Origin: Pseudomonas sp. UBA2684
GTDB lineage: Bacteria > Pseudomonadota > Gammaproteobacteria > Pseudomonadales > Pseudomonadaceae
Length of the DNA stretch: 64,000 nt
Assembly (NCBI GenBank): GCA_002354655.1
Contig: DELY01000034.1
Span: 1 to 64,000 of the forward strand
Direction of reading: 5' to 3'
Shown here: piece after piece, positions 1 through 64,000 of the stretch
Layout: the number at the start of each line of letters is the position of its first letter
How positions within the stretch are numbered: position 1 is the stretch's first letter
The notes under the pieces: model-generated
The model's database searches: none
What the model was told of the DNA's origin: nothing
The model's input: the letters and a program-made list of their open reading frames with translations, nothing else
Position numbers and translations under genes: made by a program

Positions 1-10
1 CAGTTTTCGG

Positions 11-391
11 TCAGCAGCAACAGGCACGCAACTCTTTGGCAAGCAGGGTGACGCTTAGTCGCAGCACAGGATCTTCAATCATATCGATCCAACTATTGGA
101 GACGGGCGCTGCACTGGATTTCCCTATAACCGAGATCAACTTCCATGCCTGGATCAACTCACGGTAATGCGCTCCCGTGGCGTTGACTATGGATTTCTCA
201 CCAGGCACAGATAGACCGCGATCTTGACCAAGAGTAATGATGGTCTTGTAGGAAAAATCCGAAGAGTTGCGCTCATGCAGTAATCGGCACACCTCATTCA
301 ACGCATGTAGGCTGCGTTTGCGGCGTGCATCGCTGGCCTCATGGATCAGTCGCTCGTAGGTTTCCTGTGGTGAAATTAGTTGCTCACTCAT
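11..391 (-). CDS. gmtX: GMT island protein GmtX, 126 aa
   Basis: Third gene of the recombinase trio; its biochemical role is not known to me. The start at 391 is chosen because ATG there overlaps the gmtZ stop by 8 bases (ATGAGTGA), which implies translational coupling. The alternative upstream start at 424 would lie inside gmtZ. The protein looks soluble and mainly helical, with no membrane segment or signal peptide, and ends in three consecutive cysteines. The middle part (SYKTIITLGQDRGLSVPGEK) reads like a small DNA-binding or recombination accessory domain, but that is a guess. The stop codon is at 11-13, so the gene is complete. Identification rests mostly on its position behind gmtZ. 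Confidence 0.7.
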   Translation of the reverse strand: MSEQLISPQETYERLIHEASDARRKRSLHALNEVCRLLHERNSSDFSYKTIITLGQDRGLSVPGEKSIVNATGAHYRELIQAWKLISVIGKSSAAPVSNSWIDMIEDPVLRLSVTLLAKELRACCC

Positions 392-3300
392 AAACCGGAA
401 TCTCCTGAAAAATCTGGTGAGCACTATTTGGGCTAGAAAGGAGCTGCCGAATCTCCGTGGAGATGCGCGTCAACTCGGGTTCATGTGTATCAATATCGAG
501 CAACATCAACTCACCAGAAAAAAGATCATCGATCTTTTCCCAAGAGCCCAGCCGCATGAGCAGAAGCCTATTAAGCTCATTAGCCACAATAATTGTTTGT
601 TCGTGACTGAGCCTAAACATGGCAGGCGGCAAACCATTATTTTCGGCCATCCGGTCGATAGCCTGGGAAATCAGAGGCGCAGCACGAGAGGCATTGGCTG
701 ACTTGTAGATGGCCGCGTTCTGGCAGATTTCGGCAAGCAGGTGATATCCCGTATCTGACTCCTCGTATGCGACACCTATTTCATGCACGTCTCCAGAAAT
801 GATTAGCCTGACGTCACTATCGGAATCAAGATTATTTTGGTTGATCAACTTCAGGCAACTTTGAATATGACCATTGAGGGCGGAGTAGTCCCCTAGCAAA
901 CTGTCAAGCTTTCCAGCACTGCAATGTTGATTGGATACCGCTTGCTTACGTTCCATCTCACGGAGGAATGGCTCGCCGTTCTGACAGGTGTCATAGTGCT
1001 CTTGTTCCAGCTCATCCAACTCTGCCGTATATCTCTGATAGCGGTTACTTTCCGTGGAAATTTCCAGCCCTATTTCATTTGCAAGCGAGACGAGCCCGCC
1101 TAGGAACGGAACACCAGTGATAAAGAATCTACACCTAGGGCAATTCTTCTGGCCGAGATAGCCAGCCTGAACAGGGCTATACAGAGACTCGACTTTCCTC
1201 TCGACAACAACTTCGCCACCCATATAGCAAGCAGCACCTGACATGGGGCAAATGCCACAATCAGATACAACACATGCCGTTCTAGGAACATCAGACTCGA
1301 TAAAAAAACGATTCCCATCCGTCGCAATGAGTTGATCGCGCACGGAGTGAAGCCCACCGAGACTGATCGCCTCAGCGCTACGCTCTGCGGATCGATGTGC
1401 TGCTAGCTTTTCCACCTCATCCATGGGCCGCCGCATTTGCTCGCCGCTCAGCCTTATGTAATAGATTGTCATCACCAACGAGGTGTGTCCGACTAGTTTA
1501 GAGATCAAGTGAATGGGGGCATCACCATCTGCAATGAATGCAGTTATCAAGCTAACGCGCAGACTGTGCGGGGTATACGAACTAACGAATCTATTTTTCT
1601 GACCTTCGCTAACTGTCGCCAAATCCTCATGCACACGCTGAATGCGGTATAGCAAGGCAGGCAATGCGTGCGAGAACGCAGTGGTTGTCTGCAAAACCTG
1701 ATCCACAGCTTCAGTGCGAAACAAGAAACATTGTGTTCCCCGTGCTTTGAGGATTTTTACGTTGGTTTCGGCCCGAAGATTGACGTCAACCCATTCAGTC
1801 GGCTTGGAAATAGGATTGTATTTGGCCTGCCAATCACGCAGTAACAAAAGCCAATACAGGAGATCATCAGGTATCCATTCGACGTCATACCCCCCCTCAG
1901 AACGCCCACTCTTGTTGGTGGTTATATAGAGTTTCGGTATACCCTTGTGACCCTTTTGCACGACAGCCTGAGGGCGACTCTTTTTGCTACCCTTCCCCGC
2001 CAACGGGCCAGTATTCTTTTCCCAGCGAATCGAACCACTGGCATCCAAAATAGCTATTTCGTTATCAGCCTCGCCACTGTCGAGCCACAAAATCTGTTGG
2101 CCTCGCAGCGGAAAACGCAGCAACATGTAGAGAGCAATAAACCGTACAGGCGACCAAATTTGATAAGAATCCATTACTACTCGATTACCGTTGCGATAGC
2201 GATCAGCATTTTTTACTTCGCGCCAAATACAATTCGAGTCACTCCTATCAATTTGCGACTGATCAACGTATATCCAATCAGTACGACTATTAAAGAAGTC
2301 TTGCAGATGCGGTAAGTCCATCAAAGTTGGCCGTGTCTGCAAGGACGCATCGCTGTTAGGCACTAAGAAATTACGCGCACGCAGGATATACTCGTAGCCA
2401 AGTGGAAACTTAGTTGACTGAGAGGGCCGATAATTTTGCAAACTGTCTGAAAATCCAGCAAGCACTGTAACGAAAGGATTTCGAAAATCTGGAAGAACAA
2501 TACGTTCATCACCGTCCTCGTCGGTGCAATCCTCGTCAAGCAACCATTGGAAAAAACCAGTAATAGCGCTGTGATACGGTCTCTGCGTCGACTCTGCCTG
2601 ACTCTCGATCAACTGCGTGTACACAGTGGTATTAAACTTATGGCTTCGCAACAGCGGATATTTGGAGTCGTCTGGTAATTTCAGGGGTTGATAAAAACCA
2701 TTCAACAACACTTTGATAGCAGCTCGTTTAGTCGTGATATTTGTTTGAGTCTTCAGCCAACGCTCAACATCGGCAAGCACTATCGGGTAGTCAGATGAAT
2801 AATCGTTAATTTTGTCTTGACCGAGAAATTCATAATTGTCAGTCCAGCCAGCGTTGGCATAAAGCCTTTGCGGGTCGGCGGGTAGCCTTGGATCTTCTCG
2901 ATAACGTGCTCTGTATTCACCCATGTGTTGAATATTTAGCGCTTGGGCCGCTACTTTGGCCTCGGTGTAAGTGGTGTAACGGTTGGGTTTTTGTCTGCTG
3001 AAAAAATCATAATTACTCACCCAGCCAGCATTATCATAAGTAGCACGGGGATTAGAAGGCAGCATCGGGTCTTCCCGATAGCGTTCTTTGTATTCACCCA
3101 TATATTTAATATCTAACGCCTGGACTGCTGCTTTTGCCTGGGCGTAAGTTGCATACAGGCTGGGCTTCTCCTTACCCAAGAAGTCAAACCAGTCTGTCCA
3201 ACCGGAGTTGATATAGAAACGATGGGGGTTAGAATGCAGTCTTGGATCTTGGTTATAGCGCGCATAGTAGTCGCTGCTATTTTCAATACCCAGTATTTGG

Positions 3301-3884
3301 GCTGCTGCCTGCGCCTCAGCGTAGGTTGCGTACCACTCCGGCTTTTCCTTGCCCAAGAAGTCAAACCAATCTATCCAACCGTTGCTAGCATAGAAAGCCG
3401 ATGGGCTAGCAGGTAGCCTCGGGTCTTGGTGGGAGCATGCAATATAGTTATTGGCCGATCCGATACCTAGCGCTTGGGCCGCCACTTGCGCCTCGGCGTA
3501 AGTGGTATACAGATCAGATTTGTTCTTGCTAAGAAAAACGTACCAGTTTACCCAACCCATGCCAGCATAGGAGGATTGAGGACAGGCAGGCAACCTCGGG
3601 TCTTTCCAATAACGTGCGTTATAGTCGTTAATATCTTCCATACCCAGCGCTAATGCCGCCTCCTGAGCCTCAGCGTAGGTTGTGTACCTGTCAGGTTTGT
3701 CCTTACCCAAAAAATCAAACCAGTCTGTCCAGCCGGCATTGAGATACACACGATGCGGACATGAAGGTAACCTCGTGGCTGTTACATAGCGCACCCTGTA
3801 GTCCTTGACGCTTTCGATACCCAGCGCTTGAACTACCGCCTGCGCCTCGGCGTAGCTGTACAAGTCCACCCTTTTCCCTGGCAT
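384..3884 (-). CDS. gmtZ: GMT recombinase GmtZ, 1166 aa, with six 59-aa repeats
   Basis: Large second recombinase of the island. Residues about 9-360 are six tandem repeats with an exact 59-residue period (YAEAQ at 11, 70, 129, 188; variants at 247, 306), each ending in a GWxDWFDFLGK-like block. They resemble the phage-integrase repeat unit family. A tyrosine recombinase catalytic part follows: first Arg near 594 (FPLRGQQ), HSLR at 773-776, LVGH with His 800, and Tyr 808 or 809. After it comes a cysteine cluster (C871, C876, C879, C886, C915, C918) that probably binds zinc. The start ATG at 3884 overlaps the gmtY stop (TAATG) and has GGGAGG upstream. The repeats probably bind DNA (inference). 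Confidence 0.85.
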   Translation of the reverse strand: MPGKRVDLYSYAEAQAVVQALGIESVKDYRVRYVTATRLPSCPHRVYLNAGWTDWFDFLGKDKPDRYTTYAEAQEAALALGMEDINDYNARYWKDPRLPACPQSSYAGMGWVNWYVFLSKNKSDLYTTYAEAQVAAQALGIGSANNYIACSHQDPRLPASPSAFYASNGWIDWFDFLGKEKPEWYATYAEAQAAAQILGIENSSDYYARYNQDPRLHSNPHRFYINSGWTDWFDFLGKEKPSLYATYAQAKAAVQALDIKYMGEYKERYREDPMLPSNPRATYDNAGWVSNYDFFSRQKPNRYTTYTEAKVAAQALNIQHMGEYRARYREDPRLPADPQRLYANAGWTDNYEFLGQDKINDYSSDYPIVLADVERWLKTQTNITTKRAAIKVLLNGFYQPLKLPDDSKYPLLRSHKFNTTVYTQLIESQAESTQRPYHSAITGFFQWLLDEDCTDEDGDERIVLPDFRNPFVTVLAGFSDSLQNYRPSQSTKFPLGYEYILRARNFLVPNSDASLQTRPTLMDLPHLQDFFNSRTDWIYVDQSQIDRSDSNCIWREVKNADRYRNGNRVVMDSYQIWSPVRFIALYMLLRFPLRGQQILWLDSGEADNEIAILDASGSIRWEKNTGPLAGKGSKKSRPQAVVQKGHKGIPKLYITTNKSGRSEGGYDVEWIPDDLLYWLLLLRDWQAKYNPISKPTEWVDVNLRAETNVKILKARGTQCFLFRTEAVDQVLQTTTAFSHALPALLYRIQRVHEDLATVSEGQKNRFVSSYTPHSLRVSLITAFIADGDAPIHLISKLVGHTSLVMTIYYIRLSGEQMRRPMDEVEKLAAHRSAERSAEAISLGGLHSVRDQLIATDGNRFFIESDVPRTACVVSDCGICPMSGAACYMGGEVVVERKVESLYSPVQAGYLGQKNCPRCRFFITGVPFLGGLVSLANEIGLEISTESNRYQRYTAELDELEQEHYDTCQNGEPFLREMERKQAVSNQHCSAGKLDSLLGDYSALNGHIQSCLKLINQNNLDSDSDVRLIISGDVHEIGVAYEESDTGYHLLAEICQNAAIYKSANASRAAPLISQAIDRMAENNGLPPAMFRLSHEQTIIVANELNRLLLMRLGSWEKIDDLFSGELMLLDIDTHEPELTRISTEIRQLLSSPNSAHQIFQEIPVYE

Positions 3885-5272
3885 TATTTTTCCTCCCTGC
3901 CAAGTTGCAGTACTTCGACATTTGCGTGTTGCTCAGAAAGTCGCGACTCCATTTCAATCATACGACTGCGAAAATCCGTTGAGGTCGGCACCGTATAAGT
4001 CTGGCTCGATTCAATCGATTTGTGATGCATCGCGGTTTTGATACTGATCGCCGGGGCTCCAGCTGCTGACATGCGTTGGCCATAGGCATGTCGATGACCA
4101 TGCGGCGTCGTGCCCTGAAGCTTTCCGTACTCTAGACCAATTCGTTCTACTGCTAGCTGGTGAGCCTTGCGGAACATGCGATGCGAGTACGGTCGACCAT
4201 TGCGGCTAGTAAATGCATAAGGGTGCTGGTCGCACATTGCTGGCTTTACCCGCTGTATCAGGTGGTAGTCGCGCCACAGCCGAGCAAACGTCTGCCCGGC
4301 AAAATGGGGAAAAAAAAAGACTTCAAAACACTTACGAATTGGATCGGTAAGTAGTGCGTCTTTCCAGCCAAGGAACAGAGGGTCGATAGCTTTTACCAAA
4401 CGATTGCGCGGCAGCATTCCAAAGCGTTTTTGCAGGTACGAAGCTCGATTAGTTTTTCCGTCCGGGGCGAGCCCGTACTCCGGATGATATACACGGACGA
4501 TCACTTCTCCATTCTCAAGCGTCACATCATCACTCCAAAGTGAAAGCGCTTCAGATAGCCGTAAACTGCCGTAGTGCATAAGCAACGTAATAAGAACATT
4601 GCGAAGATCTATTGGGCCGCGCCGGTCTCTCGCAATCCTGCGGAAGCCCTCAGTGAACAACAGATTGAGCTTTTCTACTGGGAATGTTTTTGCGGGAGTA
4701 AGATCATCAATAGGCAACCCTTGGGAGCGCACCACCCTAGATTGATCGGTCTGTGGCGCTCGGCGAAACAGGTGAGAGAGAAAGGCGTTGTCTCTCCGAT
4801 GCGAGTAAGCAGCCCAATTCAACCGCTGCTCATGCCGAGTCGCGTTCCTCCATGGGTTGAGTTGGAGGTCGGTATCTTCATTGATCGCTGAAAGCCAGTC
4901 CGTAAATCGAGTGATGTGGCCGATCAGCTTACTGGCATCATCAGGCTGCCTTGGCTGCCAATAAAGCCCTGACGGATCACGCCCCCCTCCACTCGTGCCG
5001 GTATAAAGAGCATTTGAAAACGACGTAAATAGCTCCCTCGGCTTTTCGAAGAAACCTTGATTCGCCTCCATGAATTCGAGCAGCAATTGAATCGCAAAAG
5101 TTGCAGCATCTTGCCATGAGCGACTTTTGCGCCGATTCAAATACATATAACGGACAAACTGATCAAGCACTCCATGCTCAGTAACTACGACAGGCAAAAC
5201 ATCTTGCATACCAGTCGCGTCGCCGATGATCGTTCTGTACTCGCGATGGGATGATTCGAAGAAGGTTTTCAT
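3884..5272 (-). CDS. gmtY: GMT tyrosine recombinase GmtY, 462 aa
   Basis: First gene of the trio and nearest the island end, as usual for integrases. The catalytic residues of tyrosine recombinases are visible: Arg 238 in GSLRLSE, His 391 and Arg 394 in PHGHRHAYG, His 416/417 in AMHHKS, and the nucleophile Tyr 426 in SSQTYT. Residues 30-180 would be the core-binding domain. It most likely cuts and joins the island ends together with GmtZ (family knowledge plus context). The gene is intact, so the island may still be mobile. No clear promoter is visible in the 165 bases upstream. Confidence 0.88.
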   Translation of the reverse strand: MKTFFESSHREYRTIIGDATGMQDVLPVVVTEHGVLDQFVRYMYLNRRKSRSWQDAATFAIQLLLEFMEANQGFFEKPRELFTSFSNALYTGTSGGGRDPSGLYWQPRQPDDASKLIGHITRFTDWLSAINEDTDLQLNPWRNATRHEQRLNWAAYSHRRDNAFLSHLFRRAPQTDQSRVVRSQGLPIDDLTPAKTFPVEKLNLLFTEGFRRIARDRRGPIDLRNVLITLLMHYGSLRLSEALSLWSDDVTLENGEVIVRVYHPEYGLAPDGKTNRASYLQKRFGMLPRNRLVKAIDPLFLGWKDALLTDPIRKCFEVFFFPHFAGQTFARLWRDYHLIQRVKPAMCDQHPYAFTSRNGRPYSHRMFRKAHQLAVERIGLEYGKLQGTTPHGHRHAYGQRMSAAGAPAISIKTAMHHKSIESSQTYTVPTSTDFRSRMIEMESRLSEQHANVEVLQLGREEK

Positions 5273-5437
5273 CGAGCTGCACCAAAAAATTGGGGACTAC
5301 CTGTACCGTTCAGGGGTAACTCTAGTAGTAAAAAATGCGTGCAGAAGATTATTTTTGCTGAGATTTCTATTTTCTACGGCATAGGGAGGAAATTCAGAGG
5401 GGCTTTCACGATAGTTTAGGAGTCAAATCAGGGGTAA
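5273..5437. other. Non-coding island end upstream of gmtY
   Basis: This AT-rich stretch between the gmtY start and the island boundary holds no gene. It contains both copies of a 12-bp direct repeat (the second runs two bases past its end) and, at 5301-5307, CTGTACC. That heptamer is the reverse complement of GGTACAG at 5450-5456 in the split target gene. It should contain the recombinase attachment arms and the promoter of the trio, but I cannot point to a convincing -35/-10 pair. Confidence 0.6.
5310..5321. repeat. 12-bp direct repeat at island end, copy 1
   Basis: TCAGGGGTAACT; an identical copy lies at 5428-5439, 118 bases further on and touching the island boundary. Candidate recombinase-binding repeat (inference). 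Confidence 0.6.
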
Positions 5438-5439
5438 CT
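5428..5439. repeat. 12-bp direct repeat at island end, copy 2
   Basis: TCAGGGGTAACT, identical to 5310-5321. It abuts the last intact codon of the interrupted radical SAM gene and supplies the stop codon that ends the fragment. Confidence 0.6.
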
Positions 5440-5557
5440 AATCACAGAAGGTACAGTGGTTCCAGGAACAGCCGTTGGTCACCGGCAGGATCAGCGAATG
5501 CGCCTCGCTCGGCGGGCGGAAGACCGGCTCGATATAGGCAATGGGAAACTCACTCAC
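5438..5557 (-). pseudogene. 5' fragment of a radical SAM enzyme gene, split by the island
   Basis: A GTG start at 5557, with GGAGGA about 10 bases upstream, opens a frame of 39 codons that ends in TAG at 5438-5440. The peptide reads [13 protein letters not shown], then [17 protein letters not shown]. The cysteines form the iron-sulfur/SAM motif (here C-x4-C-x2-C), and the frame is lost directly after C-D. Related full-length proteins continue with MYT-type residues after this point, as I recall, so nearly all of the enzyme is missing here. The start lies just behind the moaA stop, so the two genes were once coupled. The remaining coding part should be at the other island end, outside the window. 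Confidence 0.8.
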
Positions 5558-5564
5558 GGGGCCG

Positions 5565-6533
5565 TCATCCTCCAATGATCTTCATGACGGTCACCCCGCC
5601 GGAGAAGGCAACGTCCTGCTTGTCGCCGAGCGCCTTGACCAACAAGCGCTGCAAGGCCGGCAAGGCCTGATGACGCGGTTTATCGAGCAAGTCGCCGACA
5701 TAATGGCGGTTGCTTGACGATAGACAACCATGCAACCAACCGGTCGACGACAAGCGCAAACGTGAACAGGTACGGCAGAACGGCACGCTTTCATTGGCGA
5801 TCACGCCGAAAAACCCCTGCTGCGGAATCTCATAGCGCAGCGCGGTGGCATCCAGCGGCGCATCGGCCTGGGCAAAGCTGTAGCGCTCGCCAATCATGCT
5901 CAACAGTTCGGGCATGCCGACGAACTGCTGCAGGAAGCTGTTGCCGTCGCGTGCCAGGTGACCCATGCGCATCAACTCGATAAAGCGCAACTCGAAGCCA
6001 CGCTCCAGGCAATAGTCGAGCAACGGCAGCACCTGATTGAGGTTCTGCCCACGCAACGGCACCATATTGAGTTTGATCTTCAATCCCGCCGCGCGGGCCT
6101 CTTCCAGCCCAGCCAAGACACTGGCCAAATCGCCACCCCGCGCAATCACACGAAACGCATTGGTATCGAGGGTGTCCAGGGAAACGTTGAGACGGCGGAT
6201 GCCGCTTTCCAGCAGCAGCGGTAGCTTGCGCGAGAGCAATTGACCGTTGGTGGTCAGGCTGATCTCGGCCAAACCCAATCGACCGACCTCACGCAGAAAC
6301 ACATCGAGTTTCGGGCTGACCAGCGGTTCGCCGCCGGTGATACGCAGACGTTCGATACCGGCGGCTTCGATCAGGTAGGCCACGCCACGCACCATGGCTT
6401 CGGCGGAGAGTTCATCCTGCGCCGCGACCAAACGCTTACCGTCCGGCACGCAGTAGGTGCAGGCGTAATTGCAGGCAGCGGTCAGGCTGATGCGCAGGTT
6501 ACGAAAACGTCTGCCTTGGCGGTCGACGATCAT
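5565..6533 (-). CDS. moaA: GTP 3',8-cyclase MoaA (molybdenum cofactor synthesis), 322 aa
   Basis: Radical SAM enzyme that, with MoaC, converts GTP to cyclic pyranopterin monophosphate, the first step of molybdopterin synthesis. The N-terminal cluster motif is CNYACTYC (C21, C25, C28). The second cluster is seen in [19 protein letters not shown], and the chain ends in the typical GG. The start at 6533 ([10 protein letters not shown]) is preferred over the ATG at 6575 because GGAG lies 6 bases ahead and it matches the family start. It follows a TetR gene and is followed by the split radical SAM gene. The usual moa genes are not adjacent, so this may be one of several moaA copies. Confidence 0.93.
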
Positions 6534-6623
6534 GGAAAGCTCCGGCGAGTGATAGCTCGGAGTATATCGCTGCAACCGGTCTCAGCACATGCGCGGCACG
6601 TGCTATAGACCGGCTGAATAGGG

Positions 6624-7262
6624 TCAGCTCGACGGAGCGTCGCCATCGCGCTTGCGCTTATTGCCCATGCGCACGCCGATATCCATGAGGAACTGGAAGA
6701 AACCTTCCTGATCTTCCAGCACGTTGCTCCAGAACGGCGAGTGGTACAGCGCCACGGCGCCATGCACCAGCGCCCAGGCGGCGCAGTAGTGGAAGTACGG
6801 CGGCACGTCTTCCAGCTTGCCCTCGGCAATTCGGCCTTTGATCAGCTGGGTCAGGCGCTCGAAGTTGGAGGCGCGAATTTTGTGCAGCTGCTCGACCATC
6901 TCCGGCACCTGATTGCCCTTGACCACCTTTTCTTCGAGGCGGTCGAACAAACGGTAGCGCTGCGGATCACGCATGCGGAACTCGAAATAGGCGCGCGACA
7001 GCGCTTCCTTGTCGCGATCGACGTCGGCCGAATGCAGCAACTCGTTCAAGTCGCGCTCATAATCGAGCATCAGGCGCAGGTAGATTTCCGCCTTGGACTT
7101 GAAGTGTTTGTAGATGGTGCCTTTGCCGATACCGACAGCGTCGGCGATCATCTCGACGGTTACGCTGTCTTCCCCCTGCTCGAGAAAGAGCTTCAGGGCG
7201 GTGTCGAGGATTTCTTGTTCGCGGCGACGAAACTCACGAACTTTACGAGGTTCTTTCTGCAT
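6624..7262 (-). CDS. TetR/AcrR family transcriptional regulator, 212 aa
   Basis: The N-terminal 60 residues form the TetR DNA-binding domain: a first helix (REQEILDTALKLFLEQG) and then helix-turn-helix text (MIADAVGIGKGTIYKHFKSK). The C-terminal part is a helical ligand and dimer domain with no recognisable specificity. A lysine- and arginine-rich stretch precedes the HTH. A similar regulator lies near the rgsA-tatD region in P. aeruginosa, as I recall. Its target is unknown; the divergent aminotransferase gene 45 bases away or moaA downstream are candidates. Confidence 0.9.
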   Translation of the reverse strand: MQKEPRKVREFRRREQEILDTALKLFLEQGEDSVTVEMIADAVGIGKGTIYKHFKSKAEIYLRLMLDYERDLNELLHSADVDRDKEALSRAYFEFRMRDPQRYRLFDRLEEKVVKGNQVPEMVEQLHKIRASNFERLTQLIKGRIAEGKLEDVPPYFHYCAAWALVHGAVALYHSPFWSNVLEDQEGFFQFLMDIGVRMGNKRKRDGDAPSS

Positions 7263-7307
7263 AAAGAGACTAAAGGGTCGAAAATCGAAGCCGCGTATTA
7301 TGCCTAA

Positions 7308-8516
7308 ATGCCGCTAAATTGCACGGATCATCCGACCATGTACGCCATTCATGACGAGTTTCCGCAACTTCCTGAAATACGTTACCTGAACCACGCCGCC
7401 GTCGCCCCGTGGCCACAGCGCGCCGTGCTGGCAGTTCGCCGCTTCGCCGAGCAGAACGCGCAAATCGGCGCGCGTGACTATGCGAGCTGGTTATTGGTTG
7501 AGCGCAGCCTGCGCGACCGCTTGGCACGCCTACTCAATGCACCGTCCAGCGCCGATATCGCATTGGTCAAAAACACCTCCGAAGCCCTGTCGTTCGTCGC
7601 CTTCGGCCTCGACTGGCAGCCCGGCGATCAGGTGCTGATCAGTGACGAAGAGTTTCCGTCCAACCGTGTGGTGTGGGAGGCGCTGAAGCCGCTCGGGGTC
7701 GAAGTGATTCAGGTCAACCTGCACAACGGCGACCCAGAAACCAACCTACTCAATGCCTGCGGACCACGCACTCGTCTGCTGTCGATCAGCGCAGTGCAGT
7801 TCGCCAGCGGCCTGCGCCTTGACCTCGAGCGCCTGGGCCATGGCTGCCAGCAACGCGGCGTGCTGTTCTGCGTCGATGCGATCCAGCAACTCGGCGCCCT
7901 GCCCTTCGATGCCCAGGCCTGCCAATGCGCCTTCGCCATGGCCGATGGGCATAAATGGCTGCTCGGCCCGGAAGGCCTGGGCGTGTTCTATTGCCGCAGC
8001 GACCTGCGCGCACAACTGAAACTGCATGAATATGGCTGGCACATGCTGGAACACGCCGGCGACTACCAACGCAGCGACTGGCAACCGGCACGCTCGGCCC
8101 GGCGTTTCGAGTGCGGCAGCCCGAACATGCTTGGCGCCATGGCGCTGGAGGCCAGCCTCTCATTGCTCGAAGAGGTGAGCATGGCCGAAGTTGGTAAAGC
8201 CCTCGAGGCCCGCGTGCAATGGCTGCTCGATGGCCTGGCGGGTATCCCAGGCGTCAGCCTGCACAGTCCGCGCGATCCGGCGCGGCGTGCCGGAATCGTC
8301 ACATTCAGCCTTGCCGGCTGGGACAATCAGGCGCTCTTTGCGCAGCTCAAAGCCGCACAGGTCATTTGCGCGCAGCGCGGCGACGGCATCCGCTTGTCAC
8401 CGCATTTCTACAGCGAGGCGCGGGTAATCGAAGAGACGTTGCAGCTGCTGCGCCAGTTGGCAACAGGATGCGGACTCAGCAGCAGCGCAGGTATTCCAAA
8501 TCTGTTTAAAAAATGA
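7308..8516 (+). CDS. Class V aminotransferase-fold PLP enzyme, up to 402 aa
   Basis: PLP-dependent fold type I protein of the cysteine desulfurase / kynureninase-like group. The PLP lysine is in ADGHKWLLGPEG, the phosphate-binding region is NTSEALSF, and the SISAVQFASG and CVDAIQQLGA blocks are typical of the family. The C-terminus DGIRLSPHFY is also conserved. No cysteine of a SufS/IscS active-site loop is evident, so sulfur transfer cannot be assumed. ATG at 7338 (MYAIHDEF) is an equally good start; neither has a clear ribosome site. The substrate is unknown. Confidence 0.85.
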   Translation: MPLNCTDHPTMYAIHDEFPQLPEIRYLNHAAVAPWPQRAVLAVRRFAEQNAQIGARDYASWLLVERSLRDRLARLLNAPSSADIALVKNTSEALSFVAFGLDWQPGDQVLISDEEFPSNRVVWEALKPLGVEVIQVNLHNGDPETNLLNACGPRTRLLSISAVQFASGLRLDLERLGHGCQQRGVLFCVDAIQQLGALPFDAQACQCAFAMADGHKWLLGPEGLGVFYCRSDLRAQLKLHEYGWHMLEHAGDYQRSDWQPARSARRFECGSPNMLGAMALEASLSLLEEVSMAEVGKALEARVQWLLDGLAGIPGVSLHSPRDPARRAGIVTFSLAGWDNQALFAQLKAAQVICAQRGDGIRLSPHFYSEARVIEETLQLLRQLATGCGLSSSAGIPNLFKK

Positions 8517-8549
8517 GCTGAACCGGCCTGGACGATCAGCAAACTTCGC

Positions 8550-8556
8550 CAATACT
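8550..8556 (+). promoter_or_regulatory. Likely sigma-S type -10 of the small RNA gene
   Basis: CAATACT resembles the sigma-38 -10 consensus CTATACT, and no good -35 precedes it. It lies 6-7 bases before the proposed RNA start. RgsA is known to depend on RpoS in Pseudomonas. Confidence 0.5.
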
Positions 8557-8561
8557 GATGG

Positions 8562-8682
8562 GTACTGGTGTGCGGCATCTCCCCCCAAGTGCCCCACCAG
8601 GCAAGGTACCGTGGACCGCGTACCTTGATTTACTCCTAATGGTCTTAACCCGGATTCATCCCCCAGAGTCCGGGTTTTTTTT
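8562..8682 (+). ncRNA. rgsA: RgsA-like small regulatory RNA
   Basis: The space before tatD holds no gene but is strongly structured. CTGGTG (8565-8570) pairs with CACCAG (8595-8600), AAGGTAC (8603-8609) pairs with GTACCTT (8620-8626), and a strong terminator ends in eight T. The first loop has a C-rich run that could pair with ribosome sites or bind regulators. P. aeruginosa carries the RpoS-dependent sRNA RgsA (P16) at this same place next to tatD, and the length of about 120 nt fits. The 5' end is estimated from the -10 element. Identity rests on position and structure, not on an alignment. Confidence 0.75.
8647..8682 (+). terminator. Rho-independent terminator of the sRNA
   Basis: AACCCGGA (8647-8654) pairs with TCCGGGTT (8669-8676), followed by a run of T through 8682. 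Confidence 0.9.
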
Positions 8683-8712
8683 GCGCGTAATTCAGTACGC
8701 GCCCAGCTATGG

Positions 8713-9495
8713 CTAAGCGACTCGTGCCAGCGGAAACAGCCGTTTGAAGTTCGTGGTGGTTTGCTCGGCCAGCTCCTCGAAACTGACGCCGCGTAGCACC
8801 GCCAGGTAATCCGCCACCTCACGCACATACTCCGGCAGGTTCGGTTTGCCACGGTGCGGCACCGGGGCCAGATACGGCGAATCGGTTTCCACCAGCAGGC
8901 GATCGACCGGCACCTGGCGCGCGACGTCACGCAGCGCCTCGGCATTGCGGAAGGTGACGATACCGGACAGCGAAATATAAAAACCGATATCCAGTGCGGC
9001 CTTGGCCATTTCCCAGTCTTCGGTAAAGCAATGCAGCACGCCGCCCTGCGGCAACGCGGCCTCGCGCAGCAGTTTCAGGGTATCGGCGCGCGCTTCGCGG
9101 GTATGCACGATCACCGGCTTACCGGTGACCTGGGCAGCCTGCAAGTGCAGGCGAAAGGCTTCCTGCTGCAATTCAGCGGCTTGCGGCTCGTAGTGGTAAT
9201 CCAGGCCGGTTTCGCCGATGGCCACCACCCGCGGGTGGTTCAACTCAGCCAGCAACCAGTCCAGGGCCGGCGCCGCGCCCGGCTGAAGATCCAGTGGGTG
9301 AACCCCCACCGAACAATCGACATCGGCATAACGATCGGTCACTGCTTTAACCGCGGAAGCATTCTCGGCGCTGACGCCAATGCACAAAAAATGCCCGACA
9401 CCGCGCGCGCGCGCAGCATCCAGCGCCGCATCAAGAGAGCCGTTGTAAGCAGCCAAGTCGAGACGATCGAGGTGACAGTGGGAATCAACCAGCAT
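8713..9495 (-). CDS. tatD: TatD family metal-dependent DNase, 260 aa
   Basis: TIM-barrel metallohydrolase. MLVDSHCHLD gives the first metal-binding histidines, GETGLDYHY the glutamate, VIVHTREA and LHCFTED further ligands, and VETDSPYLAP the catalytic aspartate. The family has 3'-5' exonuclease activity on DNA. The start at 9495 is the first ATG directly before VDSHCH; an upstream TTG at 9504 is unlikely. It is the last gene of the run from fabF through holB and pilZ. No good terminator is seen behind it in its own direction. Confidence 0.93.
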   Translation of the reverse strand: MLVDSHCHLDRLDLAAYNGSLDAALDAARARGVGHFLCIGVSAENASAVKAVTDRYADVDCSVGVHPLDLQPGAAPALDWLLAELNHPRVVAIGETGLDYHYEPQAAELQQEAFRLHLQAAQVTGKPVIVHTREARADTLKLLREAALPQGGVLHCFTEDWEMAKAALDIGFYISLSGIVTFRNAEALRDVARQVPVDRLLVETDSPYLAPVPHRGKPNLPEYVREVADYLAVLRGVSFEELAEQTTTNFKRLFPLARVA

Positions 9496-9565
9496 GGATA
9501 GCAATCACTTGAGAATCAGTGCCGGCATCGACACCGCGAGCCCTAGGCTCTGAGAACGACATGGG

Positions 9566-9922
9566 TCACATGGTATGAGTCGGACGGTCCGACTTCAGCG
9601 CACCCGCCAGGTAGGTTTCGATCTTGTTGCGCGCGGTGTTGTCGCCGTCGTTGAACTGCACGCCGACGCCCGCGGCACGATTGCCCTGCGCGCCTTTCGG
9701 GGTGATCCACACCACTTTGCCGGCAACCGGAATTTTTTCCGGCTCATCCATCAAGTTGAGCAGCATGAACACTTCATCGCCGAGCTTGTAGCTCTTGTTG
9801 GTCGGGATAAACAGCCCGCCGTTCTTGATAAAGGGCATGTAAGCGGCATAGAGCACGGATTTGTCTTTGATGGTCAGAGACAAGATTCCGTTACGCGGAC
9901 CCAGATTAGGTGGCAAGCTCAT
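9566..9922 (-). CDS. pilZ: Type IV pilus assembly protein PilZ, 118 aa
   Basis: Small PilZ-domain protein needed for type IV pilus biogenesis. The founding-type PilZ does not bind c-di-GMP, and here too the N-terminal RxxxR motif of c-di-GMP binders is absent. It acts with FimX and PilB (family knowledge). The start at 9922 (MSLPPNLGPRNG) is chosen on length and family start; the open frame continues upstream but that part overlaps the spacer behind holB. The gene sits between holB and tatD, as in other pseudomonads. Confidence 0.92.
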   Translation of the reverse strand: MSLPPNLGPRNGILSLTIKDKSVLYAAYMPFIKNGGLFIPTNKSYKLGDEVFMLLNLMDEPEKIPVAGKVVWITPKGAQGNRAAGVGVQFNDGDNTARNKIETYLAGALKSDRPTHTM

Positions 9923-9959
9923 GCGGCATTCCTGGTTTTTAGCACGTGAGGGCCCGATT

Positions 9960-11580
<1,621 letters not shown>

Positions 11581-12633
11581 TTATTGATTGCTTGGCTGTA
11601 CGGGGGCGGGGCTGGAACGATAATCCGCACGGCGATTGAGTTGGTACTCACGCACCGCGCGATTGTGCGCCTCGAGGGTGTTGGAGAATACATGGCTGCC
11701 ATCGCCGCGAGCGACGAAATACAAGCTCTTGCCGGCCACCGGATGCAGCGCCGCGTTAATCGCTTCACGCCCGACCAGAGCAATCGGGGTCGGCGGCATA
11801 CCGTCAATCACATAGGTGTTATAGGCCGTTGGCTCACGCAAATGGGCACGCGTCAGTTTGCCGTTGTAGCGCTCGCCCAGACCGTAGATCACCGTCGGAT
11901 CAGTTTGCAGGCGCATGCCGATGCGCAGTCGACGGACGAAGACCCCAGCGATCTCGCCACGCTCCTCCGGTACCCCGGTTTCCTTCTCGATCATGGAGGC
12001 CATGATCAACGCGTCATAAGGCTCTTTGTAGGGCAGCCCATCAGCACGCCCTGCCCACTCTTCAGCCAAAACCTGTTCGAGACGGGTATACGCCTGCTTG
12101 AGCAAATCAAGATCGCTCATGCCCCGGACAAACCGGTAAGTGTCTGGGAAAAAACGCCCCTCGGGGTTGACGCCGGGCTGCCCGAGACGCGCCATCAATT
12201 GGGCATCGCTGAGCGCTGTCAGGGTCAATTCGAGCTTGTCCTCACGCGCCATCGCAGCGCGCACCTGACGGAAGCTCCAACCCTCGACCAGCGTCAGGCT
12301 GTACTGCACCACCTCGCCACGCCGCCACAGCCCAAGCATATCTCGCACCGTCAATTGCGGTGTCAGGCGGTACTCGCCGCTGTGCAGCGGTTGCCCCTGC
12401 AAATTGAAGCGCCAGTACAGCCGCAACCAAAACGCACTGTGCAGCACACCATCGGCTTCCAGGCGATTGAGCACGCCACCCGGCGTGGCACCGGCAGGCA
12501 CTTCCAGCAAACGCTCTTCAGTCAGATTCAACGGCTGTTCGAGCGCCGAGTGTTGCTGCCAAGCGACAAAAGCCACAAGCAGGCCAGCAAGCAACACGCC
12601 GCCTTCCAGCAGCAGTAATAGTTTGCGTATCAC
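11581..12633 (-). CDS. mltG: Endolytic murein transglycosylase MltG, 350 aa
   Basis: Inner-membrane enzyme that cuts nascent glycan strands and probably ends their elongation. One N-terminal membrane segment (residues about 5-26) is followed by a LysM-like region and the YceG catalytic domain. ASMIEKETGVPEERG contains the catalytic glutamate, and LQTDPTVIYGLG is a family hallmark. It starts 3 bases after pabC, an order shared by many proteobacteria. Confidence 0.95.
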   Translation of the reverse strand: MIRKLLLLLEGGVLLAGLLVAFVAWQQHSALEQPLNLTEERLLEVPAGATPGGVLNRLEADGVLHSAFWLRLYWRFNLQGQPLHSGEYRLTPQLTVRDMLGLWRRGEVVQYSLTLVEGWSFRQVRAAMAREDKLELTLTALSDAQLMARLGQPGVNPEGRFFPDTYRFVRGMSDLDLLKQAYTRLEQVLAEEWAGRADGLPYKEPYDALIMASMIEKETGVPEERGEIAGVFVRRLRIGMRLQTDPTVIYGLGERYNGKLTRAHLREPTAYNTYVIDGMPPTPIALVGREAINAALHPVAGKSLYFVARGDGSHVFSNTLEAHNRAVREYQLNRRADYRSSPAPVQPSNQ

Positions 12634-12636
12634 AAA

Positions 12637-13452
12637 TCAGCAGTCCAGTAGATCGCGGGCAATGGCTTGCAGTTTACGGGTGAGCGGGCCGACCGGCCAG
12701 TCGTGTCCTTGCAGCGCACGCACAGGCCACACCCCATAGAGACTGTTACAGAGAAACACCTCATCGGCGGCCAACAAGTCCGCTAGGCTGATATCGCGCA
12801 CAGTGCATGCTAGCCCCCGCCTGCCTGCCTGCGCCAGCAACTCGGCCCGCATCACTCCGGCGACGCCGCAGCGCGACAGCTCGGGGGTTTGAAGGACGCC
12901 GCCGGTGGCCAGAAACAGATTGCTGTAGACGCCCTCGACCACCCGCCCTGCTGTATCCAGCATCAAGCCTTCGGCATGTTCCGCGTCCTGCCATTCGACA
13001 CGCGCCAGCACTTGCTCCAGACGATTGAGGTGCTTCAAACCAGCCAGCACCGGCTGCTCGGCCAGACGTGTAACACAGGGAAACAGACGCACCCCACGCT
13101 CGGCATGCTCGTGCGGGTAGACGGGCTTGGCGCTGCCTTGCAGGATGCGCCGTGACTGCGAGGGCGACGGCGGTGCATAGCCACGCAAGCCATCGCCACG
13201 GGTCACGATCAACTTGGCAACGCCATCACCCAGTTCACCACTGAACGCCAGCAATTCGGCACGTACCAGCGCCAGGTCAAGGGCGATCTGCAAGCGCGCA
13301 CAGCCATCGGCAAGACGTGCGAGATGGCGTTCGAGCAAGGCGGACTTGCCGCCACTCACGGCGATGGTTTCGAACAGACCATCGCCGTAGGCCAAGCCAC
13401 GGTCCCTGACGGACAGCAGCTCAGCCGGACGACCGTCGATCCAGCTTGGCAT
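12637..13452 (-). CDS. pabC: Aminodeoxychorismate lyase, 271 aa
   Basis: PLP enzyme of fold type IV that makes p-aminobenzoate for folate. RGLAYGDGLFET is the family start block, HLNRLEQVLAR contains a substrate-site region, and a DTAGRVVEG-type block is present. The ATG at 13452 overlaps the fabF stop (TGATG). The gene lies between fabF and mltG, the classical position. Confidence 0.94.
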   Translation of the reverse strand: MPSWIDGRPAELLSVRDRGLAYGDGLFETIAVSGGKSALLERHLARLADGCARLQIALDLALVRAELLAFSGELGDGVAKLIVTRGDGLRGYAPPSPSQSRRILQGSAKPVYPHEHAERGVRLFPCVTRLAEQPVLAGLKHLNRLEQVLARVEWQDAEHAEGLMLDTAGRVVEGVYSNLFLATGGVLQTPELSRCGVAGVMRAELLAQAGRRGLACTVRDISLADLLAADEVFLCNSLYGVWPVRALQGHDWPVGPLTRKLQAIARDLLDC

Positions 13453-14696
13453 CAACCGACAAACCGGCGGAACACCAGCGAGCCGTTAGTACCACCAAAG
13501 CCAAAGGAGTTGGACAGCACCACATCGATCGGCATGGGCTTGGCCTGATGTGCGACGAAATCGAGGTCACAGCCCTCGTCAGGCGCATCCAGGTTGATGG
13601 TTGGCGGCGCGACCTGATCACGCAATGCCAGCACGCTGAAAATCGCCTCTACGGCGCCGGCAGCGCCTAGCAGGTGCCCGGTCATCGACTTGGTCGAACT
13701 GACGGCGAGCTTATAGGCATGCTCGCCGAACACCGACTTGATGGCCGCGACTTCGGCCTTGTCACCCGCCGACGTTGATGTGCCATGTGCATTGATGTAC
13801 TGCACCTGATCCGCCGTAATCCCCGCATCGCGCAGCGCATTGGCCATGCAGCGCGCAGCACCGGCGCCGTCTTCCGGCGGCGAAGTCATGTGGTAGGCAT
13901 CGCCGCTCATGCCAAAGCCGATCAGCTCGGCATAAATGCTCGCACCACGCGCCTGGGCGTGCTCCAACTCTTCCAGCACCAGCGCACCGGCACCATCGGA
14001 CAACACGAAACCATCGCGGTCCTTATCCCATGGCCGGCTGGCTTTCGTCGGATCATCGTTGCGAGTGGACAGCGCACGTGCCGCGGCAAACCCACCGATG
14101 CCCAAACCACACGCGGCCATTTCCGCACCGCCAGCCACCATCACATCGGCTTCGCCGTAGGCAATATTACGCGCCGCCATGCCGATGCAATGCGTGCCCG
14201 TGGTGCAGGCCGTGGCAATGGCGTAGTTAGGCCCCTGCAAACCCAGATGGATCGACAGGAAACCGGAAATCATATTGATGATCGAGCCCGGGACGAAGAA
14301 CGGCGAAATCCGCCGTGGCCCCTGCTCGTGCAGCGACTTGCAGTTGTTCTCGATATTAGTCAAACCACCAATACCGGAACCGAGGGCCACGCCAATGCGC
14401 TCGCGATTGGCGTCGTTCACTTCCAGACCCGAATCGCGCACCGCCTGAAAGCTGGCGGCCAGACCATACTGAATGAATAGATCGAGCTTGCGCGCCTCCT
14501 TGGCGGACAAGTACTCCTCGACATTGAAGCCCTTTACCGAGCCACCAAAGCGAGTGGAATAGGCGGAAAGGTCCATATGCTCGATCGGGCCGATGCCACT
14601 GCGACCGGCCAAAATGCCCTGCCAGCTGCTCGGCACATCGTTACCCAGCGGCGACAACATGCCCATACCGGTAACCACGACGCGTCTACGCGACAC
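13452..14696 (-). CDS. fabF: Beta-ketoacyl-ACP synthase II, 414 aa
   Basis: Condenses malonyl-ACP with acyl-ACP in fatty-acid elongation. The catalytic triad is visible: Cys in [12 protein letters not shown], His in [12 protein letters not shown], and His in [14 protein letters not shown]. The length is normal. It lies 109 bases behind acpP, separated by an acpP terminator-like hairpin, so part of its transcription may come by read-through. Confidence 0.97.
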
Positions 14697-14744
14697 AGCA
14701 ATCTCCTCTTATTCGGTTGTTCGACGCATGGAATGCGCCTAAAG

Positions 14745-14779
14745 AAAAGCCGCACGCCCATACAGGCAGTGCGGCTTTT
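14745..14779 (-). terminator. Terminator or attenuator between acpP and fabF
   Basis: AAAAGCCGCAC (14745-14755) pairs with GTGCGGCTTTT (14769-14779). Read on the minus strand the stem ends in TTTTCTTT. It would allow high acpP expression with partial read-through into fabF. Confidence 0.75.
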
Positions 14780-14805
14780 CCGAGTCGGGAACCGACGAAT
14801 ACGTC

Positions 14806-15039
14806 TTACGCGTGAGCGGTAACGTAGTCGATCGCTTCCTGAACGGTGGTGATCTTCTCGGCTTGTTCGTCCGGGATCTCGGTCTCGAATTCTTCTTCGA
14901 GAGCCATCACCAGCTCAACGGTGTCAAGAGAGTCGGCACCCAGGTCTTCAACGAAGGAAGCGCTATTGGTTACTTCCTCTTCTTTGACGCCCAGTTGCTC
15001 GGCAACGATTTTCTTGACGCGCTCTTCGATGGTGCTCAT
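14806..15039 (-). CDS. acpP: Acyl carrier protein, 77 aa
   Basis: Carries growing acyl chains on phosphopantetheine attached to Ser in the [12 protein letters not shown] motif. The protein is very acidic, as expected. AAGG lies 5 bases before ATG. It has its own strong promoter in the 196-base gap after fabG and a hairpin behind it, which fits the high abundance of this protein. Confidence 0.98.
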
Positions 15040-15092
15040 ACCTTGTTCTCACTCCTAATGGGACAAATCCAGGCCACTGTTCTGCGGCCAAG

Positions 15093-15120
15093 TGTATATA
15101 AAGGGTTTTTAGCATTTCAA
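15093..15120 (-). promoter_or_regulatory. Promoter of acpP
   Basis: On the minus strand, TTGAAA (15120-15115), a 16-base spacer and TATACA (15098-15093). The transcript would start near 15087, about 48 bases before the acpP start. Confidence 0.75.
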
Positions 15121-15235
15121 GCTGAATGCCGGGGTGCCCCACGAACACTTCAACGATCTGTCTAGAAACCTATTGCAGCTTTATAACGGATTTTAGACAG
15201 CATCTATGACAGTTTTCTGAAGCCATCCGTCACAT

Positions 15236-15979
15236 TCAGCTCATGTACATCCCGCCGTTCACAGGGATAGTAGCGCCTGTAACGTAAGCCGCGCCATCAG
15301 AAGCGAGGAAAGCGACCACTTTTGCGATCTCTTCGGCCTGCCCCAAACGGCCCAACGGAATTTGAGTCAGCAGCGCGTCACGCTGCGCTTCCGGCAATTC
15401 GCGGGTCATATCGGTGTCGATAAAGCCCGGTGCCACAGCGTTCACGGTAATCGCCCGCGAACCCACTTCACGCGCCAGCGCACGGCCGAAACCTTCAAGG
15501 CCGGCCTTGGCAGCTGCGTAGTTGACCTGCCCGGCGTTGCCCATGGCACCCACCACCGAACCGATGTTGATGATGCGTCCGTAACGCGCCTTGGTCATGC
15601 CGCGCAGCACCGCCTTGGTCAGCCGGTACAAGCTGCTCAGGTTGGTATTGATGACATCGAACCATTCGTCATCCTTCATCCGCAACATCAGGTTATCGCG
15701 GGTGATACCAGCGTTATTGACCAGGATCAACGGCTGACCAAGATGTTGCTGGATATGTTCGAGGGTACTGGTAACCGACTCACTGTCGCTGACATCCAGC
15801 ACCAGGCCTGCGCCCTCGATGCCGTGCGCCTTCAGTGTTTCAGCGATGCGCTCGGCACCCGACGCAGAAGTCGCCGTACCGATGACCACTGCACCTTGCC
15901 GCCCCAACTCCAGGGCGATGGCTTGACCGATCCCGCGGCTCGCGCCGGTAACCAGAGCAACCTTACCTTGCAGGCTCAT
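15236..15979 (-). CDS. fabG: 3-oxoacyl-ACP reductase, 247 aa
   Basis: NADPH-dependent SDR enzyme that reduces beta-ketoacyl-ACP. The cofactor motif is TGASRGIG, followed by NNAG. The catalytic Ser is in IGSVVGAMGN and the YxxxK pair in YAAAK. GAGGAGAGG lies upstream of the start. It follows fabD by 16 bases. Confidence 0.97.
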   Translation of the reverse strand: MSLQGKVALVTGASRGIGQAIALELGRQGAVVIGTATSASGAERIAETLKAHGIEGAGLVLDVSDSESVTSTLEHIQQHLGQPLILVNNAGITRDNLMLRMKDDEWFDVINTNLSSLYRLTKAVLRGMTKARYGRIINIGSVVGAMGNAGQVNYAAAKAGLEGFGRALAREVGSRAITVNAVAPGFIDTDMTRELPEAQRDALLTQIPLGRLGQAEEIAKVVAFLASDGAAYVTGATIPVNGGMYMS

Positions 15980-15995
15980 AAAAACCTCTCCTCAA

Positions 15996-16934
15996 TCAGG
16001 CCAGCGTCGCGCGTGCGGCGGCGAAGGCGTCCGGGGTATCCAGATTATGGGTATTGATGCCTTTGACGCAGCGCTTATTCAGCCCCGACAAGACCTTGCC
16101 TGGGCCACATTCGAGCAAATCGGTCACCCCTTGCTCAGCCAGACAGACCATCGACTCAACCCAACGCACCGGGCTGTATAACTGAGCCAGCAAATTGCGC
16201 TTGAGGCTGTCGAGATCGGCCACGACCGCCGCACTGACGTTTTGCACCAAGGGGATCTGTGGGGACTGCCAGGCAATAGCCTCGACCGACGCAGCGAAAC
16301 GCTCGGCAGCCGGACGCATCAGATCGCAGTGCGACGGCACGCTGACCGGCAGCGACATGGCGCGCTTGGCACCACGCGCCTTGCACGCGTCAATGGCGCG
16401 CGCAACGGCAGCCGCCCCACCGGCGATAACCACCTGGCCCGGCGCATTGAAATTCACCGCGCTGACAACCTCGCCTTGCGCTGCTTCAGCGCAGGCAGCC
16501 AGCACATCGGCATCCTCAAGCCCGAGGATGGCCGCCATGCCGCCCTGACCAGCAGGCACCGCCTGCTGCATCAACTGACCACGCAATTCGACAAGTTTCA
16601 CCGCATCGGCAAAAGGCAGACTGCCAGCGGCGACCAGCGCCGAATATTCGCCCAGACTGTGGCCGGCAACAAATGCCGGGCGCGCACCACCCTCGGCCAG
16701 CCACAGGCGCCACAAGGCAATAGAGGCCGTGAGAATAGCCGGCTGGGTCTTGTCGGTTTGGTTGAGTTGTTCTTCCGGCCCCTGCTGAACCAGGGCCCAG
16801 AGGTCGTAGCCGAGCGCCGAGGACGCCTCGGCGAAGGTGTCGAGCAGCGCGTTCTGCTGAGCACCGTGCTCGGCCAACATCGCCAGGGACTGCGAGCCTT
16901 GGCCAGGAAAGACGAATGCGAGGGATGCAGACAT
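15996..16934 (-). CDS. fabD: Malonyl CoA-ACP transacylase, 312 aa
   Basis: Loads malonyl groups onto ACP. The N-terminal GQGSQ motif, the nucleophile Ser in GHSLGEYSALVAAG and the catalytic His region VSVPSHCDLMRPAAE are all visible. It lies 106 bases behind plsX in the plsX-fabD-fabG order. Confidence 0.97.
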   Translation of the reverse strand: MSASLAFVFPGQGSQSLAMLAEHGAQQNALLDTFAEASSALGYDLWALVQQGPEEQLNQTDKTQPAILTASIALWRLWLAEGGARPAFVAGHSLGEYSALVAAGSLPFADAVKLVELRGQLMQQAVPAGQGGMAAILGLEDADVLAACAEAAQGEVVSAVNFNAPGQVVIAGGAAAVARAIDACKARGAKRAMSLPVSVPSHCDLMRPAAERFAASVEAIAWQSPQIPLVQNVSAAVVADLDSLKRNLLAQLYSPVRWVESMVCLAEQGVTDLLECGPGKVLSGLNKRCVKGINTHNLDTPDAFAAARATLA

Positions 16935-17040
16935 GTAAAGAGGTCCCTTAATGGTCTAATCGTCGGGAAAATTGACGCCCGGTATAGCCAAGCGCAACAA
17001 ACTGACAGTTGGATGACAGGCCGCCAGTTGCGGTCACATC

Positions 17041-18051
17041 CTAGAGCAACAGATCTTCGAGACGACCATGCAAGCGTTGCGGCAAGTTTTCTTGGATCTC
17101 CGTCAAGGCACGGCGAATGGCGCTTTTGAAGTCCTCCGCACCAGCGGCTCCGTGGCTTTTCACGACGATACCCTGCAACCCGAGGAAACTTGCGCCATTG
17201 TGCTGCGCGGGCGCCAAGCCGGCCTGCAAACGTCGCAGTAATGGCAACGCCAGGGCTCCCACCAAGCGCGAGGCTAGCGTTTCCTTGAACAGCACCTCGA
17301 TACGGGCAGCAATCATCGCCGCCAATCCCTCGCTCGACTTGAGCAGGATATTGCCGACAAAACCATCGCACACCACCACATCGGCCTCACCACGGTAGAG
17401 CCCATCTCCCTCGATAAAACCGATGTAGTTAAGCCCTTTGGCCTGCTGCAACAAGCTGGCGGCCAACTTGACCTGTTGATTGCCCTTGATATCTTCAGTG
17501 CCAACATTCAGCAACGCCACACGCGGGCCAACAACCCCCAATGCTTCAGCCGCCACTGCCCCCATCACGGCAAACTGATACAAGTGCTCGGCACTGCAAT
17601 CGACATTGGCCCCCAGGTCGAGCAGATGACACGCCCCGCGCTGAGTCGGAATCGCCGTCACCATGGCTGGGCGATCGATGCCAGGCAGGGTTTTCAGCAC
17701 ATAACGCGACAACGCCATCAATGCACCGGTATTACCCGCACTGACGCACGCACTTGCGCGCCCCTCACGCACCAACTCCAACGCCACACGCATCGAGGAA
17801 TCCGGCTTGCCACGCAAGGCCTGCGACGGCCGCTCGTCCATACCGATCACTTCGCCAGCATGCTTTACCTGCAGACGCGCGCGATCGACAGCGGGATGCT
17901 GAGCAAGCAAATCTTCAATAAGGGGGGATTGGCCAACCAGGACCAGGTGCAGCGAGGGGTATTCAGCCAGACAGGCAATGCTGGCCGGAACAACGCAGTG
18001 GGGACCGAAGTCCCCACCCATTGCATCAATCGCGATGATCGGAGCGGACAA
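17041..18051 (-). CDS. plsX: Phosphate acyltransferase PlsX, 336 aa
   Basis: Converts acyl-ACP to acyl-phosphate for phospholipid synthesis at the membrane. [12 protein letters not shown] is the family N-terminus, and [10 protein letters not shown] and [14 protein letters not shown] are conserved blocks. It starts 3 bases after rpmF, so the two are probably coupled. Confidence 0.96.
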
Positions 18052-18054
18052 GGA

Positions 18055-18237
18055 TTACTCGTCAGCGCCCTTGTCGATCACTTTGCGACCACGGTACACA
18101 CCTTCCGGCGATACGTGGTGGCGCAGGTGAACTTCACCGGTGCTCTTCTCGACGGACAAGGCATTACCCTCGAGGGCATCGTGCGAACGACGCATGTCGC
18201 GGGCGGAACGGGATTTTTTGTTCTGCTGAACAGCCAT
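18055..18237 (-). CDS. rpmF: Ribosomal protein bL32, 60 aa
   Basis: Small basic 50S protein with the family start [20 protein letters not shown]. It has no cysteines, so it is the zinc-free form. It lies 13 bases after yceD and 3 before plsX, the order found across many gamma-proteobacteria. Confidence 0.97.
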
Positions 18238-18250
18238 AACTAATTAACTC

Positions 18251-18778
18251 CTAAACGTTTGGGTCACGCTTTAACTGCGCCAATACACTGAACGGGTTGG
18301 ACCGCGTTACCTCGTCCTCGCTCGGTTCGGGCTCATCAAGGCCCGCCGGCTGCTGGCAATCTTTAGGGTCATGAGCCGGGACAATGGGCAAAGCGAGCAA
18401 AAGCTCTTCTTCAACCAAGGCCAGCAGATCCAATGGATCTTCACCCATTTCCAGCACGTCATAGCCTTGCGGCACAGACTGGGTATTCGCACCTTCTTTC
18501 ACCACAGCGTAATCGCACGCACTGTGGATCTGCAGAGCGACCAGGTCCAGACAACGCTGGCAAACCATCTTGACTTCAACCTCAAGCTCGCTGTGTAGAA
18601 CCACAGCATTACGCTCGTCGCGCTCGAAAGAAAACTTCGCGCGCACCATGCCTTGGTTATCGGCAAGCGGGTCGCAGAGTCGCGGCAAATCAGCCAGCAG
18701 CAACTCACCCGTAAGGATGGTGCCACGATCAGCAAGTTTGCGCGGATCAACGTGAGGTGGAATCGGGCCATTCGACAT
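18251..18778 (-). CDS. yceD: YceD family (DUF177) protein, 175 aa
   Basis: Conserved bacterial protein with the CQRCLDL motif, encoded ahead of rpmF. Relatives have been linked to 23S rRNA metabolism, but the exact role is unsettled. The start MSNGPIPPHVDPRKLADRG matches the family. The promoter seen upstream would begin the transcript only about three bases before this ATG, and no ribosome site fits in that space. Confidence 0.93.
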   Translation of the reverse strand: MSNGPIPPHVDPRKLADRGTILTGELLLADLPRLCDPLADNQGMVRAKFSFERDERNAVVLHSELEVEVKMVCQRCLDLVALQIHSACDYAVVKEGANTQSVPQGYDVLEMGEDPLDLLALVEEELLLALPIVPAHDPKDCQQPAGLDEPEPSEDEVTRSNPFSVLAQLKRDPNV

Positions 18779-18787
18779 AGGCGCCGC

Positions 18788-18816
18788 ATTCTAGGGATGC
18801 GGCCGGCACCTGTCAA
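18788..18816 (-). promoter_or_regulatory. Promoter of the yceD-rpmF-plsX-fabDG run
   Basis: Minus strand TTGACA (18816-18811), a 17-base spacer and TAGAAT (18793-18788), a near-consensus sigma-70 promoter. The start would fall near 18781, which makes the message nearly leaderless. Confidence 0.75.
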
Positions 18817-18887
18817 AGGGAAATTCAGCCTGTCCAGCATCTAGGACGACCGCTAGAATCGCCGCCTGAACCGTAAGGAAGAAACAC

Positions 18888-19466
18888 ATGCTGCCATTGG
18901 TACTCGCATCCAGCTCACCTTACCGACGCGAACTGCTGGCCCGCCTGCAACGCCCATTCAGTTGTAGCACGCCAGCCATCGACGAAACCCGCCATCCGGA
19001 CGAGGACGCCGCAACGCTGGTCCAGCGCCTGGCTCGGGAAAAGGCACAGGCACTGCAAAACAGCCATCCACGGCATCTGATTATCGGCTCCGATCAAGTT
19101 GCCGTGCTTGACGGCCAGATTCTTGGCAAGCCCCACACCTTTGAGCGCGCCCGCGATCAGTTGCTTGCCGCCAGCGGCAAAAGCGTTATTTTCTTGACCG
19201 GCCTAGCGCTACTCAATAGCGAGAACCACCACTGCCAGGTCGATTGCATTTCATTTACGGTACATTTTCGCCCGCTGAGCGAGGCGCAAATAACCCGCTA
19301 CCTGCACGCAGAGCAACCGTACGACTGCGCTGGAAGCTTCAAAGCCGAAGGCCTCGGCGTCAGCTTATTCCGCAGCACACAAGGCGCCGACGCCAGCAGC
19401 CTAATCGGCCTACCACTGATCCGCCTGGTAGACATGTTGCATAACGCAGGCGTGGAAATCCCCTAA
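18888..19466 (+). CDS. Maf-type nucleotide pyrophosphatase, 192 aa
   Basis: House-cleaning enzyme that hydrolyses unusual nucleoside triphosphates. The start LVLASSSPYRRELLARL is the Maf signature, IIGSDQVAVLDG carries the catalytic acid, and CAGSFKAEGLG is conserved. The sequence looks like the YceF-type (7-methyl-GTP) branch, but that assignment is not certain. AAGGAAG precedes the ATG. It is divergent from yceD and convergent with sppA. Confidence 0.92.
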   Translation: MLPLVLASSSPYRRELLARLQRPFSCSTPAIDETRHPDEDAATLVQRLAREKAQALQNSHPRHLIIGSDQVAVLDGQILGKPHTFERARDQLLAASGKSVIFLTGLALLNSENHHCQVDCISFTVHFRPLSEAQITRYLHAEQPYDCAGSFKAEGLGVSLFRSTQGADASSLIGLPLIRLVDMLHNAGVEIP

Positions 19467-19477
19467 AGCAGCCCCGC

Positions 19478-19510
19478 AAAAACAAAAAGCCCGGCCGCAG
19501 GGCCGGGCTT
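19478..19510 (-). terminator. Terminator between maf and sppA
   Basis: AGCCCGGCC (19489-19497) pairs with GGCCGGGCT (19501-19509). Read leftwards it is followed by TTTTTGTTTTT, so it mainly serves sppA; the + direction has a poor T run. Confidence 0.85.
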
Positions 19511-19529
19511 GTGCGCCACGCGGTAAGAC

Positions 19530-20510
19530 CTAACGCAATACAGGCCCCTGAAACCCCATCCACAAGGCCAGGTGCTCGGCAACGCTGGCACCGAGCCTTT
19601 TCGCAAAGCGGTCAAACGGCGTTTCCTGCACAGTGAAGTCAACCAGCTCTTTTTCGCCGATCACTTCACGCGCAACATAACTGGTATTACCCAGCGCATC
19701 GATCAACCCCAACCGCAACGCTTGCTCGCCCGACCAGACCAGACCAGAAAACAGCTCCGGATGCTCGGCCGACTTCAAACGCTCACCACGCCCCTGCTTG
19801 ACGCTCTCGATAAACTGCCGGTGAGTGGTCTCCAGTACACTTTTCCAGAACAGCGCCTCTTCTTCCTTAGGCGGCTGGAACGGATCGAGAAATGCCTTGT
19901 GCTCGCCCGACGTGTACACGCGACGATCGACCCCCAACTTCTCCATCACCCCGACAAACCCGAAACCAGCCGCCGTTACGCCGATGGAGCCCACCAAGCT
20001 GGCCTTGTCGGCATAAATCTCATCGGCTGCACTGGCAATGTAGTAGGCACCCGACGCCCCCAGATCGCTAATCACGGCATACAGCTTGATCGCCGGATAC
20101 TCCGCACGCAGACGACGAATCTCGTCATAGATATAGCCCGACTGCACCGGACTACCACCCGGGCTATTGATACGCAAAATCACACCCTTGGTGTTGGCAT
20201 CTTCAAAAGCCGCGCGCAGGCTGCCGACAATATTATCGGCACTGGCGGACTCCTGATCGGCAATCATCCCGCGCACCTCGATCAACGCGGTATGACTGGA
20301 ACTACTGGCCGAACCCTTCTGCAAATTGAGCAGCGGCGCAAACAGCGCCAACGCACCGAACAGATAAAGAAACGTCAGCGACTTGAAGAAAATCCCCCAG
20401 CGACGCGCCCTGCGCTGCTCCTGCACACCGGCCAGCAGGGTCTTTTCCAGCAATTTCCAACTTTTGTCATCGCCCTGATCGGCAGCCGAGGCCTTCCATT
20501 CATCCGACAT
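19530..20510 (-). CDS. sppA: Signal peptide peptidase SppA-like (36K type), 326 aa
   Basis: Inner-membrane serine/lysine protease that degrades cleaved signal peptides. One membrane segment lies near residues 44-62. The nucleophile Ser is in SDLGASGAYYIAS and the general-base Lys in SGEHKAFLDPF. The start at 20510 (MSDEWKAS) overlaps the end of the HAD gene by 11 bases; the open frame upstream of it is the other gene's shadow. Confidence 0.93.
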   Translation of the reverse strand: MSDEWKASAADQGDDKSWKLLEKTLLAGVQEQRRARRWGIFFKSLTFLYLFGALALFAPLLNLQKGSASSSSHTALIEVRGMIADQESASADNIVGSLRAAFEDANTKGVILRINSPGGSPVQSGYIYDEIRRLRAEYPAIKLYAVISDLGASGAYYIASAADEIYADKASLVGSIGVTAAGFGFVGVMEKLGVDRRVYTSGEHKAFLDPFQPPKEEEALFWKSVLETTHRQFIESVKQGRGERLKSAEHPELFSGLVWSGEQALRLGLIDALGNTSYVAREVIGEKELVDFTVQETPFDRFAKRLGASVAEHLALWMGFQGPVLR

Positions 20511-21195
20511 AATCATCCACCTCAACTCGTTGCTCATCCGCGCACCGCTCAAGCCAGGTACGCAATTCCGTGAAATGCTCCACTGCCAATACCGGATTGT
20601 AAGCGCGCAAGGCCAGCAAAGGTTGCGCACCATAACCCACTGCCACAGAGTCGATACCGGCACGCTGCGCCATCTGCAAATCAAATGACGAGTCACCCAC
20701 CATCAACGCCTGCCGTGGCGCAACACCGCACTGCGCCAGAATTTCTTCCAGCATCAACGGGCTCGGCTTGCTCGCCGTTTCATCGGCACACCGCGTGGCA
20801 TCGAAATACTCCAGCCAGCCGCGAGCTTCCAGCACCCGCCGCAAGCCATGCCGGCTTTTACCTGTCGCCACAGCCAAACGGTAGCCGGCCGCACGAAAAG
20901 CCGACAACGCCTCAGCCACACAAGGAAACAACGCCGAAGGCTGCGCTTCAAGCGCGAGGTACTGCTCGCTATAACAGCGCCGGAAGCGCTCGACGCGTGC
21001 CGCCTCGACGAGCTCCGGGTACAAGCTGCGGATCGCCTCTGGCAAACCGAGACCGATAATACCCTTGACCTGCGTGTCGCTGCGTCGCACCAACTCGCAC
21101 GCATCGGCGGCACGGTGCATGGCCGTGACAATACGACCGATCGAATCGACCAGCGTGCCATCCCAATCGAAAATCAGCAGCCGATAGTCACGCAC
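20500..21195 (-). CDS. HAD-superfamily phosphatase (phosphoglycolate phosphatase-like), 231 aa
   Basis: Haloacid dehalogenase fold: nucleophile motif [10 protein letters not shown], motif II VATGKS, Lys in SKPSP, and motif [13 protein letters not shown]. It belongs to the Gph-like group; the substrate is not established. The start is GTG at 21195, overlapping the rluC stop by 8 bases (GTGCGTGA). This is preferred because it puts the FDWDGT motif eight residues in. It is coupled to rluC and sppA. Confidence 0.9.
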
Positions 21196-22141
21196 CCAAG
21201 CGCTCCAACGTGCGCGCCCACATCTCGTCGACAGGCGCCTCAAGCTTCAGCTGGCCGCCATCGGGCAGCGGCACGACCAACTCGTAAGCATGTAAAAACA
21301 AGCGCTTGCCGCCCAACTCACGAACTTCACGGGTGAAGTCGTCATCGCCGTACTTGCTGTCGCCAGCAATGCAATGCCCGGCATGCTTGCTGTGCACACG
21401 AATCTGATGTGTCCGCCCGGTTACCGGCTTAGCCTCGACTAAGGTGGCAAACTCGCCGAAACGGCGTAGCACGCGAAACACGGTCAACGCCTCTTTACCC
21501 TCGGGATTGACCTCGACCATGCGCTCCCCGGAACGCAGATTGCTCTTCAGCAAAGGCGCATTGACCTGCTTCTTGGCCGTCGCCCAATGGCCGCGCACCA
21601 AGGCCATATAACGCTTATCCACGCCATCGCCGCGCAAAGCCTCGTGCAGATGCCGCAACATGCTGCGCTTTTTGGCAATCATCAACAGCCCCGAAGTATC
21701 GCGATCGAGGCGATGCACTAACTCCAGGTCCTTGGCATCCGGCCGCAGCTGCCGAAACGCCTCGATCACCCCGTAATTCAAGCCGCTGCCACCATGCACT
21801 GCGATGCCAACCGGCTTATTCAGGACGATCAGCGCTTTGTCTTCGTAAACGATTGCCGCCTCCAAGCGCTGCAACAACCCCTGAGCCAGCGGCTCCGGCT
21901 CATCGCGCTCAGCCAGCCGCAAAGGCGGCACGCGAATGATATCGCCCGCCTGCAACTTATATTCCGGCTTGATACGCCCCTTGTTCACGCGCACCTCGCC
22001 TTTACGCAGGATGCGGTAAATCAATGTCTTGGGCACACCCTTGAGCTGAGTGCGCAGAAAGTTATCGATACGTTGGCCGGCGAGTTCCGGCGCAACCTCG
22101 AGCAGCTGAACGCCGGAGGTTGGAGAGGCAGGATTTGTCAT
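21188..22141 (-). CDS. rluC: 23S rRNA pseudouridine synthase RluC, 317 aa
   Basis: Makes pseudouridines at 23S positions 955, 2504 and 2580 in E. coli. An N-terminal S4 RNA-binding domain ([20 protein letters not shown]) is followed by the synthase domain with catalytic Asp in [15 protein letters not shown]. The ATG at 22141 sits only six bases behind a TATGAT -10 element, so the message may be leaderless. It is divergent from rne, as in E. coli. Confidence 0.95.
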
Positions 22142-22147
22142 CGCGCA

Positions 22148-22153
22148 ATCATA
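22148..22153 (-). promoter_or_regulatory. Candidate -10 of rluC
   Basis: TATGAT on the minus strand, six bases before the rluC ATG. The -35 region is weak. Initiation would fall at or next to the A of the start codon. Confidence 0.5.
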
Positions 22154-22169
22154 ACAATTTTTTATGGAA

Positions 22170-22198
22170 TTGAAGCACTTAATCATTACTGCTATAGT
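22170..22198 (+). promoter_or_regulatory. Promoter of rne
   Basis: TTGAAG (22170-22175), 17-base spacer, TATAGT (22193-22198). The start would fall near 22205. Confidence 0.75.
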
Positions 22199-22204
22199 CG
22201 CGAA

Positions 22205-22707
22205 CGCCGCCAAAAGCGGCCTGGTTTGCGGATGATCGCCAAAACTGCCATCCCCAACCAACGCAACCCTTTCAGGACGTGAGGCCGTCCGACGGGACTT
22301 TCGCCGCAAAGGCCGCGAATAACTCGGAAATAAAGCCTTAGCCATGATGCGCGACCATCCCCACTGGACGGCCGCGGTAAATGCCAACCCGCTACGGATT
22401 CTGCGAGCGGCACCCGATTTTCAGCGATACGTGTAGGGTGGAGATGTACAACTGCCGGTCTGCGTAGCAATTAGCTTTATCGAAGACGCTTCATCTCGTC
22501 CGCTACCAGCAGCTGATTCCTCCTCCTGATTAGTGCTTTCTGTCACATACAGCAAGCAGGAGACGTCTGTCGCGACCCAGCCCAACTGGCTGACTGTCGC
22601 TTGACAATGAAACGATTTACGACCGTTTCTGACGCGCCTGACACCGACCCTGAGAGTCGTGTGTGCCGAACGCCGTTTCCGTCAGCACCGGAAACCGACG
22701 GTACTAC
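22205..22707 (+). promoter_or_regulatory. Long untranslated leader of rne
   Basis: About 500 bases with no supported gene. The RNase E mRNA of E. coli has a long structured leader through which the enzyme controls its own message, and this leader is in the same place. Visible hairpins are GAAACG/CGTTTC (22609-22614 with 22624-22629) and GTTTCCG/CGGAAAC (22675-22681 with 22689-22695). The second sits 12 bases before the start codon. I see no convincing ribosome site between it and the ATG. Confidence 0.65.
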
Positions 22708-25700
22708 ATGAAAAGAATGCTGATTAACGCAACTCAACCCGAAGAGTTGCGTGTTGCTCTGGTCGACGGCCAACGCCTGTACGATCTGGACATTGAATCG
22801 GGCGCTCGCGAGCAAAAAAAGGCCAACATCTATAAAGGTCGCATTACTCGCGTTGAACCGAGCCTCGAAGCCGCCTTCGTCGACTTCGGCTCCGAACGTC
22901 ACGGTTTCCTCCCGCTCAAAGAAATTTCCCGCGAATACTTCAGTAAGGCCCCCGAAGGCCGCGTCAATATCAAAGACGTGCTCAAGGAAGGCCAGGAAGT
23001 CATCGTCCAGGTCGAAAAAGAAGAGCGTGGCAACAAGGGCGCAGCCCTCACCACCTTTATCAGCCTGGCTGGCCGCTACCTGGTACTGATGCCGAACAAC
23101 CCGCGCGCCGGCGGTATCTCGCGACGCATCGAAGGTGAAGAGCGTAACGAACTGCGCGAAGCACTGAACGGCCTCGACGCACCGGTCGACATGGGCCTGA
23201 TCGTGCGCACCGCCGGCCTCGGTCGCTCCAGCGAAGAAATGCAGTGGGACCTCGATTACCTGCTGCAACTGTGGAGCGCCATCAAAGAAGCCTCGCTGGA
23301 CCGCGCCGCGCCTTTCCTGATTTACCAGGAAAGCAACGTGATCATCCGCGCCATCCGTGACTACCTGCGTCAGGATATCGGCGAAGTACTGGTCGACAGC
23401 GTTGAAGCACAGCAGGAAGCCCTGAGCTTCATCAATCAGGTGATGCCGCAGTACGCCAGCAAGATCAAGCTGTACGAAGACAGCGTGCCGCTGTTCAACC
23501 GCTTCCAGATCGAAAGCCAGATCGAAACCGCATTCCAGCGCGAAGTGAAATTGCCGTCTGGCGGCTCCATCTTCATCGACCCAACCGAAGCCCTGGTGTC
23601 TATCGACATCAACTCGGCACGCGCGACCAAAGGCAGCGATATCGAGGAAACTGCACTGCAGACCAACCTCGAAGCCGCTGAAGAGATCGCCCGCCAGTTG
23701 CGCCTGCGCGACATCGGCGGCCTTATCGTCATCGACTTCATCGACATGACGCCGGCGAAGAACCAGCGTGCCGTGGAAGAAAAAGTCCGCGAAGCCCTGG
23801 AAGCCGACCGCGCCCGCGTGCAAGTCGGCCGCATCTCGCGTTTCGGCCTGCTGGAAATGTCGCGTCAGCGTCTGCGCCCGTCGCTTGGCGAAACCAGCGG
23901 TATCGTCTGCCCGCGCTGCAACGGTCAAGGCATCATCCGTGACGTCGAATCGCTGTCGTTGGCGATCCTGCGCCTGATCGAAGAAGAAGCCCTGAAAGAC
24001 CGCACCGCCGAAGTCCGCGCCCAGGTACCAATCCCGGTCGCCGCCTTCCTGCTCAACGAAAAACGCAACTCGATCACCAAGATCGAACTGCGTACCCGTG
24101 CACGCATTGTCATCCTGCCGAACGATCACCTGGAAACGCCGCACTTCGAAGTACAGCGCATCCGTGACGACAGCCCGGAAGCACAGAGCACGCAAACCAG
24201 CTACGAAATGGCCACGGCAGAGGTCGAAGAAGAGAAGCAGGCCAGCGCCACGCGCACCCTGGTTCGCCAGGAAGCTGCGATCAAAGCTGCGCCACAACGT
24301 GCAGCGCCGCTGCCAGAAACAGTAGTCGCTACGCCCGTCGCAACAGCCGAACCAAGCCTGTTCAAAGGCCTGGTCAAGTCGCTGGTCAGCCTGTTTGCCG
24401 GCAAGGAAGAAGAAAAACCTGCCGTCATCGAGAAGAAAGCCAGCGAACGCCCGCAGCGTAGCGATGAGCGTCGTAACGGTCGCCAGCAGAACCGCAGCCG
24501 CGGCGGTCGTCGCGACGAAGAGCGCAAGCCACGCGAAGAGCGTGCACCTCGTGAAGAACGTGCGCCGCGCGAAGAGCGTCAGCCGCGTGCCGCCCGTGAG
24601 GAACGTGCACCGCGTGAAGAACGCACTCCACGCGATGCCGTTGAAGTGCGTGAACCGCAAGAGGTGCGTCAGTCCCGCCCTCCGCGTGAAGAGCGCCAAC
24701 CTCGCGAGCGCAAGCCGCGTGAAGAGCGCGCGCCGCGCGAACTGCGTGAGCCGCTGGACACCCCGGAAAGCAGCACTGGCGCGACTGGCACTGAAGAAGT
24801 TCGGGCTGAGCGTCCGCAACGCGAGCCGCGTCAACCGCGCCCGCCGCGCGAAGAGCGTCAGCCGCGCACCGAACAGGCGGCGCCAGCCGATGAAGAAGTG
24901 CTGAATAGCGAAGAGCAGCTGCAAGACGATGAGCAGGATGGTGGCGAAGGCGGTGATCGTCCTCGCCGCCGCTCGCGCGGTCAGCGTCGTCGCAGCAATC
25001 GTCGTGAACGTCAGCGCGATGCCAACGGCAACCTGATCGAAGGCGAAGAAACCGCTGAAGACAATGCCGAAACAGCATCGACGCTGGTCGTGGCCGCAAC
25101 TGTTGCCGCCGAACTGGCCAGCACTGAACCTGCCGTGACCGAGCAGCCTGCTCAGGAAGCTGCGGCGCCAGTCGTTGTACCAGCACCAGTCGTTGAGCCG
25201 AGCAGCCCTGTTGCAGAAGCCGCCGAAGTCAGCGAAGTCAGCGAAGTCAGCGAAGTCAGCGAAGTCAGCGAAGTCATGGTTGCCGAAGTCAGCGCCCCCG
25301 TCGCAACTGAAACCGTGCCGGTTACTGTCGAAGCACCTGTCGCTGTCGCCAGCGAAGAGCAGCCTGAAGCGGTTATTGACAGCGCAGTCGCCGAGCCGGT
25401 GGTAGAAGTGCTTGCCGCGCCGGAAGAAGCGCCCGCAGTCGGTAGCAATGGCCGCGCGCCAAACGATCCTCGCGAAGTGCGTCGCCGTCAGCGCGAAGCC
25501 GAGCGCCTGGCCCGTGAAGCAGTCGAAGCACCTCACGTCGAGGCCGCTGCACAAGAAGCGGACGCAGAACCAGCCGTTGTCCGCGCCGAAATCGACGAAG
25601 CGCAACAAGCGCCAGCGGTTGAGGCCGGCGAGCCAGAAAGCACACCGGCTAGCGAAAGCACTGCCGAAACTGAACAGCAGCAGGATGAACATGCGGTAAA

Positions 25701-25713
25701 ACCGCAAGTCTGA
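22708..25713 (+). CDS. rne: Ribonuclease E, 1001 aa
   Basis: Endoribonuclease and scaffold of the RNA degradosome. [13 protein letters not shown] is the usual start, followed by an S1 RNA-binding domain (about 35-120). The magnesium-binding aspartates are in [13 protein letters not shown] and VIDFIDM, and the zinc-link in CPRCNGQG holds the tetramer. The C-terminal half is a low-complexity arginine/glutamate and proline-rich arm that contains a run of SEV repeats (25225-25275). The upstream ATG at 22663 is not the start. The gene stands alone between its promoter and terminator. Confidence 0.97.
25225..25275 (+). repeat. 9-bp tandem repeat inside rne
   Basis: Five perfect copies of GAAGTCAGC plus six bases of a sixth, encoding Glu-Val-Ser repeats in the disordered arm of RNase E. 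Changes in copy number would keep the reading frame. Confidence 0.9.
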
Positions 25714-25730
25714 AGCCGCTCAGCGCAATA

Positions 25731-25758
25731 AAAAGGGGATGCTTCGGCATCCCCTTTT
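25731..25758. terminator. Bidirectional terminator between rne and murB
   Basis: AAAAGGGGATGC, then a TTCG loop, then GCATCCCCTTTT: a perfect stem with T runs in both directions. Confidence 0.92.
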
Positions 25759-25805
25759 CATTTCTGTGCACTCATGATGCTGAACGCTACACGACTTAGT
25801 TCCGG

Positions 25806-26825
25806 CTAAAGTACGTTAGGTTCGACTTCCAAGCTGACCGCAAAGCGCTGAGCAATATCGGCCTGGATACGTTGCGCCAGCGCCAATAATTGCTGCCCGG
25901 TGGCCTGACCATAGTTGACCAGCACCAAGGCTTGCAGACGGTGCACCCCCGCATCGCCATCACGGAAGCCCTTCCAGCCAGCCCGCTCGATCAACCAGCC
26001 GGCCGCCAGCTTCACCCGGCCATCGGCCTGCGGATACGCCACCAGATCGGCATGCTCGCCGCGCAAACGCTGCGCCAACTCGGCAGACACCAGCGGGTTC
26101 TTGAAAAAGCTCCCGGCATTGCCCAGCACCGCCGGATCGGGCAGTTTTTCACTGCGAATCGCACAGATCGCCTGACTGACATCCATAGCCGTCGGCAGCG
26201 CAATGCCCTGCTCGGCCAAACGCTGGCGAACCGGGCCGTAGTCCACGTGCAGCGACGCGGTACGGCTCAAGGCGAAACGCACCCGCAGAATCACCCAGCG
26301 CCCGGCTTCGCGCTTGAACAGGCTGTCGCGGTAGGCAAAGGCGCAGTCCGCCAGGGAAAACTCGCGTAACTCGCCACTCTGCCGATCCAGCGCGGTCAAC
26401 CCGGCGAAGACATCCTTCAGCTCGACGCCATAAGCGCCGATATTCTGCACCGGGGCTGCGCCCACGGTACCGGGAATCAGGCTGAGATTTTCCAGGCCGG
26501 CAAAGCCCTGCGCCAGTGTCCATTGCACAAACGGGTGCCACGGCTCACCCGCCTCTGCCTCGATGACAACCCGCTCGCCATCATCGCTTAGCACGCGAAT
26601 GCCGCGACTGGCCATGCGCAACACCAGGGCCGCGACATCGGCGGTTAGCAGCAGGTTGCTGCCACCGCCGAGCAACAGCAGCGGCAGTTGCTGCGCCGTC
26701 GCGTAAGCCAGCGCCTGCCCGACCTGCTGATCATCCTGCGCCTCGGCAAAGTGGCTGGCCTGGGCCTCGACGGCAAAGCTGTTGTAGGGTTTGAGCGACA
26801 CCTGGGTCTGAATATGCAGGTTCAT
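25806..26825 (-). CDS. murB: UDP-N-acetylenolpyruvoylglucosamine reductase, 339 aa
   Basis: Flavoenzyme that makes UDP-MurNAc for peptidoglycan. FAD-binding blocks LLLGGGSNLLLTAD and PGTVGAAPVQNIGAYG are present. The catalytic Ser is in NAGSFFKNP, and a Glu near the C-terminus (SLEVEPNVL) completes the site. It overlaps ptpA by 4 bases. Confidence 0.96.
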   Translation of the reverse strand: MNLHIQTQVSLKPYNSFAVEAQASHFAEAQDDQQVGQALAYATAQQLPLLLLGGGSNLLLTADVAALVLRMASRGIRVLSDDGERVVIEAEAGEPWHPFVQWTLAQGFAGLENLSLIPGTVGAAPVQNIGAYGVELKDVFAGLTALDRQSGELREFSLADCAFAYRDSLFKREAGRWVILRVRFALSRTASLHVDYGPVRQRLAEQGIALPTAMDVSQAICAIRSEKLPDPAVLGNAGSFFKNPLVSAELAQRLRGEHADLVAYPQADGRVKLAAGWLIERAGWKGFRDGDAGVHRLQALVLVNYGQATGQQLLALAQRIQADIAQRFAVSLEVEPNVL

Positions 26826-27286
26826 AGCCGCCCCTTGAGCTCAATCATCAGGGCATCGCAGGCCTGCTCAAGCAGATCCAGCACCTGCTCAAAGCCGGCC
26901 TCGCCGCCGTAATAAGGGTCGGGCACTTCGTCCAGTTCGAGCTGATAACGGCGCAGAAACAGATCCAGCTCGGTCGACGCATTGCTTGGGCGCAGCTGCT
27001 GCAGGTCATGCAGGTTGCTGTTGTCCATCGCCAGAATCAGGTCAAAGGCGTGAAAATCCGCGGCCTTGACCTGCCGGCCGCGTAGCGCAGACAAATCATA
27101 GCCACGCTGCTGCGCCGCCTGGCGAGTACGGATATCCGCCGCCTTGCCCACGTGCCAGTCGCCGGTGCCGGCCGAGCCGACCTCGATCCGCCCTTCCAGT
27201 CCGGCTGCACGCAGCTTGTGGCGCAACACGCCTTCGGCCGTAGGCGAGCGGCAGATATTGCCCAGGCAAACGAACAGAACACGCAT
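26822..27286 (-). CDS. Low-molecular-weight protein tyrosine phosphatase, 154 aa
   Basis: The P-loop CLGNICRS (Cys 7, Arg 13) at the N-terminus and the DPYYGG loop with the general acid Asp define the family. The ATG at 27286 shares one base with the kdsB stop (TGATG); the upstream open frame is a shadow of kdsB. The target is unknown. Such enzymes often act on envelope or polysaccharide tyrosine kinases, but none is nearby. Confidence 0.93.
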   Translation of the reverse strand: MRVLFVCLGNICRSPTAEGVLRHKLRAAGLEGRIEVGSAGTGDWHVGKAADIRTRQAAQQRGYDLSALRGRQVKAADFHAFDLILAMDNSNLHDLQQLRPSNASTELDLFLRRYQLELDEVPDPYYGGEAGFEQVLDLLEQACDALMIELKGRL

Positions 27287-28050
27287 CAAGCCCCCAGCAG
27301 GCGCCGAACGCGCTCCAGATCTTCTGGCGTATCGACCCCGGCCGGCGGCGCTTCCAGGGCATCGGCGACATGGATACGCACGCCATGCCAGAGCGCGCGT
27401 AGCTGCTCCAGGCACTCGGTGTCTTCCAGCCAGCACGGGCCCCAGGCGACGAAGTCGTGGAGAAACCCCGCGCGGTAGGCGTAGATGCCAATATGCCGAC
27501 GGTACGGCACGTCAGCGGGCAGCTCGTCACGGCTCTTGGCGAAGGCATCACGGGCCCAGGCCAGCGGCGCACGACTGAAGGTCAGGGCCAGGCCGCTCTT
27601 GTCGCTGACCACCTTGACCACATTGGGGTTGAACAGCGCCTGCACATCCTCGATCGGCTCGGCCAGGGTGGCGATTGCCGCTTGCGGATTGGCCGCCAGG
27701 TTGGCCGCCACTTGGTCGATGATGCGTGGTGGAATCAGCGGCTCATCGCCCTGCACGTTGACCACGATGGCGTCGCTGGTCAGGCCTAGGGCCGTGGCCA
27801 CTTCGGCCAGACGGTCGGTGCCGGAATTATGCTCGACGCGGGTCAACACCACCTCGGCACCAAAGCCGCGGCACACCTCGACGATGCGCGCATCATCGGT
27901 CGCCACCACCACCTGTTGCGCGCTGCTTTTGCACGCTTGCTCCCAGACATGCTGGATCATCGGCTTACCAGCGATATCTTGCAGCGGCTTGCCGGGCAAC
28001 CGGCTGGAGGCGTAACGCGCCGGAATCACAACGGTAAAAGCGCGGCTCAT
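27286..28050 (-). CDS. kdsB: CMP-Kdo synthetase, 254 aa
   Basis: 3-deoxy-manno-octulosonate cytidylyltransferase, which activates Kdo for lipid A core synthesis in the cytoplasm. The nucleotide-binding start is [22 protein letters not shown] when read in full; [12 protein letters not shown] is another signature. It adjoins the Trm112-like gene with no gap and lies in an lpxK-kdsB cluster. Confidence 0.96.
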
Positions 28051-28236
28051 TTACTTATCCAGGCGTTCGTCGACGTTCAGGGTACGGGCTTCGCTTTCCA
28101 GCATCACGGGGATGCCATCGCGCACCGGAAAAGCCAATGCATCGGCCTTGCAGATCAGCTCGCTTTTATCGGCAGCCAGCTTCAGCGGGCCCTTGCACAG
28201 TGGGCAAGCCAAGATATCGAGTAGTTTCGGGTCCAT
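28051..28236 (-). CDS. Trm112-family zinc-ribbon-like protein, 61 aa
   Basis: Small YcaR-type protein. [18 protein letters not shown] supplies one CxxC pair, and [10 protein letters not shown] is the conserved end block. A second cysteine is in LICKAD. It lies between lpxK and kdsB, as in E. coli. Its role is unknown; the eukaryotic relative activates methyltransferases. The start at 28236 is chosen on the family N-terminus. Confidence 0.92.
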
Positions 28237-28309
28237 GGGAAGTCCTTGGTAGAAAGCGGCGGCAATCGATAAGCGTGTGTTAGCGGGCGTGCAACCGCTG
28301 GCTGAACAA

Positions 28310-29314
28310 CTACCGAGCCAGGGGCAGCAAGCGGGCCAGCTGCGTGTCGAACCAGTTGACGAACGCCGGAGAAGGCTGAGCATCCACCGGCAAGTACCAC
28401 CAGTCGTCAGCGGCAAAGGCCCGGCACTTCACCGCATCCTTTTCCGTCATCAGCACAGGCAGAGCCGGGCTGAAATCCAGCAACTCGGCGCTGTACGGCG
28501 CATGGTCGGCAAAAGCATGCGGAATCGGTCGCCAGTGTAGCGTCTCGAGCGTACTGAAGAAACGCTGCGGGTTGCCAATGCCTGCCACGGCATGCAGGCG
28601 CTGCTGTGGCGGGAAATGCGTCAGTGGGCGCTGCTCGCCACTGCGCAGATGGACCAATGCACGGGGCTGCAAACTGAAGGCATAGCCGCCTTCTGGGTCA
28701 CTGGCGGCACCGTTGTAGAGCAAGGCGTCGACACTGTGCAGGCGTTCGACTGGCTCACGCAGCGGCCCAGCCGGCAGGCAACGGCGATTGCCCAGGCCGC
28801 GCGCCGCATCGATCAGCACCAGCTCCAGGTCGCGAGCCAGACGGTAATGCTGCAAGCCGTCGTCGCTGAGAATCAGGTCCAACGGTTCTGCCGCCAACAA
28901 AGCCTGCACCGCACGCCCACGATCTGGATCGATCATGAGCGGCACGCCACTGCGTTGGACGATCAACAGCGGCTCGTCGCCAGCAACGCTGGCCGACTGA
29001 TCGGCCCGCACCCGCCAAGGGAAATGTGCCGGTTTGGCAGCATAGCCACGACTGACCACGCCAACCTTGAGACCACGGCTACGGCAATGCTCGATCAGCC
29101 AGAGAATCAGTGGAGTTTTACCGGTACCGCCGACGGTGATGTTACCCACCACCAGCACCGGCACTGGCGCACGGTAGATGCGCCCCTCACCGGCCAGGAA
29201 ACGCGCACGCTTGCGCTGCACCACATGTCGATAGAGCAGCTCCAGCGGTCGCAGTAAGGCCAGTGCCGGATGCCCGGCGTACCAGGCAGCCAGTAAACGA
29301 TCGGAAAGTGCCAT
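28310..29314 (-). CDS. lpxK: Tetraacyldisaccharide 4'-kinase, 334 aa
   Basis: Phosphorylates the lipid A disaccharide at the inner membrane. The P-loop is [13 protein letters not shown] and the conserved region SRGYAAK follows. [12 protein letters not shown] contains catalytic residues. The start at 29314 ([12 protein letters not shown]) removes an upstream shadow. It lies 13 bases behind exbD. Confidence 0.95.
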
Positions 29315-29327
29315 CAGCAAGCCACCT

Positions 29328-29756
29328 TCAAGGCGTCGCCTGCGCCTCGACCGTGGTGATGCGCAGGTGGGCAAAACCCAGCTTGCCGGCGGCATCCATG
29401 GCCGTAATCACCGCTTGGTGTGGCGTTTGGGCATCGGCGCTGATGGTCAGCGGCAGGCTGTTATCACCCGCCGATTCCTTTTGTAGCGCAGCCATCAGGC
29501 TATTGAGGTCGCTTTTCAACAGCGGCTGCGCGTTCAGCGAGTAACTGCCATCGGCAGCAATCAACACTTCCAGCTGTTTCAGTTCGGTCTGCTCCGGCGG
29601 CGTGCCGCTGGCGGCTTCCGGCAGATCGACCTTGAGCTGGGTCTCACGGGTAAAGGTAGTAGTGACCACGAAAAACAGCAGCAGGATAAACACCACGTCG
29701 ATCAACGAGGCCAGGTTGATTTCGACGTTCTCCCGCGGTTTGCGCCGGAATTTCAC
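29328..29756 (-). CDS. exbD: ExbD/TolR family transport protein, 142 aa
   Basis: Single membrane segment with the proton-pathway aspartate in [17 protein letters not shown], then a periplasmic domain. It works with the ExbB-like protein encoded directly upstream (4-base overlap) to energise an outer-membrane or envelope process. It is next to lpxK and comEC rather than tonB, so the partner is open. The neighbourhood suggests an envelope role. Confidence 0.92.
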
Positions 29757-30385
29757 GCCTTGCCCTCGCTCAAATCGACGTCACGGTCACCCTGCACCAC
29801 TTCCACCAGCTTGATCGCTTCCTGTTCCATGCCGACCACCAGCTCATCGACCCGGCGTTGCAGGTAACGGTGAAAGAACAGCGCCGGGATCGCCACCATC
29901 AAACCGGCGGCGGTGGTGATCAGCGCCTTGGCGATACCGCCGGCGAGCAGCGAGGCATTACTCATGCCCGAGCCCATAAAGGAACTGAAAATCTCGATCA
30001 TGCCCAGCACAGTACCAAGCAGGCCGAGCAGCGGCGCAATACCGGCAATCGTGCCGAGTGCGTTGAGGTAGCGTTCCAGCTCATGGATGACCCGCGCCGC
30101 CGCCTCCTCGATGCACTCTTTCATGATCTCGCGACCATGCTTGGAGTTGGCCAGACCAGCCGCCAGAATCTGCCCCAGCGGCGAGTTGCCGCGCAGCTCT
30201 TTGAGCTTCTGGTTGTTCAGCTGTTTGTCTTTGATCCAGCGCCACACCTGGCCAAGCAGATTAGGCGGCGTGACACGGCTCGGTCGCAGAGTCCAGAGGC
30301 GCTCGGCAATGATGCCGGCCGCAGCGATAGAACACAGAATGATTGGCAGCATGATCCAGCCGCCAGCTTTGACCAGTTCCCACAC
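29753..30385 (-). CDS. exbB: MotA/TolQ/ExbB proton channel family protein, 210 aa
   Basis: Three predicted membrane segments: near residues 7-27 (GGWIMLPIILCSIAAAGII), and two in the C-terminal half (TIAGIAPLLGLLGTVLGMI and ALITTAAGLMVAIPALFF). The GLLGTVLGM block is the family signature. The start is GTG at 30385, with AAGGGGA upstream, and matches the common VWELVKAGGW beginning. It pairs with the ExbD gene behind it. Confidence 0.92.
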   Translation of the reverse strand: MWELVKAGGWIMLPIILCSIAAAGIIAERLWTLRPSRVTPPNLLGQVWRWIKDKQLNNQKLKELRGNSPLGQILAAGLANSKHGREIMKECIEEAAARVIHELERYLNALGTIAGIAPLLGLLGTVLGMIEIFSSFMGSGMSNASLLAGGIAKALITTAAGLMVAIPALFFHRYLQRRVDELVVGMEQEAIKLVEVVQGDRDVDLSEGKA

Positions 30386-30457
30386 GGTGGCAAATCCCCT
30401 TCGCAAAAGTGGCGCCACTCTAGCATAGGGCCGATGCCTCGCCGACCGCTGCGGTTC

Positions 30458-32683
30458 TCATTTTTCCCGCCAGAACCGTGGGCGATGCCGCAAACCGTGC
30501 GCGTCTGTAAAGGCGCCTAATTGCACCCGCACCGCGCCCTGCTCGACCGTATCGTAGAGCCGCGCGGACACCGCCTCGTAGCGAGCAACCACCGCCGGAT
30601 GCGGATGACCGAACGCATTGTGCTGGCCGCGTGAAATTAGCGCCGCTTGCGGGGCGACAGCCTCCAGCAAGGCCTCGGAGGACGAACTGCGGCTGCCATG
30701 ATGCGGTGCCAACAACCAGTCAGCACGCACATCCAGACCGCTGTCGAGCAAGGCCCGCTCGGCACGGCTATCGATATCGCCGGTCAACAGCAGGCGCTCG
30801 CCAGCTGCCTCGACCAGCAGTACACACGAGGCCTGGTTGCCATCGCCGGCCTTCGCCCAGCGCCAGGTGGTCAAGTGCACTTCGTCCCACTGCCAGCGAT
30901 GCCCTGAAACACACTCACGCGCCTGTAGAACGGTAGGTAACTCGGCAACCTCGCCGCTGACAACCTGCTCGACGGGCATTCCCCGCTGAATCGCCGGCGC
31001 ACCACCGGCATGGTCGTTATCGGCGTGGCTGATCAGCAGCATATCGAGCCGGCGCACATCCAGAGCCCGCAATGAAGGCAACACGATGCGCTCGCCGACA
31101 TCGAAATCGCCAAACCGCGGCCCGGCGTCATACAGCAATGCATGCTCGCGGGTACGCAGCAAAACCGCTAAGCCCTGCCCGACATCCAGCATCCAGACCT
31201 CGGCCTGGCCCTGCGGCGGCCGCTCTGCCGGGGTGTACAACAACGGCAACAGCATGACCCAGCCCAAACCGCGCAACGGCACGCCGGCCGGCAATAACAG
31301 TAACAAAGCCCCGAGCGTTACCAGCAGCCAGGCCCATAACGGCAATGCGCTGGGCAACCAGGCCGGCAGCCAGGTGGCAATCTGCGCCAACAGGCCAAAC
31401 AACACATCGAGCAACCCACCGGCCAGCCACAACAGCGACTCGCCAACCACTGGCACCGGCAGCAACAACGTGCCGAACAAGGCCAGCGGCACCACAACCA
31501 GGCCAACCCAAGGCACTGCAATCAAGTTGGCCAGAGGGCCGCTCGCGCTGACCGGCAAGCCCAAGGCCAACAACAACGGCAGCAAGCCGATTGCCATCGC
31601 CCACTGCGCCCGCCCCAGCGTGTGCCACCAGCGCCAGGCGCCTAGACGGCCACTGAAAATCAGAATCAGCACCGCCACCGCACCGAAGGACAACCAAAAG
31701 CCTGGCTGCAGACTGGCCAAGGGTTCCACCAGCAAAACCGCCAGCAAGGCCACCAACAACGGTAACCAGGCACCCAGATGACGAAATCGCCAGCGCCACA
31801 ACAACACCAGACCGACCATCACACAAGCCCGCCGCACCGGCACCTCGAAACCCGCCAGCAAGCCGTAGCCGAGCGCACCGGCAAACGCCAGGCCACAGGC
31901 CCAAGGCAACCAAGGCCAACGCCGCGGCCACCAGCCCAAGCGCGCCAGACCGGCAACCAAGCCATAGAGCAAACCCGCCATCAGGCCGATATGCTGGCCG
32001 GAAATCACCAGCAAATGCACCGTGCCGGTATCTTGTAACACTCGCCAGTCGGCGACTGTCAGCCCCGAACCATCGCCCAACACCAGGGCCGCCAGCGCCC
32101 CTTCGCGGCCCTGCGCATCACTGGCGAGCAGGCGTTGGCGCAGAGCATCGCGCCAGGCCCCCGAACCCCGAGCGACCTGCACACGCTGACCGCTTTTCAC
32201 CGTACCGGTGGCACCGATGCGCTGCGCCAACAGCCAGGCTTCGTAATCGAAGGATTGTGGATTGACCAAGCCATGCGGACGCTTCAACCGTACCGCAAGG
32301 CGCCAGACTTCGCCGGCCTGCAAGTGTGGACCGCCATACCAGGCGATACGCAGCCGCGCCGGCAACTCGGCGCGGCGTGACTGCGCCTGCTGCACCTGAA
32401 AACGCACCACGCCATCGCTGACCTCTGGCAGGCCAACCACGCGACCTTGCAACCACAAGGTACGGCCATCGAGCTCAGGCGCCAGACGATCATCCAACGC
32501 CGACTGCGCACTGAGGCACGCCCAACTGAAACCGAAGAGGAAAAGTGCCAGCGGATAGCTGCGAAACGGCAGGAGCATCAAGCCCATTACCGGCAGCAGA
32601 TACAGAACCCAAACAGGCGGCAGCGTCGGCAAGAATCGCAGCACAAGCAAACCTGCCAGCAGCGCTAACATCCCTAAGCGCAT
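30458..32683 (-). CDS. comEC: ComEC/Rec2 DNA uptake channel, 741 aa
   Basis: Polytopic inner-membrane protein that carries single-stranded DNA into the cytoplasm during transformation. It has N-terminal hydrophobic helices, an OB-like soluble part, a long multi-helix competence domain, and a C-terminal metallo-beta-lactamase domain (ISHADNDHAGG, LLTGDID) that may degrade one strand. The full length suggests a functional protein. ATG at 32683 is preferred to GTG at 32689 because AGGGAG is nine bases from it. Confidence 0.94.
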   Translation of the reverse strand: MRLGMLALLAGLLVLRFLPTLPPVWVLYLLPVMGLMLLPFRSYPLALFLFGFSWACLSAQSALDDRLAPELDGRTLWLQGRVVGLPEVSDGVVRFQVQQAQSRRAELPARLRIAWYGGPHLQAGEVWRLAVRLKRPHGLVNPQSFDYEAWLLAQRIGATGTVKSGQRVQVARGSGAWRDALRQRLLASDAQGREGALAALVLGDGSGLTVADWRVLQDTGTVHLLVISGQHIGLMAGLLYGLVAGLARLGWWPRRWPWLPWACGLAFAGALGYGLLAGFEVPVRRACVMVGLVLLWRWRFRHLGAWLPLLVALLAVLLVEPLASLQPGFWLSFGAVAVLILIFSGRLGAWRWWHTLGRAQWAMAIGLLPLLLALGLPVSASGPLANLIAVPWVGLVVVPLALFGTLLLPVPVVGESLLWLAGGLLDVLFGLLAQIATWLPAWLPSALPLWAWLLVTLGALLLLLPAGVPLRGLGWVMLLPLLYTPAERPPQGQAEVWMLDVGQGLAVLLRTREHALLYDAGPRFGDFDVGERIVLPSLRALDVRRLDMLLISHADNDHAGGAPAIQRGMPVEQVVSGEVAELPTVLQARECVSGHRWQWDEVHLTTWRWAKAGDGNQASCVLLVEAAGERLLLTGDIDSRAERALLDSGLDVRADWLLAPHHGSRSSSSEALLEAVAPQAALISRGQHNAFGHPHPAVVARYEAVSARLYDTVEQGAVRVQLGAFTDAHGLRHRPRFWREK

Positions 32684-32823
32684 GACCACACACTCCCTGA
32701 GACCCTATTCCATGGGTCTAACCAAACGATCAGTTTTCACTTATTTGCTGTCACAAAGTGCGACAGCAGGCCGCCATTAATCTGTGCATAATATCGACGC
32801 TTTTAGCCTGCCAGAGAGCCCTC

Positions 32824-33351
32824 ATGCCGCGTCGTTTATTCAAGCGCTACATGCCTAACCCAGAACGCATCAAGGGCAACAAATCCCTGCGTTTTCTCGG
32901 CACGCTGATTCACGACCCGAACCTCTGGCACCTCAACCGTCACTCCGTTTCCCGCGCCATGGCGATCGGTTTGTTCTGGGCAATGATTCCGATGCCCATG
33001 CAGATGATCGCCGCCGCCGCCGTGGCCATTCCGGCCCGAGCGAACCTGCCGATTTCGATTGGCCTGGTCTGGCTGACCAATCCGATCACCATGCCACCGG
33101 TGTTCTATTGCAGCTACAAGTTCGGTGCCTGGTTGAGCAGTACCCCAACCTTGCAAATGCCCGACCAGATCACCCTAAGTTGGATCGGTCACGTCTTACA
33201 AACCCACTGGCAACCGCTGTATCTGGGCTCATTTGTCTTGGGTCTGCTGCTGGCGCTGCTGGGCTACTTGGCCACCAATACCTACTGGCACTGGTGGGTG
33301 CGGCACAACTGGCGCAAACGCCAGGAAAAACGCCGCAACCGCGACAGCTAA
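32824..33351 (+). CDS. DUF2062 membrane protein, 175 aa
   Basis: Small membrane protein of unknown function. MPRRLFKRYMPNPE is the family start. The block PISIGLVWLTNPITMPPVFY lies in the second of about three hydrophobic segments, and the C-terminal tail is highly basic. It is divergent from comEC and followed by a strong terminator. Confidence 0.9.
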   Translation: MPRRLFKRYMPNPERIKGNKSLRFLGTLIHDPNLWHLNRHSVSRAMAIGLFWAMIPMPMQMIAAAAVAIPARANLPISIGLVWLTNPITMPPVFYCSYKFGAWLSSTPTLQMPDQITLSWIGHVLQTHWQPLYLGSFVLGLLLALLGYLATNTYWHWWVRHNWRKRQEKRRNRDS

Positions 33352-33360
33352 CTGTGAAAC

Positions 33361-33391
33361 AAAAAAGCCGTTACTCAGTAACGGCTTTTTT
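33361..33391. terminator. Bidirectional terminator between DUF2062 gene and lolE
   Basis: AAAAAAGCCGTTAC, loop TCA, then GTAACGGCTTTTTT: a perfect stem with T runs both ways. Confidence 0.92.
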
Positions 33392-33408
33392 CTGCATGCA
33401 AGACTAGC

Positions 33409-34653
33409 TTACTCGTAGCGTAATGCCTCGGCTGGCTGAATCCGCGCCGCCCGCCAGGACGGATACAACGTGGCCAAGAAGCTCAAGCTGAACGCTGCAC
33501 CGCAGATCAGCAGTACATCCGAGAGCAACAACTCGGACGGCAGGTTGCTAATGAAATAGACATCGGAACTGAGCACCTGCTGGCCACTCACCCGCTCGAT
33601 CCATCCCACCAGTTGACTGACATTCAGCGCCGCCAAGATTCCCAGCGTGCCGCCGATCAGCGTGCCAATCGCGCCAATCACCGTACCTTGCACCATGAAG
33701 ATGCCCATGATTTGCCGCGGCGTTGCGCCAAGGGTACGCAGGATGGCGATATCCGCGCCCTTGTCGGCCACCACCATGATCAACGTGGCGATGATATTGA
33801 ACGCGGCCACCGCAACGATCAGCAGCAGCAACAGACCGATCATAGTCTTTTCCATCTTCATCGCGCTGAACAAGCTGCCCTGGGTCAGGGTCCAGTCACT
33901 CGCGCGATACCCCTCGCCCAGCTCGGCGACTATCGCCGCCGACACCTGTGGCGCCTGGTACAGGTCTTTCAACTTCAAGCGCACACTCTGCACCTGGCCA
34001 GGCTGCATGCGCTGAATCTGCGCGGCATCGGCCACGTGCAGCACGGCCAGCGAGCTATCCAGTTCGGCACCCACCTTGAACACGCCAACCACGTTGATCC
34101 GCTGCATGCGCGGGGTAATACCACCGGGCACCGAGCTGATCTCGGGCACGATCAAGGCCAGCTTGTCACCGATCTTCAGCTGAAAGCGCCGCGCGGTGAT
34201 TTCGCCGATGACGACGCCAAACTCGCCGGCTTTCAAGTCCGCCAAACGCCCTTGCACCATGTGCTCGGCAATAATCGAGACCTGTGAATCCAACTGCGGA
34301 TCGACCCCATGCAGCTGAATCGGCTGCATCGCCCCACGAAACGACAACATGCCTTCCAGCTCGGCAAATGGCACGGCAGCCAGTACCTGTGGATTCTTGC
34401 GGGCGGTCGCGGCCAAGGTCTGCCAATCATCCAGCGGCTGCACCCCGGAAATGCTGGCATGCGGCACCGTCCCGAGGATGCGTGTACTCATTTCCTTCTG
34501 AAAGCCATTCATCACCGACAGCACAACAATCATCGCCAGGACGCCCAAGGCGAGGCCGATCATCGAGGTCAGCGAGATAAAGGAAATGAAATGGTTGCGC
34601 CGCTTCGCCCGCGTATAACGCGTGCCGATGAAGATGCTCAGAGGGCGAAACAT
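33409..34653 (-). CDS. lolE: Lipoprotein-releasing ABC transporter permease (LolE position), 414 aa
   Basis: Inner-membrane protein that extracts lipoproteins and passes them to LolA. One N-terminal membrane helix (after [19 protein letters not shown]), a large periplasmic domain and three C-terminal helices are typical of LolC/LolE. It is a paralogue of lolC on the other side of lolD; the starts are almost identical. The assignment of C or E follows gene order (upstream is C, downstream is E). Confidence 0.92.
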   Translation of the reverse strand: MFRPLSIFIGTRYTRAKRRNHFISFISLTSMIGLALGVLAMIVVLSVMNGFQKEMSTRILGTVPHASISGVQPLDDWQTLAATARKNPQVLAAVPFAELEGMLSFRGAMQPIQLHGVDPQLDSQVSIIAEHMVQGRLADLKAGEFGVVIGEITARRFQLKIGDKLALIVPEISSVPGGITPRMQRINVVGVFKVGAELDSSLAVLHVADAAQIQRMQPGQVQSVRLKLKDLYQAPQVSAAIVAELGEGYRASDWTLTQGSLFSAMKMEKTMIGLLLLLIVAVAAFNIIATLIMVVADKGADIAILRTLGATPRQIMGIFMVQGTVIGAIGTLIGGTLGILAALNVSQLVGWIERVSGQQVLSSDVYFISNLPSELLLSDVLLICGAAFSLSFLATLYPSWRAARIQPAEALRYE

Positions 34654-35351
34654 CAGGCAGCCACCAACTTGCCGTCTTCCAGGCGCAGGATGCGGTCCAT
34701 CTGCCTGGCCAGTTGCATATCGTGGGTCACCACCAGGAAGGCGGTCTGCGACGAGTCGCTCAGCTCCTTCATCAAATCCTGAATGCCCTGTGCGGTGTGG
34801 TGGTCGAGGTTGCCGGTCGGCTCATCGAGCAACACCAATCCCGGCTGATTGACCAGCGCGCGGGCAATCGCCACACGCTGGCGCTCGCCACCGGACAGCT
34901 CCGCCGGCTTGTGCGCCAAGCGGTGGCCCAAGCCAACCCGCTCAAGCAAAGAGGTCGCCCGCTGACGCGCCTCGCTAATTGGCGTGCGGCCAATCAGCAG
35001 CGGCATGCAGACGTTTTCCAGGGCAGTGAACTCGGCCAGCAAATGGTGAAACTGATAGACGAAACCCAACGAGCGATTGCGCAGCAAGCCGCGCTCCTTT
35101 TCATTCAGCGCCGAAAGCTCTTCGCCAGCCAACCACACGCTACCGGTGCTGGGCGTATCCAGACCGCCGAGCATGTTCAGCAAGGTACTTTTACCGGAGC
35201 CCGAACTGCCGACGATCGCCATGCGCTCGCCAGGGTGCAGTTCCAGCTGCAAGTCATCCAGTACCACTACGGTCTGGGGACCTTCGTCATAGCTTTTGCT
35301 GAGGTTGCGGCAACTCAGGACGGCGCGATCATGCATAACCGGATTACTCAT
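34653..35351 (-). CDS. lolD: Lipoprotein-releasing ABC transporter ATPase LolD, 232 aa
   Basis: Cytoplasmic ATPase of the Lol complex. Walker [10 protein letters not shown], signature LSGGERQR, Walker [12 protein letters not shown] and the switch His in VVTHD are all intact. The ATG at 35351 overlaps the lolC stop by 8 bases. Confidence 0.96.
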
Positions 35352-36594
35352 AGCGCAAGGCCTCCGCGGGCTGGGTGCGCGCCGCGCGCCAGGCCGGGTA
35401 AAGGGTGGCGAGGAAACTCAGGAGCAAGGCGGCGCCGCACACCTGCAGCACATCCGCCCACATCAACTGCGACGGCAGGTAGTCGATGAAATAAACGTCG
35501 GCATTGAGGAATTTCATCCCCAGCACGCGCTCCAGGGCGGCGATGCCGGCACTGACGTTCAGCGCGGCGAAAATCCCCAGCACGGCGCCGATGGCCGTGC
35601 CGACGACCCCGATCACCGTGCCCTGGACCATGAAAATCGCCATGATCTGTCGCGGCGTCGCGCCCAAGGTACGCAAGATCGCGATATCGCCCTTTTTGTC
35701 GGTGACCACCATGACCAAGGTCGAGATGATATTGAATGCAGCCACCGCAACGATCAGCAGCAAGAGTAGGCCGATCATGGCTTTCTCCATGCGGATCGCC
35801 TGGTACAGGTTGCCATGGGTGCGGGTCCAGTCGCGCGCATAGTACTCGCGATCACCCAGCGTTTGCGCCAACTCCCAGGCGGTGCGCGGCGCTTGGAAGA
35901 GGTCGGCGAACTTCAGCCGAATCCCCTGCACCTGGTCCGCTTGGTGGCGCTGCAAACGGGCCAGATCCTGGATATGGGTCATCGCCAGGTAGCCGTCGAT
36001 CTCGCCAGCGCCAACATGGAAAATACCGACCACGGTGAAGCGCTTGAGCCGCGGAAACATGCCTGCTGGCGTGACCGTGACTTCTGGTGCAACGAAGGTA
36101 ATTTTATCGCCGAGGCCAACGCCGAGCTTGGCTGCGGCCTTGTCGCCGATCACCATGCCGAAGTCACCGGCTTTGAGGTCCTGCAAACGACCCTGCTGGA
36201 AGAAGTCGCCGATGATTGAAACCTTCGGTTCTTCCTGCGGATCAATCGCATTGATCAGGACTTTCTGCACCTTGCCGTCATGCGTCAGCAAACCCTGCAT
36301 CTGGCTGAAAGGCGCCACGGCCAACACCTGCGGGTTCTTCAACGCCTGATCGCCGAGGCTGCGCCAGTCGCTGATCGGTGTGGCACTTTCGACGGTGGCG
36401 TGCGGCACCATGCCAAGCACGCGGGTGCGCATCTCATGGTCGAAGCCATTCATCACCGACAGCACCACGATCATCACCAGCACACCCAGTGCCAGCCCGA
36501 TCATCGAAGTCAGGGAAATGAAGGAAACGAAATGATTGCGGCGTTTGGCGCGCGTGTAGCGCGTACCAATAAATACGAACAGAGGTCTGAACAT
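35344..36594 (-). CDS. lolC: Lipoprotein-releasing ABC transporter permease LolC, 416 aa
   Basis: First gene of lolCDE. It has the same layout as the lolE product: one N-terminal membrane helix, a periplasmic domain, and three helices near the C-terminus (around [20 protein letters not shown] onward). The start at 36594 ([15 protein letters not shown]) matches the paralogue. It follows a 237-base gap that should hold the operon promoter. Confidence 0.93.
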
Positions 36595-36831
36595 GTCGGG
36601 GCTGGTTCGAGGGAAAGAGGAACGTCCATGTGGCGGGGCTTGGCAAGCAGCCTTACAGGCCACCGAAAAACTACTGCGCTAGACTATGCAGCGTTGAAAT
36701 CACCCTCACAATGCTCATGTACCATTCGTACATTGCGCTTTTTCGGCTGATTTCGCCTTACCTAGCCTTCGCTCGCTACGCTTTTCAACGGCCTGATACA
36801 CTCAGACCACTACTGCTGCCATGGGTTCGCC

Positions 36832-37416
36832 ATGTCGACTCAAGATGAAGATGACCGCCGCGAATACTATCGTATCGACGATACGATCGCACTGGATTTC
36901 ACCCCACTGACGGGCGCCGAAGCGCTGGCCAGTGATGAGCTTCACGACAGCTCGCCACTGTTCAACCTGCTCAGCGAGTTGCACCTGATGGACTTCGAGT
37001 CGCAGCATTTGCTGCGGCACATCAGCGAGCGCGACCGCACCCTGGCCAATTACCTGAAAGTCATGAACAAGCGCATCGACCTGCTCGGCCAGGCCGTTGC
37101 CCAGAGCTTGCTGCGCGATATCGGCACACCGAGAAAGGTCAGCCTGTCCGAAGGCGGTGTGAGCTTCAACAGCGCGCACGGGGTTGCCAACGGCACCCAC
37201 CTGGCCATCAAAATGGTGCTGATGCCGCAAGCGCTGGGGCTACTGTTGCGGGCCAAGGTGATCCATTGCCGCGCACTGGCTGACCAACAATTCGAGATTG
37301 GTACCGAGTTCGAAGCGTTGACCGACGCACAACGGCAATTGCTGGCCCGGCATATCCTGCAACGTCAGGCCCTGGAACGTCGCCAAGCCCGCGAACAGCC
37401 CCACGCCTCCGGATGA
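36832..37416 (+). CDS. PilZ domain protein, 194 aa
   Basis: The N-terminal RREYYRIDD stretch (arginines at about 9-10 and 14) and the later SEGGVSF block resemble the RxxxR and D/NxSxxG motifs of c-di-GMP-binding PilZ domains, with Glu in place of the usual Asp/Asn. A central helical region separates the motif pair, unlike a minimal PilZ domain. The function is unknown; c-di-GMP binding is plausible. The stop overlaps the next gene by four bases. Confidence 0.85.
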   Translation: MSTQDEDDRREYYRIDDTIALDFTPLTGAEALASDELHDSSPLFNLLSELHLMDFESQHLLRHISERDRTLANYLKVMNKRIDLLGQAVAQSLLRDIGTPRKVSLSEGGVSFNSAHGVANGTHLAIKMVLMPQALGLLLRAKVIHCRALADQQFEIGTEFEALTDAQRQLLARHILQRQALERRQAREQPHASG

Positions 37417-37727
37417 GAGCCGCTATGCCACGTCTTTTACTGCTCCTCGCCTTCTGGCTACCGCTCGCCAGCGTTGCCGAAACGCTGCAAATCCCCCTCG
37501 GTGAACAAGGCGCGGTGGCCGGCCAACTGCCGGTGCGTGGCGAGTCGCAGCGCGCCGTACTGGAACGCTTCGGCCTGGCCGATGAAGAACACCCCGCCGT
37601 CGGCCAGCCCCCCATTACCCGCTGGGATTACCGCGAATTCAGCGTGTACTTCGAGCACAACCATGTGATCAATAGCGTGCGCCATCACCAACCGCGCGCC
37701 GCCATGCCCGATAAGGAATCACCGTGA
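37413..37727 (+). CDS. Small exported protein of unknown function, 104 aa
   Basis: The N-terminal hydrophobic stretch PRLLLLLAFWLPLASVAE reads as a signal peptide cut after VAE or nearby. The mature part is about 80 residues. The block RWDYREFSVYFEHNHVINSV looks like a conserved beta region. ATG at 37425 is another possible start. It is coupled on both sides by four-base overlaps, to the PilZ gene and the phosphodiesterase gene. Confidence 0.85.
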   Translation: MRAAMPRLLLLLAFWLPLASVAETLQIPLGEQGAVAGQLPVRGESQRAVLERFGLADEEHPAVGQPPITRWDYREFSVYFEHNHVINSVRHHQPRAAMPDKESP

Positions 37728-38446
37728 CCCTGATTTATGGCCACCGCGGCGCCAAAGGCGAAGCACCGGAAAACACCCTGAACAGTTTTCAGCAATGCCT
37801 GGAGCATGGCGTGCGGCGCTGTGAGCTGGATTTGCACCTGTCGCGCGATGGCGAACTGATGGTGATTCACGACCCCAGCCTGAAACGCACCACCGGCCAC
37901 CGCGGCAAGGTGGTCGAGCATGACGCCGCCGAACTGGTGAGTTATGACGCGCGCAAAGGTGGCCCAGGCTGGATAACGCCCTGCCCCATTCCGCGCCTGG
38001 CTGAACTGTTCGACAAGTGCGACTTCGAACACTGGCAACTGGAAGTCAAAAGCGCGTCGAAAGTTCGCGCCGCGCGCACGGTCGAAGCAATCGCCGAACT
38101 GGCCAAGCGCCACGGCATCCTCGACAAGATTACCGTCACCTCCAGCTCACGCGAGGTACTGGCGGCCCTGAAGCGTCTGACGCCCGAGCTATCGCGCGGC
38201 CTGGTTGCCGAGTACGCCTGGCTTGACCCGCTGAAAGTGGCCCGCCATTACGGCTGTGACGTGCTCGCGCTGAACTGGACCCTGTGCACCCCGGAGCGTC
38301 TGCTGAAAGCACAGAAAGCCGGGCTGCATGTCTCGGTATGGACGGTCAACGAGCCCGCCTTGATGCGCCGGCTTGCCGATTTCGGAGTGGACAGCATCAT
38401 CACCGACTTTCCTGGACTTGCCGTGCAGACGCTGGGAAGCGCCTAG
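37724..38446 (+). CDS. Glycerophosphodiester phosphodiesterase family protein, 240 aa
   Basis: TIM-barrel enzyme with the HRGAKGEAPENTLNSF signature (catalytic His and Glu) and a second conserved His in VIHDPSLKRTT. EVKS supplies another acid. It has no signal peptide, so it is a cytoplasmic UgpQ-like form that would release glycerol-3-phosphate from lipid-derived diesters. The start is GTG at 37724, overlapping the previous stop. Confidence 0.92.
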   Translation: MTLIYGHRGAKGEAPENTLNSFQQCLEHGVRRCELDLHLSRDGELMVIHDPSLKRTTGHRGKVVEHDAAELVSYDARKGGPGWITPCPIPRLAELFDKCDFEHWQLEVKSASKVRAARTVEAIAELAKRHGILDKITVTSSSREVLAALKRLTPELSRGLVAEYAWLDPLKVARHYGCDVLALNWTLCTPERLLKAQKAGLHVSVWTVNEPALMRRLADFGVDSIITDFPGLAVQTLGSA

Positions 38447-38488
38447 GCTGGGCTTCGTCGCTGCCCCCTCACCCCAACCTAGCGCACA

Positions 38489-38519
38489 TAAAAAAACCGG
38501 CCACCAGGGCCGGTTCTTC
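38489..38519 (-). terminator. Terminator between the phosphodiesterase gene and sth
   Basis: ACCGGCC and GGCCGGT form the stem. Read leftwards it ends in seven T, so it serves sth; the right-going T run is poor. Confidence 0.8.
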
Positions 38520-38619
38520 ATTAAGCCTGATCAGAAACTTTCGCGATTGGGCCAACGCCAGTCGCAGGAGTCACTGAACGGGTCCTCCCCGGCCGGCTCA
38601 GGCCACCGGCCGGAGCCGC

Positions 38620-40014
38620 TCAAAAAAGCCGGTTAAGACCGTCGAACGCAGCCACCCGATAGGCTTCGGCCATGGTCGGGTAGTTGAAGGTGGTATTGAC
38701 GAAATACTTGATGGTATTGGCCTCCCCCTTCTGATTCATGATCGCCTGACCGATATGCACGATCTCCGAAGCCTGATAGCCGAAGCAATGTACGCCGAGC
38801 ACTTCCAGGGTTTCGCGGTGGAACAGCAGCTTCAGCATGCCCACCGGCTCGTGAGAAATCTGCGCCCGCGCCATGCCCTTGAAGAAGGCCTTGCCCACTT
38901 CGTAGGGGATCTTGGCCTGGGTCAGTTCGCGCTCGGTTTTGCCGATCGAGCTGATCTCCGGAATGGTGTAGATGCCGGTTGGCACATCATCGACGAAGCG
39001 CCAGCTGCCATTATCGACGATGCTGCCGGCCGCCGAGCGGCCCTGGTCGGCCGCCGCGCTGGCCAGGCTCGGCCAGCCGATCACGTCGCCAGCGGCGTAG
39101 ATGTTCGACACCGGGGTGCGGTAATTCTGGTCGACTTCGATCTGCCCACGGCTGTTGACCTTGATGCCGATATTCTCCAGGCCAAGCTGATCGGTGTTAC
39201 CGGTACGGCCGTTGCACCAGAGGAAGGCGTCGGCCTTGATCTTCTTGCCAGACTTGAGGTGCAGGACTACGCCGTTCTCCACCCCTTCGACGCTTTCGTA
39301 CTCTTCGTTATGGCGAATCAGCACGTTGTTGTTGCGCAGGTGATAGCTCAGCGCATCGGAGATTTCCGCATCGAGGAAACTCAGCAACTGGTCGCGGTTG
39401 TCGATCAGATCGACCAGTACGCCCAGGCCGCTGAAGATCGAGGCGTACTCGGAACCGATCACTCCGGCACCATAGATGATGATGCGCCGCGGCGTGTGGG
39501 TCAGGCTGAGGATGGTATCGCTGTCGTAGATACGCGGGTGGTGGAAGTCCACATCCACTGGGCGGTAAGGCCGCGAACCGGTGGCGATGACAATCTGCTT
39601 GGCCACCAGCTTTTCCACTACACCGTTGGCGCAGACCACTTCAATGGTGTGCTCGTCGGCGAAGCTGCCGGTGCCGAAAAACACGTCGATACGGTTGCGC
39701 GCGTAGTAGCCGGTGCGCGAGGTCACCTGCTTGGCAATGACTCGCTCGGCGCTTTTCAGTACGTCAGGGAAGGAAAACCAGCGTGGTTCGCCGATCTGGC
39801 GGAACATCGGGTTGGTGTTGAATTGCATGATCTGCCGCACCGAATGGCGCAGCGCCTTGGACGGGATGGTGCCCAGGTGGGTGCAGTTGCCGCCGACCTC
39901 GCGGCGGCTGTCGACCACCGCCACCTTGCGCCCGGCCTTGGCCGCGTTCATCGCCGCGCCTTCACCCGCAGGGCCAGAACCCAGCACCACTACGTCGTAG
40001 TTGTAGACCGCCAT
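38620..40014 (-). CDS. sth: Soluble pyridine nucleotide transhydrogenase, 464 aa
   Basis: FAD enzyme that moves hydride between NADPH and NAD+ in the cytoplasm. The FAD motif is [11 protein letters not shown], the NAD(P) motif [12 protein letters not shown]. In the redox-site position the sequence is [14 protein letters not shown]: only one cysteine, as is normal for this enzyme and unlike disulfide reductases. It stands next to the NQR operon. Confidence 0.96.
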
Positions 40015-40137
40015 GTTTACTCCTTCAGATCACACCGGAGCGCTTATGACGCACCCGCGGCAGGGCCGACGCTGCAAGCAGCCCGGCAATCGATATCTTC
40101 ACCGCAACAGCCTAAAGCGCCGGCAGTCGTGCAACGG

Positions 40138-40368
40138 TTAGCGCTTGGTCGCGTCGTACGCCAAATCTGCCGGAGCAGCAGCACTGGCATCGCGGTTGAC
40201 CTCTTCGCACTTCTCACGGCTACCGCCGCAAATCGAACATTCCTTTTCGATGCCGAGGTTGGCAATGCCGCCACAAGAGCCGGCAATGGGTTTGCGCCCC
40301 ATGATTACACCAATAGCCATCATGCCAACGACCAGCACCATGACCAGAAACACCACCAAGAACGTCAT
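40138..40368 (-). CDS. nqrM: NQR maturation factor NqrM, 76 aa
   Basis: Small membrane protein needed to assemble the Na+-NQR complex, probably by delivering iron. One N-terminal membrane helix (FLVVFLVMVLVVGMMAIGVI) and four cysteines in SCGG, ECSICGG and EKCEE. It overlaps apbE by four bases at the end of the nqr operon, the usual place. Confidence 0.93.
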   Translation of the reverse strand: MTFLVVFLVMVLVVGMMAIGVIMGRKPIAGSCGGIANLGIEKECSICGGSREKCEEVNRDASAAAPADLAYDATKR

Positions 40369-41390
40369 TGCTCTTCTCCTGCAGCGAATAGCTGCTCGAA
40401 AGCGGGAGTACTCCGTGTGACGAAGGCTTCGCCGTCACGGGTCACGAAAAATGCCGCAATACCCGCCTGCTCGGCATAGGCGAAACCCCGCTCGGGGCCC
40501 AGCACCATCAACAGGGTCGACAAGCCATCGGCGCGCAGCGTTGAGGCATCAGCCACAGTCACCGCAGCCAGCTTGTGGGTAATCGGCGCACCGGTCAGCG
40601 GGTCGAGGGTATGCGAGTAGCGTACGCCGTTCTGTTCAAAGTAGTTGCGGTAGTCGCCAGAGGTGGAGATACCGTAGCCATCCAGTTGCAGAATTTTCTG
40701 CGCTACCCGCTGATCGTCGCGCGGCGCCTCGATAGCCACACGCCAAGGCTGGCCATCGGGCTTCCTGCCGGCGGCTTTCAGTTCGCCGGTAACATCCACC
40801 AAGTAACTACTGACGCCCAATTCCCCCAGACGCGCGATGATCCGGTCGACGGTGTAGCCGGCGGCAATGCTATTGAGGTCGAGTTGGACCGCGACGTCCT
40901 TGCACAGTTGTTGGCCGTCGATACGCAGGTGTTGATGGCCCATGCGCTGACGCGCCTCGGCCAGCTGCGCGGCGGTCGGCACCCGCTCGGCACGCGCCTG
41001 CGGGCCGAAGCCCCACAGGTTGAGCAACGGCTCCAGGGTCAGGTCGAAAGCCCCCGCGCTCTGCTGCGACAGCAACTCACCCACGCGCACCAACTCCAGC
41101 ATGCCCTCGGGCATGGCCAGGCAACTGCCGGCCGGCGCACGATTGAAAGTGGAAATGAGCGAGTCGTCGCGGTAGGTGGACATTTGCTGGTCAACCTCGG
41201 CCAGTATCGCCTCGGCCTCACGCTTGACCGCGTCTAGCTCAGGGGTGTTTTCGCCGGGCACATACTTCACCGAGTAGCTGCTGCCCATGGTCGGGCCGCC
41301 GAATTCCTCGATCCGTTCTGAAAACCAGCAGCCCGTTAGAGCGGTCGCCAAGGCGACAGCAATAACGGGCTGGAGTACCGCGTGCATCAT
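40365..41390 (-). CDS. apbE: FAD:protein FMN transferase ApbE, 341 aa
   Basis: Attaches FMN covalently to threonines of NqrB and NqrC. A lipoprotein signal with lipobox LTGC is at the N-terminus, so the enzyme acts in the periplasm anchored to the membrane. GPTMGSSYSVKY is the FAD-binding start and STSGDYRNY and HTLDPLTGAPI are conserved. ATG at 41390 or 41387; no clear ribosome site, only two bases from the nqrF stop. Confidence 0.95.
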   Translation of the reverse strand: MMHAVLQPVIAVALATALTGCWFSERIEEFGGPTMGSSYSVKYVPGENTPELDAVKREAEAILAEVDQQMSTYRDDSLISTFNRAPAGSCLAMPEGMLELVRVGELLSQQSAGAFDLTLEPLLNLWGFGPQARAERVPTAAQLAEARQRMGHQHLRIDGQQLCKDVAVQLDLNSIAAGYTVDRIIARLGELGVSSYLVDVTGELKAAGRKPDGQPWRVAIEAPRDDQRVAQKILQLDGYGISTSGDYRNYFEQNGVRYSHTLDPLTGAPITHKLAAVTVADASTLRADGLSTLLMVLGPERGFAYAEQAGIAAFFVTRDGEAFVTRSTPAFEQLFAAGEEQ

Positions 41391-41392
41391 GC

Positions 41393-42619
41393 TTAGCCGC
41401 CGAAGTCGTCGAGCAGAATGTTCTCCTGCTCCACACCCAGGTCGGTCAGCAGCTTGATCACCGCCGCGTTCATCATCGGCGGGCCGCACATGTAGAACTC
41501 GCAATCCTCCGGAGCCGGATGATCCCTCAGGTAGTTCTCGAACAGTACGTTGTGGATGAAGCCCTTGAGGCCGGTCCAGTTGTCTTCCGGCTGCGGGTCG
41601 GACAGCGCCAGATGCCACTGAAAATTCGGGTTCTCCGCCTGCAACTGGTCGTACTCTTCGACATAAAAGGCCTCACGCATGGAGCGCGCGCCATACCAGA
41701 AGCTGATCTTGCGCGTGGACTTCAAACGCTTGAGCTGGTCGAAGATGTGCGAACGCATCGGCGCCATGCCAGCGCCACCGCCGACGAAGACCATCTCGGC
41801 ATCGGTGTCCTTGGCGAAAAACTCGCCGAACGGCCCGTACACGGTGACCTTGTCGCCCGGCTTGAGGCCGAACACCCAGGAGGACATCTTGCCTGGCGGC
41901 AGATCGTCCTTACCGGGCGGCGGCGAAGCGATACGGATGTTGAACTTCACCAGCCCGACTTCTTCCGGGTAGTTGGCCATGGAATAGGCACGGATCACCG
42001 TTTCCTCGACTTTGGACACGTACTTCCACTGGTTGAACTTGTCCCAATCGCCGCGATATTCCTCTTGGATATCGAAGTCCTTGTAGTGCACTTCGTGCGG
42101 CGGGCACTCCAGCTGCACATAACCACCGGCACGGAAGTCGACGCTCTCGCCTTGCGGCAGTTTCAGCGTCAGCTCCTTGATGAAGGTGGCCACGTTGGGG
42201 TTGGACTCCACCGTACATTCCCACTTCTTCACGCCGAAGACTTCTTCCGGCACTTCGATCTTCATGTCCTGCTTGACCGGCGTCTGGCAGGATAAACGCC
42301 AGCCGGCCTTGGCCTCGCGGCGGGTGAACGCGGCTTCCTCGGTCGGCAGCATTTCGCCACCGCCGCTCTCCACCACGCATTTGCACTGCGCACAGGTGCC
42401 ACCGCCGCCGCAGGCGGACGAGAGGAACACATTGTTGGCCGCCAAAGTTTGCAGAAGCTTACCGCCGGCTGGCACCACAATGGTTTTTTCGCCGTTGATT
42501 TCGATGCTCACATCGCCGCTGGACACCAGCTTGGCGCGCGCCGCGAGAATCACCAGCACCAACGCCAGCACGATGCCGGTGAACATGCCGATGGCGAGAA
42601 AGATTTCGTAATTGATCAT
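41393..42619 (-). CDS. nqrF: Na+-NQR subunit F (NADH dehydrogenase subunit), 408 aa
   Basis: Electron entry subunit. An N-terminal membrane helix is followed by a 2Fe-2S ferredoxin domain ([13 protein letters not shown] plus Cys in LSCQT), an FAD domain (RAYSMANYP) and an NADH-binding domain ([14 protein letters not shown]). Full length. Fifteen bases behind nqrE. Confidence 0.97.
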
Positions 42620-42634
42620 CTGTTCATCCCTTCC

Positions 42635-43243
42635 TTACAACTGCACGCCGGAAAAGGACATAAAGCCCAAGGACATCAGACCGATGGTGATGAAGGTAAT
42701 GCCAAGTCCTTGCAACCCCGCCGGTACGTCGCTGTATTTGAGCTTCTCGCGAATCCCCGCCAATGCGGCAATCGCCAGCGCCCAGGACAGACCCGAACCA
42801 AAGCCATACACGGTGCTTTCCGCCAGGTTGTAATCGCGTTCCACCATGAACAAGGTGCCACCCATGATGGCGCAGTTCACCGTAATCAGCGGCAGGAACA
42901 CGCCCAAGGCGTTGTACAAACTGGGCACGTACTTATCCAGGAGCATCTCGAGGATCTGCACGATGGCGGCGATGACGCCGATGTAGCTGAGCAAGCCGAG
43001 GAAGCTCAGGTCGACTTCCGGCAACCCAGCCCAGGCCAGCGCGCCGTCTTTCAGCAGGTAGGTATAGATCAGGTTGTTCGCCGGTACGGTGATCACCTGC
43101 ACCACGATCACGGCGATACCCAAGCCGATCGCCGTCTCGACTTTCTTCGAGATAGCGATAAAGGTGCACATGCCAAGGAAGAAGGCCAGGGCCATGTTCT
43201 CAACGAACACCGCCTTAGCCAGCAAGCTGAGGTAATGCTCCAT
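42635..43243 (-). CDS. nqrE: Na+-NQR subunit E, 202 aa
   Basis: Polytopic membrane subunit with six expected helices. [20 protein letters not shown] is the family start. Cysteines in GMCTFIA and NCAIMGG sit at the places that hold the membrane iron centre shared with NqrD. Start and nqrD stop overlap. Confidence 0.96.
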
Positions 43244-43911
43244 CAGTAAGCCTCCTTATTGGATACCTGAGGCGCCATCTTGAAACTCGGCTGCTCGATC
43301 TGGTCTTTTTTCCAGGCACGAATCCCCCAGATGAACAGACCGATCAGGAAGAACGCCGAAGGCGGCAGCAGCAGCATGCCATTGGGCTGGTACCAGCCAC
43401 CGTCGTTGATCAGCGGAATGATCTCGTAGCCCATCAGCTTGCCCGCACCAAACAGCTCACGAATGATGCCCAGGGCAATCAACATGACGCTGTAGCCCAG
43501 GCCGTTGCCAATACCGTCGAAGAACGACAGCACTGGCGGATTTTGCATGGCAAAAGCTTCGGCGCGGCCCATCACGATGCAGTTGGTGATGATCAGACCG
43601 ACGAACACCGACAGCTGCTTGGACAGGCTGAAGGCGAAGGCCTTGAGTACCTGATCGACCACAATCACCAGGGAAGCAATGATCACCATCTGCACGATCA
43701 TGCGGATCGAGCTGGGGATCTGGCTGCGGATCATCGAGATAAACAGGTTCGAGAACCCGGTCACCAAGGTCAGGGCAACCGACATCACCAGGGCAGTTTT
43801 CAGGTTCGAGGTCACCGCCAATGCGGAGCAAATACCCAGAATCTGCAGGCCAATCGGATTGTTATTGAAGAGCGGGTTGAGCAGAACTTCTTTAATTGTT
43901 GGCTGCGACAT
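43243..43911 (-). CDS. nqrD: Na+-NQR subunit D, 222 aa
   Basis: Membrane subunit homologous to NqrE in inverted topology. The conserved cysteines are in GICSALAV and [10 protein letters not shown]. The ATG at 43911 ([15 protein letters not shown]) is preferred over the TTG at 43917. Confidence 0.96.
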
Positions 43912-43913
43912 GA

Positions 43914-44702
43914 TCAAGCCTCCCCTTTTTGCAAATTGGCGAGGAACTGGGCGAAGCCGTTCTCTCCCAGCCAGAACTGCAGCAGGTTGTTCACCCCGTT
44001 CTGAGTCAGCGTAGCGCCAGCCAGACCATCCACCTGATGGGTAGCCTGCGCACTTTGCGCATCGACATTACCTTTGATGATCTGAATCGCCAGCTCACCG
44101 TCTTCAGCGAAGACGGTTTTGCCTGGCCACAGGCTTTTCCATTTCGGGTTATCCACTTCGCCACCCAGACCCGGGGTCTCGGCGTGCTGGTAGAAACCGA
44201 AACCGGCCACGGTGTTCAGGTCGCCTTTCAGCGCCATGAAGCCGTGCAGCGTCGACCACAAACCATAACCGCGTACCGGCAGGATCACGGTGTCCAGCTT
44301 GCCGTCCTGCTCCACCAGATAAACCGTGGTGAAGCGCTCGCGACGCTTGATCGAGGCGATATCGTCGGAACCGCTCAAGGCTTCAGACAGCTTCGGGTCT
44401 TTGGAGGACTTCAGTGGGTCGAACGTCGCTGGATTTTGCGCATCGCTGAAGGTCCCGCTGTCGAGATCGACGATGCGCGCACTGATGCGGCTGTCGAACA
44501 GCGCCTTGACCTGCGCACCACTCATGCTGGCATCGCCCAGGCCGGCAATTGCCAGAATGCTGCGCTGCTTATCCATCTGGCGGTTTTCCACCTGGGTTGG
44601 CTTCAGCGCAACCGCGGCGCCCGCAACAAACACCGAGCACACCAGACAGACCAACAGGGCTACCGTCAGCGTGCGCGCAGTGGATTCTTTTTGACTAGAC
44701 AT
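43914..44702 (-). CDS. nqrC: Na+-NQR subunit C, 262 aa
   Basis: One N-terminal membrane helix and a periplasmic FMN domain. The flavin-carrying threonine is in [11 protein letters not shown] near the C-terminus, the ApbE target motif. It overlaps nqrB by 8 bases. Confidence 0.96.
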
Positions 44703-45906
44703 TGCGTGCCAGCCTCCGCTTGATATTGGCTTGAACGACGAAGTGGTCGATCAGCGGTGCGAACAAGTTGGCGAACAGGATCGCCAGCATCATGCCTTCC
44801 GGGAACGCCGGGTTGACCACGCGGATCAACACCACCATCACGCCGATCAAGGCACCGAAAATCCACTTGCCGGTATTGGTCATGGACGCCGACACCGGGT
44901 CGGTGGCCATAAAGAACATACCAAAGGCAAAACCACCCACCACCAAGTGCCAATGCCACGGCATGGCGAACATCGGATTACTTGTCGAGCCGAACACATT
45001 GAACAGCAGGCTGAGGCCGACCATGCCCAGCATCACGCCAGCGACGATGCGCCAGGAGGCGATCTTGGTCAGCAGCAACACACCGCCACCGATCATGATC
45101 GCCAGGGTGCTGGTTTCGCCGAGCGAACCGTGAATGGTGCCAACAAAGGCGTCCATCCAAGTGATGCCGTTACTCACTACGTTTTCGATGCCGCCGGCAG
45201 CCGCCAGACTCAACGAAGTAGCGCCGGCAAAACCATCGACCGCCGTCCATACCGCATCGCCGGACATCTGCGCCGGGTAGGCGAAGAACAGGAAAGCCCG
45301 CCCGGTAAGTGCCGGGTTGAGGAAGTTCTTGCCCGTGCCGCCAAACACTTCTTTGCCAATCACTACGCCGAAGCTGATACCCAGCGCCACCTGCCACAGC
45401 GGAATGCTGGGCGGCAGAATCAGGGCGAACAGTACGGAGGTCACGAAGAAGCCTTCGTTGACTTCATGTTTGCGGATCGAAGCGAACAGCACTTCCCAGA
45501 AGCCGCCGACAATAAAAGCCGTCGCATAAACCGGCAGGAAGTAAGCCGCGCCCTGGATAAAGTTATCCCACAGGCTGTTGGGGTCGAAACCTGCCAGCGA
45601 CCCGATCAGCGCGAAGCGCCAGCCTTCCTGCGCCGCCAAAAGCTCTGGGCTCTGGGCGAAGATCAGGTTGGCCTGATAACCGGTGTTCCACATGCCGAAA
45701 AACATTATCGGGAAGGTACACAACCACACGGTGATCATCATGCGCTTGAGGTCGATACCGTCACGCACGTGGGCGGTGGTCTTGGTTACGCTGCCTGGGC
45801 GGTAGAAAAAGGTGTCGATGGCTTCATACAAGGCATACCAGTTTTCAAACTTGCCGCCTTTCTCGAAGTTGTGCTCGATTTTATCGAGGAATGCACGAAT
45901 ACCCAT
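44695..45906 (-). CDS. nqrB: Na+-NQR subunit B, 403 aa
   Basis: Large membrane subunit that binds riboflavin and a covalent FMN (threonine in [13 protein letters not shown]) and forms the main sodium path. The family N-terminus ([16 protein letters not shown]) is intact. Three bases behind nqrA. Confidence 0.97.
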
Positions 45907-45909
45907 GAG

Positions 45910-47521
<1,612 letters not shown>

Positions 47522-48082
47522 ATGCGCAGACTGCTCACGCTCATCGCCCTGCTCTTACTCAGCCCCGCCTTGCTGGCGAACAATAGTGCACGCCTGGACG
47601 AAGCAAATTTCGCCGCACAGGTCGACCTGCCAGACGCCAGCCTCGAGCGGAAAAACCAAACCGTGCTCACCTACCTGTGGGCCGACGTGTATGCCGCTGC
47701 GCTCTATGCCGAGCCGCAGTTGAGTGCACGCCAAGCCCTCGACGCCAACCGCAGCAAGCGCCTGGAGCTTTACTACTTTCGCAACATAGACCGCACTGAC
47801 GTGATCAAAGCCGCCTGGGTCACCCTGGAAAGGCAGCAGAATCCAGCCACGCTCGAACGCCTGCGCAAAGACCTCGATACCCTGCATGCCAGCTTTCGCG
47901 ATATTCGCCCAGGCGACCGCTACGCGCTCAACTACAGCGCCAGCAGCGGCTTAATCCTTGAGCGTAACGGCAAAGCCACATTCACCAGCAGCAACCCCGA
48001 ACTGGCCAATGCCTACCTCGGCATCTGGCTCGCCCCCAACGGACTGTCGGACAAACTGCGCGACAGCCTGCTGGCCGACTGA
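47522..48082 (+). CDS. Chalcone isomerase-like exported protein, 186 aa
   Basis: Signal peptide LLTLIALLLLSPALLA, then a domain resembling the bacterial chalcone isomerase-like family (VLTYLWADVYAAALY, YYFRNIDRTDVIKAAW, LGIWLAPNGLSDKLRDSLL). Members are periplasmic and their function is largely unknown; enzymatic flavonoid chemistry should not be assumed. It stands alone and ends in a terminator shared with gap. Confidence 0.85.
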   Translation: MRRLLTLIALLLLSPALLANNSARLDEANFAAQVDLPDASLERKNQTVLTYLWADVYAAALYAEPQLSARQALDANRSKRLELYYFRNIDRTDVIKAAWVTLERQQNPATLERLRKDLDTLHASFRDIRPGDRYALNYSASSGLILERNGKATFTSSNPELANAYLGIWLAPNGLSDKLRDSLLAD

Positions 48083-48093
48083 ATCCAGGCAAT

Positions 48094-48124
48094 AAAAAAC
48101 GGGAGCCGAAGCTCCCGTTCTTTA
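48094..48124. terminator. Bidirectional terminator between chalcone isomerase-like gene and gap
   Basis: ACGGGAGC, then GCTCCCGT with loop CGAA. T-rich on the right (TTCTTT) and A-rich on the left, so it works for both convergent genes. Confidence 0.85.
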
Positions 48125-48130
48125 ATTGCG

Positions 48131-48151
48131 GCTTAGCGCTTAGCGCTTAGC
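48131..48151. repeat. Three tandem 7-bp repeats over the gap stop codon
   Basis: GCTTAGC occurs three times in a row; the gap stop lies within it. Because the period is not a multiple of three, a copy change would alter the reading frame downstream, but each copy also brings a TAA. Confidence 0.8.
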
Positions 48152-49613
48152 GCGGAAAGGCCGGTGGGTTGACCCCAACCATGTCTTCCATGACGCGAAT
48201 TACCTGGCAGCTATAGCCAAATTCGTTGTCGTACCACACGTACAGCACAACGCGGTTGTCATTGGCGATAGTCGCTTCGGCATCCACCACACCCGCATGG
48301 CGCGAACCGACGAAGTCGGTGGACACCACTTCCTGCGAGTTGACGAAGTCGATCTGCTTGTGCAGATCCGAATGCAGCGCCATATAGCGCAGGTACTCGT
48401 TGATCTCTTCGCGGCTGGTGGCGTTTTCCAGGTTCAGGTTGAGAATCGCCATGGACACGTTGGGTGTCGGTACGCGAATGGCATTGCCGGTCAGCTTGCC
48501 TTTCAGCACCGGCAGCGCCTTGGCAGCGGCAGTGGCGGCACCGGTTTCGGTGATCACCATGTTCAGCGCGGCGCTGCGGCCACGACGGCTGCCCTTGTGG
48601 AAGTTGTCGATCAGGTTCTGATCGTTGGTGTACGAGTGCACGGTTTCCACGTGGCCGTTGACGATGCCGTACTTGTCGTTCACCGCTTTCAGCACCGGCA
48701 CGATGGCGTTAGTGGTGCAGGACGCCGCGGAAATGATCTTGTCGTCCGCCGTGATATCGCCATGGTTGATACCATGCACGATGTTCTTCAACGCGCCCTT
48801 GCCCGGCGCAGTCAGCACCACGCGATCGATACCTGGGCAAGCCAGGTGCTGGCTCAGGCCTTCGGCATCGCGCCATACACCGGTGTTGTCCACCAGCAAG
48901 GCGTTGTCGATGCCGTACTGGGTGTAGTCCACCTCGGCTGGCGACTTGGCATAGATCACCTGAATCAGGTTACCGTTGGCGGTCAGCGTGTTGTTGGCTT
49001 CATCGATGGTGATGGTGCCATCGAACGGGCCATGCACCGAATCGCGACGCAACAGGCTGGCACGCTTGACCAGATCGTTCTCCGCACCCTTGCGCACGAC
49101 GATGGCGCGCAGACGCAGGCCGTCGCCACCACCGGTTTTCTCGATCAGGATGCGCGCCAGCAGGCGGCCGATACGACCAAAACCGTAGAGCACCACGTCG
49201 GTGCCTTTGCGTGCCACGAGGTTCTGCTGGCCGGCGACCGGGGCCAGTTCGTCACGCACGAACTGCTCGATGCTGCGGCCATTGGCATCCTGGGTGAACT
49301 TGGCCACCATGCGCCCCAGATCCACGGAGGCGGCGCCCAGCTTGAGCTCGCTCATCGTCTTGAGGATCGGGAAGGTGTCATGCACCGACAGCTCGGCATC
49401 GCCGCCTAGGCGGTGGCGCGCATAGCGGTGGGCTTTGAGAATTTGGATGACCGAACGGTTGATCAGGCTACGACCGTAGATCGAGGTAACCACATTATTG
49501 TTGCGGTAGAGTTGGCCAATCATCGGAATCATCGCTTCCGCAAGGGCTTCTCGATCGATCCACTCACCGAGACACTGGTCGGGCTTCTGAGTCACGGGCA
49601 GTACCTTCCACAT
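48147..49613 (-). CDS. gap: Glyceraldehyde-3-phosphate dehydrogenase, long form, 488 aa
   Basis: The catalytic domain is in the C-terminal 350 residues: NAD-binding YGFGRIGRLLARI, catalytic Cys in SAASCTTNAIVPVL, and a C-terminal WYDNEFGYS. An N-terminal extension of about 125 residues (from MWKVLPVTQKPDQCLGEWID) precedes it. This long form is found in pseudomonads and is annotated gap or GapB-like. It may serve gluconeogenesis, with a shorter paralogue elsewhere doing glycolysis (inference). The start at 49613 follows the family. Confidence 0.93.
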   Translation of the reverse strand: MWKVLPVTQKPDQCLGEWIDREALAEAMIPMIGQLYRNNNVVTSIYGRSLINRSVIQILKAHRYARHRLGGDAELSVHDTFPILKTMSELKLGAASVDLGRMVAKFTQDANGRSIEQFVRDELAPVAGQQNLVARKGTDVVLYGFGRIGRLLARILIEKTGGGDGLRLRAIVVRKGAENDLVKRASLLRRDSVHGPFDGTITIDEANNTLTANGNLIQVIYAKSPAEVDYTQYGIDNALLVDNTGVWRDAEGLSQHLACPGIDRVVLTAPGKGALKNIVHGINHGDITADDKIISAASCTTNAIVPVLKAVNDKYGIVNGHVETVHSYTNDQNLIDNFHKGSRRGRSAALNMVITETGAATAAAKALPVLKGKLTGNAIRVPTPNVSMAILNLNLENATSREEINEYLRYMALHSDLHKQIDFVNSQEVVSTDFVGSRHAGVVDAEATIANDNRVVLYVWYDNEFGYSCQVIRVMEDMVGVNPPAFPR

Positions 49614-49637
49614 GTAGGGGCTGAAAAAAGGGGCTAC

Positions 49638-49666
49638 ATTATGACGGCGCACGCAAGCAGGAGCAA
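49638..49666 (-). promoter_or_regulatory. Promoter of gap
   Basis: Minus strand TTGCTC (49666-49661), 17-base spacer, CATAAT (49643-49638). Confidence 0.55.
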
Positions 49667-49682
49667 TGCGCACCTGTCGCGA

Positions 49683-49712
49683 CTGACACCGAGCATTCTT
49701 GCCCGCTACAAT
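49683..49712 (+). promoter_or_regulatory. Promoter of mfd
   Basis: CTGACA (49683-49688), 18-base spacer, TACAAT (49707-49712). Start near 49719, about 26 bases before the GTG of mfd. Divergent from the gap promoter. Confidence 0.55.
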
Positions 49713-49744
49713 CGCCGACCTTGTGCCATGACCGTGAGCTGCCT

Positions 49745-52700
49745 GTGTCTGCACCGACCCTATCCGTACTGCGCCTGCCGTCCCTGCCGGCCACCGCCGG
49801 CAAACAACACTGGGGCAACCTGCCCGGGGCCGCGCTAAGCCTGGCGATTGCCGAGGCCGCCAGCGCCGCCAAGCGTTTCACCCTGCTGCTAACCGCCGAC
49901 AGCCAGAGTGCCGAACGCCTGGAGCAGGAGCTTAGTTTCTTTGCCCCGACACTTCCGGTATTGCATTTCCCCGACTGGGAAACCCTGCCCTACGACCTGT
50001 TTTCGCCGCACCAGGACATTATTTCTCAGCGAATTTCTGCGCTTTATCGCCTGCCAGAGCTCAAACACGGCGTTTTGGTAGTGCCCATCACCACTGCCCT
50101 ACACCGTTTGGCGCCGACGCGTTTTCTGCTCGGCAGCAGCCTGGTACTCGACGTCGGCCAGAAAATCGATGTCGACAACATGCGCATGCGCCTCGAGGCC
50201 GCCGGTTATCGCTGCGTGGATACCGTGTACGAACACGGCGAGTTCGCCGTACGCGGCGCCTTGATCGATCTGTTCCCAATGGGTAGCGAGCAACCGTTTC
50301 GCATCGACCTGTTCGACGACGAAATCGAAACCCTGCGCACCTTCGACCCGGAAACCCAGCGTTCCATCGACAAGGTCGAGTCGATCAAGCTGCTGCCGGC
50401 ACGCGAGTTCCCGCTGGAAAAGAAAGCCGTCAGCGATTTCCGCGGGCGTTTCCGCGAGCGCTTCGACGTGGACTTCCGCCGCTGCCCGATCTACCAGGAC
50501 CTCAGCACCGGCATCACCCCGGCCGGTATCGAGTACTACCTGCCGCTGTTCTTCGAGGAAAGCGCGACCCTGTTCGACTACCTGCCAACCGACACCCAGG
50601 TGTTTTCCCTGCCGGGCATCGAAAAGGCCGCCGAGCAGTTCTGGGTCGATGCGCGCGGCCGTTATGAAGAACGCCGCGTCGACCCGGAACGCCCGCTGCT
50701 GCCGCCCGCCGATATCTTCCTGCCGGTGGAAGACTGCTTCGCCCGCCTGAAGAACTGGCCGCGCGTGGTGGTCAGCCAGGACGATATCGAGGAAGGCGTC
50801 GGCCGCACCCGTTTCGACGCCAAACCGCTACCGGACCTGGCGATTCAGGCCAAAGCCAATGAACCCCTGGCGGCGCTGCGGCGCTTTATCGAGGAGCATC
50901 CTGGCCGCGTGCTGTTCTGCGCCGAATCGGCGGGCCGCCGCGAGGTGCTGCTGGAGCTGCTCGCGCGCCTCAAGCTCAAGCCCAACGAATTCGACAGCTG
51001 GCCAAGCTTCACCGCCAGTAAAGAGCGTTTGGGCATCTGCATCGCCCCGCTGGATGACGGCCTGCTGCTCGAAGACCTGGCCCTGGTGGCGGAAAGCCCG
51101 CTGTTCGGCCAACGCGTCATGCAGCGACGCCGCCGCGAGAAATCCCGTGATGGCGGCGACAACGTCATCAAGAACCTTACCGAACTGCGCGAAGGCGCGC
51201 CGGTGGTGCATATCGACCATGGCGTCGGCCGTTACCTGGGCCTGGTGACCATGGAGTTCGACGGCCAGGCCGCCGAGTTCCTCGCCCTGATGTACGCCGA
51301 GGAAGCCAAGCTTTACGTACCGGTGGCCAGCCTGCACCTGATCGCGCGCTACACCGGCAGCGACGACGCCCTGGCCCCACTGCATCGGCTCGGCTCGGAA
51401 ATCTGGCAGAAGGCCAAGCGCAAGGCCGCCGAACAGGTGCGCGACGTTGCCGCCGAACTGCTCGACATCTACGCCCGCCGCGCGGCTCGCGAAGGCTATG
51501 CGTTTGCCGACCCGAAGGCCGACTACGCCACCTTCAGCGCCGGCTTCCCCTTCGAAGAAACCCCGGATCAGCAGAACGCCATCGACGCCGTGCGCGACGA
51601 CATGCTCGCGCCCAAGCCGATGGATCGCCTGGTCTGCGGCGACGTGGGCTTCGGCAAGACCGAAGTGGCCATGCGCGCCGCCTTTATCGCCGTGCATGGC
51701 GGCAAGCAGGTGGCAGTGCTGGTACCCACCACCCTGCTCGCCCAGCAGCACTACAACAGCTTCCGCGACCGCTTCGCCGACTGGCCGGTAAAAGTCGAGG
51801 TGATGAGCCGCTTCAAGAGCACCAAGGAAGTCAGCGAGGCCATGCAGCAACTGGCCGAGGGCAAAGTGGACATCGTTATCGGCACCCACAAGCTGCTGCA
51901 GGATGACGTCAAATTCAGCAACCTGGGCCTGGTGATCATCGACGAAGAGCACCGGTTCGGCGTGCGCCAGAAGGAGCAGCTGAAAACCCTGCGCAGCGAA
52001 GTCGACATCCTCACCCTCACCGCCACGCCGATTCCGCGCACCCTGAATATGGCCGTGGCCGGCATGCGCGACCTGTCTATCATCGCCACGCCGCCGGCGC
52101 GACGGCTGTCGGTGCGCACCTTCGTCATGGAGCAGAACAACCCGACGATCAAGGAAGCGCTGCTGCGCGAATTGCTACGCGGCGGCCAGGTGTATTACCT
52201 GCACAACGATGTGAAAACCATCGAGAAGTGCGCCGCCGACCTCGCCGAGCTCGTTCCCGAGGCGCGCATCGGCATCGGCCACGGGCAGATGCGCGAGCGC
52301 GAGCTGGAACAGGTGATGGGCGACTTCTACCACAAGCGTTTCAACGTGCTGATCGCCTCAACCATCATCGAGACCGGCATCGACGTGCCGAGCGCCAACA
52401 CCATCATCATCGAGCGCGCCGACAAGTTCGGCCTGGCCCAGCTGCACCAGTTGCGCGGCCGCGTCGGCCGCAGTCACCACCAGGCCTACGCCTACCTGCT
52501 GACACCGCCACGCAAGCAGCTGACCGACGACGCGCAGAAACGCCTGGAGGCCATCTCAGGTGCCCAGGATCTCGGTGCCGGCTTCCTCCTGGCCACCCAT
52601 GACCTGGAGATCCGCGGTGCTGGCGAGCTGCTCGGCGACGGCCAGAGCGGGCAGATCCAGGCGGTCGGCTTCACCCTCTATATGGAAATGCTCGAGCGCG

Positions 52701-53197
52701 CGGTGAAATCCATCCGCAAGGGCGAGCAGCCCAACCTCGACCAACCGCTCGGCGGCGGTCCGGAGATCAACCTGCGTGTGCCGGCGTTAATCCCCGAGGA
52801 CTACCTGCCCGACGTGCATGCGCGGCTGATCCTCTACAAACGCATCGCCAACGCCGCCGACGAGGATGGCCTGAAAGAACTGCAGGTGGAGATGATCGAC
52901 CGCTTCGGCCTGCTGCCCGAGCCGAGCAAGAATCTGGTGCGCATCACCCTGCTGAAATTGCAGGCGGAGAAGCTCGGAATCAAGAAGGTCGACGCCGGCC
53001 CGCAAGGTGGGCGCATCGAGTTCACCGCCGATACCTGCGTCGACCCGCTGACGCTGATCAAGCTGATCCAGAGCGCGCCGAACCGCTACAAGTTCGAAGG
53101 CGCGACGATGTTTAAACTCCAGGTGCCCATGGAGCGCCCGGAAGAACGATTCAATACCCTGGAAGCGCTGTTCGAGCGCCTGACTCCCTCTACGTAA
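49745..53197 (+). CDS. mfd: Transcription-repair coupling factor Mfd, 1150 aa
   Basis: Removes RNA polymerase stalled at lesions and recruits UvrA. In order: UvrB-like N-terminal domains, the RNA polymerase-interacting domain (around VVHIDHGVGRYLG), helicase motor with Walker A GDVGFGKTEVAMRA and DEEHRFGVRQKE, motif VI region QLRGRVGRSHHQAYAYLL, and the C-terminal TRCF domain. The start is GTG at 49745 (VSAPTLSVLRLP); an upstream TTG is unlikely. Confidence 0.97.
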   Translation: MSAPTLSVLRLPSLPATAGKQHWGNLPGAALSLAIAEAASAAKRFTLLLTADSQSAERLEQELSFFAPTLPVLHFPDWETLPYDLFSPHQDIISQRISALYRLPELKHGVLVVPITTALHRLAPTRFLLGSSLVLDVGQKIDVDNMRMRLEAAGYRCVDTVYEHGEFAVRGALIDLFPMGSEQPFRIDLFDDEIETLRTFDPETQRSIDKVESIKLLPAREFPLEKKAVSDFRGRFRERFDVDFRRCPIYQDLSTGITPAGIEYYLPLFFEESATLFDYLPTDTQVFSLPGIEKAAEQFWVDARGRYEERRVDPERPLLPPADIFLPVEDCFARLKNWPRVVVSQDDIEEGVGRTRFDAKPLPDLAIQAKANEPLAALRRFIEEHPGRVLFCAESAGRREVLLELLARLKLKPNEFDSWPSFTASKERLGICIAPLDDGLLLEDLALVAESPLFGQRVMQRRRREKSRDGGDNVIKNLTELREGAPVVHIDHGVGRYLGLVTMEFDGQAAEFLALMYAEEAKLYVPVASLHLIARYTGSDDALAPLHRLGSEIWQKAKRKAAEQVRDVAAELLDIYARRAAREGYAFADPKADYATFSAGFPFEETPDQQNAIDAVRDDMLAPKPMDRLVCGDVGFGKTEVAMRAAFIAVHGGKQVAVLVPTTLLAQQHYNSFRDRFADWPVKVEVMSRFKSTKEVSEAMQQLAEGKVDIVIGTHKLLQDDVKFSNLGLVIIDEEHRFGVRQKEQLKTLRSEVDILTLTATPIPRTLNMAVAGMRDLSIIATPPARRLSVRTFVMEQNNPTIKEALLRELLRGGQVYYLHNDVKTIEKCAADLAELVPEARIGIGHGQMRERELEQVMGDFYHKRFNVLIASTIIETGIDVPSANTIIIERADKFGLAQLHQLRGRVGRSHHQAYAYLLTPPRKQLTDDAQKRLEAISGAQDLGAGFLLATHDLEIRGAGELLGDGQSGQIQAVGFTLYMEMLERAVKSIRKGEQPNLDQPLGGGPEINLRVPALIPEDYLPDVHARLILYKRIANAADEDGLKELQVEMIDRFGLLPEPSKNLVRITLLKLQAEKLGIKKVDAGPQGGRIEFTADTCVDPLTLIKLIQSAPNRYKFEGATMFKLQVPMERPEERFNTLEALFERLTPST

Positions 53198-53208
53198 AGG
53201 ACTGACCC

Positions 53209-53748
53209 ATGCGCGCACTCCGCACCCTGGCCTTGCTGCCGCTTATTCTGCTGTCGCTACTGAGCAGCGCAGCGGTTTTTGCCGAAGGCCTTTACCAGGT
53301 CGAAGTCATCGTCTTCCGCCAAGCGGGCGAACCGATTCCCGCCAGCCAGCCAGCGCCCGACGACTGGGCTCAAGGTGCACAACCGCTCGACGCCAGCAGC
53401 GAGCGCGTCACGGCACTCAATAGCGAAGCAGCCAAGCTCAACCCCGGCAGCGGCTATGAAGTGCTCTTGCACAAAGCCTGGTCGCAACAGCTGGGCGGCA
53501 GCCCTAGCAGCGTGGCGCTGCACACCGGCGATGAGCAGTTCGGTCACTTCCCGGTGGAGGGCACCCTGCATCTCAGCCAAGTGCGCTTTATCGATCTGCA
53601 AGCCGATCTGTGGGTCAACCAGTTCGACGACAGCGGCCTGCTCACTGGCAGCCAGCGCATCAAGCAAGGCAGCCGCCTGAAAAGCGGCGAGCTGACCTAC
53701 CTGGACCACGGCAGCCTGGGCTTACTGATTCGCGTCAGCCCGCTGTAA
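53209..53748 (+). CDS. CsiV family periplasmic protein, 179 aa
   Basis: Signal peptide (ALLPLILLSLLSSAAVFAE) followed by YQVEVIVFRQ, the start of the CsiV-like domain. In Shewanella, CsiV is needed for activity of the SagB-type or condensed wall-remodelling enzyme, as I recall; here a wall role is only inferred. Eleven bases behind mfd and co-transcribed. Confidence 0.8.
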   Translation: MRALRTLALLPLILLSLLSSAAVFAEGLYQVEVIVFRQAGEPIPASQPAPDDWAQGAQPLDASSERVTALNSEAAKLNPGSGYEVLLHKAWSQQLGGSPSSVALHTGDEQFGHFPVEGTLHLSQVRFIDLQADLWVNQFDDSGLLTGSQRIKQGSRLKSGELTYLDHGSLGLLIRVSPL

Positions 53749-53760
53749 GCGAACAACCAC

Positions 53761-53796
53761 AAAAAAGGGCCGCGCAATGCGGCCCTTCGGTTTTTT
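53761..53796. terminator. Bidirectional terminator between csiV-like gene and mtiP
   Basis: GGGCCGC (53767-53773) pairs with GCGGCCC (53779-53785). The minus-direction T run is immediate; the plus-direction run (53791-53796) is slightly offset. Confidence 0.85.
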
Positions 53797-53816
53797 CGAG
53801 GATTAGCCGGGCGAAT

Positions 53817-55576
<1,760 letters not shown>

Positions 55577-55585
55577 GAATAATCC

Positions 55586-56110
55586 TTAATTGAGTGGCGC
55601 CGCCGCCCATGCCGAGCAAGGCGCCTCATCGATCTGTACCGCACAATGGACGGGCACCCGCGGGAAGAGTTCCAGCAGGTCGGCATTGCGCAACCGTACG
55701 CAGCCGTGAGAAAGCGCTATGCCCATTGGCTCACTGTCCGGGGTGCCATGCAGGTAGATATAACGGCGAAAGGTATCAACCGCACCGAGGCGGTTACGCC
55801 CTGGCTCGCAACCGCTGAGCCAGATGATCCGCGTGAGAATCCAGTCGCGACCGGGAAACTGCGCCGCCAACTGCGCGGACCAGATTTCACCGGTCCAGCG
55901 CCGCCCACGCAACACCGCACCCAGTGGCAAGCCCTCGCCCACCTTCGCCCGTACCTGATGCCGGCCACGCGGCGTGCAACCGGAGCCACTGAGCTCGCCT
56001 GCACCATTCAACGCAGTAGACACCGGAACGCGCAGCAACAATTGCCCGTCGGCAAAGCCGTACAGACACTGATCAGCGAGGGAGATATGCAGAAAATCGA
56101 GAGCGCGCAT
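55586..56110 (-). CDS. L,D-transpeptidase (YkuD) family protein without signal peptide, 174 aa
   Basis: The catalytic Cys is in SHGCVRLRNAD and the preceding YLHGTPDSEPMG holds the conserved His. Most L,D-transpeptidases are exported, but the N-terminus here (MRALDFLHISLADQ) has no signal. Next to nagZ, this suggests a cytoplasmic role, perhaps in recycled muropeptides (inference). Nine bases before nagZ, so co-transcribed. Confidence 0.88.
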   Translation of the reverse strand: MRALDFLHISLADQCLYGFADGQLLLRVPVSTALNGAGELSGSGCTPRGRHQVRAKVGEGLPLGAVLRGRRWTGEIWSAQLAAQFPGRDWILTRIIWLSGCEPGRNRLGAVDTFRRYIYLHGTPDSEPMGIALSHGCVRLRNADLLELFPRVPVHCAVQIDEAPCSAWAAAPLN

Positions 56111-56157
56111 GACGCCTAGCTTAGCGGATCACACCCCGCAAGCCCACCCATGCGGCC

Positions 56158-56865
56158 TCACACCTTGGCAGGCACACCGGAGCTTTTCGCGCGCGGCTTG
56201 AGCTGTGCACTGGCCAGCGCCTCATCGGTCACGCCACTGTCCGAACGCATACCGGCAGCCAGAAACGGCACCATCAAGCGCATTACCTGCTCGATTGAGG
56301 TATTCACCCCGAAATCGTTCTCGGCCATGGCGCGCAACGCCTTGATTCCGGACATGCTGAAGGCCGCTGCGCCGAGCATGAAGTGCACGCGCCAGAACAG
56401 TTCCAGTGGTGGAATACGTGGGGCCGCTTCGTGCACCAACAGCATGTAGCGGCGGAAGACCTTGCCGTATACCTCTTCCAGATACTTACGCAAATGGCCT
56501 TGGCTCTGACTGAAGGCCAACCCCAACAAGCGCATGAAAATAGACAAGTCATTGCCACTGCGCGGCTTCACCGCCAAGGCTTGCTCGACCAGTAGCTCCA
56601 GCAGTTCTTCAAGACTGACTTTGCTGTCCGGCTTGGCCTGACGGCGATCCAACTCACGCTCCAGGCTGCTACAGAATGGCCCGAGGAACCGTGAGAACAC
56701 CGCCTGAATCAATGCTTTCTTGGAGCCGAAGTGATAATTCACGGCAGCCAAATTGACGCCGGCCTTGCTAGTGATCAGGCGCAATGAGGTTTCGGCGAAA
56801 CCTTTCTCCGCGAACAGCTGTTCTGCCGCATCGAGAATGCGTTCAACGGTTTCCGACTGGGCCAT
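56158..56865 (-). CDS. psrA: TetR family fatty-acid sensing regulator PsrA, 235 aa
   Basis: N-terminal TetR HTH (TSLRLITSKAGVNLAAVNYHFGSKKALIQ). The gene order next to lexA and near fadBA matches PsrA of P. aeruginosa, which represses fadBA and itself and activates rpoS; long-chain fatty acids release it. Two PsrA-type palindromes lie in its own promoter region. The length is normal. Confidence 0.92.
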   Translation of the reverse strand: MAQSETVERILDAAEQLFAEKGFAETSLRLITSKAGVNLAAVNYHFGSKKALIQAVFSRFLGPFCSSLERELDRRQAKPDSKVSLEELLELLVEQALAVKPRSGNDLSIFMRLLGLAFSQSQGHLRKYLEEVYGKVFRRYMLLVHEAAPRIPPLELFWRVHFMLGAAAFSMSGIKALRAMAENDFGVNTSIEQVMRLMVPFLAAGMRSDSGVTDEALASAQLKPRAKSSGVPAKV

Positions 56866-56879
56866 GACTCTTCACCTGA

Positions 56880-56906
56880 CAAACACTTGTTTGAAACATA
56901 CGTTTC
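56880..56906. promoter_or_regulatory. Two overlapping PsrA operators
   Basis: CAAACACTTGTTTG (56880-56893) and GAAACATACGTTTC (56893-56906) both fit the known G/CAAAC-N4-GTTTG/C pattern and share one base. The second covers the psrA -10, so binding would repress psrA. Confidence 0.8.
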
Positions 56907-56924
56907 AGCCCGCCGCCTTGTCAA
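56895..56924 (-). promoter_or_regulatory. Promoter of psrA
   Basis: Minus strand TTGACA (56924-56919), 18-base spacer, TATGTT (56900-56895), the latter inside the second palindrome. Confidence 0.7.
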
Positions 56925-57072
56925 GTCGCATGAGCCGCTTTTTGGCTGGGCAGTCACACCGTTATAACAAACAACCAGAGCATCAGAGCAAGACGAGCGC
57001 AAAGTCCGCTAAGTAACACGCAGCACCGACAAAACCGCAAGCCTGAATTGGTCCACGAACGCAAAAGGAGGA

Positions 57073-57100
57073 TTGCCAAGCCTCTATCACTGTATATAAT
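57073..57100 (+). promoter_or_regulatory. Promoter of lexA
   Basis: TTGCCA (57073-57078), 16-base spacer, TATAAT (57095-57100). The -10 is inside the first SOS box. Confidence 0.7.
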
Positions 57101-57105
57101 CCCAG
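57090..57105 (+). promoter_or_regulatory. SOS box 1 of lexA
   Basis: CTGTATATAATCCCAG, a CTG-N10-CAG LexA operator over the -10 element. Confidence 0.85.
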
Positions 57106-57108
57106 TCA

Positions 57109-57124
57109 CTGTATAAAAAGACAG
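57109..57124 (+). promoter_or_regulatory. SOS box 2 of lexA
   Basis: CTGTATAAAAAGACAG, a second CTG-N10-CAG operator three bases after the first, nine bases before the lexA start codon. Confidence 0.85.
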
Positions 57125-57133
57125 AGTCCCGAC

Positions 57134-57745
57134 ATGCTAAAACTGACGCCACGCCAAGCTGAGATTCTCGCCTTCATCAAGCATTGCCTCGAAGACAACG
57201 GCTACCCGCCAACCCGCGCAGAAATCGCCCAGGCGCTCGGCTTCAAATCGCCCAATGCCGCCGAAGAACACCTCAAGGCCCTGGCCCGCAAAGGCGCCAT
57301 CGAGATGACCCCCGGCGCCTCCCGCGGCATTCGCATTCCGGGCTTCGAACCCAACCCCCTCGAAGAAGAAGGCCTGCCAGTAATTGGTCGGGTAGCCGCT
57401 GGCGCGCCCATTCTCGCCCAGCAGCACATCGAAGAATCCTGCCGGATCAACCCGGAGTTCTTCCACCCCAAGGCCGACTACTTGCTGCGTGTGCGCGGCA
57501 TGAGCATGAAGGACATTGGTATTTTTGACGGTGACCTGCTCGCCGTGCACACCACCCGCGAAGCCCGCAATGGCCAAGTGGTGGTGGCCCGCCTCGATGA
57601 CGAAGTGACCGTCAAGCGCTTCAAACGCGAAGGCAACAAAGTCTGGCTGATTGCCGAGAACCCTGAGTTCGCACCGATTGAAGTAAACCTGGAAGAGCAG
57701 GATTTAATTATCGAAGGCTTGAGTGTCGGCGTCATCCGCCGCTAG
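57134..57745 (+). CDS. lexA: LexA repressor, 203 aa
   Basis: SOS response repressor. An N-terminal winged HTH ([22 protein letters not shown]) and a C-terminal self-cleaving domain. The cleavage Ala-Gly is in RVAAGAP, Ser in VRGMSMKD, Lys in EVTVKRFKR. It controls its own operon through two boxes; sulA follows 10 bases later. Confidence 0.97.
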
Positions 57746-57755
57746 AGGAGGCTTT

Positions 57756-58229
57756 ATGCAGTTCCCGCAGTCGCTGAACCGTACGCAACTCCCACTGTTC
57801 GAGGCTTTTCTGGCCACGACGGCGCCCGCGCTGTTGAACGAAGTGGTGGAGACGCCCTGGCAAGATGAGCCGCAAGCTTTCAGTGAAATGTCGCTACGCG
57901 GCGCTGCCGGGCACTGTTTGAACCTGCTTGCACCGATTCTGCGCGAGCTGAGCCAGAACCATGATGCCCGCTGGTTGAGCCTCATCGCGCCACCTTCCAG
58001 CCTCACCCAGACCTGGCTACGCGATGCGGGACTAAACCGCGAACGCATTCTCCTACTGCACCCTCGTGGCGAGCAAAGCGCGCTGGAGCTGGCCCAGGAG
58101 GCATTGAAGTTGGGGCGTAGTCACACAGTCGTCAGCTGGCTACACCCGCTTGCACAGCATGCGCGCCAGCAACTGGAACAGGCCGCACGACAAGGTCAGG
58201 CGCAGAGTTTGAATATCAGCCTGGGTTAA
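57756..58229 (+). CDS. sulA: Cell division inhibitor SulA, 157 aa
   Basis: Blocks FtsZ during the SOS response. The sequence shows a RecA-like fold pattern (GHCLNLLAPILRELSQNHDARWLSLIAPP, SHTVVSWLHPL). GGAGG lies upstream of ATG 57756. It shares the lexA transcript and therefore LexA control, the known Pseudomonas arrangement. Confidence 0.92.
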   Translation: MQFPQSLNRTQLPLFEAFLATTAPALLNEVVETPWQDEPQAFSEMSLRGAAGHCLNLLAPILRELSQNHDARWLSLIAPPSSLTQTWLRDAGLNRERILLLHPRGEQSALELAQEALKLGRSHTVVSWLHPLAQHARQQLEQAARQGQAQSLNISLG

Positions 58230-58342
58230 CCGACTTGTATCGATCGCACAGGGAATGTGCGGAGAACACGCGTAACAAGACGCTACGAACTAAGCGACCT
58301 CAACGACGGTCGCAATCGGCACACATCTGCAACCGTCTTCGC

Positions 58343-58576
58343 TCAGTGCAATACGCGCGGCGACTCATCCTGCTCAAAGTCACCCTCAGCCAATCTGCCA
58401 GCCATTTGCACGCCGACATTAAGCATGGCTTTGGCAACCTCGACATGCTGTCCTTGCAAGAAAGCTTTGGCATCGGCCGAAAAATCCAGCACCACCAGAG
58501 CCTCTTCATCCTCCGCGCGGCGCAGGGCAATTCGCCCATCGGGCAGCTCGACGATTTCAAGGAAGGATGTAGGCAT
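58343..58576 (-). CDS. Conserved hypothetical protein, 76 aa
   Basis: Small acidic protein (MPTSFLEIVELPDGRIALRR onwards); no domain recognised. It is at the position of a conserved Pseudomonas gene between sulA and topA. The start at 58576 is preferred over 58621 because the peptide from there is compact and the upstream part is atypical. No signal or membrane segment. Confidence 0.75.
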   Translation of the reverse strand: MPTSFLEIVELPDGRIALRRAEDEEALVVLDFSADAKAFLQGQHVEVAKAMLNVGVQMAGRLAEGDFEQDESPRVLH

Positions 58577-58653
58577 AGGGTTGGCTCTCCACGAAAGGCC
58601 GGCATTGTAACAGCCGACCAAGGCACGCCCTAGTCCGCTTATCTAAACTCAAC

Positions 58654-59172
58654 TCACCACTCGCTGAGTGACTCACGAAAACGCCGCGCCAATGCGCTCA
58701 ACTCTTGCCGCCATTCCTCCAGCGTTTCACGCGCCACCGGCGGTAACTCTTGATCCAGGCTCACGGCCTCGATCAGCGCTGTACGCGGATCGATCTTGAC
58801 CTTCTTCGCCGCCTGCGGAGGCTGAAACAGCTCGGCATAGGCGCTCAGCAGCTGCGCCAGCCAGGTTTCTGGTTGCTCCGCCAACTCGACCAATTCAGCC
58901 AACTCCGGGCTCGGTGCAGCCTGCAAAATGGCTTTATTCAGTAGCTGCTCGACACGCGGTGCATTGCTTTCGGGCAAACGGTAGTAGCCGGCAATTTCGT
59001 GACACAAACCGAGCACCGCCCCATACAGATGGAACAATGCCGCTTCACGCTCGGCCTGCACCAGCGCCTGGGCGTTCATTGCCTGCCCTTCCTGAGCTTT
59101 GCGCAGGGACTCCAGCGCGAGCCCGGCGTAGAAGATTTTCTGATTGGTGCGGGTATACAGCTCATGGGCCAT
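58654..59172 (-). CDS. DUF6586-like conserved protein, 172 aa
   Basis: Mainly helical, no signal peptide. MAHELYTRTNQKIFYAGLAL is the start; the rest is leucine- and alanine-rich. GGAGG is eight bases before the ATG. Found in the same position beside topA in pseudomonads. Function unknown. Confidence 0.82.
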   Translation of the reverse strand: MAHELYTRTNQKIFYAGLALESLRKAQEGQAMNAQALVQAEREAALFHLYGAVLGLCHEIAGYYRLPESNAPRVEQLLNKAILQAAPSPELAELVELAEQPETWLAQLLSAYAELFQPPQAAKKVKIDPRTALIEAVSLDQELPPVARETLEEWRQELSALARRFRESLSEW

Positions 59173-59243
59173 AAGGGCGCCCTCCACTACGGATCAAGTC
59201 ACTATACGCGCGCCTACAACCTGTAGACGCGCACCTGGTCCGA

Positions 59244-61853
59244 TCAGCGTTTGTCTTCGACTTTCCACTTGTCGCCGTCATAGAACGCACGCCAGCCGGT
59301 CGGTTTGCCGTCGACCTCGGTCTGCACGTACTGCTCTTTGGTCTTGCGGCTGTAGCGGATCACTGCTGGACGCCCATCCGGGTCTTTCTTCGGCGCATCG
59401 ACGAGGAAGTGATACTTCGGATCGATTTCGTCCTTGTGCGGAATCAACTCCTGCACCAAAGGCGCGCGGGTTTCGCGGTTCTTTGGAAACTGGCTGGCGG
59501 CGAGGAACAAGCCGGAAGCGCCGTCACGCAGGATGTAGGTGTCGTTGACCTTCTCGCACTTGAGCTCCGGCATTTTCACCGGGTCCATCTTCGGCGGCGC
59601 GGCTTCGCCACTTTTCAGCAGCTTGCGGGTGTTCTTGCATTCGCTGTTGGTGCAACCGAAAAACTTGCCGAAACGGCCGGTTTTCAGCTGCATCTGGCTA
59701 CCGCACTTGTCGCAGTCCAGGCTCGGGCCTTCGTAGCCTTTGATGCGGTATTGCCCTTGCTCAATCTCGTACCCCGCACAGTCGGGGTTATTCCCACAGA
59801 TATGCAGCTTGCGGGTTTCATCGAGCAAGTAAGCATCCATGGCAGTCGAGCAGATTGGACAGCGGTGCTTGCCCAACAACACGCGGGATTCCGACTCGCC
59901 CTCATCGTCCGCAGCGATTTCATCGCCCGGCACCAGGTTAAGGGTCGACTTACAGCGCTCTTTGGGCGGCAATGCATAACCCGAGCAACCGAGGAATACC
60001 CCGGTGGACGCCGTGCGAATCATCATCGGCCGGGCGCATTCGCGACAGGCGATATCCGTCGGAGTCGGCAGATTGGCACGCATACCGCTATCGCTGGCCT
60101 CGGCCACCTCGAGCTTTTTCTTGAAGTCGCCGTAGAACTCATCGAGCACATGCTTCCACTCGCGCTCGCCCTGGGCCACGTCGTCGAGGTGCTCTTCCAT
60201 GCCGGCGGTAAAGCCGTAATCCATCAGATTGGAGAAGCTCTCACCGAGACGCTCGGTGACGATGTCGCCCATCTTTTCTGAGTAGAAACGGCGGTTGTGC
60301 AACGCCACGTAACCACGGTCCTGGATGGTGCCGATGATTGCGGCATAGGTCGACGGGCGACCGATGCCGCGCTTTTCCATTTCCTTGACCAGGCTGGCTT
60401 CCGAGTAACGCGCGGGTGGCTTGGTGAAGTGCTGGCTCGGGTCGAGCTTGACCAGTTTGAGCACTTCGCCCTGATTCATTTCCGGCAGCACATCGTCGTC
60501 GCCCGGTTTGCTCAGCTGCGGCAGTGCGCGGGTGTAACCGTCGAACTTGAGAATTCGGCCCTTGGCGCGCAACTCGAACTGCGCCGCAGTCACGGTGACG
60601 GTGGTCGACAGGTATTCGGCCGGCGGCATCTGGCAGGCGACGAACTGGCGCCAGATCAGCTCATACAGACGCTCGGCATCGCGCTCCATGCCCGACAGCT
60701 GAGTCGGCTTGAGGTTGACATCGGACGGACGAATCGCTTCGTGCGCCTCTTGCGCGCCCTCTTTGCTGCTGTAAGCAATTGGATTGGCCGGCAGGTATTT
60801 TTTGCCGAACTCGCCTTCGATGAAGTCACGCACCATGCTCACGGCGTCCGCCGACAGGTTGGTCGAGTCGGTACGCATGTAGGTGATGTAACCCGCCTCG
60901 TAGAGACGCTGGGCCATCATCATGGTCTTCTTCACCCCAAAGCCCAGGCGGTTGCTCGCGGCCTGCTGCAGGGTGGAGGTGATAAACGGGGCCGACGGCT
61001 TACTGCTGGTCGGTTTGTCTTCACGCTTGGCAATGCTGTAGCTGGACGCCTTGAGGGTATCCAGGGCCGCCATCGCCTGAGCTTCATTGAGCGGTTTAAA
61101 TGCAGCACCGTTCTCGCGAGCCACTTCGAAGCGCACGTTGGCGCCTTTAGCCGTGCCCAGATCGGCGTGCACTTCCCAATACTCTTCGGGGACGAAGGCG
61201 CGGATTTCCTTCTCGCGCTCGACCACCAGCTTCACCGCCACCGACTGCACACGGCCGGCAGACAGGCCGCGGGCGATCTTGGCCCACAGCAGCGGCGAGA
61301 CCATGTAGCCCACTACGCGATCGAGGAAACGCCGCGCCTGCTGGGCATTAACCCGATTGATGTCCAGCTCGCCCGGTTTGGAGAACGCTTCCTGGATGGC
61401 TTTCTTGGTGATTTCGTTGAACACCACGCGCTTGTAGCGACTGTCATCGCCACCGATGGATTCGCGCAGGTGCCAGGCAATGGCTTCCCCCTCGCGATCC
61501 AAGTCGGTTGCGAGATAGATGGTGTCGGCTTCCTTGGCCAGTCGGCGCAGTTCTTCGACGACCTTTTCCTTGCCGGGAAGGATCTCGTACTGGGCCTTCC
61601 AGCCATGTTCGGGATCGACCCCCATGCGCGTGAACAGCTGGCGCTTGGCTTTTTCCTTGGGCGACAGCGCCGGCACTTCGCCTGCCGCTGCTTTGCCGCG
61701 TTTGGCCGGCTCTTTGGCGGTGCTTGCCGAGCCGCTGGTAGGCAGGTCACGGATATGGCCGATGCTCGACTTCACCACGTACTCGTTGCCCAAGTACTTG
61801 TTGATGGTCTTGGCCTTGGCCGGGGATTCCACGATGACCAGCGATTTGCCCAT
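59244..61853 (-). CDS. topA: DNA topoisomerase I, 869 aa
   Basis: Relaxes negative supercoils. TOPRIM start [20 protein letters not shown], catalytic Tyr in [11 protein letters not shown], and several C-terminal zinc modules ([24 protein letters not shown] with GCTNSEC). The C-terminus ends in a basic tail. The promoter 75-100 bases upstream has a long alternating TA stretch. Confidence 0.97.
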
Positions 61854-61926
61854 GGATTGGAAAATTCCTGAAATTCGATAAATAAATGCGGGAGGCGCCA
61901 CGTAGCCAGCTAGCGCGGCACCGCTA

Positions 61927-61954
61927 TATATAGTGGTGGTTAAGGTGAGGTCAA
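61927..61954 (-). promoter_or_regulatory. Promoter of topA
   Basis: Minus strand TTGACC (61954-61949), 16-base spacer, TATATA (61932-61927); a second TATATA register lies two bases on. A supercoiling-sensitive element would suit topA (inference). Confidence 0.65.
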
Positions 61955-61978
61955 GCGCAGCAATGGCCCGACATCAGC

Positions 61979-62215
61979 TCAGGGCCGAGTAAAAACAGGT
62001 GTTTCGGCCTGAATCAAAGCAAAGCGCGGAACCGTCTCGCCGTCCACCTCGACGCTTTCGCAGAACATCTCCAGCGGTCGCACCCACAGGCCGTAGTCGC
62101 CGTATAGCGCCTGATAGACCACAACCTGCTGCTGCGTCTCGGAATGCTGGGCAACGCCAAACACACGGTACTCAGGCCCTTTGTAATGACGATAAAGCCC
62201 AGGCTGCAATTGCAT
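61979..62215 (-). CDS. DUF1653 protein, 78 aa
   Basis: Small soluble protein with the family pattern GLYRHYKGPEYRVFGVAQHSE, VVVYQALYG and WVRPLEMF. Function unknown. The start at 62215 (MQLQPGLYRHYKG) is chosen on family length. Separate from fadA, with a hairpin-rich spacer between. Confidence 0.88.
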   Translation of the reverse strand: MQLQPGLYRHYKGPEYRVFGVAQHSETQQQVVVYQALYGDYGLWVRPLEMFCESVEVDGETVPRFALIQAETPVFTRP

Positions 62216-62323
62216 GGCTGAATTCCTTGGAAATTTTTCTGCCGACAAAAAATTTCCGGGAGAAATTTTTCACGTCGCGTAGCGACGGCCCGAAGGGTGG
62301 CGGCCATGGATGGCAGGCCAAAA

Positions 62324-62352
62324 ACAAAAACCGGGGCACAAGGCCCCGGTTT
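62324..62352 (-). terminator. Terminator of fadBA
   Basis: ACCGGGGC pairs with GCCCCGGT; read leftwards it is followed by TTTTGTTTT. Confidence 0.88.
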
Positions 62353-62368
62353 CACATCGCCCAACGCT

Positions 62369-63574
<1,206 letters not shown>

Positions 63575-64000
63575 TTAACCGAAGAACTTCTGGCCCTTGG
63601 CGGCCATTTCGCGAAGCTTGGCGGTCGGGTGGTACAGCGCGCCCAGATCGGCGTACTTGTCGGCCAGGGCTACGAATTCGGCTACACCGAGGCTGTCGAT
63701 GTAACGCAGCGCACCACCGCGGAAGGGCGGGAAGCCGATACCGTAGATCAGGCCCATATCGGCCTCGGCAGCGGTCTCGACGATGCCGTCTTCCAGGCAG
63801 CGTACGGTCTCCAGGCACAGCGGAATCATCATGAAGTTGATGATGTCTTCATCGGTGACTTCACGCTGCTCGCTGACGATGGACTTGAGCAACTCGTAAG
63901 CCTGCGGGTCGGTGACCTTTTTCGGCTTGCCGCGCTTGTCCATTTCGTAGGCATAGAAGCCCTTGCCGTTCTTCTGGCCCAGACGATTGGCTTCGTACAT
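63575..64000 (-). CDS. fadB: Fatty-acid oxidation complex alpha subunit FadB, C-terminal part only
   Basis: The last 141 residues are in the window and the gene continues past the right edge. [20 protein letters not shown] and the YxxFxAY-like C-terminal 3-hydroxyacyl-CoA dehydrogenase region match FadB. The Met at the edge is internal, not the start. Confidence 0.93.

Follow-up and report, generated by a model that had tools for sequence, protein, structure and literature searches.

The window, by which we mean the whole stretch of 64,000 nucleotides that was analysed, runs from base 1 to base 64000 of C56, a contig of 106,166 bp in a genome assembled in 59 contigs. Base 1 of the window is base 1 of the contig and lies at the contig edge. 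The left end of the window carries one end of a GMT island with the genes gmtY, gmtZ and gmtX, beyond which lies the remnant of an interrupted host gene. The GC content is 49% in the island (23-5441) vs 60% in 5448-64000. In the following WIN denotes the island of the window, L-numbers denote relative loci and G-numbers genomes (G000 is the window's genome). The features are as follows.

1-22, reverse strand: IS21-family terminal inverted repeat at the contig edge, which gives gmtX its last codons and stop
11-391, reverse strand: gmtX, truncated, 126 aa from ATG 391 (the ORF from GTG 424 has 137 aa)
384-3884, reverse strand: gmtZ, large tyrosine recombinase of 1166 aa (NF047926, 596.3 bits, E 7.5e-179; PF13009)
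2808-3866, reverse strand: INT_rpt units, six in tandem of about 59 aa each at the GmtZ N-terminus (PF14882 in six stretches, profile count 6)
3884-5272, reverse strand: gmtY, tyrosine recombinase of 462 aa (NF040693, 482.5 bits, cut-off 340)
5313-5323, reverse strand: end motif repeated in subterminal position, AGAGTTACCCC, some 118 bp inward from the terminus
5431-5441, reverse strand: gmtY-side terminus, TTAGTTACCCC, with an inverted copy at the far end on contig C5
5442-5447, reverse strand: six-base target footprint CTGTGA, native host-gene sequence
5442-5557, reverse strand: 5′ remnant of a radical-SAM gene, 38 codons and two bases, its frame stopping just inside the island

The first-pass annotation had assigned the three genes to the GMT family. 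Searching the proteins against the NCBIfam models upheld the assignment, and none of the three was left without a match. GmtX and GmtY scored over the cut-offs, and GmtZ was formally just under, 3.7 bits below the NF047926 cut-off of 600, with model positions 22-784 matched. The close relatives L063, L065, L066 and L067 score 602-622 with the same model. PADLOC gave no matches for the trio. The overlaps between the genes were found as described before: one base between the gmtY stop and the gmtZ ATG at 3884, and eight bases (ATGAGTGA, 384-391) between gmtZ and gmtX, given the gmtX start at ATG 391. The claim that both recombinases keep the R, HxxR, H and Y residues was borne out by alignment. 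In GmtY, R238, H391, R394 and Y426 are invariant in the 36 aligned sequences, and H416 and H417 are each present in 35. In GmtZ, R594, H773, R776, H800 and Y809 are invariant in 39 aligned sequences; L081, which has no GmtZ C-terminus, and the duplicates L106 (=L077), L108 (=L076) and L110 (=L073) were left out of this alignment.

The assignment would also have been weakened if gmtX-like genes mostly occurred without the recombinases. Seen from the GmtZ side, the one from which this was examined, the three genes mostly occurred together: a GmtY match was present in 35 of the 39 distinct GmtZ loci, and a GmtX profile match followed GmtZ in 37 of the 38 loci having a GmtZ end (L081 and the three duplicates left out). 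Of the four loci without a GmtY match, L077 and L079 begin at a contig edge; in L076 the GmtZ match is preceded by 1.6 kb, and in L081 by 5.3 kb from which gmtY is absent. The adjacency of the trio at one island end, the gene order, the overlaps, the end at 5441 and the far end on C5 all agree with membership in the GMT islands, the founding description of which is reportedly that of Mahata et al. 2024. In the genus, GmtZ was matched at E 1e-60 or better in 29 of 398 genomes, and over the cut-off in 26. A relative of the window GmtZ (E 1e-30) was found in 128 of 72,556 plasmids, in all of them with less than 60% identity; at least 80% of the window GmtZ was covered in four of the 128.

An island end had been placed near 5440, and the end motif at 5431-5441, the six host bases and the radical-SAM remnant beyond them substantiate it. 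The remnant is 85% identical to residues 2-40 of an intact homologue. Two genomes, G014 and G028 (loci L010 and L014), have the uninterrupted radical-SAM gene beside the same moaA-like gene, and the empty sites in L010, L012 and L014 read TTTTGCGAAATG, TTCTGCGAGATG and TTTTGCGAGATG. The insertion point falls in the CxxxCxxC codons of the radical-SAM gene adjoining the moaA-like gene. TTAGTTAYCC was found at the junctions of L071, L072, L073, L074, L075, L121, L122, L123 and L127. Seven junctions were examined for the subterminal copy of the motif: GTTACCCC is also present in L073, L074 and L075, L072 has the variant TTTACCCC and L071 a weaker one, and no copy was found in L123.

The 3′ part of the interrupted gene lies on contig C5 (62,707 bp). 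Apart from it and the remnant in the window, nothing in the genome matched the gene, so that no second copy was found besides the two halves. An apparent match of C5 to residues 12-39 was taken as alignment drift, real identity beginning at the EMYT motif. Directly before the 3′ gene part the far end reads GGGTTAACTAA-GACCGA-AATGTATACC, and the island termini are inverted motifs, TTAGTTACCCC ... GGGTTAACTAA. We infer that C5 and C56 are adjacent across an IS element; the two contigs are not joined by sequence.

Island DNA extends on C5 for about 1.7 kb from the far end to the contig edge (47% GC). It encodes an HTH protein of 157 aa, an orphan of 143 aa and a DUF6957 protein of 132 aa. The first-pass annotation had expected cargo, usually of defence or toxin type, immediately left of the window. 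None lies on contig C56; the 1.7 kb on C5 is cargo with an island end, in which PADLOC gave HTH-level matches only, at 30.5 bits and below, and no clear defence gene was found. By tblastn, a VPA1267-family protein and a RecD2-like helicase have relatives encoded in other islands, after gmtX in L073, L075, L080, L085 and L086 and before gmtY in L082. The Pfam search covered both proteins in L075 and in L080, the NCBIfam search the two from L075 and, from L080, the helicase. A search of the window's genome for the RecD2-like helicase gave only two weak matches, both inside one 624-aa frame on C30.

We then considered the lineage of the window island, defined as GmtZ at least 63% identical, plus the Oceanospirillum locus L080 at 41%. 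Twelve islands had a readable gmtY-side junction, and in 11 of them the island was inserted at the same radical-SAM codon (WIN, L071, L072, L074, L075, L078, L080 and the genomes of L076, L077, L079 and L109). For L076, L077 and L079, gmtZ and the junction come from separate contigs of the genome concerned. L080 uses the same codon with a different end motif. The twelfth island, L073 of P. arsenicoxydans, is inserted elsewhere; the radical-SAM protein had no match in its genome and matched in the other eight of the nine genomes searched.

The INT_rpt array of GmtZ was tried as a determinant of the target. At the radical-SAM site the number of units is 6 in WIN, 8 in L071, 6 in L072, 5 in L074, 7 in L109 and 7 in L080. 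L073, at its other site, has 11, and in some lineages none were detectable. L075-L079, in which the N-terminus is cut, split or late-starting in the chosen ORF, were left out of this comparison. With five to eight repeats at one site, array length does not set the target site, and repeat number as target determinant is unsupported. Sequence searches against solved structures for the fold of the repeats gave one match each, at E 0.6 and 0.41.

Comparison of the two ends revealed an asymmetry. The six bases that adjoin the island at its gmtY end are native (YTGYGA) in 10 of the 11 radical-SAM islands, the exception being L078 with a 9-nt deletion there. At the far end, ten islands with the same end motif show the pattern TAACTA-N-six bases-RATGTAYAC; L080 (different end motif) and G702 (gmt genes not found) are not among the ten. 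In nine of these the six bases are foreign, with eight different sequences: GACCGA in the window genome, CGCAGA, GTTCAA, GCCCGA, CGACCA (twice), TGACCA, TGGTTG and AGACGA. The native CTGTGA occurs once, in L075, where both ends are native. The foreign spacers still agree with native CTGYGA at two to three of the six positions, and nine of the ten far ends have A as the last of the six.

The far-end pattern was present in 7 of 398 family genomes, and a reversed control pattern in one. Five of the seven, the window genome included, carry the spacer of one of the islands above. The sixth, G702, has a far end of the lineage type with the spacer CCGGCA; within 39 kb of it gmt genes were looked for and not found. 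The seventh, G487, has a frameshifting scar in which no gmt gene was found; it was rejected as a far end and left out. For the far end of the L073 island, no matching motif was found in L110 or in the following 60 kb. In a second lineage (GmtZ about 32% identical; G260 and G295) the island is inserted in a gene that we take to be of greB type. Here the six bases on the gmtY side are AGGTGT, presumably native, and those on the far side GCTCCC and GCTTGT. The inverted end motif was not found in the 10-11 kb downstream, and the far ends of this lineage were located through the split gene. That the block has six rather than five or seven bases is not strictly settled by ten far ends of one lineage and two of another.

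A comparable asymmetry has been described for SE elements (Idola et al., PMC10214605). According to the available part of that paper, these elements have inverted ends; when the circle inserts, its six-base spacer comes to lie at the far end, and the target bases are placed beside the intA end. Since native bases at the gmtY side and foreign bases at the far end correspond to the footprint and fingerprint of SE elements, GMT islands probably move by the same route. By analogy, GmtY and GmtZ would bind both end motifs, and strands would be exchanged around a six-base overlap with a strand bias. The circular intermediate would carry the six bases of the previous site and, like that of SE elements, would leave them at the far end when it integrates; the donor site would stay occupied.

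Tn916 also has coupling sequences of about six bases, which counts for an ordinary exchange of the Tn916 or lambda type, with a heteroduplex overlap and without the strand bias of SE elements. Such an exchange would leave native bases at either end. The junctions point the other way: all ten radical-SAM islands with an undeleted junction keep the native bases beside gmtY, and only L075, native at both ends, has them at the far side as well. The available part of PMC10214605 mentions excision of Tn916 with a heteroduplex spacer, and it is for SE elements that it describes a bias of the type seen at the gmtY side. We therefore regard an unbiased exchange as unlikely and retain the SE-like one.

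The mobility genes had all been called intact. This had to be revised for gmtX. The window GmtX (NF040692, 110.9 bits, cut-off 40) covers only positions 2-120 of the 207 of the model. The GmtX found downstream of GmtZ by profile search is 192-316 aa long in 37 of 38 loci, the miss being L093, and among the nine close relatives (GmtZ 63-70% identical) it has 210-218 aa in eight and 192 aa in L079. The GmtX of the relatives aligns through A134 of the 137-aa ORF of the window. The frame ends ...GCC-TGT-TGC-TGC-TGA, and everything past GCC falls within the 22-bp repeat at 1-22. This repeat is identical to bases 1-22 of contig C26 of the same genome (G000:C26:1-22), beyond which C56 and C26 diverge. 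With up to two mismatches it was found in 115 of the 398 genus genomes, many copies being near contig edges, and in L132 it adjoins a protein matching the IS21 transposase model NF033546 with 327 bits. Because the repeat is shared with C26, is common in the genus and adjoins an IS21 transposase in L132, we conclude that an IS21-family end cuts gmtX.

The edge of C5 has a 22-bp sequence in the orientation opposite to that of window 1-22, with 17 of 22 bases equal, an agreement that would fit imperfect IS ends. Inspection by eye found no matching short target duplication between the C5 and C56 flanks, which suggests either a deletion after the IS insertion or that further pieces are missing. The distance between the gmtX/IS junction and the contig edge is 22 bp, and this, together with the missing duplication, might suggest an assembly error in which gmtX was joined to an IS end that does not belong there. 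The oppositely facing sequence at the C5 edge speaks against such an artefact. So does a search of the whole assembly for GmtX or its C-terminus, in which the only match besides this gene was one of 11.4 bits (model positions 125-173) in a 498-aa frame on C37; we consider a misassembly quite improbable. That the island is intact and mobile with a naturally short gmtX, as the start-to-stop ORF with its eight-base overlap and the catalytic residues kept in both recombinases might suggest, is very improbable given a frame that stops inside a repeated IS end also present on C26, a GmtX of at least 192 aa in 37 of 38 loci and a model match that breaks at 120 of 207.

Because the IS element cuts gmtX and apparently parts the island ends without a target duplication, the window copy is, judged from its sequence, most likely no longer mobile. 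Help in trans might still come from another copy, but in this genome the GmtZ model has just two further matches (18 bits, E 7e-4), as other tyrosine recombinases would give. That gmtX is required for mobility we infer.

In summary, the window holds a GMT end inserted site-specifically in a radical-SAM gene, probably by an SE-like six-base exchange, with gmtX cut at an IS21-family end and the copy most likely immobile. We put the probability of this reading as a whole at about 0.78. A wider proposal is more tentative, and we hold it at a little less than even odds. It states that the GMT class moves by the strand-biased, copy-out-like route of SE elements and Tn554, the far end keeping the six bases of the previous home. 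The present lineage would be specialised, across several genera, on one codon in the iron-sulphur motif of the radical-SAM gene, with another site used if the gene is absent, and the GmtZ repeat array would be free in length.

The available part of PMC12039261 describes GMT islands as mobile armouries that hold antibacterial toxins and antiphage systems. The passages available from papers other than the founding description name the islands as citations or cargo carriers and do not describe their mode of integration. The junction rule is a prediction on GMT integration made from sequence only. With it, the far end can be located in islands whose sequence is divided among contigs, and the six far-end bases may record the origin of each copy. 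The present analysis also corrects the first reading of this island, which is a damaged copy. Its junctions add a useful signature to a kind of island that is already known.

The window island shares with GMT islands the order gmtY-gmtZ-gmtX and matches to all three family models. It differs from them in the truncated gmtX, in a GmtZ just under the cut-off and in a remaining part without recognised defence or toxin cargo. GInts (PMC5385486, the available part) resemble it in having a recombinase operon at one island end, cargo and site-specific insertion. They are set apart, by description, by ginABCD, whose products are three integrase-like proteins and one small protein, each reported to be essential. 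Tn554 is a Firmicute element, and its likeness rests on the description in the available part of PMC10214605, where the SE route is likened to that of Tn554, an element that likewise has an ordinary recombinase, a large one and a small protein. The SE elements of the same source carry four genes, intA-tfp-intB-srap. That set was not found at the window's island end, which has three genes matching GMT models; the comparison is one of gene content and ends, not of protein sequence. In the island and its lineage, as in SE elements so described, there are two catalytic tyrosine recombinases, imperfect inverted ends and target specificity, and a six-base spacer that is native at the recombinase end and foreign at the far end, gmtY standing in the place of intA.

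At the start of the integrase, the island in the window carries a tandem INT_rpt array of variable copy number (positions 2808-3866), and the number of repeats varies among islands inserted at the same site. The related island in P. oleovorans DSM 1045, which occupies the same codon of the radical-SAM gene (locus L078), looks damaged too, because its match to GmtZ is interrupted by about 1.6 kb (L078, 8397-10001). Its gmtY-side junction appears to be likewise damaged.

Traces of the far end, opposite gmtY, were also seen at two loci where no gmt genes were found. In genome G487 the radical-SAM gene contains a frameshifting scar (locus L152, around 19199-19320), which has the appearance of a far end left by an island of this kind, since lost, and fused to the 5′ part of the gene. 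Genome G702 has a far-end junction of the window's lineage with the spacer CCGGCA (locus L150, 19200-19260). The gmt genes were not found in the 39 kb upstream of this junction, which may belong to an island of great length, result from a rearrangement or be all that is left of an island.

The genome of the window has a second stretch of lower GC content (contig C26, 1-4000; locus L038), which begins at the same IS21-family end as the window. By eye, a protein encoded there is similar to the DUF6957 protein found in the island's cargo on contig C5.

The insertion site is adjoined by a MoaA-like gene (window positions 5565-6575). Its score of 258.5 bits lies below the MoaA cut-off of 284, so the gene could be a paralogue that serves a different function.

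In the second GMT lineage, each of the two islands that interrupt a greB-type gene of the host (genomes G260 and G295) carries a whole, putatively GreB-like gene of its own:

L157, 8611-9084, reverse complement, island GreB-like gene
L161, 3732-4301, reverse complement, island GreB-like gene

The island-borne gene is possibly a stand-in for the host gene broken by the insertion. In divergent GMT lineages (loci L073, L075, L080, L082, L085 and L086) a VPA1267-like protein and a RecD2-like helicase are linked to the trio; these may be extra parts of the machinery or defence cargo.
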